The notes under the pieces: generated by a model | Told to the model about the DNA's origin: nothing | What the model saw: the letters and a program-made list of their open reading frames with translations, nothing else | The model's database searches: none | Position numbers and translations under genes: made by a program | Shown: in pieces, positions 1 to 58,447 of the stretch | How positions within the stretch are numbered: position 1 is the first letter of the stretch | Layout: each line of letters begins with the position of its first letter | Assembly (NCBI GenBank): GCA_937951485.1 | Contig: CALEDJ010000033.1 | Location: forward strand, 1 to 58,447 | Source: an uncultured bacterium | Lineage (GTDB): Bacteria; Hydrogenedentota; Hydrogenedentia; Hydrogenedentales; CAILVY01 | Length of the DNA stretch: 58,447 nt | Reading direction: 5' to 3'

Positions 1-1
1 C

Positions 2-604
2 GGCAGGACGTTGAGCCTGGCGATCACCACGCATGAGGCGTATATCGAGAAGCAGCGTATCGCCCAGGTGCTCGTGGAGCAATTACAGGCCGTCGGCGTC
101 AATGCCACCCACAGAAACGAGGCGGGCGGCACCTGGGCCGACAAATTCCAGTACGGCCAGTTCGAGGCGCAGATGGGCTGGATGACTTGTGGATCGATTA
201 ACGAGCCGTGGAGTTCGCTCGACACCTTCAGCGCATACTGGCTGAAACCCGTGGACGAACGCGCCCAGTTCAACTGCTGGCGATGGGAGAATCACGCCTA
301 TACCGTGTTGGTCGAAGAGATGGGCCGATTGCCGCTGGACGACCCGCGCGTGGACCGGCTTTTTATTGAAGCCATGCGCATCTGGCTGGATGAATTGCCG
401 GTGATCCCCATCACCCAGGCGCGGAAACTGCTGCCCTTCAACCCGACTTTCTGGGAAGGCTGGCCCAGCGCGAACAACAACTACCAGCACCCCTGCCTGT
501 GGTGGCAAACCACCCATATGATTATCCACCGGCTGCGGAAAAGCGAGGCATCGAAAGCGGCGCTGGCGCGCGAAACCGGAAACACCCCGGACAGGGAGCG
601 TTAG
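2..604 (+). CDS. ABC transporter solute-binding protein, family 5 (C-terminal part)
   Basis: The reading frame is open from the left edge, so only about the last 200 residues are present and the true start lies outside the window. The sequence matches the C-terminal lobe of family 5 (DppA/OppA-type) periplasmic binding proteins, including an aromatic-rich tail and a PVIPI segment near the end. It is followed three bases later by a DppB-like permease, and two ATPases come after that, so the operon order is the classical one. In glycan-degrading bacteria such transporters carry oligosaccharides as often as peptides, so the substrate cannot be named. The family call rests mainly on context and general similarity. 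Confidence 0.8.
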
Positions 605-607
605 CCC

Positions 608-1604
608 ATGCGCGGCATCAGCAAGGCATACCTGATCCAACGCTTCGGCATGTTTGTGATCACGGTCTGGCTGGGGCTGACGCTCATGTTCATCATCCCG
701 AGACTGGCCCCCGGCGACCCTGTCGCGGCCATGGTCTCGCGGCTGGCCGCGCAGGCGGGCCGCGTCGAGCAGAGCGACCAGATCATCGCGGCGTGGCGCG
801 AGCGGTTCGGGCTGGACGCGCCCCTCCCGGTCCAGTATCTACGCTATCTCCACAACTCGTTCCGATTCCGCCTCGGCTATTCCATGGCCTATTTCCCGAC
901 CACGGTCGAGGAGATGATCTTGCGCGCCATGCCGTGGACCTTCGGCCTGCTCACCCTCGCCACGCTGATTTCGTTCACGACAGGCATCGCCATCGGCGCG
1001 TTGCTGGGGTGGCGGCCCACGCCCCGGCTGTTGCGCATGACCCTGCCGCTCACCATGTGTTTCACCGCCATCCCGGCCTTCATGCTGGGCATTCTGCTGA
1101 CCTACGTGTTCGCCTTCGGGCTGCGGCTTTTCCCCTTCGCCGGGGCCTATGCGCGGGGGCTTGCGCCGGAACTGAGTTGGGAATTCGCCGCCAGTGTCAT
1201 CCACCACGGCGCCTTGCCCGCCTGCGCGGTGGTCCTCACGAGCATGGGCCACTGGGCGCTGGGGATGCGCGCCATGATGATCGGCAACGCCGGCGAGGAT
1301 TACATGATCCTGGCTGAAGCGAAAGGACTGCGCCCGGCCCGCATTTTCTGGCTGTATGGCGTGCGCAACGCGATCCTGCCGCAGGTCACCTCGCTGGCGC
1401 TGTCCATCGGCGCCATTGCCGGCGGATCCATCATCGTCGAATACATCTTCACGTATCCCGGCATGGGCTACCTGCTCTACCAGGGCATCGTGAACAACGA
1501 TTATCCGCTGATACAGGGCATTGTGTTTGTGCTGATCTGCGGCGTGGCGGTCGCGGTATTCGTCATTGACCTTATCTATCCGCTCATTGATCCGAGAATC
1601 CGCT

Positions 1605-1618
<14 letters not shown>
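608..1618 (+). CDS. ABC transporter permease, DppB/OppB type
   Basis: The 336-residue protein is an inner-membrane permease of the binding-protein-dependent type. A first membrane segment lies near residues 12-32 (FVITVWLGLTLMFIIP) and is followed by the long periplasmic loop usual for DppB homologues. Several hydrophobic segments follow, with an EAA-like loop (AEAKGLRPARIFWLYGVRNA) that contacts the ATPases. The C-terminus ends in LIDPRIRYE, as is typical of this subfamily. A GGGAG ribosome-binding site lies upstream, and the ATG follows the binding-protein stop by three bases. Its 3' end overlaps the next permease by 14 bases. Confidence 0.95.
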
Positions 1619-2518
<900 letters not shown>

Positions 2519-2522
<4 letters not shown>

Positions 2523-3496
2523 ATCCGGAACAGAAGCCGCCCCTCGTCTTGCGCATTCAAGACCTCCTCGTCCATTACGACACGGGGCCGGCGCCGGTGG
2601 TTGCAGTGAACCGGATAAGTTTTGACGTGCATCGGGGGGAGATTCTGGGGCTGGTGGGCGAATCGGGCTGCGGCAAGAGCACCACGGCGATGGCCATCCT
2701 GCGGCTCTTGCAGCCGCCGGGCCGCGTAGTGGGCGGGCGCGTCCTGCTGGATGATACCGACGTATTGAAACTCGGCCCGGCCGCGCTGCGCGCCTTCCGC
2801 TGGCGGCGCGTCGCCCTGATCCCGCAGGGCGCGATGAACGCCCTGAACCCCGTGATGCGCATCCGCCGCCAACTGGCCGACGCCATCGCCGCCCACGCCA
2901 ATGCAAACGGCCGCGCGGCGCTGCGCGCGCGCATCGGCGAACTGATGGACCTGGTCGGACTGCCGGAACGGGTCGGCGACCTGTTTCCCCATGAACTCAG
3001 CGGCGGCATGAAACAGCGCGTGTGCATCGCCATGGCCGTCGCGCTCAATCCGCCGCTGGTCATTGCCGACGAGCCGACCAGCGCCCTCGACGTGGTCGTG
3101 CAGCGCCTGGTCGCCATGAACCTCCTGAACATCAAAAACACCCTCGGCAACGCCATGATCCTGATCGGCCATGATATGGGCCTCATGGCGCAACTGACCG
3201 ACCGCGTGGCCGTGATGTATGCGGGCGCCATGGTCGAAATCGCGCCCACCCGCGCCATTTTCGGCCGGCCCATGCACCCCTACACGCAACAGTTGATCGA
3301 GTCGGTGCCCTCGATAAAGGTCAAGAAGGCATTGCGCGTGTTTCCCGGCGGCCCGCCCGACCTGCGCAACCTGCCCCCGGGATGCCCCTTCGCCCCGCGC
3401 TGTGGGTGCATCGGGCCGCAGTGCGAGAAGAAAATACCCCCGTTGCGCGAATGTGCGCCCAATCACTGGATGGCTTGTCATCGCCATGACGAATAA
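2519..3496 (+). CDS. ABC transporter ATP-binding protein, DppD/OppD type
   Basis: The 325-residue ATPase has Walker A GESGCGKST at residues 47-55, signature LSGGMKQRV, Walker B LVIADEP with the following TSALD, and an H-loop (IGHD). The C-terminus carries the oligopeptide/dipeptide transporter extension with the cysteine pattern CPFAPRCGCIGPQC, which in DppD/OppD homologues can bind an iron-sulfur cluster. The start is the ATG inside the ATGA overlap with the permease gene. A longer in-frame extension upstream would run antiparallel to no known domain and is rejected. It acts as a heterodimer with the next gene product. Confidence 0.95.
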
Positions 3497-4511
3497 CCGC
3501 GAAAACGAAACAACGCACGGCGCGCCCCTCCTCGAAGTGCGTGATGCCGTGAAGGTTTACGGCGGCGGGTTCCTGAGTGCCGGGCGGCGCGTCACGGCGC
3601 TGCGGGATGTGTCGCTGACACTGTCGGGAAAACCGCCGCGGATCACGGCGGTGGCGGGGGAAAGCGGCAGCGGCAAATCCACCCTGGCCGGGGCGGTGCT
3701 TGGATTCGTATGGCTGGACCAGGGTCGGGTGTTGTTTCGCGGGCGGGACGTGGCCACCATGTCACGGGGGGAACGGTTCGAGTATCGGCGCGCGGTTCAG
3801 GCCGTCTTTCAGGACCCCTATGCGGTCTTCAATCCCTTCTACCATACCGATCACATCTTCCATCTGGTCATGCGGCGTTTTCGCATCGCCGCGAACCGAC
3901 GCGACGCCCGCGCACGCATCGTCGAGGCGCTCGACAAGGTGGGACTGCGGTCCGATGACGTGCTCGGCAAGCATCCGCACCAACTCAGCGGGGGGCAGCG
4001 TCAGCGCGTCATGATCGCCCGCGCCTGTCTCATGGCGCCCCGGTTGATCGTGGCCGACGAACCCGTCTCGATGGTGGACGCATCCCTGCGTTCGCTGATC
4101 CTCGACATCATGCAGCGACTGCGTGACGAGGATGGCATCTCGTTTCTCTATATCACGCACGACCTCAGCACCGCTTACCAGATCAGCGACGACATTCACA
4201 TTTTCTACCAGGGCGCGCTGGTGGAAAGCGGCCCCGTGGACGAGGTGCTGGGCAATCCACGGCATCCCTACACCCAACTCCTCATCGAATCCATCCCCGC
4301 GCCCGATCCTGACCGCCGGTGGGAGGTCAAGGCCGCTCCCGCCGTCGAAGAAACCGGCGCAGGCGATGCGGACGCCGCCTGCCCCTTCCAGCCGCGCTGT
4401 CCCAAACGCATGGAGCAATGCAAGTACCGGCGCCCCGCCTCAACAACCCTTGAAGGCACGCACCATATTGCCTGTCACCTTTTCGGCGCAGACAAGAATA
4501 AACAGGATTAA
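3486..4511 (+). CDS. ABC transporter ATP-binding protein, DppF/OppF type
   Basis: The 341-residue second ATPase of the importer has Walker A GESGSGKST, signature LSGGQRQRV, Walker B LIVADEPVSMVD and an ITHD H-loop. The C-terminal cysteine cluster is CPFQPRCPKRMEQC. The ATG at 3486 overlaps the end of the DppD-like gene by 11 bases. A linker between the Walker B and H-loop regions includes DEDGISFLY, usual for OppF. This is the last gene of the operon. The next gene is convergent, ending 76 bases away, and no clear hairpin terminator is visible between them. Confidence 0.95.
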   Translation: MTNNRENETTHGAPLLEVRDAVKVYGGGFLSAGRRVTALRDVSLTLSGKPPRITAVAGESGSGKSTLAGAVLGFVWLDQGRVLFRGRDVATMSRGERFEYRRAVQAVFQDPYAVFNPFYHTDHIFHLVMRRFRIAANRRDARARIVEALDKVGLRSDDVLGKHPHQLSGGQRQRVMIARACLMAPRLIVADEPVSMVDASLRSLILDIMQRLRDEDGISFLYITHDLSTAYQISDDIHIFYQGALVESGPVDEVLGNPRHPYTQLLIESIPAPDPDRRWEVKAAPAVEETGAGDADAACPFQPRCPKRMEQCKYRRPASTTLEGTHHIACHLFGADKNKQD

Positions 4512-4587
4512 ATAGGAACAATTTCTTGTTTTGCCCTCCATTAGCCGCGAACGCTTATGACGGCGTGCAGGTGATTGCCGCAGTGGT

Positions 4588-6900
4588 TCACTCCGAAGCC
4601 CCGATGGGCCATACATTCAATGTGTATTTTCCCGTGTCGGATAGTTCGAACGGACCGGGAAACGGATTGTCTTCGTTTCTATATCCTCCGAAATAGTCCG
4701 TGGCAATGCGAACAGGCGACCCGTCGCGATTGACATAGGGCAGGTCGGGAACCTTCGCTTTTCCCAGCAAGTCGGTAGTTACAAGGGGCCGTCGGCATTC
4801 CTGGATGCGGGCGGCGTCAAGTGTGATTTCAAGATGGCACCCTTCCGATTTGTGGGTCAGGACAAGACCCGGGTCATGGTCCTGCAACCCCAAAGCCGCC
4901 TCTTCATGTTCTGACAGTTCCGCGCCCGCGAGATAAACATTGCCGCCCAGGAAGGATGGAAAATCCTTTGCCTTGCAGGCGTTCAAACCTCGGGAACGCA
5001 CAAAGATGTTGTTGTAATAGCGGTCATCGCCGCAGGGATTGTTGTGCATGCCCGCGAGTTCCGTCGAGTGCGGCTTATGGAACGGGGTCATCCGCGCGTC
5101 GAAGCCGAGAATGTGAATGTTGCCGGCGAAAAGATTGTGCGCGTAGGCCGTGCCCTGCGACAGGGACAGGACGGATTTTTTCGAGAGAAAGAGATTGTTG
5201 TCCACAAGCAGCGGCCCATGGTTCACCTCGACAAACAAATCCTGTCCCGCGTTATCGTGAAACAGATTCCGCGATACGCGCGCGCCCTGCGCCATCCAAT
5301 CCAGCCACAGACCCATATTGCACCGATAGATATGGTTGCCGCTGATTTCCGCATCAATCGCGGCGTGGATTTTTATCCCCGCCATCTCCGCCCCGGTGAA
5401 CAGACGCCGCACATGGATATCATGGATGGTATTGCCGGTAATCGTACTGAAAATCGCGCCGAGACTGCCGACCAGCCCCGCCTGCTCACAGTGTGAAATG
5501 GTATTGTTCCGCACAATGTGGCCGCCGATGGTGTCCTTGTTCCAGCCGTTTTCCAGTGCGCGATGGATGGTCTCGACATAGCCTTCGGCGGTGTCGGCGG
5601 AAGTGTTGTCCCACTGGTCGCCGTATTTCCCCAGCGTCACGCCGGTGCAGACTGAATAACGGATATCGTTGTTCTCGATGATCCACCCCTTGCTCCAGTG
5701 GGTTCCGATCAATCCGATCTGCTCGGCCGTGGGCGGCGCCCATTGCGTGGCCGCGTGTTTCATCGAAAAGCCCCGCACGGTGATGTAGTTGATGAACGGC
5801 TTTTCGGGATAGAAAACCGCCTTGCGCACATTGATTTCCACCAGACGATCGTTGGGATTCACCCCCTTGAATTGCGCCCAGATGGTGGTATGCTCCGCGG
5901 CCACCTCGGCGTACCACAATGAGACGTCGGTGGGCCTGTCTTCAGGTTCGGCGTTCTTGAACACGAGACACAGCGTTTGGACCCCGCTCACCGGCTTTAT
6001 CTCGGCCTTGAAACTGGCCCATTCCTGCCACCCCCCGGTGTGCGGCACGGTGCACACGCCCAGCAGGTCCCCGTCCGGGCCATCCAAGCGAATCTCGATG
6101 AGACCGCCGTCGCTCGCCGACGCGGCGCGGATTTCCATCGAGGTGGTATTCTGCTTGAAATCAACGTCCGTATATCTGACCCAATGCCCATGCAGAATAA
6201 ACCCGATGCATTCCCCGCCTTCCGAGCAGGGGGCATTCTGCGTGCCGCTTTTCTCGGCAAAGTCCGGCGCTTGAATCCGCCGGGCGTCTGCCGCGCCGGG
6301 CCGCAGCCACGCCACGTTCAGCAAATAGTTTTGTCCTCCCGGACTGTACCACGAAGGAATGGTTCCCGCGGGCTGCATGACCTCATCCAACACGGCTGCC
6401 TCGACCAGCCAGTGCCCGTCAAGATAGACCGCGCCGGTATGGTGTTTGCGCCCCAAGGGATTGAACCAGTCGCCGCGAATCGGGTCGCTGTAAGGATTAT
6501 AATCGCCGAAAAACGCATTGGGCAGCACCACTTTCCACGTGTCATACGCCACCCATTCCCATCCCGTCACAATTTCCGACCCTTTAATCTCGACGCGTTC
6601 ACCGGGAGCCGCCTGGTAGGTGATGCGTTTTGTGTCGGATTCTCCACCGCGCGGCGGCGCAACCCGCTCGCGGTATACCCCTTCATGCACCGTAATGACA
6701 TCGCCCGGCTGCGCACGCAGCGCCGCCGCCGAGATGGTCCGCAGCATGCTGGCCGGAGACCCATCGTTGGCATCGTCGCCATGGACGGAAACATGATACT
6801 CTCTTGATGTCCCGCCTTCGTGCGGCGCTTCCTCGGCATAGGCCAAACCGGAAATGCCAAGCGCCGCGCAAACCGATAGAAAAATAAGGCTAACCAACAT
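4588..6900 (-). CDS. Secreted right-handed beta-helix protein with CBM6-like insert
   Basis: The 770-residue exported protein starts with a signal peptide (MLVSLIFLSVCAALGISGLAYA). The ATG at 6900 is chosen because GGAAGGGAG lies at the right spacing, rather than the upstream in-frame ATG. Residues about 30-110 show the DUF1565/pectate-lyase-like opening (GDDANDGSP, then PGDVITVHEGVYRE). Around residues 240-340 there is a module resembling CBM6 (IEIRLDGPDGDLLG, TGGWQEW, LCLVFKN). After residue 380 come beta-helix coils with N-rich turns such as IIENNDIRYS, IVRNNTISHC and ITGNTIHDIH. It probably binds and cleaves or isomerises an extracellular polysaccharide, but catalytic residues cannot be assigned. 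It is convergent with the ABC operon, which could import its products. Confidence 0.82.
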   Translation of the reverse strand: MLVSLIFLSVCAALGISGLAYAEEAPHEGGTSREYHVSVHGDDANDGSPASMLRTISAAALRAQPGDVITVHEGVYRERVAPPRGGESDTKRITYQAAPGERVEIKGSEIVTGWEWVAYDTWKVVLPNAFFGDYNPYSDPIRGDWFNPLGRKHHTGAVYLDGHWLVEAAVLDEVMQPAGTIPSWYSPGGQNYLLNVAWLRPGAADARRIQAPDFAEKSGTQNAPCSEGGECIGFILHGHWVRYTDVDFKQNTTSMEIRAASASDGGLIEIRLDGPDGDLLGVCTVPHTGGWQEWASFKAEIKPVSGVQTLCLVFKNAEPEDRPTDVSLWYAEVAAEHTTIWAQFKGVNPNDRLVEINVRKAVFYPEKPFINYITVRGFSMKHAATQWAPPTAEQIGLIGTHWSKGWIIENNDIRYSVCTGVTLGKYGDQWDNTSADTAEGYVETIHRALENGWNKDTIGGHIVRNNTISHCEQAGLVGSLGAIFSTITGNTIHDIHVRRLFTGAEMAGIKIHAAIDAEISGNHIYRCNMGLWLDWMAQGARVSRNLFHDNAGQDLFVEVNHGPLLVDNNLFLSKKSVLSLSQGTAYAHNLFAGNIHILGFDARMTPFHKPHSTELAGMHNNPCGDDRYYNNIFVRSRGLNACKAKDFPSFLGGNVYLAGAELSEHEEAALGLQDHDPGLVLTHKSEGCHLEITLDAARIQECRRPLVTTDLLGKAKVPDLPYVNRDGSPVRIATDYFGGYRNEDNPFPGPFELSDTGKYTLNVWPIGASE

Positions 6901-7020
6901 GATGTAACTCCCTTCCATTGGGATTCGTTCTGGATACCCACGCCCTACACCCAAACCTCGATACTATCGAAGGTGAATCCAGCATTCAAGCACGACTGCG
7001 CTATTTTGCAGCACCCCGTT

Positions 7021-7044
7021 TGGATTCATTGCGTTGAAGCCTAT
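7021..7044 (+). repeat. Direct repeat, copy 1
   Basis: TGGATTCATTGCGTTGAAG followed by CCTAT here matches the second copy at 7193 with one substitution, and similarity (ATGATT) resumes after a 3-base gap. The copies are 172 bases apart and in the same orientation. Confidence 0.8.
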
Positions 7045-7129
7045 TTCAAATGATTCCGTGTTGCCTGGCGTTTCAGCGAAAAACAACGTCGTGCCCGCCC
7101 TTCGACCTCCCTTGCATTGTTCTGTTCGA

Positions 7130-7190
7130 TAAGATCGCAAATGTCTCGACGATTTGTCTCCCGGCAAGATTTCAGATGGCGCGATTCGTA
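7130..7190 (-). mobile_element. Remnant of an insertion-sequence end
   Basis: On the minus strand, bases 7151-7130 match 58094-58115 with one mismatch in 22 (core GACATTTGCGATCTTA). Weaker similarity continues on the outer side (ATCTTGCCGGGAG against ATCTTACCCGTGGGGG). The other copy lies beside an integrase-type transposase gene. This one has no transposase and is interpreted as a solo end left after loss of the element. Confidence 0.55.
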
Positions 7191-7192
7191 TG

Positions 7193-7216
7193 TGGATTCA
7201 TTGCGTTGAAGTCTAT
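7193..7216 (+). repeat. Direct repeat, copy 2
   Basis: This is the second copy of TGGATTCATTGCGTTGAAG, followed by TCTAT. With the copy at 7021 it brackets an IS-end remnant, so it may record a local duplication or an imprecise insertion/excision. Confidence 0.8.
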
Positions 7217-7344
7217 ATGATTGGATACGCGTACAAAATGACCAAGTTGAAGAGGGTTTTGGGGGTGACAGGTTGGTCACGTTGGCAGAAACAGGAACGC
7301 AGCGGGTGTTTTTGAAAGCATGCCATATTACATGACAGGGAACT

Positions 7345-9726
7345 ATGAACATGTGTCAAATGGCGTTGGTTGTGTTGTTTGGGGTTGTTGCGGCGACCGG
7401 GCCGGTAATGGCGATTGACCTCCGAGAAACCGCAGTCGTTGTGCGTTCGGGTGGCGTTTCTCCTGCCGAGCAGATGGCGGGTGTCATTCTGGTGGAAGAA
7501 ATGAAGAAAAGGGCGGGGCTTTCGTGGGAACTTGTTACGCAGTGGCCCGCAAAGGGGGCGGTAATCGCGATTACAACGAGGGATAACGCCTTGTTGGCGG
7601 GTCGGGTCGTGCCGGCACGCAACGGACAGGACCTTCCCGAGGCGAAGCCGGAAGGCTATCGGATCGTGACAGACCTTTCCGGCGCACAGCCCGTTATCTG
7701 GATTATCGGCGCGGATGGACGCGGCGCGATGTTCGGTGCGGGTCATCTCCTGAGAAGTTTCGACTGGTTGCCCGGGGAGGCGTCCTTGCGGGAACCACTC
7801 GACGTGGCGACCGCGCCCGAATACCCCCTTCGTGGTCATCAGTTGGGGTATCGGTATCAATCCAACAGTTATGACGCCTGGACCACCGAAACCTATGAGC
7901 AGTACATCCGCGATTTGGTCGTCTTCGGAACCAATGCCATCGAGCAGATTCCATTTCAGGATGACCGGGTCAGCCCGCACTTTCCCATCCCCCGGCATGA
8001 CATGAACGTGGCGGTGAGTGCGATCTGCGCCCGCTACGATCTCGAATACTGGATTTGGACCCCCGCCGAGTTCCACCTCGGCGACGCGGAAAAGCGCGCC
8101 AAACACCTGGAGGAACACGCAAGGCTGTACCGCGATGCGCCACGAATTGACGGCGTATTCTTCCCCGGCGGCGACCCGGGCCGGAATCACCCCGAATACG
8201 TGATGCCCTTCCTGGAAGATTTGGCGGCGCTGCTCGCCGAAACACACCCGAACGCAAAGATATGGTTGTCGCTTCAGTGGTTCGACGCGGCAATGACGGA
8301 GTATATCTTCGAATACCTTGACCGCGAAAAGCCATCATGGTTCGCGGGCATGGTCATGGGGCCGGGTGCGCCGCCGCTCATTCCGACGCGCCGGCGCCTG
8401 CCCGAACGCTATAAACTGCGTCATTACCCCGACATCACGCACACCATCCGCAGCCAGTACCCGACGCCGTGGTGGGACCCCGCCTACAACGCCACGCTGG
8501 GCCGCGAGCCAATCAATCCGGAACCGTTGCGCTATGGCCTTGTCCACAACGAATTCGCCCCATCTACCGACGGGTTCATCACCTACTCTGACGGCATCAA
8601 TGACGATGTAAACAAAATCGTCTGGAGCATGCTGGGATGGGATACAACCCGCGATGTGCGCGATATCCTGATCGAGTACTCCTGCTGCTTCTTCGGGCGG
8701 GACCTGGCCGAAAGCGCGGCGGACGGCATCATTCAACTCGAACAAAACTGGCGCGGACCGCTGTACGAAAATGCAGCCGTGGATGCGACGCTCGCCCATT
8801 GGAGGAAAATGGATAGCGAACATGCGGCACACTTGCAGAACAACTGGCGGTGGCAGTGCTGCATGCTCCGCGCTTATTACGACGCCTATACCCGGCATCG
8901 CCTGATTTATGAACACAAACTGGAACTGGAAGCAAACAAAGCCATGCTCGAACTGGCGCAGGAGAATCCGGACGCGGCGATGGACGCCGCCCTTGCCATC
9001 TACAACAAAGCGGAAACACAACGGATTCTGCCGGATTACCATCAGACGATCGTGAAGTACTGCGACGCCCTTTTTGAGAACATCGGCCTGCAAACGAGCG
9101 TCGAACGCTACAAAGCCTGCCACTATGAGCGCGGCTGTATTCTCGATTTCATTCACTATCCCCTGAACAGCAGATGGTGGGTGGAGGACCAGTTCAAGGA
9201 GATCAGGGAACTTGACAGCGACGCGGAGAAAACCGCGCGCATCGTTGCCATCGCCACATGGGAACATCCCGGTCCCGGCAGTTTCTATGACGACATCGGA
9301 AATGTGTGGAAGAACCCCCGCCGCATTCGCAGCGAAGACCTGACCACCGACCCGCTCATGGAACGCAACCACAATGCCGGTTTCATGTGGTGGGACGACG
9401 GATGGACGCGACGGCGGCCCTCATGGGTCAGTTACCAGGACACAGGGACAGGCCTGCGCTACAACGGCCTGGACCCCAAGGCCACATACCTTTTGCGTGT
9501 GACAGGTTATCGCAACCCACGCGTATTCGCCAATGGGGAACCATTGCAGCGGATGGAAGAAGGCGTGAAACAAATCGGAGAATTCATCCATTTCCCCATC
9601 CCAAAGGAACTGTATCAGGACGGATTCCTCGTCATCACATGGCACGGCGCCCCGGAGGAAGCGGTCACTCTCAACTGGCGCGAGCACTCGCGACTGACGG
9701 AAGCCTGGCTGCTGAAGAACCCCTGA
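7345..9726 (+). CDS. Secreted glycoside-hydrolase-like protein (GH67/GH20-like architecture)
   Basis: The 793-residue protein has a cleavable signal peptide (to about residue 24, ending VMA). Residues 25-150 resemble the small alpha/beta domain that precedes the barrel in GH20, GH67 and GH84 enzymes (AGVILVEEMKKRAG, then IIGADGRGAMFGAGHLLR). A TIM-barrel-like region follows, with EQIPFQDDRVSP and the acidic loop DGVFFPGGDPG near residue 268. The C-terminal 150 residues look like a beta-sandwich. AGGGAAC lies just upstream of the ATG. A substrate cannot be deduced. The gene stands alone, convergent with the PhoD-like gene (18-base gap). Uronic-acid or hexosamine glycans would fit the fold. Assignment to a particular CAZy family is uncertain. 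Confidence 0.65.
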   Translation: MNMCQMALVVLFGVVAATGPVMAIDLRETAVVVRSGGVSPAEQMAGVILVEEMKKRAGLSWELVTQWPAKGAVIAITTRDNALLAGRVVPARNGQDLPEAKPEGYRIVTDLSGAQPVIWIIGADGRGAMFGAGHLLRSFDWLPGEASLREPLDVATAPEYPLRGHQLGYRYQSNSYDAWTTETYEQYIRDLVVFGTNAIEQIPFQDDRVSPHFPIPRHDMNVAVSAICARYDLEYWIWTPAEFHLGDAEKRAKHLEEHARLYRDAPRIDGVFFPGGDPGRNHPEYVMPFLEDLAALLAETHPNAKIWLSLQWFDAAMTEYIFEYLDREKPSWFAGMVMGPGAPPLIPTRRRLPERYKLRHYPDITHTIRSQYPTPWWDPAYNATLGREPINPEPLRYGLVHNEFAPSTDGFITYSDGINDDVNKIVWSMLGWDTTRDVRDILIEYSCCFFGRDLAESAADGIIQLEQNWRGPLYENAAVDATLAHWRKMDSEHAAHLQNNWRWQCCMLRAYYDAYTRHRLIYEHKLELEANKAMLELAQENPDAAMDAALAIYNKAETQRILPDYHQTIVKYCDALFENIGLQTSVERYKACHYERGCILDFIHYPLNSRWWVEDQFKEIRELDSDAEKTARIVAIATWEHPGPGSFYDDIGNVWKNPRRIRSEDLTTDPLMERNHNAGFMWWDDGWTRRRPSWVSYQDTGTGLRYNGLDPKATYLLRVTGYRNPRVFANGEPLQRMEEGVKQIGEFIHFPIPKELYQDGFLVITWHGAPEEAVTLNWREHSRLTEAWLLKNP

Positions 9727-9744
9727 GCCTCACCATACCCTTCG

Positions 9745-11202
9745 CTATTGAACAGCAGGCAGCGCGACTTCATTGTACACATCGCCGGTAACGCCGCAAT
9801 GCCGAAACACCATCCTGGGCACGCCGCCTTCGCGCGTCACCGTGACATGCAGGAAACCGCCTTTGAGATTGAGATACCGGTGCTCAGGGCGGAAATCGTC
9901 CTCTTTCCAGCCGCCGGCATGTTCATCGCTCGACGGGCCGGTGCCGAATTCATACAAACCGGTTTCATTGTCAACGGAAACGTATTGCCAGTGGCGGTCG
10001 CCATTGATGACGATCATGTTCTTCATGGAGGCCATGAACCGTCGCAATTCGTTGCCTTCGTGCGCAAAGGCGCTGTTGGCATGATTGTCCGCCTTGTTCT
10101 CACGGTCCGGTCCGACAACGGGCGTTGGGCTTATCAACACCCGAAATGTCGCGTCCGATGCCTCGACAGTGCGTTTGAACCACGCCTTTTGCTCCGCGCC
10201 CCAGATGGTCTTGTCCGGACCGTCCGGCATGGTGTTGGGGCTGCGAAAGTCGCGCCCTTCCACCAGCCATACCTGTAAATCCCTGCCCCAGCGTATGGTT
10301 CGGTATGTTTTCTCCCCCATGGGCACCTGTTCCCTGAAGATGGACAATCCCTGTTCCCAGGTGAGTTGCCCGTACCTCTGCCCCGGCCAGCAATCGTTTC
10401 GCAACGTGTCATGATCGTCTTTCATGAAATAACCGGTCACGTTGCAGTGAAATTTACGTTGATAGGGCATGGCGAACATTCGGTTCCATTTGAATCGGGC
10501 CAGTTCCTGATTCGGCGCCCACGGCAGCGGTTTGTCGTAATACTCGATGTCGCCCGTATGCACAAAGAAATCGGGATTCAGCCGGAGCATGGCGTCGTAG
10601 ATTTTGTGGCCCATTTCCGGATCGTCGCGGCGCGGATAATCGCCGCAGGTAACAACGACAAACGAAACCGTCGCCGGATCCCCGGGCGGCGGAGATGTTT
10701 TGAAACGTCCTTCCACACTGCAGGAAACCTCACTTTCCGCATCGGATTTTCCTTGCACCCGCACCTCGTAAACTGTCGCCGGTTGCAAATTGTCCAGAAG
10801 GTGCTGTCGTGTGAAATCCCGGTCCGGATATACTGGCAACCAGGGTGTCTGCTTCGTCTCTTCAGGTTTCCCCGCCGGCCAACAGGCGATTTGCACCAGA
10901 CCTGCCGCGCCCGGCGTTGCTCCCTCCATGGCGTCCAGAGGATGGCCGCCGGTCAGGTCGGCGGTGCTCAGGTCAGCCCCTGCGTTGCGGCCGCCATCCA
11001 CTTCAGGGAAGGGCAGGCCGTCGGTATTGCGTTCCGGCGCGCGTGTCAGGCGCGTCCACACAATCGCGCGGTCCTGGTGAACCTCGCCGACCTTGATGCC
11101 GTTCGCCATATACACCGCACCGTACGCCATGCCTTGGATTATGGTCAAGTGCAGCAGCGCAACAGCGCAAAGGATCGTCGTTTTTGAAAACAGTCTGTCC
11201 AT
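9745..11202 (-). CDS. PhoD-like metallophosphatase, secreted
   Basis: The 485-residue protein belongs to the PhoD/alkaline-phosphatase D-like metallophosphoesterases. It has an N-terminal hydrophobic signal, then a short fibronectin-like domain (VGEVHQDRAIVWTRLT). The catalytic domain contains VVTCGDYPRRDD, VHTGDIEYYD, the metal-binding KDDHD and INGDRHWQY. These supply the Asp, Asn/His and His ligands expected of the family. The start at 11202 is chosen for its GGGAG site and signal peptide; the frame stays open upstream without domain content. The likely role is hydrolysis of phosphate mono- or diesters, or of a phosphorylated or sulfated glycan, outside the cytoplasm. It is divergent from the redoxin-sialidase gene. 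Confidence 0.88.
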   Translation of the reverse strand: MDRLFSKTTILCAVALLHLTIIQGMAYGAVYMANGIKVGEVHQDRAIVWTRLTRAPERNTDGLPFPEVDGGRNAGADLSTADLTGGHPLDAMEGATPGAAGLVQIACWPAGKPEETKQTPWLPVYPDRDFTRQHLLDNLQPATVYEVRVQGKSDAESEVSCSVEGRFKTSPPPGDPATVSFVVVTCGDYPRRDDPEMGHKIYDAMLRLNPDFFVHTGDIEYYDKPLPWAPNQELARFKWNRMFAMPYQRKFHCNVTGYFMKDDHDTLRNDCWPGQRYGQLTWEQGLSIFREQVPMGEKTYRTIRWGRDLQVWLVEGRDFRSPNTMPDGPDKTIWGAEQKAWFKRTVEASDATFRVLISPTPVVGPDRENKADNHANSAFAHEGNELRRFMASMKNMIVINGDRHWQYVSVDNETGLYEFGTGPSSDEHAGGWKEDDFRPEHRYLNLKGGFLHVTVTREGGVPRMVFRHCGVTGDVYNEVALPAVQ

Positions 11203-11492
11203 TGCCAATTGCTCCCACAGGTGTTGCAGCGTTGATCCCATAATAACCCAATCACAGCGGATGGAAATAATCATCCCGAGGGCACCATCATTAATGGGAC
11301 ACGGCAGGGTAATTCCTGATTGCCCGGAGATTTTCCCAGGGCATCTCATACCCCGCACACGAAAATTCCTGCGACAAATCAGCAGATTCGCAATTCGATG
11401 GTCACGCGAATCCGAAATTGGAAAACCCCCGTTCAAATAGGGGATATTGACGGATATTGGACAGTGCACTCTGAACTGGAAGGGGAGTAACC

Positions 11493-13067
11493 ATGCGATT
11501 GGATATCACTGTAATCATGCTGATCACAAGGGTTCTGTCTGCATGCGCAACGGCAACGGCACTTGACCTCGGGGAACAAGCGCCGGCAGTGACGTTCGAG
11601 ACGCTCGACGGCTTCGAGCGACACATGGACAATTATGACACGCGCAAGGGAACGGTCCTGGTCTTCCTGTCATCCCGCTGTGAAACAACCGAGCCGCAGA
11701 TGACGCGGATAAACGAGATTCACGAGGCGAACCGATTCAACATTCTCTTCATCGGCGTCAGCGCGAATCCGGCGGAAAGCGGCGATGAATTACGAAAGTT
11801 TGGCACGAATCTCGGTGCGATATTTCCGATTTATCGCGATGTGACAGGGAAGGTCCGGGAAACCTTCGGCGCATCCGTGACACCGGAGTTCTTCCTGCTC
11901 GACAATCACGCCAAACTTCTTTACAGGGGCGGCCTCGGCGGCACTGTCGAAGAGCCGGGGCTTGAACGCGCCGTGACGCAATACCTCAAGGGCAGGACAA
12001 TAGACGTCCCCCAGACGCCGGCGGCAGGAACGCCCATTGACGCGCCCGGCCCAAAGCGCGAGATAAGGAACCGTTACGGACTGCCGATGTTTCGCAGCCA
12101 GTTCATCTTCCAAGAGATTCCCGGCGCGGCGGTGCACCACTGCTCCACTGTGGCGGAAGCGCCGAACGGCGATATTCTGGCCCTATGGTACGGCGGAAGT
12201 TATGAGTCGGCAGAGGACCAGGCGCTGTACATGGCGCGACTGAAGCGCGGCGAGTGGGTGTGGACGATGCCGGAGCGCGTGCTTGTAAACCACGGACAAC
12301 CACCCGGCAATGCCGTTGTTTTCCAGGGGCCTGACAAGCGCATGTACATCATTTGGGGCAGGATGGAGGGCACATGGCCGAAGCGACGCGGATCAGGCTG
12401 GAGCGATTGTCGTCTGCTCGTGCGCACCTCCGAAGACAACGGCCACACCTGGAGCGAAGACACCGAAATCGCCGGAAGTTACGGCTGGTTGCCGCGCAAT
12501 ACGCCTGTGACGCTTGCCGACGGCGCCTTCGCGCTGCCCATCAGCGGGAACGTGGAGGGCGAAGGCAGCGGCTCGTTTCTACTGGTGCTTGATGAGACTA
12601 CCGGCGAATGGTCGCGCCGGGGCTTCATCCGGGGTGCAAGCCAACCCACCGTGATTGTGCGCGACAACGGCGATCTGCTCTGTCTCATGCGCAGCAGCCC
12701 GCGCACGATGAAAAGCATCTCAACCGATCATGGCCACACATGGACGCGCATCACCGCGACGGACCTGCGCAACCCCGGTTCCGGAATCGCCTGTGTCAAA
12801 CTCCGGAGCGGACGGGTGCTGCACGTCTACACCGACACCGAGACCGGCTCGCGGTATCCCATGGTCATCGTGCAATCCCGCGATGACGGCGAAACCTGGG
12901 GCGGCCTGATTACCCTGGCCACCGACTGGGGCGAGTTTTCCTACCCCAGCATCATCCAGGCTTCGGACGGCATGGTCCATCTGCTCTACACATACCGCCG
13001 CTATTCGATCATGCACACAATGTTCAACGAAGACTGGCTCGAACACCAGAAGGCCCGGCCGAATTAA
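11493..13067 (+). CDS. Redoxin-sialidase-like fusion, putative lipoprotein
   Basis: The 524-residue protein joins two modules. After a short hydrophobic leader with a lipobox-like LSAC ending at Cys18, residues about 25-165 form an AhpC/TSA-redoxin domain (DLGEQAPAVTFETLDG, then VTPEFFLLD with the cis-proline). The active-site loop reads SSRCETTEP, so Cys63 is present but the second Cys of a CxxC is replaced by Thr. Residues about 195-520 form a BNR/sialidase-like six-bladed propeller with Asp-boxes SEDNGHTW, STDHGHTW and SRDDGETW. The propeller matches the sialidase-like family common in Planctomycetota, whose substrates are mostly unknown. The ATG follows GGAAGGGGAG. Confidence 0.85.
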   Translation: MRLDITVIMLITRVLSACATATALDLGEQAPAVTFETLDGFERHMDNYDTRKGTVLVFLSSRCETTEPQMTRINEIHEANRFNILFIGVSANPAESGDELRKFGTNLGAIFPIYRDVTGKVRETFGASVTPEFFLLDNHAKLLYRGGLGGTVEEPGLERAVTQYLKGRTIDVPQTPAAGTPIDAPGPKREIRNRYGLPMFRSQFIFQEIPGAAVHHCSTVAEAPNGDILALWYGGSYESAEDQALYMARLKRGEWVWTMPERVLVNHGQPPGNAVVFQGPDKRMYIIWGRMEGTWPKRRGSGWSDCRLLVRTSEDNGHTWSEDTEIAGSYGWLPRNTPVTLADGAFALPISGNVEGEGSGSFLLVLDETTGEWSRRGFIRGASQPTVIVRDNGDLLCLMRSSPRTMKSISTDHGHTWTRITATDLRNPGSGIACVKLRSGRVLHVYTDTETGSRYPMVIVQSRDDGETWGGLITLATDWGEFSYPSIIQASDGMVHLLYTYRRYSIMHTMFNEDWLEHQKARPN

Positions 13068-13149
13068 ATGGACATCCAGATTGATCACCATCCATACAGA
13101 CGCATAGACTCAAAGACACATGGAAACAATAAGCCAAAGGAGCGACGCT

Positions 13150-14370
13150 ATGAATTCCAGGGAGAATCCTTCTGAACGCATTACCCGGCGCGGGTTTGTT
13201 CGGCAAACGGCCGCGTCGTCCTTTCTCGTCATGGCGGCGTCATCCGCCTTGGGTAGTCAAGCCAACGCCCGCATCAAAGCCGGCGTGGTCGGCTTGGGCG
13301 GACGCGGACGGATGATCGCCACAATGGTGCGCGACCACGGCGGCTATGAGATTACCGCCGTTGCAGATTACTTTCCGGAAATCGCGCAAGGCTTCGGGGA
13401 ACAGATCAATGTGCCAGGCGAGCGTTGTTTCTCCGGCCTTTCGGGCTACCAGGGCGTCATTGAAAGCGGTATTGAAGCCGTCTTTCTCGAAGCGCTTCCG
13501 TACTTCTTCCCGGAACACGTCACAGCCGCCTGCAACGCCGGGCTTCATGTGTACATGGCCAAGCCGGTGGCGGTTGATGCGCCCGGCTGTCTGGCGATTG
13601 ACGCTGCGGCCAAAAAGGCCGCCCGGAAAAATCGCTGCTTCCTGGTGGACTACCAGATGCCCACGGACCCCATCAACATCGAAATCAGGCAGCGCATCCT
13701 GGATGGCGGCGTTGGCAATCTTGCCTACGTCCAAACTTACGGCTATGGCGGCGGCTTTGAGGATCCGCCAAAGACGGCCACCATTGAGAGCCGGCTCAGG
13801 AACCTGATCTGGGTAAACGACGCGGCGCTGGGCGGCGATTACATCGTCAACTATGACATCCATGCCATTGACGCCGCACTGTGGGTCATCGGCAGGAACC
13901 CGGTGGCAGCCGCGGGCGCGTCCCGTATTTGCCGCCCGGCCCCACACGGCGACTCGCGGGATGTCTGTTCGGTCGTATACGAGTTTGATGACGGCCTCGT
14001 GCTGAACCACGCGGCGGTGGCCTTGCCCAACAAGGCCCAGAGCGCCCTCACGTGTCAGGTGTATGGCACCGAAGCCCACGCCCAGATCAACTACTGGGGA
14101 AGCGCCTTTCTACGCGGCGGTGCCAAGGAATTCGAAGGCGGCAACATCAACAACCTCTACACCGACGGCGCCCTCCGCAACATCGCCACGTTTCATGACG
14201 ACATCGTCCACGGGCGCCACGAGAACCCGACAGTTCGGCGCTCCATAGACGGCTGTCTCGTCACCATTCTCGGACGGGAAGCCGCCGCACGCAAGACCCG
14301 CATGACCATGGCTGAATTGCTCAAGGAGAATAAACGCCTGGAGGTTGACCTTTCCGGCCTGAAGGTCTGA
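13150..14370 (+). CDS. Gfo/Idh/MocA oxidoreductase, Tat-exported
   Basis: The 406-residue protein begins with a twin-arginine signal (TRRGFVRQTAASSFLVMA). A Rossmann dinucleotide-binding domain follows (VVGLGGRGRM) with the family Lys in MAKPVAVD. The C-terminal alpha/beta domain includes YIVNYDIHAIDAALWV. It should oxidise or reduce a sugar or cyclitol with a tightly bound NAD(P), in the periplasm. AAAGGAG nine bases before the ATG at 13150 fixes the start. The neighbouring convergent gene encodes a Tat-exported sugar-isomerase-like protein, which suggests work on the same substrate, although the two are not in one operon. Confidence 0.9.
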   Translation: MNSRENPSERITRRGFVRQTAASSFLVMAASSALGSQANARIKAGVVGLGGRGRMIATMVRDHGGYEITAVADYFPEIAQGFGEQINVPGERCFSGLSGYQGVIESGIEAVFLEALPYFFPEHVTAACNAGLHVYMAKPVAVDAPGCLAIDAAAKKAARKNRCFLVDYQMPTDPINIEIRQRILDGGVGNLAYVQTYGYGGGFEDPPKTATIESRLRNLIWVNDAALGGDYIVNYDIHAIDAALWVIGRNPVAAAGASRICRPAPHGDSRDVCSVVYEFDDGLVLNHAAVALPNKAQSALTCQVYGTEAHAQINYWGSAFLRGGAKEFEGGNINNLYTDGALRNIATFHDDIVHGRHENPTVRRSIDGCLVTILGREAAARKTRMTMAELLKENKRLEVDLSGLKV

Positions 14371-14423
14371 CACTCCGAAGGAGTGCGCCTTGGAGAGGCC
14401 TGCACCTGTATTTTCCGCCGCGA

Positions 14424-15950
14424 TCAGACGGGACCGCCGGTGATATGTTCGAGTTTCACGCCGGCGAGGTCAGCCCACGCGCGGACCATGTGGAGATTGT
14501 CGCCATAGGTCAGGACCTTATGATGTCCGCGAATCTGGCGCACATCGTCCACGTCGTCCATCGCCATCACGAACGAGGTCCGGCATCCGCCGGTGCCGTC
14601 GTGGCGTTGCGTATCCACATTCCGAAGAATGGTTCCAGTGGCGATCATGAGTGACTCCGGAGAAAGGAAGCGCCACAAGGTGGCCGGCTGATCTTTCTTC
14701 AACAGCACCTGGGGCACAGCGCCAAAACCGGCTTCGTGATGGCTGCGCAGGATGTAGGGTTCGGGTTCCTCCTCAAAACCCGCCATGCGCGTGGGTGCCG
14801 TGCAATGGCCGCCGGCATAGAGATTGCGCGTGGTGTCGTGGATGGGATTGTGCAGGAATCCGGGCCGGTCGAGAAGATAGCGGCTCAGCAACTGGGTCAG
14901 TCCCGGATAAATGTCGGCTTCGCAGACGCCCACGCTGCCCTCGTTGAGCAACTGCATGAACGCCAGGCAGGGCGGCAGTATCTCCTGGCCGGTGACCGGA
15001 CCAAAACAGTTTATCGCCACGCCGTGGCACTTCGTCTCATCAAGAAGACGGCGAACAGCCACGTAGGAGCGGGCGCCATTAAACACCTCCTCTTCGGAAG
15101 GTTCGATCCTGTCTTTGGCGTTTTCAAGATACAGGCGGGCAATCTCCTTGATTTCTTCGGCCCCCTGCGCGTCCGCTTCAATCTCTTTATACCGCTGCAT
15201 CGGCACATAGCGGAGGGTTGTTCCCAAAGGTTCCAGGGTTTGCTCGCGGTCCTCGCCGCCCGTCACCACGGCCAGCCGCGTGTTCGCCATTTGCCATCGG
15301 GCCTTCAACATGCGCAAGCCGGTGGCGAGCCAGCCAATCTCCGCACTGGCGGCCATGAAACAGTACGGCGCAGCGCGGAATGGCTCATAATCACTGGGAT
15401 CGTGGTGAAGCGTCCCATGAGGCACGAAACCAAGCAGCGGCAGTTCCCGGCGGTCGCCGCGCTGCTTCAGGAAGTGGTACATGCCCTGCACACCATAGGT
15501 CTGGGCCTCCATGTTAATCAACAGCACCCCGGCAGCGCGTTCCTCCAGCGCGCTTGCGAGGAGCGCATTCACGCCCGCGTCATCGCCGATTCGGGCATCC
15601 TGAATTCTCAGAATAATTCCCTGGGCTTGCGCGCTCTCCTCAAGTGTCCGGGTGTAGAGGGCCTGGCTTGCGTCGGAATCGTATTCCTTGCCCGGCCATC
15701 CCATTTCCCGGTACACGCCGGGGGGCGATTGCAGAAAACCCACACGGATAAGGGGTTTCTCCGGTCCATCCCCGGGCAACATGGGACGGCCCATCACCTG
15801 GCGCGCACTCACCTGAACCAGGCCGCTGTTCAGCGCCATCGCCGCGCCCCCGGCCAGTCCGGCCCGCACGAGAAACTGGCGCCGGCCCAACAATGGACAT
15901 CCCCCGCCGCCACTGTTCACACCATGTCCGCTGCCTGATTCGATACCCAT
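14424..15950 (-). CDS. L-fucose/L-arabinose isomerase-like protein with Tat signal
   Basis: The 508-residue protein opens with a glycine-rich stretch and a Tat-like signal (LLGRRQFLVRAGLAGGAAMA). The body matches the fucose/arabinose isomerase fold. There is an N-terminal Rossmann-like domain with YFLQ-type helices, then a C-terminal part with INCFGPVTG, CEADIYPGLTQLL and DTTRNLYAGGHCT, ending RAWADLAGVKLEHI. Known members are cytoplasmic Mn-dependent aldose-ketose isomerases, so an exported copy is unusual. GGAGG before the ATG at 15950 selects the start. A TTGACA promoter lies upstream. Some key Glu/Asp metal ligands cannot be confirmed by eye, so it may be a non-isomerase member of the fold. 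Confidence 0.75.
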   Translation of the reverse strand: MGIESGSGHGVNSGGGGCPLLGRRQFLVRAGLAGGAAMALNSGLVQVSARQVMGRPMLPGDGPEKPLIRVGFLQSPPGVYREMGWPGKEYDSDASQALYTRTLEESAQAQGIILRIQDARIGDDAGVNALLASALEERAAGVLLINMEAQTYGVQGMYHFLKQRGDRRELPLLGFVPHGTLHHDPSDYEPFRAAPYCFMAASAEIGWLATGLRMLKARWQMANTRLAVVTGGEDREQTLEPLGTTLRYVPMQRYKEIEADAQGAEEIKEIARLYLENAKDRIEPSEEEVFNGARSYVAVRRLLDETKCHGVAINCFGPVTGQEILPPCLAFMQLLNEGSVGVCEADIYPGLTQLLSRYLLDRPGFLHNPIHDTTRNLYAGGHCTAPTRMAGFEEEPEPYILRSHHEAGFGAVPQVLLKKDQPATLWRFLSPESLMIATGTILRNVDTQRHDGTGGCRTSFVMAMDDVDDVRQIRGHHKVLTYGDNLHMVRAWADLAGVKLEHITGGPV

Positions 15951-16322
15951 TGACCGATTCCTCCATTCGCGGGCAGGTCCCGCCCGCCGTTCTTCGATAC
16001 ACCGCCCCATAACATCCGCCGCCGGTATTCCCGGCCTTGCGGACGCCCGTTGATTCCATTGTGGCAATGCCCCCTTGTCAACACCACGCCCGTATAATGC
16101 ATGGCCGCGGAGGGGGACGCAACCAGGCGTCTATGCCTGATGTCCTGGCACGGGTGATGGTAGATCGGAAGCAGAACGACCTGAACGGCGTGTGCTATGC
16201 TTAAAAAGGTATCTATCCGCAAGAACTGCATACAAGCCGTGTATGATGTGTTGGTGTGCGATCGTTTGCGTTTTGCACCGACAGGTTCCGGATTACGCCT
16301 GGAAAAAAGGGGAGATTTTGCC
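15951..16322. other. Intergenic region between divergent genes
   Basis: This 372-base spacer separates the Tat isomerase-like gene from the glycosidase-like gene. The only clear signal is the minus-strand promoter at 16053-16081. The rightward gene has a GGGGAGA ribosome-binding site at about 16308-16314. No convincing promoter for it and no RNA gene were seen. Confidence 0.4.
16053..16081 (-). promoter_or_regulatory. Sigma70-type promoter for the Tat isomerase-like gene
   Basis: On the minus strand TTGACA (16081-16076) is followed after 17 bases by TGGAAT (16058-16053). It sits about 100 bases upstream of the ATG at 15950. The -35 box is perfect and the -10 box is weak. Confidence 0.5.
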
Positions 16323-18791
16323 ATGCACCGCTCGCTGATATTCTTTATGGTCATCGCATCGGCGTTCGCTGTGAACGCGGATGCCGTCCCGGAGGATTTT
16401 CCGGTAAGCCGAACCATTACCGAAGTTCTGCGGGACCCGTTGCCGCCGGAAGACCTGACCTGCACGAGCGAAGATACCCGCATCATTATCCAGGGTCCCA
16501 CATTCCGTTATGTCGTTGACCGAAGAACGGGCGGCATTGCCGAACTTGAGGCAATTCGCGAAGGGAACAAAGTCGTGACACTGCGCGGACCCGCGGATCT
16601 CTGGCTGGATGGTCTGAGCCTCGCAGAAAGCGCCGACGGCCTCACGGAAATCAGTGTCATGGAGCCTGGCAGGGTGATATTGCACGCCAAGGGTCGCTGG
16701 GGAACCGTTCCCTACGCCGTAGAACATACTTTCTACAATGATGGTGTGGCGGTTTCGGCGGTTGTCCTGCGGCCCGACCAGGACTTGACCATCCGCAGTG
16801 GGCTGCGATATGAGGTGAGCGCGACCGGGCGCTTCAGCCAATACCTGCACAAACGCCGCGACACTGAAGGCATGGACAGTCCCAAGGGCGCCTTGCCGGA
16901 ACCGGGATCGTCCGTCACCCTGACAACGCTCACATCCTGTCTCCAGGTCTATGGCGCAGAGGCCGCTCTGGCCATCTTCACCGACCGGGGCGGTGCGCAT
17001 CGCTCTCCCGCTGAAGTTGAGACTGCGTCGCTGCGTGTGGATGCGGGGGATAGCGGAGACGCATCGGTGATCATGACACAGTATCTGATGAACATCGGCC
17101 CCGAGGGCGAAGCCCATACCCTTCACGCGGGAGAGGAGTTTCGGTTCCGCGTAGGAATGGCGGTGGCCCCGAATCGCCTGCCGCATTCCCGGTGGCGCGA
17201 TCTCCGGATGTTCATCTGGATCGGCGATCAGGCCCATCCGTACCCATCGGACGAGGAAATCCTTACGGCGGCGCGCCTGGGTTTCACCGTTTTTCAGATG
17301 CACCGTCTGGGCACGCCGGGCCTGCCGCGCCCGCCGGCGCATGAACTCGACCGCGTCCTCAAGACTGTGCATGACGCGGGCATGCTCTTCGTCTGGACCG
17401 CCAATGCCGATCTCATGTATCGAAACGCGCCGGGCGTTGAGGAACTCATGGCGGCGAATAAATGGCCGCTGTGGCAGGGATTCAATTATGGCGGCCGCTA
17501 CACGGACCATATGGACCCCTACTGCGACCTCGTGGCGACGTGCCTCGCTTCGCCCAACAGCCTCGCCGATTATCGCATCCGCACCAAAATCGAGATGCTG
17601 CAAAAGTACTCCATTGACGGCATGTACATTGATGACAACCTCGCCTATGCAAATTGCACGCTGTGGAAGGAGCACGGCCATCCGGAGCCGATATACGATT
17701 GTCTCATCGAGTTGCATGAAATGAACTGGCGGCGCCGGCAGACCTTCATGGCGCGATGCCCGCATACGGTTCTGATTGGCCACTGCAGTTATGGGTTCGC
17801 CCTGCCCGTGATTTCCGCCTTTGATGTTCATCTCTTCGGAGAAGGGTATTCATTTTCTTCGGTCGAAACATTCTGGAACACCTTCGGTTCGTTCAAGAAC
17901 ATGAATGCGCAGGGCAGCCTTTATGCGGGCGACAGTGAGGGGGTCCGCTGCAACGCCGAAGTCGCCTATACCTTCGATCTGTTGACCGGCGGCGGGCAGT
18001 ATTGCTACCTCGACTGGCGGCTCTGGCCCGAAAAGTTTCCCTATGCCGCCGGCGTCAAACCGGAAGAGGCGCTTTTTGTCGGCGCCTGTAATCTCGCTCA
18101 ATATTATTTTGGCATGTACGAATCCCAACCGCGCTATTTCGCAATGTCACAGGATTTCTTCACGACCACAGCCCCCGGCACGTATGCCACCATCTACGAA
18201 AACAAGGTCTGGAACGAAGCGCTGGTGGTCCTCGTCAACATGAACGACAAGGAGGCGACAACCTCGGTGGTTTTCCACGATGCGGAAATTCCTTTGTTCA
18301 CGTGGGAAAAACCTGTGGCGTTTTACGACATCAACCTGCGGTCCGTCGTTGTGGCCAAGGGCAGCGAATCATCGCAACAACTCTCCAACCAGACGCTCAA
18401 ACCTTTTCAGATGAAACTTCTCCATGTGCGCGGCGTGTCCGAAAACTGTGCGTATCACCAATGGGGCGGCAAACGCATCTCGGAGCAATGGGACCCCGTC
18501 TCGCGGACCCTGACACTGCGGTTGCACGGCCCGACAGGACTTCAAGATACCGTGTTTCTCGGCGCTCGTGGTCAGGGATTCGAACAAGTCACGGTGGACG
18601 GTAATCCCGTCGAGTTCTTTGTTGATCCTGATGTGAGACTTGCGCATGGAACCGTAACCTTCAAACGTCAGCCCATAACGCTTGTGGTGAAATGCTCCGA
18701 TGACATGGAAGACCGCCTGCCTGTTCAACGGGTTACGCCCGACCAATTGACGCAACTGCTTTTTTCCAGGCACGATGGAACACGGTCGTAG
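16323..18791 (+). CDS. Secreted TIM-barrel glycoside-hydrolase-like protein
   Basis: The 822-residue protein has a signal peptide (MHRSLIFFMVIASAFAVNADA) preceded by GGGGAGA, which sets the start at 16323. Residues 60-290 look like a beta-sandwich of the mutarotase/glycosidase N-terminal kind. A barrel follows from about residue 295 (MFIWIGDQAHPYPSDEEIL), with AGMLFVWTANADLMY and the acidic strand end IDGMYIDDNLAY near residue 434, where catalytic Asp residues are commonly found in GH-D clan and DUF6259-like proteins. A small beta-domain closes the protein. No CAZy family can be assigned confidently. It lies between two Tat-exported enzymes and has no operon partner. Confidence 0.68.
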   Translation: MHRSLIFFMVIASAFAVNADAVPEDFPVSRTITEVLRDPLPPEDLTCTSEDTRIIIQGPTFRYVVDRRTGGIAELEAIREGNKVVTLRGPADLWLDGLSLAESADGLTEISVMEPGRVILHAKGRWGTVPYAVEHTFYNDGVAVSAVVLRPDQDLTIRSGLRYEVSATGRFSQYLHKRRDTEGMDSPKGALPEPGSSVTLTTLTSCLQVYGAEAALAIFTDRGGAHRSPAEVETASLRVDAGDSGDASVIMTQYLMNIGPEGEAHTLHAGEEFRFRVGMAVAPNRLPHSRWRDLRMFIWIGDQAHPYPSDEEILTAARLGFTVFQMHRLGTPGLPRPPAHELDRVLKTVHDAGMLFVWTANADLMYRNAPGVEELMAANKWPLWQGFNYGGRYTDHMDPYCDLVATCLASPNSLADYRIRTKIEMLQKYSIDGMYIDDNLAYANCTLWKEHGHPEPIYDCLIELHEMNWRRRQTFMARCPHTVLIGHCSYGFALPVISAFDVHLFGEGYSFSSVETFWNTFGSFKNMNAQGSLYAGDSEGVRCNAEVAYTFDLLTGGGQYCYLDWRLWPEKFPYAAGVKPEEALFVGACNLAQYYFGMYESQPRYFAMSQDFFTTTAPGTYATIYENKVWNEALVVLVNMNDKEATTSVVFHDAEIPLFTWEKPVAFYDINLRSVVVAKGSESSQQLSNQTLKPFQMKLLHVRGVSENCAYHQWGGKRISEQWDPVSRTLTLRLHGPTGLQDTVFLGARGQGFEQVTVDGNPVEFFVDPDVRLAHGTVTFKRQPITLVVKCSDDMEDRLPVQRVTPDQLTQLLFSRHDGTRS

Positions 18792-18903
18792 AAGATTTTC
18801 CGGGCATTATGTGATTTGACCGTAACAGAAAATCTTTGGCAGGCTGGAGTTCATGGGGTAAATTGTAAAACAGTTTGAACATCCGCAAAAGAGGAGTCCA
18901 TCC

Positions 18904-20277
18904 ATGGAGAACCATTCGGCACTATGTTCCCGTACCCGTCAAAGCATCGGTCGTCGGGCGTTTCTGAAAACCTCGGTACTTGCCGCGGGCGCGGCGTCAT
19001 TTGGCTTCCCGGCGATTGTCCGCGCACAGAATCTTAACGAAAAACTGAATATCGCGCTCATCGGCACAGGCGGTCGCGGTGCGGGCAATCTGGGCGGCGT
19101 GGCTTCGGAAAATATCACTGTGCTGTGTGATGTCTGCGAGAAAAACCTGGAGGGGATTGCGCGTCATTTTCCAAAAGCCCGAAAAGAAAGGGACTTCCGC
19201 AGGGTTTACGATCACCCCCAGGAATTCGACGCGGTTGTCGTAAGCACCACCGAGCACACGCATGCCTTTGCCACCTTGCCGGCCCTGCAGTTGGGCAAGC
19301 ATGTCTATTGCGAGAAACCCTTGACCCACGGCATCTGGGAAGCGCGCGTGATTCGCGAAGCGGCCGCGAACGCCAATGTGGCCACGCAGATGGGAACACA
19401 GATTCACGCGGAAAGCAATTACCGCCGCGTGGTCGAGTTGATCCAGACCGGCGCCATCGGCGCGGTCGGCGAGGTCCATGTTTGGGTGTCGCGTGCGTGG
19501 GGTTGGCACGGCAGCGAAGAAGCGGCGCGCGAAGCCAATGACATTGTATTGGTCCAGGACCGTCCACCCGAGACACATCCCGTTCCACAGACTCTGGACT
19601 GGGATTTGTGGCTGGGGCCGGCCCCGGCGCGTCCGTTCAATGACGTATATGTACCCGGTCCGAAGTGGTATCGCTGGTGGGACTTCGGCAGCGGCACCAT
19701 GTCCGACCTCGGCAGCCACTTCATTGACCTGCCCTTCTGGGCGCTGGACCTGGACTACCCGCTCACCGTCGAAGCCGAAGGGCCTCCCCCCCATCCTGAA
19801 CTTGCGCCCGCCTCGATGCATGTCGCCTTTGAGTACGGTGCGCGCAGCGAACGCGCCCCGCTCAAACTGCATTGGTATCAAGGCCGGAACAAACCCCGAA
19901 TCTGGGAAGAGGGTGGCATCCCCCAATGGGAAAACGGGATTCTCTTCCTGGGAGAAAAGGGCATGTTACTGTCCGACTATGGCAAACATGTCCTGCTGCC
20001 GGAGGACCGGTTCGCCGATTTCCAGCGGCCCGACCCGTTCATTCCTGAATCGCTGGGACACCATGCCGAGTGGCTTCACGCCTGCAAGACCGGCGCGCCG
20101 ACAACCTGCAACTTCGCCTATTCAGGCCTTTTGACGGAAGCCAATCATCTGGGCAATGTGGCATATAGACTGGGGAAGAAACTCGAATGGGATTCGGAAG
20201 CGCTGCGCTGCCCGAATGCCCCCGAAGCGGACCCGCTGATCCGGCGTGAGTATCGCGCGCCCTGGAAGTTGATCTGA
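18904..20277 (+). CDS. Gfo/Idh/MocA oxidoreductase, Tat-exported (GH109-like subgroup)
   Basis: The 457-residue protein has a Tat signal ([21 protein letters not shown]) ending in AQNLNEKLN. The NAD-binding motif is [12 protein letters not shown] and the catalytic-lysine motif is YCEKPLTHG. The segment [17 protein letters not shown] is characteristic of the large planctomycete-type subgroup, distantly related to GH109 alpha-N-acetylgalactosaminidases that use NAD in hydrolysis. It should therefore be either a periplasmic glycoside oxidoreductase or an NAD-dependent glycosidase. GAGGAG lies 8 bases before the ATG. It shares only the fold with the shorter paralogue at 13150. Confidence 0.92.
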
Positions 20278-20348
20278 GCGAAACAACTCAATCGAAAGCC
20301 ACCAAAGCGCTTAGCGGAATTCGATGCGCCCGAACGGCGGCCACCAGC

Positions 20349-21689
20349 CTATTCTTTGGACTCAATGCGGTAGAGATGGGTCTTGCTGCGCAGAAACAAC
20401 GCCTTTCCGGAAACCGCCGGAGACGCCAGGCATCCGGATTCGAGATGATTCGAGGCCAGCAATTCAAAAGTTCTGCCGGCGCGCATCACGGTGCTTGTCC
20501 CCTGCATGCTGCTGACATAGATTCGGCCATCGGCGTGAATGGGCGACGCCATGTAGTTGCCGCCGATGCGCTCGCGCCACAGCACTTCGCCCGTCAGGGC
20601 GTCAATGCAGGATGCAATGCCGCTGTTGCTGACCATGAAGATCAGGTCGTCCACCAGCACCGGCGAAGGCTGTTCCGGCACAATTCTGCCCCTTACCCGC
20701 CATACCACATGGGTCTCCGTTACATCGCCTTCCCCGTCCGGGCGTATGGCCCAGAGTTCCGTCTGGTTGTGGCCCGTCGTCACATAGACGAGACCGTGGC
20801 CAAAAAGCGGTCTCGGCGACGACGAATGACCGGCATGACTGGTTTTCCATATCTCCGCCCCCGTACAGGGATCATACGCAAAGCCCGCTTTCGCCCCGAG
20901 ACTGATCAGTTGTTTTCCGCCCGCCCACTCAATCACGATGGGGGTGCAGAAGGCCTTGCGCAAATCACCTTCGTTTCGCGGCAATCCATCTTCATCAAGA
21001 TCGTCCCAGACCGTCGATCGATCCGTCCTCCAGACGGTCTCACCGGTTGTCTTGTCGAGCGCGGCGACATATTGCTGATCAACCCCGTCGAAAGACAGTA
21101 TCAGCAGGTTCTCGTACAACAATGGCGACGAACCGGGTCCCCGGTAATGACGACAGGGCAGGTCGCGCCGCGTCCACAGCACCTCGTTGGTGGCCGTGTC
21201 AAGGCACGCCGTGCCATACGAACCAAAATGCACATAGACACGACCGGGTTCCAACACCGGCGAAGGAGAGGCATATCCGTTGATGTTGTTTCCGAGAGGC
21301 TCCGGGTTTTCCGTTTGAAAAAGCCGCTTGTTGAGCAGTATCCGCCCTGTTTCGATATCCACGCATACAACGTAAGATTCGCGACCGTCCGGGGTGGCGG
21401 CCGTAAGCCAGAGCAGGCCGTCCATGATTACGGGGGACGAATGACCCTCATTGGGAAGCGCTGTTTTCCACGCAATGTTTTCCGTCTCACTCCAGGTCAC
21501 GGGCAGACCGCGCATCTCCGTGCTTCCCGGAGGCTGTGCATTCCCGTTCTTCCACGGACCGCGATAATCCGGCCAGTCAGTCATCGGACATTCCGACGCG
21601 AGCGCTGTGCCATACATCATGGTCAGCGCAACGAATGCCACCGCCGACCACCATGAACGGATCAATGAAACCTGGGAACATCGTCGCAT
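20349..21689 (-). CDS. PQQ-type beta-propeller repeat protein, secreted
   Basis: The 446-residue protein has an N-terminal signal (VAFVALTMMYGTALA), then WPDYRGPWKNGNA, the usual opening of planctomycete PQQ-like propellers. About seven blades follow with repeated GxxxWxT-type tryptophan motifs (TNEVLWTRRD, TGETVWRTDR, TGAEIWKTSH, TGEVLWRERI). It resembles the non-catalytic BamB-like members. No cysteine pair or calcium-site motif of quinoprotein dehydrogenases was seen. AGGGAGA before the ATG at 21689 excludes the longer upstream frame, which runs into a dispersed repeat. It is convergent with the Gfo/Idh/MocA gene. Confidence 0.88.
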   Translation of the reverse strand: MRRCSQVSLIRSWWSAVAFVALTMMYGTALASECPMTDWPDYRGPWKNGNAQPPGSTEMRGLPVTWSETENIAWKTALPNEGHSSPVIMDGLLWLTAATPDGRESYVVCVDIETGRILLNKRLFQTENPEPLGNNINGYASPSPVLEPGRVYVHFGSYGTACLDTATNEVLWTRRDLPCRHYRGPGSSPLLYENLLILSFDGVDQQYVAALDKTTGETVWRTDRSTVWDDLDEDGLPRNEGDLRKAFCTPIVIEWAGGKQLISLGAKAGFAYDPCTGAEIWKTSHAGHSSSPRPLFGHGLVYVTTGHNQTELWAIRPDGEGDVTETHVVWRVRGRIVPEQPSPVLVDDLIFMVSNSGIASCIDALTGEVLWRERIGGNYMASPIHADGRIYVSSMQGTSTVMRAGRTFELLASNHLESGCLASPAVSGKALFLRSKTHLYRIESKE

Positions 21690-21720
21690 GAAAACATCTC
21701 CCTGGCTAAGGACATGTGTA

Positions 21721-21769
21721 ACATTTTGGCCGGCTGAAGCAATTACTGCACTTAACTCCGTCATTGCGA
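21721..21769 (+). repeat. Dispersed repeat module 1, copy A
   Basis: ACATTTTGGCCGGCTGAAGC and the following bases to CGTCATTGCGAG match 28105-28153 with few substitutions. In both places the module runs straight into a CATTGCGA repeat. Confidence 0.75.
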
Positions 21770-21836
21770 GTCCCACACCGCCTTCGGCGGCAATTCGCTG
21801 AAGAAAGGAAACGCACTTTCTCAGCAATGCAACAAT
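21761..21836 (-). repeat. Dispersed repeat module 3, copy A
   Basis: Read on the minus strand, this segment (GAGAAAGTGCGTTTCCTTTC onward to GTGGGACTCGCAATGA) matches 47490-47566 over about 75 bases with few mismatches. The two copies are inverted relative to each other. No gene in either copy accounts for the conservation. Confidence 0.8.
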
Positions 21837-21866
21837 CTGAATCTACCCGCCAACCCGGCATCCTCA

Positions 21867-21945
21867 TCATTGCGAGCGAAGCGAAGCAATCTCGGACATC
21901 CTGAGGCCGCCCTTATTTCAGATTGCTTCGTTCAACGGCGCACTG
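21867..21945 (+). repeat. Palindromic CATTGCGA-type repeat, copy A
   Basis: TCATTGCGAGCGAAGCGAAG opens an imperfect inverted repeat whose arms AGCGAAGCAATCT and AGATTGCTTCGTT face each other. Related elements are at 28145 and 47366. The structure is that of a small non-coding MITE or extragenic palindrome. Confidence 0.8.
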
Positions 21946-21965
21946 ACGAAAAGAAAGTGGTATTT

Positions 21966-21997
21966 GTGTTGATTCCAAAGGTTACGCCAGTCGGCCG
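21966..21997 (+). repeat. Dispersed repeat module 4, copy A
   Basis: GTGTTGATTCCAAAGGTTAC followed by GCCAGTCGGC matches 47584-47615 with four differences, in the same orientation and also next to modules 2 and 3. Confidence 0.7.
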
Positions 21998-22372
21998 GAA
22001 TGTTACGGATATGTGAATATGAACGCCCTTCATGCCGAATCCTGTTGCGATTCCGGACCCGTTTGACGCGGCGGCAGGAAGTCCTATTTGATTATGGCGG
22101 GCGCATACCAACACCCTGCATTCCCGAATCAATCTCAGTCGTATTATAACAACTCCACAGAAAAAAGCCGAATTTTCGACAAATTGCTCGTTGCTGTTCG
22201 GTTAAGAAAAATTTCCGTGTGTCCAGAGTCAATGGTTTCAACAAGTTCGACGGACGCTCGAACCATTCCGGATTCCCGCTTGCGCGGAAATCCGGCCATA
22301 TACAAGATCATACTCACCGAACACGAATTCTGTGGTATGATTTTCGGGCCTACGCATGTTCAAGGAGAACCT

Positions 22373-22825
22373 ATGACCAAATCGAAAAAATGCATTTTCT
22401 GTGAGATCGTGGCGGGCAGGGAAAACTCGCACAAGATTTACGAAGACGAACTTTCCCTGTGCATCCTGGACATCAATCCTTTTACAGAGGGCCACTGCCT
22501 GATAATCCCCAAACGTCATGTGCCCTGGTGGCATGATCTGAATGACCAGGAGATCGAGAGCCTGTTCAAGACCGCCCGGACCGTTGCGAAAAGGATGCTC
22601 AAGGAATACAAGGTTGATTTCATCTGCATGTATGCCCGAGGACGGCGTATCCCGCACACGCACATATTCCTGGTCCCAACCGCCAGCGACGATCTGCTCG
22701 ACCGTTTCTTCAACGCACTGGAAAAATTCCAGGAATCGCCGCCTGTTCTGATTCGACATCGAAGCGCCGCCGCTCTCAAGCGCACAGCCCAGCGCTTGCG
22801 AAAAAAGGGGGGCGGAAAGAAATAA
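22373..22825 (+). CDS. HIT-family protein with altered active-site triad
   Basis: The 150-residue cytosolic protein has the HIT-fold opening KCIFCEIVAGR, then LCILDINPFTEGHCLIIPKRH. The signature region reads RRIPHTHIFLVP: His95 and the presumed nucleophile His97 are present, but the third His of the HxHxH motif is replaced by Phe99. HIT hydrolases and transferases act on nucleotide phosphoramidates or dinucleoside polyphosphates. AAGGAG before the ATG at 22373 sets the start. The C-terminus is unusually basic (LKRTAQRLRKKGGGKK), which could favour nucleic-acid binding. Confidence 0.92.
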   Translation: MTKSKKCIFCEIVAGRENSHKIYEDELSLCILDINPFTEGHCLIIPKRHVPWWHDLNDQEIESLFKTARTVAKRMLKEYKVDFICMYARGRRIPHTHIFLVPTASDDLLDRFFNALEKFQESPPVLIRHRSAAALKRTAQRLRKKGGGKK

Positions 22826-23011
22826 CGTTTCAGGGATCGCGTGAAGGAACGGAATCACGGTCCGCATCTGCCATGAGAATCGAGGCATCGGCTGCATGGA
22901 ACGCCCCTTTGGTGACAATCCTTATCGGTTGCTCCCGCTTTTGCCGACACAGATTGCGACTTGCAGCGATATTGCCTTATGGTGTCTCCAATTGGAATGG
23001 AAGGTTCCCCC

Positions 23012-25054
23012 ATGCACAAGAAGAGCATTATCTTTGTGTGTCTCGCCGCAGTCCAACTGATCAGTCTCTTCGCTTTCGCTCAGGACGAATTTCACGTGCT
23101 GCTGGAAACGGTCGGCGGCGTTCCGCCGAATGAAATGATGCAGGAGCACTTGATCGGCCTGATTGACCGTGAGTGGGACCGCTGGAAAAGCGATTACGAA
23201 ATGCGCACAACGCCGGAGGCCGTCGCCGAGTATCAGCATCGGCTGCATGACCTGTTCATGGACGCGATTGGCGGGCTCCCGGAACGCACGCCGCTCAATC
23301 CCCGGATTGTCGGCGTAATCGAACGAGAGGGCTACCGCGTGGAGAAGGTCCTGTTCGAGAGCAGGCCGCAATTCCACGTCAGCGCGGCACTCTTCATGCC
23401 TGACCCGGCCCGATTTCCGCCGCCCTATCCGGGCGTGCTTGTTCCCTGCGGCCACGCGCGGCCGGCCAAGGCACATGACGAATATCAGCGCATGGGCGCC
23501 CTGCTTGCCCTGAACGGCATGGCGGCGCTGGTATATGACCCGATCGATCAGGGAGAACGGATGCAAATGCTGGATGCCGAAGGCCGCCCGATCGCATGGG
23601 GAACGCATGCCCACACCCTTTTCGGCGCGGCCTGTATTCTCCTCGGACTGAACACGGCAACGTTTGAAATCTGGGACGGAATGCGCGCCATTGACTACCT
23701 GCAGTCCCGGCCTGAGGTGGACGCCGATCGCATCGGGTGCACGGGCAACAGCGGCGGCGGGACGCAGACCTCGTATATCATGGCGCTTGATGAACGTATC
23801 AAGGCCGCGGCGCCAAGTTGCTATCTGCACTACCAGGCCGTGCAACTGCGCAAAGCCCCGGGGGATGCCGAACAGAATATTTTCGGCCAGATGGCAATCG
23901 GTCTTGACCACCCCGATTTCATCATGATGCGCGCGCCGATGCCCGTGTTGATTTGCGCCGCCACGAAGGACTTTTTCGACATCAACGCAACATGGGAAAC
24001 GTTTCGTTTCGCCAAGCGGCTTTATACGCGAACAGGGTTCCCGGAACGCATGGACATCCTCGAAAACGACGCCGAACACAACTACAACAGGACGCAGCGG
24101 GAAGGCGTGGCCCGGTGGATGTCGCGCTGGCTGCTCGAGAAGGATCAGCCCATCATTGAACCCGAAATCGAACTGATTGATGAAAAGGACATGTGGTGCA
24201 GCCCCCGGGGCCAGGTCATGCTGATCGAAGGCGCGCGGTCGGCCTATGACTTCCTGGAGGCAGAAGAAAACGCGCTCATGATCAGACGACAGGCACGCTG
24301 GCGCTCCGAGGACCACATGCGATTACTCGAGGAGGCCCGACAGGTCGCAGGCGTCCGCCCATTGGCCGGTCTGCCCGAACCGGAAGTGCAGTCCCTTGGC
24401 GAAGAGGCACTTTCGGAATATGTGATCGAAAAACTCATCTTCACGCCCGAACCCGGCATCGTACTGCCCGCCGTCATGTTCAAACCGCCCGAACCAAGGG
24501 TTGGTGAAGTCTTCCTGGTCGTCTCTGAAAACGGCAAGGCAGATGCCGCGCGAAACGGGGGACCGGTCTTTACACTGGTGAAACAGGGATACAATGTCCT
24601 CGCCGTAGACGTGCGTGGAACCGGTGAAACAACGCCCGTGCCGTATCAGGATTTGGGAAAAGGTGTGGGAGAGCACTGGGTTGACTACTTCCGCGCGTAC
24701 GTCCTTGGGCGTTCGTATGTGGGCATGCGCGCAGAAGACGTTCTTGTATGCGCCCGGTATTTGAAGACACAAGGTCAGGCCGTGCATCTCGTTGCCCTGG
24801 GGAATGTGGGCGTACCCGCGCTGCATGCCGCCGCTTTCGAACAGGAATTGTTTGCCTCGGTGAAACTTTCAGGCACGCTGGTCTCATGGTCCAATGTAAT
24901 TCACATGAAACCCACCCACAACCAACTCATCAACGCCGTGCATGGGGCGCTGAAGGTGTATGATCTTCCGGATTTGGCCGACACCCTTGGCCGGAAACTC
25001 ACCCTGGAACATCCCCACGATGCGCAAGGCAAACCAATCATTGGCGGCGCATAG
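23012..25054 (+). CDS. Secreted tandem alpha/beta-hydrolase (acetyl-xylan-esterase-like)
   Basis: The 680-residue protein has a signal peptide (SIIFVCLAAVQLISLFAFA). Residues about 90-390 form an alpha/beta-hydrolase of the acetyl-xylan-esterase/Abhydrolase_7 type. The nucleophile Ser247 is in CTGNSGGG, the region KDFFDI holds the likely acid, and the His is in NDAEHNYN. Residues about 470-650 repeat the fold (LVVSENGKADA, VDVRGTGET), but the elbow is ALGNVGVP, with Val in place of Ser. The second domain is probably non-catalytic. GGAAGG precedes the chosen ATG. It probably de-esterifies glycans outside the cell. It is convergent with the HzsA-like gene, 18 bases apart. Confidence 0.85.
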   Translation: MHKKSIIFVCLAAVQLISLFAFAQDEFHVLLETVGGVPPNEMMQEHLIGLIDREWDRWKSDYEMRTTPEAVAEYQHRLHDLFMDAIGGLPERTPLNPRIVGVIEREGYRVEKVLFESRPQFHVSAALFMPDPARFPPPYPGVLVPCGHARPAKAHDEYQRMGALLALNGMAALVYDPIDQGERMQMLDAEGRPIAWGTHAHTLFGAACILLGLNTATFEIWDGMRAIDYLQSRPEVDADRIGCTGNSGGGTQTSYIMALDERIKAAAPSCYLHYQAVQLRKAPGDAEQNIFGQMAIGLDHPDFIMMRAPMPVLICAATKDFFDINATWETFRFAKRLYTRTGFPERMDILENDAEHNYNRTQREGVARWMSRWLLEKDQPIIEPEIELIDEKDMWCSPRGQVMLIEGARSAYDFLEAEENALMIRRQARWRSEDHMRLLEEARQVAGVRPLAGLPEPEVQSLGEEALSEYVIEKLIFTPEPGIVLPAVMFKPPEPRVGEVFLVVSENGKADAARNGGPVFTLVKQGYNVLAVDVRGTGETTPVPYQDLGKGVGEHWVDYFRAYVLGRSYVGMRAEDVLVCARYLKTQGQAVHLVALGNVGVPALHAAAFEQELFASVKLSGTLVSWSNVIHMKPTHNQLINAVHGALKVYDLPDLADTLGRKLTLEHPHDAQGKPIIGGA

Positions 25055-25072
25055 ACCCTTGTGGCAAAGCCC

Positions 25073-27964
25073 TTATTCCAACGCCGGGCCGTCAATGCGC
25101 TCGCCCAGAAGTTGCCGTGCCTGGTCCTGTGGGTCGAAAGTGCCATAGAACAGTGCGTTGGCGTCCATCCAGGTGACGAGGCGTTCCATGTCTTCATCGC
25201 TGAGGCGGACGTCCTGATGCCCTTGCAGCAGCATGTCCATGAGGCGGCTGGCAATTGCGCCGAAACGGCCTGGTCGGGTCTTGGGTTCGTCGTTGGTTTC
25301 CGGGGTGCTCCACGCCGTAAAGGGGACCATCGGCGCGAGCGCGTTGTAGGACTTCGAATAACGCCCTTCCGGCTCGCCGGTCAACACCAGCGCCCGTCCT
25401 TCCGGGCCTTTGGGATGTTCCCCGCCGTGGCACCGGACGCAGTGCTTGTCGAGCACAGGCTGAACCAGCAATGGATAACTGAACGGGTTTGATCCATCCG
25501 GACCCGGCGTAATTCTGGAGGGTTCCCGCTGCGCGGCGAGGGTTGGGCGCATAACGGCCGGGGCGCTCGACCGTTGTTCATGGCACCCGACACATGACGC
25601 CCTCTCCCCCGGCTGCAGATAGGTCAGGCTGCGCATGGTCTGAACAGCGCGGCCCCGCTCGTCAATGGCCTGAAACAAAAGGGGAACACGCGCAGGCGCG
25701 CGAAAGTACGCCGAACCATCCGCTTCAACGGGCACCGTGCCGATCACCTGCTTGCCGGGAGAGGCGTTGGGCAGGCCGACAGTGGGATCATTCGCGTGCG
25801 GCGTGGTCTTGGGCAGCACCTGCACGATGCGCAGGCGTTTCACCGAGTTTTCGGGCAGTTCATAGTTGCTGATGTAAACGTTCTGCAAATAGAAGATTCC
25901 CTCCTCCCCCAGCAACTCGTCCCGCATCGAAGGAATAATGGGCGGCCTCGTGCGCGGCCGCAGTGGCACCGGCCACAGGCTCGAAATGTTGAGGTCGCGG
26001 TAAATCAGTTCGCGGTTGCCGAAGGCATCCGCGAGATACAGGCCGAACATGTTCGCCTTGTTCGAGTCCGGCTCGCCGATAAGCGGGTCAAAACTGTAAG
26101 CGACCAGAAACAAGGTTTCCGAGAGTGGATAGGGGCTTCGATAACAATGTCCGGGCCAGCGCCGCGCCTCTTCAGGCGTCTCATATTCCTTGGGGCTTCC
26201 CGGCGCATGCCAGCCCACCGGCGGCACGTACGTTTCGCTTTCGGGGAACGGCGCGTCCGGCGTCAGCCGACACAGTGGTTCCAGGCCGTCCACCCCTTTC
26301 GTTCTATCCACAAGGATGATTGACCCGGCCGTCATTGCATGATGCGCCGCAGCGGTCGCCATGACCAACGGCGATCCGGGGACCTGCCGGGCCTCCCACA
26401 CGCCCACCGGATTGAACGTGTTGTTGCCGTAATAGGCCATCACCGCCGATCCGTCCGGGCGCGCCGCCCAGAGTTGCTGGTAGTGAACGGCATCGCGGTC
26501 AACATAGTCCCATCGCGTGTAAATAACCCTGCCATCAGCGAGCACCGACGGGTCCCACTCATGGGTCTCATGGAAAGATATGGGATGCGGATTCCCGCCG
26601 TCCGCATCGGCCAGCGCAAGCGTGTACACATCGCACGGACCGCGCCCGCAGCGATGAAATCCACCCCGGCGCGTCGAAATGAAAACGATTTTGCCGTCCG
26701 GCAGTTCGCAGGGCGAGAAATCGTCGGAAGGCCCATCCGTCAATTGCCGCAATTCCGACCCGTCAGGACGAATCGCATACAAGTGATACCGCCGATCGCG
26801 ATACGGTTCCAGGTTGTCCCACTCGGGCACTGTGGGCGCCTCGCAAAAGGCAAACAGGATACGGTCGGCGTCATAACTCACTTCAGGCTGCATGTAACTG
26901 CCTTCCCGCAGCAGCCCCGAAGTCAGCGAACGGCAGGCCATGGACGCGCCCGGGCGTTCCAGCACAAACAGCCCGCCGCCGGGTCTGGCGCACCGCCCGT
27001 AGTACTGCGTCAGTTGATGACTGAAAAACGAGGGCACGTGCTTGGCAAACACCAGCGGGCCGGTATGCGCGGTCGGATTTGCGAACATGACGCGCCGCCG
27101 CAACTCATGGACCTCCAGCCACAACCGCTCCCAGCGGGGGTCGTCGTTCTCCGGCCCCAGCCGCACGAGTTCTGCGAACGCCCGCTCCATCTCGCGCCAC
27201 GCACGCAGCAAATCATTCAGCCCGTCGTCGCTCTTGTCCAAACCGGCCATGAGGGCGCTGCCCTGCTGCAGCGTCCGCGCAATGGCCCGCACGAATGGCA
27301 CCGCCTCACGCTCGGTTTCGATGCCGTCCCGCATCCGCCAGTCCCATTCCACAAGCACCCATTCCATCCCCGGACGCAGCGCCGGCAACTCAGGAGGCGG
27401 GAAAATCTCCGTGGCAGGCGACGCGGGCATTACAGAAATGGACCGCGTATCCCCACCGCCAACCAGCCGTATCCTGCGCCATCTCACCACCGATTCACCC
27501 GGCCCGGCAATGGTCGTCATGCGAAGACGACCGTCTTGCAGCGGCTTTTCCACTTGCGCACGGAGCAACTCTGCATCGCCCGCAACAATCTCTTGCGGCA
27601 TTCCCGTGTCATCAAATGAGAAAACGACCTGCGCCGCCTCCCCTTGCACGACCTCCACTTCGGCCTGCGCCACAATGCCGGCCGCCGCGTTGATGACGGG
27701 AACCTCGACCTCGACCTGCTCCCCTTCCCGGACGCACACCGCGAACGCCTCGCGTCCAAACGAAGCCACCTGAGGCCCAGAACCGTCCGCAATCAGTGAG
27801 AATCCGCACACCGCCGAACTGGGCACGGGAGCAGACGCTCCGCAAAGCAAAACCTGCGGCTCGCCGAAAGACAAACCGGCGTCTGCGTGTCCCATCAAGG
27901 AAACACCGACACACAGCACGGATACAATCAAGACCAACACGCCTGCAAACAATTCCACGCGCAT
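25073..27964 (-). CDS. HzsA-like propeller protein with two CxxCH motifs
   Basis: The 963-residue exported protein is related to the hydrazine synthase alpha-subunit family. An N-terminal signal segment is followed by a beta-rich domain, a coiled middle (residues 250-320) and a PD40/TolB-like propeller (GSELRQLTDGPSDD, then KIVFISTRRGGFHRCG). The C-terminus carries CVGCH near residue 791 and CVRCH near 842, attachment sites for two c-type haems. GGGAG before the ATG at 27964 supports the start. No HzsB/HzsC genes are nearby, so an anammox role is not indicated. These proteins are widespread in PVC-like bacteria with unknown reactions. A paralogue lies at 36661-39216. Confidence 0.88.
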   Translation of the reverse strand: MRVELFAGVLVLIVSVLCVGVSLMGHADAGLSFGEPQVLLCGASAPVPSSAVCGFSLIADGSGPQVASFGREAFAVCVREGEQVEVEVPVINAAAGIVAQAEVEVVQGEAAQVVFSFDDTGMPQEIVAGDAELLRAQVEKPLQDGRLRMTTIAGPGESVVRWRRIRLVGGGDTRSISVMPASPATEIFPPPELPALRPGMEWVLVEWDWRMRDGIETEREAVPFVRAIARTLQQGSALMAGLDKSDDGLNDLLRAWREMERAFAELVRLGPENDDPRWERLWLEVHELRRRVMFANPTAHTGPLVFAKHVPSFFSHQLTQYYGRCARPGGGLFVLERPGASMACRSLTSGLLREGSYMQPEVSYDADRILFAFCEAPTVPEWDNLEPYRDRRYHLYAIRPDGSELRQLTDGPSDDFSPCELPDGKIVFISTRRGGFHRCGRGPCDVYTLALADADGGNPHPISFHETHEWDPSVLADGRVIYTRWDYVDRDAVHYQQLWAARPDGSAVMAYYGNNTFNPVGVWEARQVPGSPLVMATAAAHHAMTAGSIILVDRTKGVDGLEPLCRLTPDAPFPESETYVPPVGWHAPGSPKEYETPEEARRWPGHCYRSPYPLSETLFLVAYSFDPLIGEPDSNKANMFGLYLADAFGNRELIYRDLNISSLWPVPLRPRTRPPIIPSMRDELLGEEGIFYLQNVYISNYELPENSVKRLRIVQVLPKTTPHANDPTVGLPNASPGKQVIGTVPVEADGSAYFRAPARVPLLFQAIDERGRAVQTMRSLTYLQPGERASCVGCHEQRSSAPAVMRPTLAAQREPSRITPGPDGSNPFSYPLLVQPVLDKHCVRCHGGEHPKGPEGRALVLTGEPEGRYSKSYNALAPMVPFTAWSTPETNDEPKTRPGRFGAIASRLMDMLLQGHQDVRLSDEDMERLVTWMDANALFYGTFDPQDQARQLLGERIDGPALE

Positions 27965-28067
27965 GCCGAACTCCCACGCTGTTGTCTGCCGCAGATTTAT
28001 TGAAAACGGATACATCCGCTTTCACCCGGCCACCCTGCAGCCCGGCTGTTCAGGAAAACCTGTGAAA

Positions 28068-28085
28068 GCGGTGGCAAGCCACCGC
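28068..28085 (+). repeat. Short perfect hairpin
   Basis: GCGGTGGC and GCCACCGC form an 8-bp stem with a two-base AA loop. It sits between the HzsA-like start and repeat module 1 and has no T-run, so it is more likely an extragenic palindrome than a terminator. Confidence 0.5.
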
Positions 28086-28104
28086 AATCCAAAAGAAAGC
28101 AGTG

Positions 28105-28153
28105 ACATTTTAGCCGATTGAAGCGATTATTGCTCATAACCCCGTCATTGCGA
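28105..28153 (+). repeat. Dispersed repeat module 1, copy B
   Basis: ACATTTTAGCCGATTGAAGC and the following bases match 21721-21769 in the same orientation. Confidence 0.75.
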
Positions 28154-28246
28154 TCGAAGCGAAGCATGGCGCGGCAATCTGGATACCAGCACGTCTCAGG
28201 TTGCTTCGGTCGGCGGCGCTGTACGCCAATTCGTTCGCAATGACAG
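28145..28246 (+). repeat. Palindromic CATTGCGA-type repeat, copy B
   Basis: The element begins TCATTGCGATCGAAGCGAAG and ends TTCGTTCGCAATGACA, so its ends are inverted repeats. Internal GCGGCAATCTGGATAC is shared with the copy at 47366. It directly precedes the SGNH-hydrolase remnant. Confidence 0.85.
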
Positions 28247-28312
28247 GGTTATGTATATGCCCTATCGGAATAATACGTAATTGCATTTATCAAACAGTGC
28301 GCCATGCAATTG

Positions 28313-28551
28313 GCAAATCCGCCAACGACGGCCGCATTGCAGGTGACGAGGTCAAAGCGAACGCGCTGGCCGCATCAGTGATGCGGGAACACGGGGTGCA
28401 GGTGAACGATCTGCATGCGTATGTATTGCCGCAACTCGGCCGATACCAGCGCCCGAAGAATGTCCATTTTACCGAGGAAGGATCCGCATTCCTGGCAAAG
28501 CAAGTGGCCGAAGCAATCCTTAACGCCCTGGAAGACAATCCGCAACAATAG
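28313..28551 (+). pseudogene. SGNH/GDSL hydrolase, C-terminal remnant
   Basis: About 80 codons match the end of planctomycete-type SGNH hydrolases. The segment VMREHGVQVNDLHAYVLPQL is followed by NVHFTEEGSAFLAKQVAEAI, which carries the catalytic-His region (xVHFT). The GDS serine block and the whole N-terminal two thirds are missing. Upstream the frame runs into repeat copy B, with no signal peptide or ribosome-binding site. It is therefore a decayed gene whose 5' part was lost at or near the repeat. The first codon of true homology is approximate. Confidence 0.75.
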
Positions 28552-28594
28552 GATTATTGCAACGCGGCCCTGCCTGGCGCACCCAGCCATCAAA

Positions 28595-30406
28595 TCATGA
28601 ATTGAAGTGCCTGATTACGGCTGCGACGAAGGCTTCCGCAAACCATTGTCGCCATTTCGGGTCGGCGGCGCGTTCGCGGTCAGTGGGATTGGTGAGGTTG
28701 GCCACTTCGACCAGCACCTTGGTCGGCACCATGGTATTGCGCAACACTGCGGGAAGGTAGGCCCGCCCGCCGCTCTGACGAATGACGTTGCGAATCGGGT
28801 CCCCCATGCTGTGCACCTTGATGGGGGGATTGTTGGTGGCCAGCGCGTGCAGAAGAGCCTCGGCAAAATTGCGCGACAATGCCTCATCCCGCCGGTGTTC
28901 CGAGGGCGTGCTGTTTGCCGCGCGATTGTTGCGCGCCTCCTCGAAGCGGGCGTAAATTGCGCCGGACGGCGTTTCGCTGTTGCGCCGGTAATTCGCCCCC
29001 GGCACATACACCATCGCGCCCCGCATTTTCTCGTTGTAAAGGGCGTCGCAGTGGATGCTGGCAAAGAGTATCTTTCGATCGTCCACTCCTGCGGCCCGCT
29101 CCTTGCGATAGATGTGATTCACCAGATACCACCGAAGATTGGCCGAAATCTTGGCATCGTAATTGTCATAGGGCGGGGTGGTCAGCAGGATTTCGTCGGT
29201 GTCATGCGTGAATCGCGTGGCATTGGTGGGCGTGTATCCCTGCTTGGGGTCCAACAGGGTCACATAGACCTTGGCGCGCGTCCCCGTTTCAAGCAACTGT
29301 TTGATACGGCAGACAATGTCATAATTTATTTCGTCTTCATAGAGGCCGTATTGCGGGAAGGCGGCGCCGTGGTCGCGTCCGCCGTGGCCGGGGTCAAGGA
29401 TGATTACCACCCCCTCCAGTTCTTTTGCCCGCACACGGGTGGCCTGAAGGCGCTGCGCTTCCTGCTGCACCGATTCATATTCCCGGCGGCGTTCGCTGCC
29501 CGCCGGCTGATAACGGTCTGACAGCATCTCCAGCGGAATCAGGATTTTCTGCCCCGCGCCCATCCTGTGAACGTTCCTGATCCCGCTCCGTTTCTGGATG
29601 ACCTCGCAAGCCTTCAGGATGTCGGCATTATCCCGGTAATCCGTGAAACGCGCCACAACCGCCGTGTAGAGCGCTTCGCCCTTTTTCAGACGATACAGCG
29701 CATAAGGCCCCTGCTTGTCGGAACCGTAGGTGAGTTCATGGGCGCCGGGATCAAAAACAGGAGGTTCCTCTGTTTCAGCGCCGCCGCCACAACGCGCGCG
29801 CAAGGACGGAATCAGCAGATTCACAGGGATGAACACCACCTGGCCCAACTGCAGGGTTTCGGCATAGTTCGCATTGCGCGGGTGATTCATCAGGTCGTGG
29901 TAATTGGTGCCGACCCCCGTAAACCATTCCGCAATGCTCCACCAGGTCTCCGCTCCTTCTTCCCCTTTGAACACCACCTTGTGCCACCACCCCTCGCCAT
30001 CGGCGCGGTCTTCAGGAAAAATCGCTTCGAGCACAGCGCGGCGCGCGTCCATATTCAATTTGGAAAACGGTATCGCCACCGCCGTGCGCCCGCGATAATC
30101 CTTCCATTCCTCCGGATGGGCCAGATACCGTTCCAGCAGGGGCCTTGCGGCATCGCCTCGCGGCAGTTGGCATTCAATATACAGCACACGCCCGCCGCGG
30201 ATACCGGCGCAAATACCGTCTTCCAGCACAGCCACAGTGGATGCCGACACGCCTGGGGCAATGAGGGCCAAAACCATCCCCAAGAGCCACGCTGATGCTT
30301 GCAGTCGCCTGTTCGTTTCCCTGAACAACGATCCGTATCCTGTCGGCTGGCCAGTATATGCCTCCCGCGCCACTGGTCGGCGCGGGAACATTGATCCCGG
30401 ATGCAT
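28595..30406 (-). CDS. N-acetylmuramoyl-L-alanine amidase (Amidase_3) with LysM-like domains
   Basis: The 603-residue protein has a hydrophobic leader (SAWLLGMVLALIAPGVSAS). Two LysM-like segments follow (around ETWWSIAEWFTG to GQVVFIPVNLL, and YRLKKGEALYTAVVARFTDY to GQKILIPLEML). The C-terminal zinc amidase domain contains ILDPGHGGRDHG, EDEINYDI, FASIHCDA and LVEVANLTN, giving the His, Glu, His and Glu residues of the Amidase_3 site. It should cleave the amide between MurNAc and the peptide stem. The start is uncertain: ATG 30406 has GTGGAAG upstream, ATG 30391 has GGGA, and the frame is open to 30604. It lies 233 bases downstream of the PP2C gene on the same strand. Confidence 0.9.
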   Translation of the reverse strand: MHPGSMFPRRPVAREAYTGQPTGYGSLFRETNRRLQASAWLLGMVLALIAPGVSASTVAVLEDGICAGIRGGRVLYIECQLPRGDAARPLLERYLAHPEEWKDYRGRTAVAIPFSKLNMDARRAVLEAIFPEDRADGEGWWHKVVFKGEEGAETWWSIAEWFTGVGTNYHDLMNHPRNANYAETLQLGQVVFIPVNLLIPSLRARCGGGAETEEPPVFDPGAHELTYGSDKQGPYALYRLKKGEALYTAVVARFTDYRDNADILKACEVIQKRSGIRNVHRMGAGQKILIPLEMLSDRYQPAGSERRREYESVQQEAQRLQATRVRAKELEGVVIILDPGHGGRDHGAAFPQYGLYEDEINYDIVCRIKQLLETGTRAKVYVTLLDPKQGYTPTNATRFTHDTDEILLTTPPYDNYDAKISANLRWYLVNHIYRKERAAGVDDRKILFASIHCDALYNEKMRGAMVYVPGANYRRNSETPSGAIYARFEEARNNRAANSTPSEHRRDEALSRNFAEALLHALATNNPPIKVHSMGDPIRNVIRQSGGRAYLPAVLRNTMVPTKVLVEVANLTNPTDRERAADPKWRQWFAEAFVAAVIRHFNS

Positions 30407-30639
30407 TCGACTTCCACGACCATCGTAACATAATCCGGATAAAAACACAATATATAGTGTTCTTGTCAATAGATTATTCCTGAAAACACAACCGGCGGGA
30501 GGAATCATTGTTGTGGATTGTTTCCTGAGCACGCCCTGGGTATGCTGACAGGCCCCCCCCGATACTGTGTTGGGGACCTTCGGTCGGCGTTGTGGCACAG
30601 CCACGGGACCGGTTACAACTGAACGGATAGAAGTAACAT

Positions 30640-31569
30640 TCAGGAAAAGAGACTGCGGAGACGCCCCAGAAAGCCTGCCGCATCAACGTTGACCTCTTCC
30701 GCGCCTTCCTGGTAGGCGGTCTTGACGGGGCTGTCAATGACGCGCACTGCCACGGCAGTGATATTGTCCGTGCCGCCGCCGTCCAATGCCCGTTCGATAA
30801 GCATGTGAACACCAATACGCAGATCCGGCATGGCCAACGCCTCAGCGATTTTGGTATCGGGCACGATATTGGAGAGTCCATCAGAGCATAACAGAACAGT
30901 GTCGCCGAGTTTTAGTCGGAATGCGAACAGGTCAGCCTTGACTTTGTTCTTGATGCCTACTGCGCGGGTGATAAGGTTTTTCAGGGAATGATTACGGGCT
31001 TCCTGTTCGCTCAGAATGCCATTGCGCACCTGCTCAGCGACAAGAGAGTGGTCGCGGGTAATCTGGTGGATGCCCGAGCGCTCGCGCAGGAGATACACAC
31101 GGCTATCCCCCACCTGCGCCACATAAGCCCACTCCCCGTGAACAACGAGCGCGGAAACGGTGGTGCCCATGCCGGCGTACATGGGATTCAACTCAGATTC
31201 CTCGAAGATGCGATCATTGGCGCGTCCAATGGCCTCGCAAAGGGCGACCGGGATAGGCTGGAATGCGCCGCCGTAGAACTGTTCCACCAGCACCCGCAAC
31301 GCCACGCGGCTGGCGTACTCACCCGCACTTGCGCCGCCCATCCCGTCGGCCACCCCGAATAGAAGGCCGCGTTCTTCCGCCAGATTCTCATCCCGGGGCG
31401 CGCAAAGAATGCACGAATCCTCGTTATTCTTGCGTTTTTTGCCGACATGGCTCGCCAACTGCGCCTGAAGGGTCCCATTGTCCCAAAAGAACTCATAATT
31501 CGGTCCCGTGGTGGGACCATATTCTGTTCGGGGAATAAGACCGCTCACGCCGCCCCCTTTCGCCTGCAT
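30640..31569 (-). CDS. PP2C-family serine/threonine phosphatase
   Basis: The 309-residue cytosolic phosphatase has all PP2C motifs: KKRKNNEDS, FGVADGMGGASAG, VAQVGDSRVYLLR, LLCSDGLSN and GGTDNIT. The Asp residues bind the two catalytic Mn/Mg ions. Such enzymes oppose Hanks-type kinases that sense the cell wall, and the amidase immediately downstream fits that setting, although no kinase is in the window. The ATG at 31569 has no clear ribosome-binding site. A GTG at 31548 with AAAGGGGG just upstream is an equally plausible start. Confidence 0.93.
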   Translation of the reverse strand: MQAKGGGVSGLIPRTEYGPTTGPNYEFFWDNGTLQAQLASHVGKKRKNNEDSCILCAPRDENLAEERGLLFGVADGMGGASAGEYASRVALRVLVEQFYGGAFQPIPVALCEAIGRANDRIFEESELNPMYAGMGTTVSALVVHGEWAYVAQVGDSRVYLLRERSGIHQITRDHSLVAEQVRNGILSEQEARNHSLKNLITRAVGIKNKVKADLFAFRLKLGDTVLLCSDGLSNIVPDTKIAEALAMPDLRIGVHMLIERALDGGGTDNITAVAVRVIDSPVKTAYQEGAEEVNVDAAGFLGRLRSLFS

Positions 31570-31952
31570 GGATGCAACGAACGGGACGGTGCGGCCGCTG
31601 CGGGCATTCGTTGTATATCTCGTTGCTCGGCTCGCATTCCCTCTCGCCGCCGTGCCGGCGCACAGCCTCATCCGGCTGCATCCATCGGGCCTTCAGCCTT
31701 TGGCTGCTGCGCCATGACTGCCTTATTCAATAGTACCCTCAAGAAGACAAAACGTCAAGCACGGTCAACCATTTTACTAATACTATTTTACATATGTGTC
31801 ATATGCCTGCGCCGCATCCTGCCACAAACACAACAGAGTCACCATTCAGCCTGGCGGTAGATGCCTTCGCGCAAGAGATGCATTCGCCGCCGTAAGTAAT
31901 ACTTTCCCTTATAGCGGATTCTCGGGCCGAACGTCATATTCCTTCGTCGAAA
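31570..31952. other. Intergenic region without recognised features
   Basis: This 383-base spacer lies between ilvC's 3' end and the PP2C start, both on the minus strand. The short ORFs in it show no recognisable domain. No hairpin terminator, RNA gene or repeat was identified. Confidence 0.4.
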
Positions 31953-33053
31953 TCAATTGCTGGATCGCCCTTGGACGCCCTTGACCTTCTTGAGCGGCTT
32001 GGCCTCCCCGGAAACCTTGGGCCGGAGCGCACGGACCGCCTTGCCCGCCAGCCACATTTCAGAATTGCCCAAGGCATTCAATTCCTTCTGCAGCCGCGCC
32101 GCATAGTCCTTGGCCCCCGTCGCCGAAAGCACCCGGCGCGTCTCCACGCCCGTCTTCACCCGGTTGTAGAGTTCCTTGAACAACGGCAGCGTCGCCTTCT
32201 TGAACTTCGGCTTCCAGTCCAGCGCGCCGCGCTGCGCCGTCGCCGAGCAGTTCATGTACATCCAGTCCATGCCGTTCTCGTCCACAAGGCGGATGAGGCT
32301 TTGTGTCAGTTCCTCCACCGTTTCGTTGAAGGCTTCGCTGGGGCTGTGCCCATTGGCGCGCAGCACTTCATACTGCGCTTCCATGATGCCCGCCAGTGCG
32401 CCCATCAGCACGCCACGCTCGCCTGTAAGGTCGCTGTACACTTCCTGCTCAAACGTCGTGGGGAACAGGTAGCCCGACCCGATGGCGATACCGATGGCCA
32501 GGGTGCGCTCCAGTGCGCGACCCGTCGCGTCCTGTCCCACGGCATAACTGGAGTTGATGCCGGCGCCGTTCAGGAAATTCCGGCGCACTGAGGTGCCCGA
32601 ACCCTTCGGCGCGACCAGGATCACGTCAACGTCTGCGGGCGGGATGACCCTGGTCTGGTCCTTATAGACAATCGAGAAGCCGTGGGAAAAATAGAGCGCC
32701 TTGCCCGGCTTCAGATAACGCTTCACCGTCGGCCAGATCGCTTTCTGGGCGGCATCGGAAACCAGCATCTGGACGATGGTGCCGCGATCGCAGGCCTCTT
32801 CAATGCCGAACAGCGTCTTGCCGGGAATCCATCCGTCCTTCACCGCCCGGTCCCAATCCTTCTTGAACCGCTTCTCCTGCCCGATGATCACATTGAAGCC
32901 ATTGTCGCGCATGTTCAACCCCTGCGCCGGCCCCTGCACCCCATAGCCGATCACCGCGATCACCTCGTCCTTGAGAACCTTCCGCGCCTTGGTCATCGGA
33001 AATTCCTTGCGCGTGATCACTTCCTCCTTGACACCGCCGAAATCAATCAACAT
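31953..33053 (-). CDS. ilvC: Ketol-acid reductoisomerase
   Basis: The 366-residue enzyme converts 2-acetolactate or 2-aceto-2-hydroxybutyrate to the dihydroxy-acid, using NAD(P)H and Mg, in valine/isoleucine synthesis. The Rossmann motif is AVIGYGVQGPAQG. The knotted domain shows VAPKGSGTSVRRNFLNGAGI, SDLTGERGVLMGAL and NETVEELTQSLI, which supply the metal-binding Asp and Glu residues. The wording of these blocks, for example LNMRDNGFNVIIG and the end EMWLAGKAVRALRP, is closer to yeast Ilv5 than to the short E. coli/Pseudomonas types. GGAGGG precedes the ATG. It is a lone ilv gene here. Confidence 0.96.
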   Translation of the reverse strand: MLIDFGGVKEEVITRKEFPMTKARKVLKDEVIAVIGYGVQGPAQGLNMRDNGFNVIIGQEKRFKKDWDRAVKDGWIPGKTLFGIEEACDRGTIVQMLVSDAAQKAIWPTVKRYLKPGKALYFSHGFSIVYKDQTRVIPPADVDVILVAPKGSGTSVRRNFLNGAGINSSYAVGQDATGRALERTLAIGIAIGSGYLFPTTFEQEVYSDLTGERGVLMGALAGIMEAQYEVLRANGHSPSEAFNETVEELTQSLIRLVDENGMDWMYMNCSATAQRGALDWKPKFKKATLPLFKELYNRVKTGVETRRVLSATGAKDYAARLQKELNALGNSEMWLAGKAVRALRPKVSGEAKPLKKVKGVQGRSSN

Positions 33054-33186
33054 GGTTTACCCTCCAGCATGTCGCACGAATGCGACCTTTTTGCATTTTC
33101 CCGGCACACACACACGCCGCAGCCGGGGACACTATATTTCACAAACGAACCGAATGCTCTTCTCTCACAGGGGAATCAGCCACATT

Positions 33187-33402
33187 TTATACGCAACCAG
33201 CCTCCACAAGCACCTGTTCCAGCGTGCCCATATCGGCGGCTGTCTTCAGAAAGAGGCCTACCGCTTCATCCAGCAACTGGCGCGACGCTTCCGGTGTCGC
33301 TCCCACGCTCATGACGTCCAATGGCATCGCATGCGCCGCAAATTGACTGCCTTCGCGCCATGATTAGACGGGATATTCTATTTTCAGAGGTCCGGGTGGC
33401 AT
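33187..33402 (-). pseudogene. HicB-family antitoxin, interrupted by an in-frame stop
   Basis: A 71-codon minus-strand frame begins MPPGPLKIEYPV, then has TAA at codon 13 (33366-33364), then continues in the same frame SWREGSQFAAHAMPLDVMSV and ends KTAADMGTLEQVLVEAGCV. The layout is that of a HicB-like partial RNase H-fold antitoxin: strand, central xAHA/LDVMSxG, LLDEAVxLFL helix and a terminal LEQVLxEAG helix. A single base change makes the stop, so it is either a recent pseudogene or a sequencing error. No HicA-like toxin was found on either side. Confidence 0.7.
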
Positions 33403-33522
33403 GTCGGTCTTCTTCTTCGTTTTCCTTCAGTGTCCTCCAGAATACGCATAAACAGTATACGCTATTGCGACCCATCACGAAAAAGACATGATTGGGCTGA
33501 CGCTTTGGAAATCACAGCACAA

Positions 33523-33546
33523 AACGAAAAAACCACGGCCCGTGTT
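33523..33546 (-). terminator. Weak candidate terminator after the GATase gene
   Basis: On the minus strand CACGGGCCGTG, a very short hairpin, is followed by GTTTTTTCGTTTT. The stem is only 4-5 bp, so support is limited to position (22 bases past the stop) and the T-run. Confidence 0.35.
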
Positions 33547-33567
33547 CCGTCACTGCGCTGAAACACG

Positions 33568-34428
33568 CTACCCGGTCGTGATTCTCGGGAGAATGCAGTG
33601 CTTGATCCAGTTTACGAACTCGCATTCGCGCAAATCGTCGAGCACGATGTCGTCGTCTATTTTCAACTGCCAGCGAATGTACCGCAATCCGGGGTTCTGG
33701 TGGACCATTTCCAGCCGTTCCACATACGCGAGCACATCGTCGTGATCGCGGAACATGCCCTGCTGGATCAGTTTAGGCTCCCGCGCAAGGATCAGGCGGG
33801 CCATTTCGTGCAGGTTGTATTCAGGATGGTATTGGGTGGCCCAGAACACGCCGTTCAGATGACGCACTTCACATGCCTGCACTGCGCTCCAGTCATTGCC
33901 CGCGAGCAGGATCGCGCCATCCGCGAGCCGCGTCACCTGGTCGTCGTGACTCACAAAGTGGGAATAGACTTCCGGTTTGCCTTCGCACATCGGATGCCTC
34001 CGGCCCGCTTCGGTGAGTCGGATTTTCGTGGCGATGCCCATTTCGCGGCCCTTGGGATGCGGCGTGACCTCGCCCCCCGCAACATAGTTCGCGAGTTGAA
34101 TCGCCCAGCAACTGCCAAACTGCGGAATGCCCGCTTCATAGGCGCGCCGCGCCACATCAATGTGGCGGTGCACCCGGGGATCGTCGTGATAAATCGTCAG
34201 GTTGCAGCCAGGCCAGATGACGCCGGTGTAGCCGGACAATTCCTCGTCGGAAATCGTCCGCGCGCCGGGATCACTGCTGTACCATATTTCGTATTCCGCG
34301 CCGGGCAGTCGCTTCACCAGCAGATCGGCATATAATTGCCCGGCCAGCCCCATGCCTACGTCTATGAACTGCTGCCGGCTTTCGGGGGAATACCCGTCGG
34401 GGATTAGAAATCGGGGCCGTTGCGCCAT
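33568..34428 (-). CDS. Class I glutamine-amidotransferase-like protein
   Basis: The 286-residue protein has the class I GATase fold seen in GMP-synthase-like amidotransferases. The nucleophile elbow reads FGSCWAIQLAN and the His/Glu pair lies in ATQYHPEYNLHE. Proteins of this stand-alone group often hydrolyse gamma-glutamyl compounds. The ATG at 34428 is preferred over 34437 because AGGAGG then lies nine bases upstream. The gene follows the HAD-hydrolase gene by 29 bases on the same strand, so the two form an operon. Substrate unknown. Confidence 0.88.
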   Translation of the reverse strand: MAQRPRFLIPDGYSPESRQQFIDVGMGLAGQLYADLLVKRLPGAEYEIWYSSDPGARTISDEELSGYTGVIWPGCNLTIYHDDPRVHRHIDVARRAYEAGIPQFGSCWAIQLANYVAGGEVTPHPKGREMGIATKIRLTEAGRRHPMCEGKPEVYSHFVSHDDQVTRLADGAILLAGNDWSAVQACEVRHLNGVFWATQYHPEYNLHEMARLILAREPKLIQQGMFRDHDDVLAYVERLEMVHQNPGLRYIRWQLKIDDDIVLDDLRECEFVNWIKHCILPRITTG

Positions 34429-34457
34429 CAAAATCATCCTCCTGCACCGCCCGCCGC

Positions 34458-35219
34458 TCAGGCGTCCAGTTGCGCAATGATATCCGGCAATTTGCCGTAG
34501 TCATCACATACCGCATCGGGGACATGACCTTCCAAATCACGCTGTTTTACAACGGTCAACAACACTGCGCGTGCGCCCACTGCGTGCGGCCCTCCGATGT
34601 CGTTGTGCGGACGATCGCCGATATGCACGATATCTGCGATGTCTATGCCGTAATGCTGCGCCACCGCCGCGAAGACCGCCGGGTGTGGCTTGGAATAACC
34701 CAACTCATCCGAGAACACGAAGAAATCGAAGTAGTCCAACATCCCCGCGCCACGCAATAATTCCCGCAGTGCGCGGCCCGGACTGAATATGGCGTCCGAT
34801 ACAATGGCCAGAGGATACCTGCCGTGGAGGGCGCGCAGCGCCTCCACCGCGCCCGGCGCGGGGTCCGGGCGGAACTCCAGTTCCATCTCCTCGTGCAGGC
34901 GCACGAGCCGATCGAAATCCGCGGGAGGCAACTTTCGCTTCAGCCCGTCCAGCAATACGCTCAGACGCTCCGCCACCGTCCAGGTCACATGCTGATCATG
35001 CCAGACCTTCCGGAAAGCCGCGTCCGTCACATCATAGGCCAAATCCACCACTGCGCGGTCTATTGGCGCGTGCTGCGACAGATATTCGTGCACCAGGCTG
35101 CGGCGCTCCACCGGCTTCGGCGGGCGTCCCGCCGCCGTGCGCTTCGGCTCGTCGCTATCATCGCGGAACAGGCAGTCCCACAAATCGAACGTGAGCACCC
35201 CGACCTTCCGTTCAGACAT
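34458..35219 (-). CDS. HAD-superfamily hydrolase
   Basis: The 253-residue protein has HAD motif I in LTFDLWDCLFRDD (nucleophile Asp), motif II in AIVSDA, the Lys in GYSKPHPAVF and motif IV in IVHIGDRPHNDIGG. An alpha-helical cap lies between about residues 30 and 120. It should be a phosphatase or dehalogenase-like hydrolase of the cytosol. GGGGAGGA before the ATG at 35219 sets the start. It is the first gene of a two-gene unit with the GATase-like protein. Confidence 0.92.
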   Translation of the reverse strand: MSERKVGVLTFDLWDCLFRDDSDEPKRTAAGRPPKPVERRSLVHEYLSQHAPIDRAVVDLAYDVTDAAFRKVWHDQHVTWTVAERLSVLLDGLKRKLPPADFDRLVRLHEEMELEFRPDPAPGAVEALRALHGRYPLAIVSDAIFSPGRALRELLRGAGMLDYFDFFVFSDELGYSKPHPAVFAAVAQHYGIDIADIVHIGDRPHNDIGGPHAVGARAVLLTVVKQRDLEGHVPDAVCDDYGKLPDIIAQLDA

Positions 35220-35520
35220 CGTTCCTCCCCTTGAGTGGTGGATAAGGATACGCAGGCGGACACCCTCAGGCAGAACGCCCTCCGGCACCTGTCGCCACGC
35301 CGCCCGCATGCATCAATAATGGAGATACAGCATAGCATATCTCGAATCGAGATACAAAAATGCGGTAGCCAATCGCTTGGCGGTTGAGGCGACAGGCGAT
35401 CTTGCTGCAAGGTCGCAAAGGGTGCAAAACAAACAAAGGTCCCTGGCTCTTGAAACCGAAGCGATGCCGTTGCAGTCATATTTCTGATTTTTGAACCCCC
35501 AAAAAAACAGGAGAGACCCC
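35220..35520. other. Divergent intergenic region with a 17-base palindrome
   Basis: This 301-base region separates the HAD gene (minus) from the secreted NTF2-like gene (plus) and must contain both promoters. The standout element is the palindrome at 35338-35354. No promoter boxes are convincing. Confidence 0.45.
35338..35354. promoter_or_regulatory. Palindromic operator candidate
   Basis: TATCTCGAATCGAGATA has 7-base arms and a 3-base centre. Its position 119 bases from one start and 167 from the other fits a repressor site serving both genes. The form resembles MarR-type operators, but no MarR gene is in the window. Confidence 0.4.
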
Positions 35521-36438
35521 ATGAACATGAAAAGAATTGCGGTATTTTCGGTGTTGGTCCTTGGCGCGGTTGCGGCGGGCTGGGCGCAGAGCGATCCATC
35601 GGATGTATTGCTCGAAAAACTGCTTGTTCTGCAATTTATGGAAGACGCCAGACTCGATACCTATGAACTGGCGGAATTCATGCAGGGATATGCGGAGTAC
35701 AGGGCAACCATGGATGCGCTCCTGGCGCAACAGGCAGAAGCGAGGTCGGCCCTGGAAACGGCGATTGCATCCGAAAACAGCACCGATATCGCCATGAAAA
35801 TGAGAGCCTTGATGGCGGCGGACAAAGCGGTTTTCGAAGCGGCACAGGCGGCTGTTTCAGGGGCGAGTGCGGTGCTGAGTGCAGCCGATGTCGCAAAACT
35901 GTATCTGATTGTCTCGGACCTCGATGCCGCCAAGCAGGCATTACGTGCAAAACTGGCGGCGCCCTGCCTGGCAATGCCCTGCATGAACATGGCGGCTCAG
36001 ACGGCCTCGGGAGCCGGCGCGGTCTCTGCTGCCGGGGTCTCGCCGCTTGCGGCGGCGCCGGCGATGACGCCTGAGGAAGAGGTGATGGCGCAGGTCAAAG
36101 CGCTTGTGGCTGATTTTACCGCGGCAAATGTTGACAAATTGCTGGATTACGTTTCGGAGGAGTTCGAACATTATCAGGTCGGAGACAAAAAAGCCCTGGC
36201 CGATTATCTTGAAATGGGTAAGGCGATGGGCTATGTGGATGATTTCCCGCAATGGGTGAAGGACAACGAAGGCGAGATCATTCTCGACAAGGCTGAAGTC
36301 AAGATCAAGGACGGCAAAGCCTCCGTATATCCGATTGACGCTGTCGCGGCCATTGGTTCGGTCACCGTCGAACTGGTTTTCAAGAAAGACCCCGATGGCG
36401 TATGGCGGGTGATCACCGCCGAGGTTGAAGGCATCTGA
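35521..36438 (+). CDS. Secreted protein with alanine-rich helical region and NTF2-like domain
   Basis: The 305-residue protein has a signal peptide (MNMKRIAVFSVLVLGAVAAGWA). Residues 25-150 are alanine- and glutamate-rich and predicted helical, possibly coiled coil. A short linker with CLAMPCMNM follows. Residues about 190-305 resemble an NTF2/SnoaL-like or DUF4440-like domain (LVADFTAANVDKLLDYVSEEF, ending PDGVWRVITAEVEG). The ATG follows AGGAGAG. A good terminator lies 23 bases after the stop, so it is a single-gene transcript. Function unknown. Confidence 0.8.
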   Translation: MNMKRIAVFSVLVLGAVAAGWAQSDPSDVLLEKLLVLQFMEDARLDTYELAEFMQGYAEYRATMDALLAQQAEARSALETAIASENSTDIAMKMRALMAADKAVFEAAQAAVSGASAVLSAADVAKLYLIVSDLDAAKQALRAKLAAPCLAMPCMNMAAQTASGAGAVSAAGVSPLAAAPAMTPEEEVMAQVKALVADFTAANVDKLLDYVSEEFEHYQVGDKKALADYLEMGKAMGYVDDFPQWVKDNEGEIILDKAEVKIKDGKASVYPIDAVAAIGSVTVELVFKKDPDGVWRVITAEVEGI

Positions 36439-36460
36439 ACGTCTTTCCTCACACAACCCG

Positions 36461-36502
36461 CAAGGCGTCCGAATCCCACAGGGAACGGACGCCTTGTTTA
36501 TT
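36461..36502 (+). terminator. Rho-independent terminator
   Basis: CAAGGCGTCCG (36461-36471) pairs perfectly with CGGACGCCTTG (36486-36496) across a 14-base loop and is followed by TTTATT. It ends the transcript of the secreted NTF2-like protein. Confidence 0.85.
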
Positions 36503-36660
36503 GAGCGAGATACTGACTTGGGAGCATCAAGGTAACACGACCTATGTCCTCATGGCGTTTTGGGGGACGAGTACGGGAATCATCGTCTGATGGCAGCACT
36601 GTGATAAACTTGACACCAGGAGACACGTTGCCCCCATCTCAATCGAAGGAAAGTAATGCC

Positions 36661-39216
36661 ATGAAGAGATTCCTCTCGTTGTTCATGACTTGCTTATTCA
36701 CTCTTGCTGTGGGGCTGGTCGTCTTGAATCGGGCGGAATTCCCGGATCGGGCGTTTGCAGAGGAGCAAACGCCGCAGTCCGATATCGCCATGCTTGAATA
36801 TGACGAACTGATGCGTCAAATAAGCGACCGGCCCAATTGGGACAACGAGCGACTGGCGCGGGAAGCACACCGCCCCGAAGCCTTGCTGCTTGCCGCTGAC
36901 CATACGCCGGTGGATATCGTCTGGCGACGGACCAGCGCCTTGCTGCGTCACTTGAAGGATATGCCGGACGCGCCGGACTTGACCCGGGAAGCGCAGGCCA
37001 TGGAGGCGTTGCGGCCCGCTGTCGAACGGCTCCAGAAGCAAAAAACGCCAAATGATGCCGCGTTACGCAAACTGTTCCGGGAAATCGTGGCGCTGCGCCG
37101 GGCGATCGCGTTCTCCAATCCACTGCTCGATTTCGACCAAATCCTCTTCCTGAAACGGCACAAGGCGATTTTCGATCACATGTGCGACCAGTATTACGGC
37201 ATTGCCGCCCATCCCGGCGGCGGGTTATATGTGCTGGAGGATGCGTTCAGCGAAACCCCGCGCATACGGGACGTGTTGGCGGAATCGGTGGTGCAGCGCG
37301 GCCGTCTCGCAGGCGAGGCGTTGCGCGGGGGCACAGCGCCGGCGGAACTTTCGTATGATGGCGAGGGACGTCTGACGGAGTCAGGCGACCCGGGCGGCGG
37401 CGCGTTTCTCTCGCCCGACCTGTCTTTTGATGCGAAGCAGATTCTTTTTTCCTATGTGGAATGCAGGGGCGACACGCGCCACCGGTTCCATCATGAGGAA
37501 CCGGGAAACTACTGGAAAGAACCATGGGACCCAGGGCGCGCCTATCACATCTTCAAGGTGAATGTGGACGGGACAGGCCTTGAACAATTGACCGACGGCC
37601 CCTGGAACGATATCCATCCCTGCTGGTTGCCGGACGGCCGTATCGTTTTTGTATCCGAGCGCCGGGGCGGTTTTCTGCGCTGCGGAAGGGTCTGCCCCAC
37701 CTATACCATGTACCAGATGGACGGCAGCGGCGGGACGATTCGTCCATTCAGTTATCACGAAACCCACGAATGGCTGCCCAGCGTGGACAACAACGGGATG
37801 ATCGTCTATACGCGATGGGATTATGTGGACCGCGACAGCGACATCGCGCATCATCTGTGGCTGACCTATCCCGACGGACGTGACCCGCGCGGCCCGCACG
37901 GGAACTATCCACAGGTGCGGGAGATGCGTCCTTGGATGGAAATGTCTATACGCGCCATTCCAGGATCGCACCGGTATCTCGCCACCGCGGCCACCCACCA
38001 TGGCCAGCACTTCGGATCACTGGTCATGATTGACTTGCGCATTGAGGACGATCAGGCGACCAGCCAGTTGCGGCGCGTAACCCCCGAAGCAATGTTTCCA
38101 GAGTCCGAATACGCCCCGGGCATTCCCCGGCCCAGGGGCGGCGGCAATCTCGGCCAGGTCTATGGCACCCCCTGGCCCCTGAGCGAAGATTTCTACCTCG
38201 CTGTCTACGACCCAGCCGCCGAGAATCATGGCATCTATCTCGTGGACGGCTTTGGCAACCGCGAATTGATTTACCGCGATCCGGACATTGCCTGCTCCGA
38301 TCCGATTCCACTCAAACCCCGGCCCAGGCCGCCGGTAATTCCGGTGCAGACGCACTATGCCACGCGGGAGAAGGATCAACCCGCCACCGGCACCATCTTC
38401 GTGACAAACGTCTATGATTCGCGCCGGGATTGGCCGGAAGGGACCAGAATCAAGGAACTGCGGCTGATTCAGTTGTTCGCCAAATCCACGCCCGCGCCTG
38501 AGCAACCGAATATCGGCGTCGGCGACCAATCAGTCGCGCGGGGCGCGCTCGGCACCGTCCCCGTCGAGGAAGACGGCAGCGTTTATTTCGAAGCGCCCGC
38601 CGGGGTTTCCTTCTATTTCCAGGCATTGGACGAGAAAGGCCTTGCCGTGCAAAGCATGCAGTCGGCCACTTACTTGCATCCGGGCGAACGGCTCTCGTGT
38701 GCGGGATGTCACAATCCCGTACAGCAGGCGCCCAAAACGCCTTCGCTACCCCCGATTGCCCTGCAAAAGCCGCCGGCAAAACTCAAACCCGAACCGGAAG
38801 GATCCTATCCCCTCCAATTCTCCCGGCTGGTACAGCCGGTGCTCGACGCCAAATGCGTCGGATGCCACAACAATGAACCCGATGCCCCCGATTTGTCCGG
38901 CGACCATTTTGGAAAGCACGGCTGGTCGCAGGCGTATATATCGCTCGAGCCGTATACCTGGGCAAAACACGGCGGCAACTTCATTGGATTACAGCGTAAC
39001 AAGACATCCTATTCTGTACCGGGCGATGTGGGCGCGCGCGCCTCGAAACTGTATCAAATGCTTCAGGCAGGGCATCACGATGTCGAACTCACACAGGAGG
39101 AATGGCGGCGCATCACCCTCTGGCTCGACGCCAACAGCGTGTTCTACGGCGCATACCATGATACCCTGGCCCAAGCCCAAGGAAAGATGGTAATCCCGCA
39201 CCTGGATTACAAATAG
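36661..39216 (+). CDS. HzsA-like propeller protein with two CxxCH motifs (paralogue)
   Basis: The 851-residue exported protein has a signal segment (FLSLFMTCLFTLAVGLVVL). A propeller follows with GTGLEQLTDGPWNDIHPCW and IVFVSERRGGFLRCG, closely parallel to the protein at 25073-27964. Both proteins share the blocks YHETHEW, YTRWDYVDRD and LVQPVLD. Haem-binding motifs are CAGCH near residue 680 and CVGCH near residue 732. It lacks the extra beta-rich N-terminal domain of the paralogue. AAGGAAAG before the ATG at 36661 supports that start over an upstream frame. Probably a periplasmic dihaem redox protein of unknown reaction. Confidence 0.88.
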   Translation: MKRFLSLFMTCLFTLAVGLVVLNRAEFPDRAFAEEQTPQSDIAMLEYDELMRQISDRPNWDNERLAREAHRPEALLLAADHTPVDIVWRRTSALLRHLKDMPDAPDLTREAQAMEALRPAVERLQKQKTPNDAALRKLFREIVALRRAIAFSNPLLDFDQILFLKRHKAIFDHMCDQYYGIAAHPGGGLYVLEDAFSETPRIRDVLAESVVQRGRLAGEALRGGTAPAELSYDGEGRLTESGDPGGGAFLSPDLSFDAKQILFSYVECRGDTRHRFHHEEPGNYWKEPWDPGRAYHIFKVNVDGTGLEQLTDGPWNDIHPCWLPDGRIVFVSERRGGFLRCGRVCPTYTMYQMDGSGGTIRPFSYHETHEWLPSVDNNGMIVYTRWDYVDRDSDIAHHLWLTYPDGRDPRGPHGNYPQVREMRPWMEMSIRAIPGSHRYLATAATHHGQHFGSLVMIDLRIEDDQATSQLRRVTPEAMFPESEYAPGIPRPRGGGNLGQVYGTPWPLSEDFYLAVYDPAAENHGIYLVDGFGNRELIYRDPDIACSDPIPLKPRPRPPVIPVQTHYATREKDQPATGTIFVTNVYDSRRDWPEGTRIKELRLIQLFAKSTPAPEQPNIGVGDQSVARGALGTVPVEEDGSVYFEAPAGVSFYFQALDEKGLAVQSMQSATYLHPGERLSCAGCHNPVQQAPKTPSLPPIALQKPPAKLKPEPEGSYPLQFSRLVQPVLDAKCVGCHNNEPDAPDLSGDHFGKHGWSQAYISLEPYTWAKHGGNFIGLQRNKTSYSVPGDVGARASKLYQMLQAGHHDVELTQEEWRRITLWLDANSVFYGAYHDTLAQAQGKMVIPHLDYK

Positions 39217-39364
39217 ACCGCGTCATGCGCCGCGGCACTGAAAAACGCTGCCTTTTCAATCAATTTTCTATGAGGTTTTTTCTCATGATGTAAATGAATC
39301 ACTTTTCTGAACAGCCTTAAATGTGAATTCAAATCTCAGGGTGTTCCTGGGTTAACTTGCACAA

Positions 39365-41122
39365 ATGATTAAGAATACAAACCCGAAACGATGGACCGGA
39401 CCGCTTCCCATGACGCCCGCTGAAATGGACCGGCTCGGCTGGGACGCGCTGGACGTGCTGCTGGTGTCCGGAGACGCCTATGTGGACCATCCGTCCTTTG
39501 GCGCTGCATTGCTGGGACGCCTGCTGGCGTCCCAGGGGTTGCGGGTGGGAATTATCGCGCAGCCGCACTGGGATTCCCCCGTGGATGTAGCGAGATTAGG
39601 CAGGCCGCGGCTGTTTGCGGGGGTGTCGGCGGGCGCCTTGGATTCGATGCTCGCGCATTATACGGCGTTCCGCAAGAAGCGGCATGAAGACGCCTATACC
39701 CCCGGCGGACGCCACGGCGCACGCCCCAACCGCGCATGCATCGTTTATACCGGCCTGGTACGTCAGGCCTTTCCCGGCTTGCCGGTGGTGATTGGCGGGG
39801 TCGAGGCGTCGCTGCGGCGCGTCACACATTACGACTTCTGGTCGGACCGGCTGCGCCGGTCCATCCTGCTCGACAGCAAAGCGGACCTGCTGGTTTATGG
39901 CATGGGCGAGCGGGCGACGCTGGAAGTTGCCCGACGCTTGCGTGACAATCCAGAGAATCTTGCCGACCTTCGGGGGATTGCAGGCACGGCTTTTGCCGTA
40001 CGGGCGGATTCGTTTGGCATTCCTGCAGACGCGAGCGTGGAAGTTTTGCCCGCGCACGAAGCAATAGAGAACGACGCGAAACTGCTGATGGAAGCAACAC
40101 TGGCGCTGGAACGGCAGGTGCATGGCGGCGATGCATGGGCCAGGCAACGCTGTGGGGACCGCGAAATCGTGCTGACCCCGCCCGCCGCCCCCCTGACCAC
40201 CTCGGAATTGGACGCCTTGTATGCGTTGCCGTTCACCCGACGGCCCCATCCGCAATATCAGGAGCCGATTCCCGCCGCCGAGATGATTCAATTCAGCATC
40301 ACTTCGCACAGAGGGTGCGGTGGCGGCTGTTCCTTTTGCTCGCTGGCGTTGCATCAAGGACGCCACGTCGCATCGCGGAGCGAGGAATCCATCGAAGCCG
40401 AAGCGCGCCTGATGACAAGACACCCCGACTGGCGCGGCAGCATCACGGACATCGGCGGCCCAACAGCCAACATGTGGGGCGCGCGTTGCATGCGCGGCGC
40501 GAACGACTCCTGTAGAAGACCCAGTTGCTTGACGCCGAAGTTCTGTCCGCATTTCCGGAGCAACCAGATGGCGCTGGCGCGCCTGTTGCGCCGCGTGAAG
40601 GACGCGCCGGGTGTGGCGCATGTGCGCGTGGCGAGCGGCATCCGCCATGACCTCGCCCTGCGCGATGAATCGTACCTGACCGCCTTACTGGAAAGTTTTG
40701 TCGGCGGCCAACTCAAAGTGGCCCCGGAGCACTGCTGCGACGCGGTGCTCCAGGCCATGCGCAAGCCGGATTTCGCCGCATTCGAGAAATTCATGACCGT
40801 ATTCGAGCGCATTTCGCGAAAGACCGGCCGCGAACAGTATGTGGTACCCTACCTGATGAGCGCTTTTCCGGGATGCTCCGACGCGGACATGCGCGCACTG
40901 GCCGACTGGCTGCGCCGGCGTGGCTGGAAGCCCCGCCAGGTGCAGTGCTTTATCCCTGCACCGGGAACGGTGGCCACGGCAATGTATTACGCGGGCATTG
41001 ACCCGGCGGGCAAATCCATCCCCGTCGCGCGCACCGACGCAGAGCGCATCCGTCAGCACCGATTGATTCTTCCCCCCGAGGGCGCCCCACGCCGCGCCTC
41101 CAAAAGACTGCCGGGCGCATAG
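39365..41122 (+). CDS. ygiQ: YgiQ-family radical SAM protein
   Basis: The 585-residue protein matches the YgiQ/UPF0313 family. The N-terminal domain contains DVLLVSGDAYVDHPSFG and GVSAGALDSMLAHYT. The radical SAM core has the iron-sulfur motif HRGCGGGCSFCSLALHQGR (CxxxCxxC). A long C-terminal part shows GGQLKVAPEHC and QCFIPAPGTVATAMYY. The reaction of this family is not known. No good ribosome-binding site precedes the ATG at 39365, but it gives the family N-terminus. It is somewhat shorter than many homologues of 600-740 residues. No operon partner. Confidence 0.95.
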   Translation: MIKNTNPKRWTGPLPMTPAEMDRLGWDALDVLLVSGDAYVDHPSFGAALLGRLLASQGLRVGIIAQPHWDSPVDVARLGRPRLFAGVSAGALDSMLAHYTAFRKKRHEDAYTPGGRHGARPNRACIVYTGLVRQAFPGLPVVIGGVEASLRRVTHYDFWSDRLRRSILLDSKADLLVYGMGERATLEVARRLRDNPENLADLRGIAGTAFAVRADSFGIPADASVEVLPAHEAIENDAKLLMEATLALERQVHGGDAWARQRCGDREIVLTPPAAPLTTSELDALYALPFTRRPHPQYQEPIPAAEMIQFSITSHRGCGGGCSFCSLALHQGRHVASRSEESIEAEARLMTRHPDWRGSITDIGGPTANMWGARCMRGANDSCRRPSCLTPKFCPHFRSNQMALARLLRRVKDAPGVAHVRVASGIRHDLALRDESYLTALLESFVGGQLKVAPEHCCDAVLQAMRKPDFAAFEKFMTVFERISRKTGREQYVVPYLMSAFPGCSDADMRALADWLRRRGWKPRQVQCFIPAPGTVATAMYYAGIDPAGKSIPVARTDAERIRQHRLILPPEGAPRRASKRLPGA

Positions 41123-41130
41123 GCCTATTC

Positions 41131-41306
41131 TTGGAGCAGAACCCGGGATATCCACAAAGCGCGCATTCCACTGCGTCCTCATGACCGCGTTGTCGTGCAA
41201 TGAGATGACCTGAGGCGTGGTGTCCACCACATTGACGGTGCGCGTCACCCGGGCCGCAACACTGCCCGCCGCGTCTGTGGCCTCATAGCGGGTCCAACCC
41301 GTCGTA
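41131..41306 (-). pseudogene. DUF5011/HYR-type surface-domain remnant
   Basis: On the minus strand one frame reads ITTGWTRYEATDAAGSVAAR, then TRTVNVVDTTPQVISL and FVDIPGSAP. This is the consensus of the Ig-like DUF5011/HYR repeats found in bacterial surface proteins (YEATDAAGN, VDTTxPVI, DPGA). There is no start, no full domain and no continuing frame, so it is a fragment of a lost gene lying just after ygiQ. Confidence 0.7.
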
Positions 41307-41631
41307 ATTCGTGATTGACGCCGGGATGGTTGACATGCGAGCAGTTGAAACTGTTACCTGTCAGGTATGGACGCCACACCGGCGCTTCAAGCACCGCCGA
41401 GGCGGATTCCAGACCCTTGTGAATCCTGGTAATCATAATCCCACACCTTCCCTTTCAATGCCTTGAAGAACGGATCAACGGTGCGCATGTGGCGGCAATA
41501 ACGGATGCAGGGCCGCCGATGGCGGGAACTGAGCGCAATTAATGCCCATTCCAATACATTTTCACAGCGTAATAATTGCGTACATCCAGCGAGAAGGATT
41601 CCGCATGGCACCGGGCAAACTGGTATATATA

Positions 41632-41661
41632 TTGCCTGCGTGATTGCGAATGCTTTATAAA
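41632..41661 (+). promoter_or_regulatory. Candidate promoter of the amidohydrolase gene
   Basis: TTGCCT (41632-41637) and TATAAA (41656-41661) are separated by 18 bases and lie about 90 bases before the start at 41750. The boxes are imperfect. Confidence 0.4.
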
Positions 41662-41749
41662 GCCACCTGGATGGCATGGCGCCCTCGGCCGGGAAACACG
41701 CAGAATGAGTCGCTGAGGGATTCATGGAATGGCATAAAGGAAACAACGA

Positions 41750-42808
41750 ATGCCGATGACATGTATTCTGACCACATTGATGTTGGCAATGAGCGGCGCG
41801 GACGATGAACTCATATCTTTAACTGAAGCGCCGGCCTTCGAGGAAATCCACAAGATTGACGTGCACGCCCATTATTTCGACGATATGCCCCGATTCGCCG
41901 ATATGTTGCGGCGGATCAACATGCGTGTCGTGAACATCTGTTTTTACCAGACGCAGCCCGCGTTGCTGACCGGCGCGCAGACGCTCGCTGCGATGCTCTC
42001 TCGAAAGTACGCAGACACTTTCTATTACGCCTCGACCTTCGACCTGACCCGCCGAAACGAACCGGATTACGCGGAGCAGGTGAACGCATGGCTGGACAGG
42101 ACCTTCGCCAATGGTGCGTTGATGGTGAAAATATGGAAGGAGGCCGGCATGCAGGAGAAAACGCCCGGGGGCGATTACCTGATGCCGGACGATCCGGCGC
42201 TCGATCCGGTTTATGCGCACTTGACACAACGGGGAAAACCCCTGCTGGCGCATCTTGCGGACCCCATTGACGCATGGTTGCCGCTCGATGCATCCAGTCC
42301 GCATTTCAACTACTATTCAAACAACCCGCAGTGGCACGTTCACGGGCGCGAGGGATTTCCGAGCCATGCCCGGATCATTGCCGCGCGGGACAACATCCTC
42401 GCAAAGCACCCAAACCTGGTGGTGATTGGGGCGCACCTGGGTAGTCTGGAACACGATCTCGACGCTCTTGCTGATCGTCTTGACCGCCACCCGAATTTTC
42501 ACGTGGACGTTGCCGCCAGAACTTACGTTCTCAAGGGGATGCCCTCGGAGAAAGTGCGCGCGTTCTTCACAAAATATCAGGACCGCATTCTTTACGGCAC
42601 AGACCTCGGGAGGTACAGCGATGGCCGGGCCATAGACGAAAAAGAACAGATCGCGTACGCCGAGAGCATCGAAAAGACATACCGGGCGGATTACGCCTAT
42701 TACGCCGGCGGGGGGCCGAAGGGCCTCGCGTTGTCCCGCGAGATACTTGAAAAGTTTTACGCCGGCAATGCTGAACGGCTTATTCCGGGGTTGCGACGGT
42801 CTCCATGA
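41750..42808 (+). CDS. Amidohydrolase (amidohydrolase_2/ACMSD-like)
   Basis: The 352-residue TIM-barrel metalloenzyme has DVHAHYF (His39 and His41), PLLAHLADP, VIGAHLGSLEHD and ILYGTDLGRYS, the usual metal-ligand positions of amidohydrolase_2 proteins. A short hydrophobic N-terminus (MPMTCILTTLMLAMSGA) may be a signal peptide. AAAGGAAA lies before the ATG. Members hydrolyse or decarboxylate cyclic or aromatic acids, and some are lactonases, so the substrate is open. Its last 29 bases overlap the 3' end of the LacI gene on the other strand. Confidence 0.88.
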   Translation: MPMTCILTTLMLAMSGADDELISLTEAPAFEEIHKIDVHAHYFDDMPRFADMLRRINMRVVNICFYQTQPALLTGAQTLAAMLSRKYADTFYYASTFDLTRRNEPDYAEQVNAWLDRTFANGALMVKIWKEAGMQEKTPGGDYLMPDDPALDPVYAHLTQRGKPLLAHLADPIDAWLPLDASSPHFNYYSNNPQWHVHGREGFPSHARIIAARDNILAKHPNLVVIGAHLGSLEHDLDALADRLDRHPNFHVDVAARTYVLKGMPSEKVRAFFTKYQDRILYGTDLGRYSDGRAIDEKEQIAYAESIEKTYRADYAYYAGGGPKGLALSREILEKFYAGNAERLIPGLRRSP

Positions 42809-43880
42809 CGTTTGTTTGCCCGTTCGGGGCAACGGCGCACCGAAGTTCTTCATACGGGCGCACCGAAGCGCGTTCTATCAACTTGGGCGCAATCCATTCC
42901 CTCAGAAATCCCTGCCGCGCGTCGTTCCGAATCACGCGCAACAGAATATGCGCCATCTTCTCGCCCTGCTGATCCGGAAACAGGTCCACCGTGGTCAGGG
43001 ACGGCCCAAGCAACGCCCCGTAGTCAATCCCCTCGAAACCCACCACGCTCAGGTCATGCGGAATATCAAGCGACAGTTCGTGCGCCGCACGATATACGCC
43101 CATGGCCACCATGTCATTGAAACACAGCAGCGCGGTGGGACGCCTCCCCACGTCACGCAAAACCTGCAAGGCGGCCCGATAGCCCTCGGAGGCGGTCTCC
43201 CCCGCATCCATGATGATCGCTTGCGACATGGGGATGTCGTATTCGACCAGACTCTCGATGAAGCCCAGTTTGCGTTCCTTGGCCCCTTGGGAAAACGCCG
43301 GTCCGGAGATGTAGCCCACAAGGCGGTGCCCCTGCCCGATGACGTAGGCGGTGGCCAGGCGCATGCCCGCCCGGTTGTCAACATCCACCGAATGCGTCAT
43401 CATTTCCCCCGGTCTTCCCTGGGTGACCAGGGGAATGCCCTGGGCGATTACTTTCCGCACGTGCATTGCATCAAGCCCCTCCGCGCCCCTGAGAATAATG
43501 AATCCCGCCGGATGATATGCCTGAAGCGAGGCCAGCGTTTCCGGGTCCTCCTGATCCCCATAGCGCACGTTATGGATAAGAATGTGGTATCCAGCGCCCT
43601 CAAGGACCGAACTGATCCCTCGCAATGTCATCATCGTAAACAGACTGCCCAGGTCTGCCGCCAGCACAGCCACAATGCGGGACAATTCGTCCACCAACGC
43701 TGTGGTTATCATCCCCGAAGCATAACGACTCTCCCGAATACATTGCAGCACTTTCCTGCGTGTGCTCTCCCGAACCCCAGGCTTGCCGTTTAACACAGCG
43801 GACACCGTACTCCGGGAAAGTCCGCACAAACGCGCAACCTCACTGGTCGTCACGATCGGTTTCCGCCCATCTCGTCTCAT
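42780..43880 (-). CDS. LacI-family transcriptional regulator
   Basis: The 366-residue regulator starts with a LacI helix-turn-helix (VTTSEVARLCGLSRSTVSAVLNGKPGV). The type 1 periplasmic-binding-like sensor domain follows (AVLAADLGSLFTMMTLRGI, ALLCFNDMVAMGVYRAAHEL, LSVVGFEGIDYG). Such proteins bind sugars or related metabolites. ATG 43880 is annotated. A TTG at 43889, five bases after GGGGAG, may be the real start. Paired inverted elements lie upstream, which suggests autoregulation. The gene is tail-to-tail with the amidohydrolase gene. Confidence 0.93.
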   Translation of the reverse strand: MRRDGRKPIVTTSEVARLCGLSRSTVSAVLNGKPGVRESTRRKVLQCIRESRYASGMITTALVDELSRIVAVLAADLGSLFTMMTLRGISSVLEGAGYHILIHNVRYGDQEDPETLASLQAYHPAGFIILRGAEGLDAMHVRKVIAQGIPLVTQGRPGEMMTHSVDVDNRAGMRLATAYVIGQGHRLVGYISGPAFSQGAKERKLGFIESLVEYDIPMSQAIIMDAGETASEGYRAALQVLRDVGRRPTALLCFNDMVAMGVYRAAHELSLDIPHDLSVVGFEGIDYGALLGPSLTTVDLFPDQQGEKMAHILLRVIRNDARQGFLREWIAPKLIERASVRPYEELRCAVAPNGQTNVMETVATPE

Positions 43881-43909
43881 CACGGCCAAAAAAACTCCCC
43901 TGAAAAGGC

Positions 43910-43922
43910 ATTTGCGAAATGG
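43910..43922. promoter_or_regulatory. Operator candidate, left element
   Basis: ATTTGCGAAATGG is the exact inverse complement of 43987-43999 and itself has ATTT/AAAT arms around GCG. It lies 30 bases upstream of the LacI-family start codon. Confidence 0.5.
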
Positions 43923-43986
43923 ACTGTTTCTGGGCATGGGAAATCGAAATATCCAAGTCTTTGGATGGAATTTAGGTCCGGAACTG

Positions 43987-43999
43987 CCATTTCGCAAAT
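43987..43999. promoter_or_regulatory. Operator candidate, right element
   Basis: CCATTTCGCAAAT is the perfect partner of 43910-43922, with centres 77 bases apart. Between them ATCCAA-GTCT-TTGGAT (43951-43966) is another inverted repeat. The pair could allow DNA looping by the LacI-type repressor. Confidence 0.5.
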
Positions 44000-44343
44000 A
44001 CCTCCGAACGGGCTTATTGTAGCACGATATTTTCCAGAAATCAACATATGTCTATTTTAGATGCCATTTATCCTGAATTTATGTATTTTTTGTGATATTT
44101 TTTTATATTCTAATACACATCATTTGTCTGATTATGATGCAAAATAATGACAAATGCCTTTCTTTGTATGAGCACATATCTACCATCAGCAGGCGCATTT
44201 GAGACCAGGACCGCTTCTGAAACGCCATCTAAATGCTCCTGAAATCGGCATAAAAAACGTCAATAGTTTATCTATGAAAGATGTCTTCGGGTAATAACTC
44301 AACAAGTGCATAATTTTTATACAATTTTTTTTTCTACATGCTA

Positions 44344-44372
44344 TTGACTTTTGACACAAGATCGGTTATGCT
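44344..44372 (+). promoter_or_regulatory. Sigma70-type promoter of the prepilin gene
   Basis: TTGACT (44344-44349) and TATGCT (44367-44372) are spaced by 17 bases and lie about 100 bases before the ATG at 44476. Confidence 0.7.
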
Positions 44373-44475
44373 GGTGTCAAGGTTCGCCTGAAGGATGGCC
44401 GTCCTGACGCGCGCCTGGCCTTCTGGCATGGCATTTGAATGAAATGGGCAACCGGCAAAGAAAAGGAGAGGAAAA

Positions 44476-45480
44476 ATGGAAATGCGACGTGGATTCACCT
44501 TGATCGAGTTGCTGGTGGTGATTGCCATCATCGGCATACTGGCGGCGATACTGCTGCCGGCGCTGGCGCGCGCGCGCGAAGCCGCCCGGCGTTCCAGTTG
44601 CCAGAACAATCTCAAGCAGTGGGGACTGGTGTATAAAATGTACGCCAACGAATCCCCAGGGGGAAAATTTCCTCCAATACAGATTGGTACATGGTATGCT
44701 GCGACCGGAAGTTATCACTGGGTCGGCGCGGGCGACTTCAGCATCGGCCCCTGCGTGCGCAGCGTCTACCCGGAGTACCTGACCGATCACAACATTGTCT
44801 TCTGCCCGTCGGACGCGGGTGGTGCGAAAGACAGGATAGCAGACCCCGACGGCTACTGGTCCGGTGCGCCCATTGACAACTGCTTCGGCTACATGTCGCG
44901 CCACGGCACGTCATGCATGCGCGCCATTGACGCCAGTTACGGCTACACGGGCTGGCTCTTCGATCGGGCCAACAGCAATGACCCGGTAACACCTTCAGAC
45001 ATCAATCTGGGGGTAGTCGTCATCCCTGCTGGCGCCTCGATGCAAATTGTGGCCTGGATGATGAGCGTGTATGTGGTCGGCCCGTTCATGGCGGAGATGG
45101 CGGCATTGGAAGCCGCCAATGCGGAAGGGTTCGTTCCTTCCGCCGACAAAGACATGAATCTGTCGCTTGTGCCGGGTTTCCAGAACGCGGGCAACAACGG
45201 GTCCAGCACCATATACCGGCTCAAGGAAGGCATCGAGCGGTTCCTGGTGACGGATATCAACAACCCGGCGGCGAGCGCCAAAGCCCAGAGCGAGATATTC
45301 ATCATGTGGGATTCTGTGAGCACTGTTCCCAGCGCCTACAACCATGTTCCCGGTGGATCAAACGTGCTGGCAATGGATGGACATGTCTCCTTCCAGCGTT
45401 ATGATTTAAACGGCGCCGCGCCGTGCAATGGTCCGCTGGCGAAAGTACTCGGCCTCTTCGAAGATGACGATATGAATTGA
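44476..45480 (+). CDS. Prepilin-type protein with H-X9-DG-like C-terminus
   Basis: The 334-residue protein begins with a class III prepilin leader and N-methylation site ([18 protein letters not shown]), cleaved before Phe. The first helix continues [21 protein letters not shown] beta-rich body follows. The C-terminus has [18 protein letters not shown], an H-X9-DG motif as in DUF1559-type planctomycete pseudopilins, but with ten residues between His290 and Asp301. These proteins are thought to form type II secretion or pilus-like fibres, or to be surface-anchored. AAAGGAGAGG precedes the ATG. Confidence 0.93.
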
Positions 45481-45526
45481 TGCCATTCCGGCGTGACGAG
45501 CAAGCAGGTGACATGGTTTGAAGGTT

Positions 45527-45550
45527 GTTCGCACGTGCGCCCGTGCGAAC
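45527..45550 (+). terminator. Hairpin after the prepilin gene
   Basis: GTTCGCAC and GTGCGAAC form an 8-bp stem with an 8-base loop, 46 bases after the stop. There is no T-run, so intrinsic termination is doubtful. Confidence 0.35.
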
Positions 45551-45587
45551 ACCATCCGCACCAGTGCATCACCAGAACCAGATTCCC

Positions 45588-45629
45588 CTGTCATGGCCGG
45601 CGGCAGGAAAACGCCGCCGGCCATGACAG
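45588..45629 (+). terminator. Long perfect hairpin
   Basis: CTGTCATGGCCGGCGGC (45588-45604) and its exact inverse complement (45613-45629) form a 17-bp stem with an 8-base loop. It lies between the prepilin and GH172 genes. There is no T-run after either arm, so it may block 3' exonucleases or be an extragenic palindrome rather than a classical terminator. Confidence 0.55.
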
Positions 45630-45799
45630 AGGTTCGAGGAAGCCGCGTAGCGGATTGTCTGAAACCGCAGAGACGGAAACAGCGTCACACCATGGAAGCA
45701 CGTGAAAGTCAGTGAACAGACACCCCATGCGTGCATACTCGATTACGGCGTGGGGTTGTGTTGTTTTCAGAAGCAATACGCAATTGGAGGGATAAAGGG

Positions 45800-47308
45800 A
45801 TGAAGCGGATACTCTCGCTGTTGACCTTATTGACGATCTTGGCGATGGCGCCCGGTCATGCCGAGCGTGCGGGGCGTCCGGAGGGCCTGCTCGGCAATCT
45901 CCCGCTTCTCAAACAGTACGAGGCGGCGCGGATATCGAGTTACGACCCGACCGGCGGCAATGCCGACGGGCGCCACGACTGGCCCGTCGTGCCCGGAGAG
46001 ACCCGTACCATCGCCGAGATCAAAGGCGCGGGAATCATCACCCACATCTGGATGACCGTCGCCTCCCGGGACCCGCAATACCTCAAGAATATTGTTTTGC
46101 GGATGTACTGGGACGGTGAGGATCACCCTTCCGTCGAAGTCCCATACGGCGACTTTTTCGGTATCGGGAACAATGAATACTACCAGTACAGTTCACTGCC
46201 CATCCAGATTGGGACGGACCGGGGCATGAACTGTTACTGGCACATGCCTTTCAGCGACGGGGCTAAGATCACCGTGACGAATGACGGCTCCGGCAACATC
46301 ATCGCGCTCTATTACTATGTGGATTATCAAATTCACAAGACGATTCCCGCAGACATGGGCCGCTTTCATGCCCAGTACCGCCAGGCCTATCCCGCATCCC
46401 TCACGGGAAACTACGTGTTGCTTGAGGCCAGGGGCCGGGGGCATTATGTGGGGTGCAACATGTCCCTCCATCTTCGTGCGGGCGCGTGGTGGGGCGAAGG
46501 CGATGACATGATTTACATAGACGGCGCGGAAACGCCCACCCTGCATGGCACGGGCGCGGAGGACTATTTCTGCGGGGCATGGGCTTATGGCGAATCAACG
46601 CCGATACCCTTCAGCAATCCGTATTTCGGCGCGCCGCTGATCAAAGGCGGGCACCGCCGGGGCGCGTTGTGGAACGTGTACCGCTACCACCTCGAGGACC
46701 CGATCCCCTTTACAGAGTCCATCCGGGTCACCATCGAAAGCGGCCACAACAATGATCGCAAGGACGACTATTCGTCGGTGGCGTACTGGTATCAGACCGA
46801 GCCGCATGTCCCCTTCCCGCCGTTGCCGGCGCCGGAGGCGCGCATGTTTCCGGAGGCGACGACTTACACGGAGGAAAACTACTGGGGAGTTGTTGAGTCC
46901 GAACGCTGGGCCGACCTCTTCAAGAGCGACAAGGTGGTCGCCGCATCAACGCTGGAACACGGCAACTTCTGGAGTTTCGGCGAGCACTTGTTGTTCAAAG
47001 CCGAAGGACCGGAAACATTCACGGCGGAACTGCCGCTGTTTCCTACGGACGCGGGCACATATCCGTTTGAAATCTTCTACACCACCGGTCCCGATTATGG
47101 CCTGTGCGAACTCCGGCTGAATGGCGAGAAATTGTGCTCATGGGACGGCTACAACGGCGAAGGCCTCATCCGCAAACATATGAACTCCCCCAAACCCCTT
47201 GTCATCAAGCCCGACAAGAACATCCTTGAAGTGCGCATTACAGGAAAACACAACCGTTCCGGCGGTTATCTGGCGGGCATGGATTGCATCCGCGTCAAGG
47301 CGTGGTAG
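45800..47308 (+). CDS. DUF2961/GH172-family protein, secreted
   Basis: The 502-residue protein has a signal peptide (LLTLLTILAMAPGHA). It has the DUF2961 sequence blocks AARISSYDPTGGNADGRHDW, GAGIITHIWMTV, SVEVPYGDFFGIGNNEY, DGAETPTLHGTGAEDYFCGAW and GAPLIKGGHRRGALWNVYRYH. DUF2961 is now CAZy family GH172, which includes alpha-D-fructofuranosidases and D-arabinofuranosidases acting through trimeric beta-jelly-roll assemblies. The Asp and Glu residues in these blocks are the likely catalytic ones. The C-terminal 120 residues are a beta-sandwich, perhaps carbohydrate-binding. GGAGGG upstream sets the start at 45800. Confidence 0.9.
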   Translation: MKRILSLLTLLTILAMAPGHAERAGRPEGLLGNLPLLKQYEAARISSYDPTGGNADGRHDWPVVPGETRTIAEIKGAGIITHIWMTVASRDPQYLKNIVLRMYWDGEDHPSVEVPYGDFFGIGNNEYYQYSSLPIQIGTDRGMNCYWHMPFSDGAKITVTNDGSGNIIALYYYVDYQIHKTIPADMGRFHAQYRQAYPASLTGNYVLLEARGRGHYVGCNMSLHLRAGAWWGEGDDMIYIDGAETPTLHGTGAEDYFCGAWAYGESTPIPFSNPYFGAPLIKGGHRRGALWNVYRYHLEDPIPFTESIRVTIESGHNNDRKDDYSSVAYWYQTEPHVPFPPLPAPEARMFPEATTYTEENYWGVVESERWADLFKSDKVVAASTLEHGNFWSFGEHLLFKAEGPETFTAELPLFPTDAGTYPFEIFYTTGPDYGLCELRLNGEKLCSWDGYNGEGLIRKHMNSPKPLVIKPDKNILEVRITGKHNRSGGYLAGMDCIRVKAW

Positions 47309-47365
47309 TTGCTTGCCCGATGCCGGCTTGATCGAACAATCACATCCGGACGGATCGCCTCTTTG

Positions 47366-47461
47366 TCATTGCGAGCGAAGCGTAGTGCGGCAATCTGGAT
47401 ACACTGTCCACCTCATATTGCTTCGCTCAGTGGCGCTGCGATCCGCGTCGCTCGCGATGAC
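47366..47461 (+). repeat. Palindromic CATTGCGA-type repeat, copy C
   Basis: TCATTGCGAGCGAAGCGTAG at one end and GTCGCTCGCGATGAC at the other are inverted ends. Internal GCGGCAATCTGGATAC is shared with copy B and TTGCTTCGCTC is shared with copy A. Confidence 0.85.
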
Positions 47462-47489
47462 GGGAATTCAGAATTGGGGGTGAATGAAA

Positions 47490-47566
47490 TTGTTGTATTG
47501 CCGAGAAAGTGCGTTTCCTTTCTCCAGCGAATCGCCGCCGAAGTCGGTGTGGGACTTGCAATGACA
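47490..47566 (+). repeat. Dispersed repeat module 3, copy C
   Basis: This matches the minus strand of 21836-21761 over about 75 bases (GAGAAAGTGCGTTTCCTTTC to CTTGCAATGA). It lies next to the CATTGCGA repeat as in copy A, but in the opposite orientation. Confidence 0.8.
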
Positions 47567-47583
47567 AAAGGAAAGCGTCATGG

Positions 47584-47615
47584 GTGTTGAGTCCAAAGCT
47601 TACGCCGGTCGGCTG
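47584..47615 (+). repeat. Dispersed repeat module 4, copy C
   Basis: GTGTTGAGTCCAAAGCTTAC followed by GCCGGTCGGC matches 21966-21997 in the same orientation. It ends about 45 bases before the esterase start. Confidence 0.7.
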
Positions 47616-47658
47616 ACATATCGCTAAACAAACCATCAACCAACACGAGGAACTCGCA

Positions 47659-48573
47659 ATGCACAAGAAACTTTTTGTGGTGTGGATGGCGTTCGTTGCG
47701 CTGGCGTTGACGTCCTATGCGGAAACCGTCCAGCAGCCGACCTTGATCAAGGATGTCGTGTATGGCCACAGCGGCGGCGTGGACCTGAAACTGGACCTTG
47801 CCAAACCGGCGCCGGGCGACAAACCGGTCCCGGCCATTCTTTTCATTCACGGGGGCGGCTGGCAAACGGGCGACAAAAGCGGCTATGAGCAGGTCATTCG
47901 GCAGTTTGCCGCCCAGGGCTATGTGGCCGCGTCCGTGGGTTACCGGTTCGCCCCGGAGCACCCCTGGCCCGCCCAGATCGAGGACGTCAAATGCGCCGTG
48001 CGCTACCTCCGGGCGAACGCCGCCGAACACGGCATCATTCCCGATAAGATTGGCGCGGCGGGCCATTCGGCGGGCGGTCATCTGGCGCTGCTATTGGGGC
48101 TGATGAACGCCGATGACGGACTCGAAGGCGATGGCGGCCAAGCGGGGGTGTCCAGTAAGGTGCAGGCTGTGATCAACCTGTGCGGCCCCACAGACCTTCG
48201 GGTCTGGCGCGCCTCCCCGGAAGCCAATGCCGAGGCCAAGGCAAGATCAGGAAAAGACTTTGAGGATGTCCTGAAGGATTTCGTGGGCACAGTGGACCGG
48301 AGCGCGCCGGTCATTGCGCAGGCGTCGCCAATCACTTACATAGACGCCGACGACCCGCCGATCATCACTTTCCATGGATCGGCGGACAATATCGTGCCGG
48401 TCGAACAGGCGACCCTTCTCCATGACGCCCTGGAAAAATCCGGCGTGAAACACCACCAACTTGTTATTCTAGAAGGCGCCAACCATGGTTTCACGGACCT
48501 GCAACATCTGGCGAGGATTCTCCAGGAGGGCCGGCAGTTCGCCGACCTCCACCTGAAAGGGATAACGGAATAA
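47659..48573 (+). CDS. Alpha/beta-hydrolase esterase, secreted (BD-FAE/lipase-like)
   Basis: The 304-residue protein has a signal peptide (LFVVWMAFVALALTSYA). Its hormone-sensitive-lipase-like features are the oxyanion motif FIHGGGWQTGD, the nucleophile AAGHSAGGHLAL, and the late Asp (FHGSADNIVP) and His (EGANHGFTD). It resembles bifunctional feruloyl/acetyl esterases of glycan-degrading bacteria. GAGGAA precedes the ATG. The stop shares one base with the next start (TAATG), so expression is coupled to the GH116 enzyme. Confidence 0.93.
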   Translation: MHKKLFVVWMAFVALALTSYAETVQQPTLIKDVVYGHSGGVDLKLDLAKPAPGDKPVPAILFIHGGGWQTGDKSGYEQVIRQFAAQGYVAASVGYRFAPEHPWPAQIEDVKCAVRYLRANAAEHGIIPDKIGAAGHSAGGHLALLLGLMNADDGLEGDGGQAGVSSKVQAVINLCGPTDLRVWRASPEANAEAKARSGKDFEDVLKDFVGTVDRSAPVIAQASPITYIDADDPPIITFHGSADNIVPVEQATLLHDALEKSGVKHHQLVILEGANHGFTDLQHLARILQEGRQFADLHLKGITE

Positions 48574-51500
48574 TGCCCAAGAATCAAGATGCGCGGGATG
48601 GAGAATCTGCAAACGACCAAACGCCGGAAAAGCCTTCATGCGGTTGCAGCAGTGGGTCATCCGGCGGCGCAAAACCGGGAATCGCTCGTCGCCAATTTCT
48701 CCGGGCGGCAGGCGTGGGACTGGTCGCCACGACGCTGGGCGGCAGGTTGTTGCCTCCGATGGCCGGTCCCTTTGCGGCCGCACAGGCGCGGTCGGGACAC
48801 CTGATTCCCGAAGACAAGATGCTTTCCGAGGAATGGGTGAAGAGCCTTTTTGCCCGGGGCGAAAAGGAGGTCTTCTCTGGCAAATCGCTGGACAACATCG
48901 GCATGCCCTGCGGCGGCATCGGCGCAGGGCAACTCTATCTCTGCGGTGATGGCACGCTCGGTTGCTGGCAGATTTTCAACGACGCCACGTCGAACTGGGT
49001 CGAAGAAACCTTCGCCACCTACAAGCACCGGGGCATTGCGAAGCCGGTTGATCAGGGATTTGCCGTCGTCCTCGAAACCCGGAACGCGGCCCCCATTGTA
49101 AAGACATTGAGCCGCGAAGGCTTCGCGGACATCACATTCCAGGGGGAATATCCAATTGGCGTCGTCCGCTATGCGGACCCCCATTCCCCAGTCAAAGTCG
49201 AGATGGAAGCCTTCTCCCCCTTTATCCCCTTGAATGCCCCCGATTCGGCGCTGCCCACAACCCTCTTCCATATCACTGTCGAAAATACCTCGGCGCAGCC
49301 CCTCTGGGCCAGTGCCATGGGCTGGCTGCAGAACGCCGTCTGCAACGCCTATGCACGGGAGTACGACGCCCTGCGCAAGACGAAATATTACAAAAGAAAA
49401 AATTATGCGTTGTGCCTGCATGAGGCTGCTGCATTGCCCCGCGCTCAGAAGCACCGAAATGCTGAACCCGCGCGCCCGGACATCGTGTTTGCAGACTTCG
49501 AAGGACCGGATTACGGCGAATGGCACGTTCAGGGAACGGCCTTCGGGGCCGGTCCGGCGTCGAGCGATTCGCCCAGGCAAGACCAGGTGACCGGCTACAA
49601 GGGGGCCGGTTTTGCCAGTTCCTCCCGGGATGGAGACGAGGCCCGGGGTGCCCTGGTCTCCCCGCCTTTTATTATCAACCGCCGCCATATCAATTTCCTC
49701 ATCAGCGGTGGCAATCATCCCAATCTCGTCAGCATCCGGCTTGAAGTGGACGGCAAGACCGTGCGCACCTCCCATGCCCGCAATTCCGACACCATGGAGT
49801 GGCGATCCTGGGCGGTGGACACCTGGGAAGGCCGCGAGGCGCGGCTGATCATCGTGGATCGCATGAGTTTCCTGTGGGGACGGATTGCGGTTGATCACAT
49901 CGAGTTTTCCGACACGCCGCGCGCGCACAACACCCCCATCGCACAAGCGCCGGACTACGGCACGATGGCCCTGGCCTGCGCCGAACCCGCCGATTTCAGC
50001 GCCATGCTCTCCGGTCCCTTCCCACCGGGCCGCGGCCCTGAGGCCTTTCTGACCGACAATGTCGCGGACTACACCACCAGAGATACGCGCCTGGGATTGC
50101 TTCGCACGCGCGACGTCGCGCTTGCTCCCGGCGAGAAACACACCTTCACATTCGTGCTGGCCTGGCACTTTCCGAATCAGTTCAATGGCGACGTCTTCGC
50201 CGTCACTCCCTGGAACGTCGCCCACGGCGCGGTCGGCCATTTCTATGCCTCGCGCTTCTCGGACGCGGCGGACGTTGTCAAATATGTTTTCCGACATCAT
50301 ATCCGCCTGAGGGGCGAGACCCGCCAGTGGCGCGATCTCTATTACGACAGCACACTGCCGTACTGGTTGCTGGACCGGCTGCATTCGACGGTGTCTTGCC
50401 TGGCGACGGGCACCTGCCAGTGGTGGAAAAATGGCCGGTTCTGGGCCTATGAAGGGGTAACCTGCTGCCACGGCACCTGCACCCACGTCTGGAACTATGC
50501 CCACGCCCACGCGCGGCTCTTCCCGGAACTGGCGCGCAGCGTGCTTGAAATGCAGGATTTCCATCCCCGCCACCAGGGTGGCGGCTTTCACGCCGATTCC
50601 GGCATGGTCGGATTCCGGGGCGATGATCGCTACGCCGCTGACGGACAGTGCGGCACTATTCTCAAAGCCTATCGGGAGCACCTCATGTCGCCGGACGGCG
50701 CGTTCCTGAAGCGCAACTGGTCCGCCATCAAGAAGGCGCTTGAATATGCCATTGCGCAGGACGGCGACGCCGACGGGCTTATTGAAAACCTCCAGCACAA
50801 TACCTATGACATCAACTATTTCGGCGCGAACACCTTCGTGGGCGCGCTTTACCTCGCGGCGCTGCGCGCCGCCGAGGAAATGGCCCTCGAGACGGGCGAC
50901 GCCGCATTCGCGCGGCGCGCCCGCGCCATCTTCGAGAGCGGGGCGAAACTGACCGAAGCGCGGTTGTGGAACGGCGAATACTATGTCCAGGATGTGGACC
51001 TCGAGAAATATCCGTTGCACCAGTACAAGGACGGTTGCCTGTCCGATCAACTATTCGGGCAAGGGTGGGCGCATCAGGTCAGTCTTGGTTATATCTATTC
51101 TCGCGAGCGTATCGCCAAGGCGCTCGAATCCGTTTGGAAATACAACTGGGCGCCCGATATCGGCCCATACAACGAAACATATAAGCCCTTCCGGTGGTTC
51201 GTCAGCCCCGGCGATGCAGGGCTGTTCACCTGCACGTGGCCCAAGAGCGAACACATGAAGGAGGGAACCCGCTACGCAGAGGAAGTGTGGACCGGTATCG
51301 AGTACCAGGTCGCGGGACACATGATATGGGAGGGAAAACTGACGGAAGGGCTGGCCATCTGCCGCGCCGTTCATGACCGCTATCATCCCGACCGCTTCAA
51401 TCCCTACAACGAGGTGGAATGCGGCGACCACTACGCCCGCGCCTTGGCCGGTTGGGGCGTGTATCTCGCCCTGGCCGGTTTCGAATACCACGGCCCGAAC

Positions 51501-51818
51501 GGCTGGCTGGGTTTCGCGCCGCGCATCACGCCCGAAAATTTCAGGGCTGTGATCACCACAGCAGAAGCCTGGGTAGTGCTTTCCCAAAATCAATCCGCGA
51601 CGGAACAACACAATGCGGTCACGATATCAAAAGGCGCCCTGCAAATCAGCCGGATCTCGTTGCGAACCCCCCGGCCGGTGAAATCCGTGCGGGTGACGTC
51701 AGGCGGCATTCCAGTCGCCGCCGATACGGATGCCCGACATGAGTCCCTGGTCATAACGTTTTCCAGCGTGATACGAATGAAAAAGGGCGACACGATCAAC
51801 GTGCGGGCAGGCTTCTGA
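48573..51818 (+). CDS. GH116 glucosylceramidase-like glycoside hydrolase, Tat-exported
   Basis: The 1081-residue protein has a long N-terminus with CGCSSGSSGG and a Tat signal (IARRQFLRAAGVGLVATTLGG). The GBA2-type N-terminal beta-domain (DNIGMPCGGIGAGQLYL) is interrupted at about residues 303-450 by an extra beta-sandwich (DFEGPDYGEWHVQGTAFG, VTGYKGAGFASS, LISGGNHPNLVSIRLEVDG), like the carbohydrate-binding type found with GH32 enzymes. The alpha-barrel has candidate nucleophile Glu627 (FWAYEGVTCC) and candidate acid/base Asp746 (NTYDINYFG), which align with the GBA2 motifs YLEG and YDGW. GH116 enzymes are retaining beta-glucosidases, xylosidases or GlcNAcases. Coupled to the upstream esterase. 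Confidence 0.9.
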   Translation: MPKNQDARDGESANDQTPEKPSCGCSSGSSGGAKPGIARRQFLRAAGVGLVATTLGGRLLPPMAGPFAAAQARSGHLIPEDKMLSEEWVKSLFARGEKEVFSGKSLDNIGMPCGGIGAGQLYLCGDGTLGCWQIFNDATSNWVEETFATYKHRGIAKPVDQGFAVVLETRNAAPIVKTLSREGFADITFQGEYPIGVVRYADPHSPVKVEMEAFSPFIPLNAPDSALPTTLFHITVENTSAQPLWASAMGWLQNAVCNAYAREYDALRKTKYYKRKNYALCLHEAAALPRAQKHRNAEPARPDIVFADFEGPDYGEWHVQGTAFGAGPASSDSPRQDQVTGYKGAGFASSSRDGDEARGALVSPPFIINRRHINFLISGGNHPNLVSIRLEVDGKTVRTSHARNSDTMEWRSWAVDTWEGREARLIIVDRMSFLWGRIAVDHIEFSDTPRAHNTPIAQAPDYGTMALACAEPADFSAMLSGPFPPGRGPEAFLTDNVADYTTRDTRLGLLRTRDVALAPGEKHTFTFVLAWHFPNQFNGDVFAVTPWNVAHGAVGHFYASRFSDAADVVKYVFRHHIRLRGETRQWRDLYYDSTLPYWLLDRLHSTVSCLATGTCQWWKNGRFWAYEGVTCCHGTCTHVWNYAHAHARLFPELARSVLEMQDFHPRHQGGGFHADSGMVGFRGDDRYAADGQCGTILKAYREHLMSPDGAFLKRNWSAIKKALEYAIAQDGDADGLIENLQHNTYDINYFGANTFVGALYLAALRAAEEMALETGDAAFARRARAIFESGAKLTEARLWNGEYYVQDVDLEKYPLHQYKDGCLSDQLFGQGWAHQVSLGYIYSRERIAKALESVWKYNWAPDIGPYNETYKPFRWFVSPGDAGLFTCTWPKSEHMKEGTRYAEEVWTGIEYQVAGHMIWEGKLTEGLAICRAVHDRYHPDRFNPYNEVECGDHYARALAGWGVYLALAGFEYHGPNGWLGFAPRITPENFRAVITTAEAWVVLSQNQSATEQHNAVTISKGALQISRISLRTPRPVKSVRVTSGGIPVAADTDARHESLVITFSSVIRMKKGDTINVRAGF

Positions 51819-52070
51819 GGCTGAACAGTCTTTCCGAATTCGGTCGTTCGCCTGTATTGATGCATTGACAGGTATGCGCGGCTTGTGTTACCGTTTCTTC
51901 AGCGCCTGGAACTCAGGGAGGACCTGTCATCGGAAGACGCGGCGGCGGAGAAAAAGGCAAAATCGAATATGTGAGGGGATGCCACTCCGGTTCGCCTGAT
52001 TGCATCAAATAGCGCACGCTGGGGTTAAATGGCGGCTGTCCGATTCGGAACCGCCGAGATGAGGACACCT

Positions 52071-53717
52071 ATGACACGCATGACAAAACAAGCAGGTTTG
52101 TTGATGACGGCATTCGCCGTTATGCTCATGGCCGATGCGGGCGCGTGGGGGCCCCGCGCCAAACAGACGATTGCGGCAATGGCGTTGCAGATGATCAAAG
52201 ACGAGTATCCCAACGTTTTCCGTCCGGGCGGTGTTACGGGTGTCAACTTCGAAAGGGATGTACTGAACGGCGCGGCGGAGGGGTATGCGATCCTCGGTCC
52301 CGAGGTTCCCTTGGGCAATGACAAACAGACGGTGCAAGCCATCGGCGAGCAGATACAACTCCTGCGCGATGTGCGCCGCTACGGCCCAACCTCCTATTTC
52401 GCCTTTCGGATGGGCGTGCTCGCCTCATTGGTCTCTGATGTGATGCTGCCCTTCGGTTTTGCGTGGTCGCCGACGGATCAACAGATTCAACAGCAGATAA
52501 GGGAGGATATTGACGCGAATCTTGACGGATATTCCTTCCAGCCCGTGAGAAGAAAACGCTACTATGTCCGCGACGTAAACGAGTATTTCAAGACCAATCG
52601 CGCATTCTATCCGGGCGACAAGCGCATCATTGCGGAGGATTATCTGCGGGGTGCAAGATATGCCGGATTCCTCACCAAAGGCGGGCCTGCCTATTTCGAA
52701 CGCGCGGTCGACGCTGTCGCCGATGTGTGGCACACGGTCCTCCGGCTGGAAGGCGACCCCCTCCACCCGCCGGCATCCCCGCGTTCGATGACGTGGTATT
52801 TCGTTAACGAAATCGCCTATCTAATCAATGTCAAGCGCAACCTGGCCCAGGCGGACAGGGTGTATGAGAGTTTTGTAAAGGTCAACCCCGGCATCGCCGC
52901 CGCCTATGAACGCATCGGCGATTTGTACTACGCCTACAATACCCCCGAAGCGAAACTTCGCGGCGTGCGTGAATGGCGCATCGCTTACGACATGCCCGGC
53001 GCCGAGCGCATGGCCATCGCCCGAAAACTCTCCTCCCATTTTCTCAACGAGGGCAAGGGGTTCCTGGAACATGCCGCGCGGCCCGGCGCCGAAGACACCG
53101 ATTTGCCCAACGCCCTCAACGCGTTTCAGCAGGCGCTGGAATTCGACCGCACCAACGACGAAACCGCCGAACTCATCCACAAAACCCATGTCGCCATCAA
53201 TGAACGCAACCAACGTTTCCAGACCACTGTCAACATTATCGCCAGTGCGGAAAAGGTGCAGGCCGAGGCCGAAAAGGCCCGCCTTGCCGGCGATTTCGGC
53301 AACGCCATCGCCACGTATCGCCAGGCCATCACGCTCTTCGAGGCGGTCAGCGACGAATTCAAGGAACAGGAACGGGTCGCCAAGGACAGCATCCGCCGGC
53401 TGCGCAAGTCCATCACCGACGTGATCAATGAAGTGCTGGACCGCGCCAGCGACGCCATTGACGAAGGCGAGCGCGCCAGGGACAACCATGACTATGAAGT
53501 GGCCATCGCCGCCTATGCCAAAGTGCCCTCTATCGTCGCCGTCATCCCGGATGATGAGAATCCGTCGCTCACCACTGACAAACAGCAGATGATTGATCTC
53601 GCCAGCAGAAAGATAGAAGAGGCCAAGGTGGCGAAGGTGCGCTACGAAGAAGCCCGCCGCGAACAGGAGCAGGCGGCCCAGCAACGCCCGGGCGGCGCGC
53701 CGCGCCCCGGGCAATAG
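52071..53717 (+). CDS. Secreted helical repeat (TPR-like) protein
   Basis: The 548-residue protein has a signal peptide (GLLMTAFAVMLMADAGA) and a mature N-terminus AWGPRAKQTIAAMALQMI that recalls the N-terminus of the zinc-dependent phospholipase C/S1-P1 nuclease fold, although the histidine pattern is incomplete. From about residue 250 it contains helical pairs of TPR type (VYESFVKVNPGIAAAYERIG, LPNALNAFQQALEFDRTND, GDFGNAIATYRQAITLFEAV), then a charged coiled-coil tail. The start at 52071 follows GATGAGG; 52080 is an alternative. A strong terminator follows. Function unknown; a structural or assembly role is possible. Confidence 0.78.
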   Translation: MTRMTKQAGLLMTAFAVMLMADAGAWGPRAKQTIAAMALQMIKDEYPNVFRPGGVTGVNFERDVLNGAAEGYAILGPEVPLGNDKQTVQAIGEQIQLLRDVRRYGPTSYFAFRMGVLASLVSDVMLPFGFAWSPTDQQIQQQIREDIDANLDGYSFQPVRRKRYYVRDVNEYFKTNRAFYPGDKRIIAEDYLRGARYAGFLTKGGPAYFERAVDAVADVWHTVLRLEGDPLHPPASPRSMTWYFVNEIAYLINVKRNLAQADRVYESFVKVNPGIAAAYERIGDLYYAYNTPEAKLRGVREWRIAYDMPGAERMAIARKLSSHFLNEGKGFLEHAARPGAEDTDLPNALNAFQQALEFDRTNDETAELIHKTHVAINERNQRFQTTVNIIASAEKVQAEAEKARLAGDFGNAIATYRQAITLFEAVSDEFKEQERVAKDSIRRLRKSITDVINEVLDRASDAIDEGERARDNHDYEVAIAAYAKVPSIVAVIPDDENPSLTTDKQQMIDLASRKIEEAKVAKVRYEEARREQEQAAQQRPGGAPRPGQ

Positions 53718-53736
53718 TCCCAAATGCAGTCAGCGC

Positions 53737-53768
53737 GCCGCCTCCGGGAATCCTCCCGGAGGCGTTTT
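53737..53768 (+). terminator. Rho-independent terminator
   Basis: CGCCTCCGGGA (53737-53747) and TCCCGGAGGCG (53752-53762) form an 11-bp GC-rich stem with a 4-base loop, followed by TTTTATT. It ends the TPR-like gene and insulates the sugar operon downstream. Confidence 0.92.
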
Positions 53769-53819
53769 ATTGGGGCGTGACGTGTTGTCGGGCGGGATTG
53801 ACGCAGCGGGAGGGTGTTC

Positions 53820-54722
53820 ATGGGGCGAACCATCCAGGAACTGATGCGCCGGGCCTGTGAAGCGGGAACGGCGATTCCCGGCTTCAACATCCCCTATCTG
53901 CAAATGATGGAACCCGTCGTGCGCGCACTGCGCGACACGCAATGCTTCGGGCTGATCATGGCGGCGCGGCTGGAATGGGTGAAGTTTGCGGCCGGAGGCC
54001 CCCGTGAGGTCTTTGAAACCTATCAACGGTTCAAGGATGAACGATACACCCGCCTGCACTTGGACCATGTGCCGGTGATTGACGAGGACCTGCATCGGGT
54101 GGATTTTGTGGCTGATCTGGGTCTGGCGATATCGCTGGGCTATGATTCCGTGATGGTGGACGGATCACGACTGCCTTTGGAAGAGAACATCCGGGCAACC
54201 AAAACCATCGTGGACATGGCCCACGCGCAGGGCGTGGCGGTGGAAGGCGAATTGGGCGCGGTCATGGGGCACGAATCCGGACCCATGCCGCCTTATGAGG
54301 AACTCTTCGCTTCCGGCAAAGGTTTCACCGACCCCGATGAAGCGCGGCGGTTTGTGGCGGAAACCGGCGTGGATTGGCTCTCCGTTGCCGTTGGAAGTGT
54401 GCATGGGGCCATCACAGAAGGCACACGCCGGGAGAAAAAGATCGAAGCCCGGCTCAGCATCGAACGCATTGACGCCATCCGCAAGACAACCCAGGTTCCC
54501 CTCGTGCTTCACGGCGGCACCGGCATCCGCAAGGAATATGTCATCGAGGCCATTCGCCATGGCATCGCGAAGATCAACGTGGCCACCGCCATCCGCCAGC
54601 CCTATGAGGCCCTGATGGAACAATCTACGGAAAAAGCCTTGGACGCGGTGTACGATGCCGCCGTCCGCGTCATCCGGGAAGACCTTGAATTGGAAGGTTC
54701 GGCAGCGGTCATCTTCCCTTGA
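53820..54722 (+). CDS. Class II aldolase of the fructose-bisphosphate/tagatose-bisphosphate type
   Basis: The 300-residue zinc aldolase has LHLDHVPVID (catalytic Asp and zinc His), SLGYDSVMVDGSRLP, VEGELGAVMG, VAVGSVHGA and VLHGGTGIRKEY, the FbaA/GatY/KbaY blocks. It should cleave a ketose (bis)phosphate into dihydroxyacetone phosphate or a related triose plus an aldehyde. GGGAGGG five bases before ATG 53820 sets the start. A sugar isomerase and an FGGY kinase follow on the same strand, so it is the likely final step of a three-enzyme pathway. Some family members act on inositol-derived or sulfated sugar phosphates, so the substrate is open. Confidence 0.9.
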   Translation: MGRTIQELMRRACEAGTAIPGFNIPYLQMMEPVVRALRDTQCFGLIMAARLEWVKFAAGGPREVFETYQRFKDERYTRLHLDHVPVIDEDLHRVDFVADLGLAISLGYDSVMVDGSRLPLEENIRATKTIVDMAHAQGVAVEGELGAVMGHESGPMPPYEELFASGKGFTDPDEARRFVAETGVDWLSVAVGSVHGAITEGTRREKKIEARLSIERIDAIRKTTQVPLVLHGGTGIRKEYVIEAIRHGIAKINVATAIRQPYEALMEQSTEKALDAVYDAAVRVIREDLELEGSAAVIFP

Positions 54723-54844
54723 AGTCCGCCTGGATCATCAGGAATGTCGAAAGCATATCAACGATTGCTATCATTGTCGGGCGCTTCCCCGATATATGTT
54801 TTGAAAATCGTGTCCATCCTGTCGATTAACATGGGAGTGAGGCT

Positions 54845-56251
54845 GTGATTAGAAGCAAGAGCGTCTTTGCGCTGTTTTTCGGAAACCGGGGTTTTTTCCC
54901 TGCGTCGCTGCAGACGGCGGCGCGCGCCGAACTTTCCGAAACCCTCAAGCAACTCGGCCACAAGACGCTGACGCTGGATGCCGGCGCGACGCGGAACGGC
55001 GCAGTGGAAACCCCGGAAGAAGGGGAAAAATACGCGCGTTTTCTCAGGAAAAACACCGGCAAATACGACGGGGTGATCCTCTGTCTCCCGAATTTCGGCG
55101 ATGAAAACGGCGCAGTGGCCGCGCTGGCCGACGCGGGCGTCCCCATCCTGATTCAGGCGTATCCCGACGAGTTGGACAAAATGGACCCGGCGCGACGGCG
55201 CGACGCGTTTTGCGGCAAACTCTCGATCATGGATGTGTTCTGTCAACACGGCGTATCCTTCACCGCCCTTGCGCCCCACACGGCCCATCCGCGCAGCGAC
55301 GCCTTCGCGCGCCATGTGGACTATTTCGACCGCCTGTGCCGCGTGGTCAAGGCGATGCGCCGGATGCGGGTGGGCGCAGTGGGCGCGCGCACCACCGCAT
55401 TCAAGACGGTGCGCATTGACGAAGTCGCCTTGCAAAGGCACGGCATCACGACGGAAACACTGGACATGTCGGACGTTTTCGCGCGAATGCGGGCGGTCAA
55501 ACCTTCCGAGACGCGCGCACGGGAAAAGGCGAAGCGGCTCCGCGCCTATGCCCGCTGGAATGACGTCCCAAAGAAGGCCTTTGAGAATATTGTCGCCTTG
55601 GGAGTGGTGCTGGACGGTATTGTCGAGGAACTCAGACTGGATGCGGTCGCCGTGCGTTGCTGGCTGGAACTGCAGAAGGAATTCGGCGTGTCGTGCTGCG
55701 TGCTGCTCAGCGAGATGAACGACCGCGGCTGCATGGCGGCATGTGAAGTGGACGTGGGCAGCGCCGTGGCCATGCACGCCCTGAGTCATGCCTCCGGCGA
55801 AACGGCGGCCTGCCTTGACTGGAACAACAATTACGATGACATCGAAGACAAGTGCATCCTCTTCCACTGCGGGCCGACGCCGCAGGCGATGATGTCGGCC
55901 AAAGGCCGGGTGGCTGATCATGCGATTCTCGAAAATGCCGTCGGTAAAGGCTGCTCGTATGGTTGCAACACGGGCCGGATCGCACCCGCGCCATTCACTT
56001 TCGGCAACCTGACCACAAGCGGGGGACGTCTGCGTCTATACCTCGGTGAAGGCCGCTTCACCGAAGACCCGATACCGCCGGAATTCTTCGGATGCGCCGG
56101 CGTGGCCGAGATTCCCAACCTTCAGGAGGCGCTGCTGCACATCGGCTGCGCCGGACACCGCCACCACGTCGCGGTCACGCCCGGACATGTGGCCGCACCC
56201 GCGCGCGAAGCACTGGAAAAATACCTGCGCTACGAGGTGACCGTGCTGTGA
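54845..56251 (+). CDS. L-fucose/L-arabinose isomerase-family sugar isomerase
   Basis: The 468-residue cytoplasmic protein has the fucose/arabinose isomerase layout. The N-terminal region includes GVILCLPNFGDENGAVAAL and PILIQAYPDELDKM. The middle has RVGAVGARTTAFKTVRIDEV. The C-terminal catalytic domain includes LLSEMNDRGCMAACEVDVGS, LDWNNNYDDIEDKCILFHCG and HIGCAGHRHHVAVTPGHV, where metal-binding Glu, Asp and His are expected. It should interconvert an aldose and a ketose. The start codon is GTG, with GGGAGTGAGG upstream. It overlaps the kinase by four bases (GTGA). No signal peptide, in contrast to the paralogue at 14424-15950. Confidence 0.88.
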   Translation: MIRSKSVFALFFGNRGFFPASLQTAARAELSETLKQLGHKTLTLDAGATRNGAVETPEEGEKYARFLRKNTGKYDGVILCLPNFGDENGAVAALADAGVPILIQAYPDELDKMDPARRRDAFCGKLSIMDVFCQHGVSFTALAPHTAHPRSDAFARHVDYFDRLCRVVKAMRRMRVGAVGARTTAFKTVRIDEVALQRHGITTETLDMSDVFARMRAVKPSETRAREKAKRLRAYARWNDVPKKAFENIVALGVVLDGIVEELRLDAVAVRCWLELQKEFGVSCCVLLSEMNDRGCMAACEVDVGSAVAMHALSHASGETAACLDWNNNYDDIEDKCILFHCGPTPQAMMSAKGRVADHAILENAVGKGCSYGCNTGRIAPAPFTFGNLTTSGGRLRLYLGEGRFTEDPIPPEFFGCAGVAEIPNLQEALLHIGCAGHRHHVAVTPGHVAAPAREALEKYLRYEVTVL

Positions 56252-57753
56252 GCCTGCTGGGGATAGACGTCGGCACCACCGGCTGCAAAACCGCCGCCTA
56301 TGCCGCGTCGGGCGCATGCCTGGCATCCGCTTACCGCGAATATCCCACGCTGCATCCCCGGCCGGGCTGGGCGGAACTGAACAGCCGCCTCGTGTTGGCG
56401 CGGGTGTGGGAATGCATTGCAGAAACGGCCGTGGCCACACGCCAGGACCCCATCACCGCGCTGTGCATCAGTTCGATGGGCGAAGCGATGACACCGGTAA
56501 GCGCCGACCGCAGAATCCTCGGCAACAGCATCCTGCACATTGACCCGCGCGGCGGAGAACACGCCCGGCGCATGGCGGACGACCTGGGCCGGGCGGCTGT
56601 CTATGCCATCAATCCCAACATCATCGGCCCCAACTATTCCATGCCCAAACTGCTGTGGCTTCGGGAAAACGAACCGGAACTATACCGGAACACGTGGAAA
56701 TTCCTCCTCTGGGGCGATCTGGTTGCGTTCATGCTCGGCGGGGAACCCCTGACCAGTTTCGCGCTCGCAAACCGCACCCTCCTCTTCGACATCCGCCGCG
56801 AGTGCTGGTCAGAGACACTGCTGCAATGGGCGGAAATCCCGCCGGATTTGCTGCCGCTCCCTGTCGCCAGCGGCACAATCGCCGGAACGGTGCGCAGGGA
56901 TGCCGCGGAGAAACTGGGGCTTTCGCCGGGGGTCAAAATTATTGTCGGCGCACACGATCAGTGTTGCAACGCGCTCGGCGCGGGCATCCACAACGCCGGC
57001 AAAGCCTGCTACGGCATGGGCACCGTCGCCTGCATCACCCCCGCTTACGATCACCTCCCGCCGGCGGATGCCATGCTCGCCTGCGGCCTCAACGTGGAAC
57101 ACCACGTCCTTCCCGGCATCTACCTCTCGTTCATCTACAATCAGAGCGGTGCGCTCGTGCGATGGTTCCGCGACACCTTCGCCCGGACCGACGCGGCGCA
57201 GACCCCGGACGGCGAAGACATCTACGATATTCTTATGGCGGAGATGCCCGCCGAACCCACGCGCCTGCTCGCCCTCCCCCACTTCGAGATGACCGGCACA
57301 CCGCATTTCATCGCGGACTCGGCGGGGGTCCTGGCCGGCCTTCACACGCATACCACCCGCGGCGAGATACTCAAGGCCATTATCGAGGGTGCGGCCTTCT
57401 ATTTCCTGGAATCCCTCAACGCCGTCAAGGCGCTGGGCATAGACACCTCGGAATTCATCGCGACCGGCGGCGGCGCCAAATCCTCAGCGTGGCTCCAGAT
57501 TCTGGCCGACATCTACAGCGTGCCCTTTGTCCGGCCCCGAATCACCGAATGCGGCACACTGGGAGCGGCCATGATCGCCGGTCTGGGCACTGGCTGCTTC
57601 GCCGACGCCGCCGAAAGCGTCGCGCAGTGCGTACAACGCGACCGCGTTTTTGAACCCAATCCCCGGCGCAGCGCCCTGTATCGTGAACACTACGCCCGCT
57701 ACCAGCGTCTTTATCCCGCCCTCAAAGACCTGCTCGCCGAACTTGAACAATAG
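56248..57753 (+). CDS. FGGY-family carbohydrate kinase
   Basis: The 501-residue kinase has SLLGIDVGTTGCKT at the N-terminus, the catalytic base Asp237 in VGAHDQCCNALG, and ATGGGAKSSAWLQILADI in the C-terminal domain. It is closest in style to xylulokinase/glycerol-kinase-like proteins of broad substrate range. It starts at a GTG that overlaps the isomerase stop by four bases (56248-56251), so translation is coupled. With the isomerase and aldolase it forms an isomerise-phosphorylate-cleave pathway as for fucose, rhamnose or tagatose-type sugars, but the exact sugar is not evident. Confidence 0.93.
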   Translation: MSLLGIDVGTTGCKTAAYAASGACLASAYREYPTLHPRPGWAELNSRLVLARVWECIAETAVATRQDPITALCISSMGEAMTPVSADRRILGNSILHIDPRGGEHARRMADDLGRAAVYAINPNIIGPNYSMPKLLWLRENEPELYRNTWKFLLWGDLVAFMLGGEPLTSFALANRTLLFDIRRECWSETLLQWAEIPPDLLPLPVASGTIAGTVRRDAAEKLGLSPGVKIIVGAHDQCCNALGAGIHNAGKACYGMGTVACITPAYDHLPPADAMLACGLNVEHHVLPGIYLSFIYNQSGALVRWFRDTFARTDAAQTPDGEDIYDILMAEMPAEPTRLLALPHFEMTGTPHFIADSAGVLAGLHTHTTRGEILKAIIEGAAFYFLESLNAVKALGIDTSEFIATGGGAKSSAWLQILADIYSVPFVRPRITECGTLGAAMIAGLGTGCFADAAESVAQCVQRDRVFEPNPRRSALYREHYARYQRLYPALKDLLAELEQ

Positions 57754-57833
57754 CCCGTTGGCCCACGGACGATACATCTCATCATCTCGAACATTTCGTC
57801 GGGACACCGCTGTTCCCGCTATCCTGTGCAAAG

Positions 57834-57862
57834 TTGACTTTCTCCAGACTTCGGGCTAGAAT
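57834..57862 (+). promoter_or_regulatory. Promoter of tRNA-Phe
   Basis: TTGACT (57834-57839) and TAGAAT (57857-57862) are separated by exactly 17 bases and lie 12 bases before the mature tRNA 5' end. This is a strong sigma70-type arrangement. Confidence 0.85.
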
Positions 57863-57873
57863 ACACTTCAGGT

Positions 57874-57949
<76 letters not shown>

Positions 57950-58070
57950 TATTTCCTTCAAAGAACCCCTTATTTTTCAAAGTTTTTTTGTGCGCCTCCC
58001 CCTTTCGCGTTGTCACTGGCAATACCGCCATGAATTGCCCCATTTTGCCCACTTGCCCTGTCAAGCCATT

Positions 58071-58130
58071 TGTGGATCTTACCCGTGGGGGATCGTCGCG
58101 ACATTTGCGATCTTACCCTTGGGAGGCTTT
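58071..58130 (-). mobile_element. Insertion-sequence end with repeated GATCTTACCC motif
   Basis: TGTGGATCTTACCCGTGGG is followed by a second GATCTTACCC-TTGGG copy at 58108-58122, a direct repeat typical of transposase-binding sites at IS ends. The segment lies outside the stop of the partial transposase gene, and a related piece occurs at 7130-7190. The exact IS boundary cannot be fixed because the other end is outside the window. Confidence 0.5.
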
Positions 58131-58202
58131 GGTTTTGGTATGAGATGTCTCCTGGCACACCCTTCCCGAAACAGGAACGTACTATTGTTATAATACCGTA
58201 TT

Positions 58203-58447
58203 TTATTGGCGAGCCGTTTCTTGCCGAAGGGCGGCAATCACGGCCGGTTTTTTCTCGATGGCCACGCTGAGCGCAAAGGGGTCCGTCTGCTCTCGTAAGA
58301 CCACAAGCCGTCGCACCGCGGGCGGAAGGTCTTCAAGGGCGCGGCCGGCCATGAGGCGGTCCAGGGGCGTCTGGGCGTCGTCGTAGCGGCGCCGCAAGCC
58401 CGCGCCTACGCGCTCTTTGGCGCGCAGTTTCACGGAAGGCTGGTACA
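58203..58447 (-). mobile_element. Integrase-type transposase, C-terminal part
   Basis: The minus-strand frame enters from the right edge and encodes about 80 residues: YQPSVKLRAKERVGAGLRRR, then YDDAQTPLDRLM and a helical tail ending ALRQETARQ. The phrase QPSxKLxxKxRxGxxxxxRYDxxxTPxxR is typical of the C-terminal region of IS481-like/rve-domain transposases, just after the DDE integrase core. No catalytic residues are in view because the N-terminal part lies beyond 58447. Confidence 0.75.

Follow-up and report, generated by a model that had tools for sequence, protein, structure and literature searches.

GH33 sialidases such as Micromonospora NedA (1eur/1w8o) and Bacteroides BTSA (4bbw) have six propeller blades, a Tyr, two Arg residues and Asp-boxes, all of which recur in the fusion protein described here, and we apply their mechanism as set out previously (PMC4747158). 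The fusion differs from these enzymes, to which it is about 20% identical, in having a Gln for a Glu, a His for Arg1 (by spacing) and an N-terminal redoxin. Stand-alone BNR_2 proteins annotated as 'sialidase family proteins' (L070, L071, L084; other phyla) belong to the same family and share its candidate residues at 31-37% identity, but they lack the redoxin and have, where this could be seen, a signal peptide of their own. The redoxin half is related to proteins of the 2cvb/2ywi type, the family that we take to be named PRX_like1. Their first Cys aligns with Cys63 of the fusion, whereas their C-terminal GCxIK Cys is replaced by GTPI and their HCP motif by RCxxT; the fused redoxin further differs in that Cys63 is sometimes lost and a propeller is attached.

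A second type of redoxin fusion occurs in the same order (L117, L118, L119, L120 and L121), in which the redoxin is followed by a cytochrome-c-like domain and a further domain, and the redoxins of L117-L121 retain the first Cys and the C-terminal GCxI/GCxV Cys. L117, L119 and L121 resemble the propeller fusion in that a PRX_like1-type redoxin stands at the N-terminus of a multidomain protein that is apparently exported, but they keep both the first and the GCxI Cys, have another partner and form a separate redoxin clade. In the literature on redoxin/BNR/sialidase architectures and on Hydrogenedentota sialidases we found no paper on a redoxin-propeller fusion, and no characterised close relative of the fusion protein was found.

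A redoxin and a propeller in one reading frame

The window (the whole stretch of 58,447 nucleotides analysed) comes from a 4.5 Mb genome bin of the Hydrogenedentota, a little-studied bacterial phylum. The fused gene (Table 1) starts at an ATG preceded by a good ribosome-binding site (GGAAGGGGAGTAACC-ATG). Pfam assigned AhpC-TSA to residues 27-144 (E 5.7e-9) and BNR_2 to residues 226-497 (E 5.8e-51) of the 524-aa product, both above the gathering score, so that the redoxin and BNR propeller proposed in the initial annotation do lie in a single frame. The three clear Asp-boxes that it had described were likewise found, as S-x-D-x-G-x-T-W motifs ending at W320, W417 and W469. An AlphaFold2 model of the full-length protein, with 21 homologues as input, was confident across nearly the entire length (mean pLDDT 89.4).

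The same annotation had read an LSAC tetrapeptide, located by pattern at residues 15-18, as lipobox-like. However, counting the window protein, just 3 of the 21 homologues have a lipobox-like tetrapeptide within the first 40 residues, and most begin with a short hydrophobic segment whose end is A-x-A-like. With no lipobox shared across the family and an AxA-like signal peptide of the ordinary kind in most of its members, lipoprotein anchoring looks unsupported. From these N-termini we infer that the fusion protein is exported, with uncertainty for the divergent L057-L061, in which the N-terminus is shorter.

Table 1. Fused gene, its parts and its two flanking genes (window positions).
Feature	Position	Strand	Description
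Fused gene	11493..13067	+	Signal peptide, degenerate one-Cys redoxin, linker, six-bladed BNR_2 propeller; 524 aa
Signal peptide	11493..11564	+	Residues 1-24; A-x-A-like site at about 21-24 suits the homologues better than LSAC
Redoxin domain	11565..12047	+	Residues 25-185; PRX_like1/2cvb type; Cys63, N47, R62, R115; G179-T180 at second-Cys site
Linker	12048..12074	+	About residues 186-194; fast-evolving
Propeller	12075..13064	+	Residues 195-524; six-bladed sialidase fold, three Asp-boxes
Candidate propeller active-site positions			H216, E238, Q384, R400, R454, Y484
Gfo/Idh/MocA oxidoreductase	13120..14370	+	Downstream of the fusion, same strand; start perhaps 13150
PhoD-like phosphatase	9745..11469	-	Upstream of the fusion, divergent

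Distribution and descent of the fusion

The fusion was found at 24 loci, tallied by hand from a table, in 20 of the 68 genomes of the order (Candidatus Hydrogenedentota; the window's genome and 19 of 67 others), with a maximum of three loci per genome. Three loci are cut by contig ends and 21 are full-length, with 40 to 79% identity to the window. Trees of the two halves were built as quick searches. One branch of the redoxin tree (SH-aLRT 99) set all 21 fused domains apart from the stand-alone redoxins and from those with cytochrome-c-like partners, and in the propeller tree the fused propellers lay on one side (SH-aLRT 100) with the stand-alone propellers of other phyla outside. Since each half forms one clade, these trees indicate that one old fusion event likely gave all Hydrogenedentota copies. 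Both domains are under purifying selection, with dN/dS of about 0.05-0.17 where dS was estimable, values that are only rough because some dS values were saturated. In most pairs the dN of the propeller was about half that of the redoxin, making the propeller the slower-evolving half, and the signal peptide and linker are the fast-changing parts of the protein.

Outside the phylum, no fusion was found in about 318 spread-out genomes or, at a cut-off of 1e-60, in 392 genomes of another phylum (three best candidates per genome scored in both searches), nor in two small phyla. One full fusion was present in a phylum of 14 genomes (L124:7333-8862). Its position in the tree, which is weakly supported, is among the copies from Hydrogenedentota; it keeps Cys63, N47, R62 and R115 and has Trp for Thr54. 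This copy may reflect transfer or a binning error. There were no relatives among viral contigs, and 319 plasmid records matched the query, 0 of them covering 80% of it. One candidate for a truncated fusion (G777:C607) was rejected, as it proved to be a propeller that stands alone and has a signal peptide. Among the genomes examined, the architecture is thus almost confined to Hydrogenedentota, in line with its earlier description as nonstandard.

Cysteine loss in the redoxin half

The VIA list obtained with the full-length model spans the propeller only, so a separate model of the redoxin was made and compared. In this model (pLDDT 92.9) the structural list was topped by 2ywi, 2cvb and 3u5r, with Z scores of 21 to 22 versus 17 for ResA, and the top match (Z 21.9) extended over 160 residues with the C-terminal extension included. 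The best sequence matches were the PRX_like1-type proteins 2cvb/2ywo, 2ywi and 3u5r (E 3.5e-21 and 2.2e-20). Cys63 lies in SSRCETT, a C-x-x-T motif. At the position of the CxxC of the ResA/TlpA thiol-disulphide oxidoreductases the window protein reads CETT, and the second motif Cys was found in no homologue, in agreement with the single-Cys redoxin that had been claimed for the window.

The C-terminal second Cys is carried by the stand-alone redoxins of the order (GCxIK), and it was present in all 14 comparison redoxins that cover the site (19 compared); in the fusions this position is Thr or Asp (21/21). Cys63 itself is kept in 18 of the 21 fusions, always together with Thr66. It is replaced by Ser in L053 and L054 and by Ala in L060, which requires three changes on the tree, and in L053 and L054 its partners Thr66 and Thr130 are altered as well. 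Asn47, Arg62 and Arg115 are present in every fusion, the Cys63-less copies included, but in none of the 19 comparison redoxins. Since no fusion has the second Cys and Cys63 shows three independent losses, the redox chemistry looks dispensable. This pattern of residues suggests that the thiol chemistry has been relaxed while the domain has come under a new constraint, and the domain looks repurposed.

For the majority of fusions thiol chemistry may yet be important, because 18 of 21 keep both Cys63 and Thr66. This retention, together with purifying selection on the redoxin and the likeness of C-x-x-T to the one-Cys motif of glutathione peroxidases, would fit an active one-Cys enzyme, a thiol peroxidase or reductase, that is linked to the propeller and protects or regulates glycan processing. 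We consider such an active redoxin unlikely, since the repeated loss of Cys63 left the remaining protein intact, the C-terminal Cys occurs in no fusion, and R62 and R115 outlast Cys63. The coupling of oxidative chemistry to glycan processing suggested by the initial annotation is weakened by the same cysteine losses beside an intact propeller, and its fallback, a redoxin that simply tethers the propeller, is nearer to the evidence.

The propeller and its proposed role

The propeller model resembles the GH33 sialidases 1eur/1w8o (Z about 38, rmsd 2.2 over about 310 residues). In two profile alignments to 4bbw, R400 and R454 match Arg2 and Arg3 of GH33, and the site of the Tyr-activating Glu corresponds to Gln384, a Gln in 21/21 fusions. 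Y484 aligns with the Tyr of GYSC in 4bbw and is invariant in the 21 fusions; the catalytic parts given here to the Tyr, Glu and Arg residues of 4bbw are those that we presume them to play. Judged by spacing and structural range, His216 would occupy the Arg1 site, and an invariant E238 and a conserved D242 lie near the position of the GH33 Asp acid/base. H216, E238, N273, R400, R454, Y484 and R503 are common to the fusions and their stand-alone relatives. In one fusion copy (L061:8165-9586) an internal deletion takes out R400. The term 'sialidase-like' holds for the fold, but the catalytic set is incomplete with respect to GH33.

The Gln-for-Glu and His-for-Arg1 changes might mean that the propeller catalyses nothing. 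It would then be a non-catalytic glycan- or protein-binding scaffold, a role compatible with Asp-box propellers, which can be binding domains, and the redoxin would be the functional or docking half. We give this scaffold slightly less credence than an active redoxin; against it stand the stronger conservation of the propeller half and the retention of its Tyr, two Arg, H216 and E238 across phyla. That the protein is a true GH33 sialidase bearing a redoxin agrees with its best structural matches, yet the Glu partner and probably Arg1 are unconserved, and neither NanA nor NanE is convincingly present in the fusion genomes: NanA stayed below the cut-off throughout the order, NanE had no match in the window's genome, and the NanE matches above the cut-off in five genomes of the order were short and partial, none of them in a fusion genome. 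Sialidase activity in the strict sense is thus very unlikely. An artefact merging two genes, whether from assembly or from the frameshift that the initial annotation had named as its possible undoing, can be dismissed along with chance, because the full-length fusion recurs with open frames (24 uninterrupted loci in 20 genomes, with an identical junction) and selection on each domain is purifying.

The Gfo/Idh/MocA gene is possibly co-transcribed with the fusion. Neither this gene nor the PhoD-like gene is kept beside the fusion at other loci, and a conserved operon was rejected, as no neighbour family is common to most fusion loci. Several loci have carbohydrate enzymes next to the fusion (GH127, GH38, GH42, apiosidase-like, 3-keto-disaccharide hydrolase), which are absent at others, and such genes may be frequent throughout these genomes regardless of the fusion. 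At L052:7252-8331 (-) a second BNR_2 propeller gene lies immediately downstream of the fusion. Elsewhere, the window encodes a right-handed beta-helix protein with a GH120 insertion domain and CBM6 (4591-6954, -), a protein of 980 aa in which a PD40 repeat accompanies a hydrazine synthase alpha middle domain (HZS_alpha, E 4.9e-24; 25076-28015, -), two large proteins with no Pfam match at E 0.01 (7345-9723, + and 16197-18788, +), and a 547-aa protein with no Pfam match that is weakly like models of sulfoquinovose isomerase (SftI) and L-arabinose isomerase (14427-16067, -).

The reading that we favour, with a probability of about 50%, is that of an exported two-domain protein derived from one old fusion, in which the propeller is an acidic-glycan enzyme and the redoxin a non-redox accessory module. 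On this view the work is done by the propeller, which would probably be an exo-acting member of the sialidase superfamily with glycans as substrates, using Tyr484, Arg400 and Arg454 on an acidic sugar that differs from ordinary sialic acid. The redoxin would derive from a PRX_like1-type thioredoxin-fold protein after loss of the second Cys and would now mainly dock, bind a ligand or lend stability; Asn47, Arg62 and Arg115 would form its conserved surface or pocket. The monophyly of both halves, the slower propeller, the kept Tyr and two Arg, the lost cysteines, the fixed Asn47, Arg62 and Arg115, the NanA and NanE results and the carbohydrate-enzyme neighbours support this accessory-module reading; the retention of Cys63 with Thr66 in most fusions, the Gln and His changes in the propeller, the possible general frequency of carbohydrate genes, the lack of a conserved neighbour and the failure to find a characterised close relative speak against it. 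It is also conceivable, although doubtful, that the redox-stripped thioredoxin fold is an allosteric or substrate-presenting module, acting through N47, R62 and R115, for an undescribed family of glycoside hydrolases or lyases whose active site is an altered form of that of sialidases (His, Gln, two Arg, Tyr).

Here a redox fold has been retained during the apparent decay of its thiol chemistry, and its partner belongs to a large propeller family that is often named 'exo-alpha-sialidase' and has a catalytic set unlike that of GH33. The role of the redoxin would show what a cysteine-free thioredoxin fold is capable of, and the identity of the substrate could correct many annotations and reveal what Hydrogenedentota eat.
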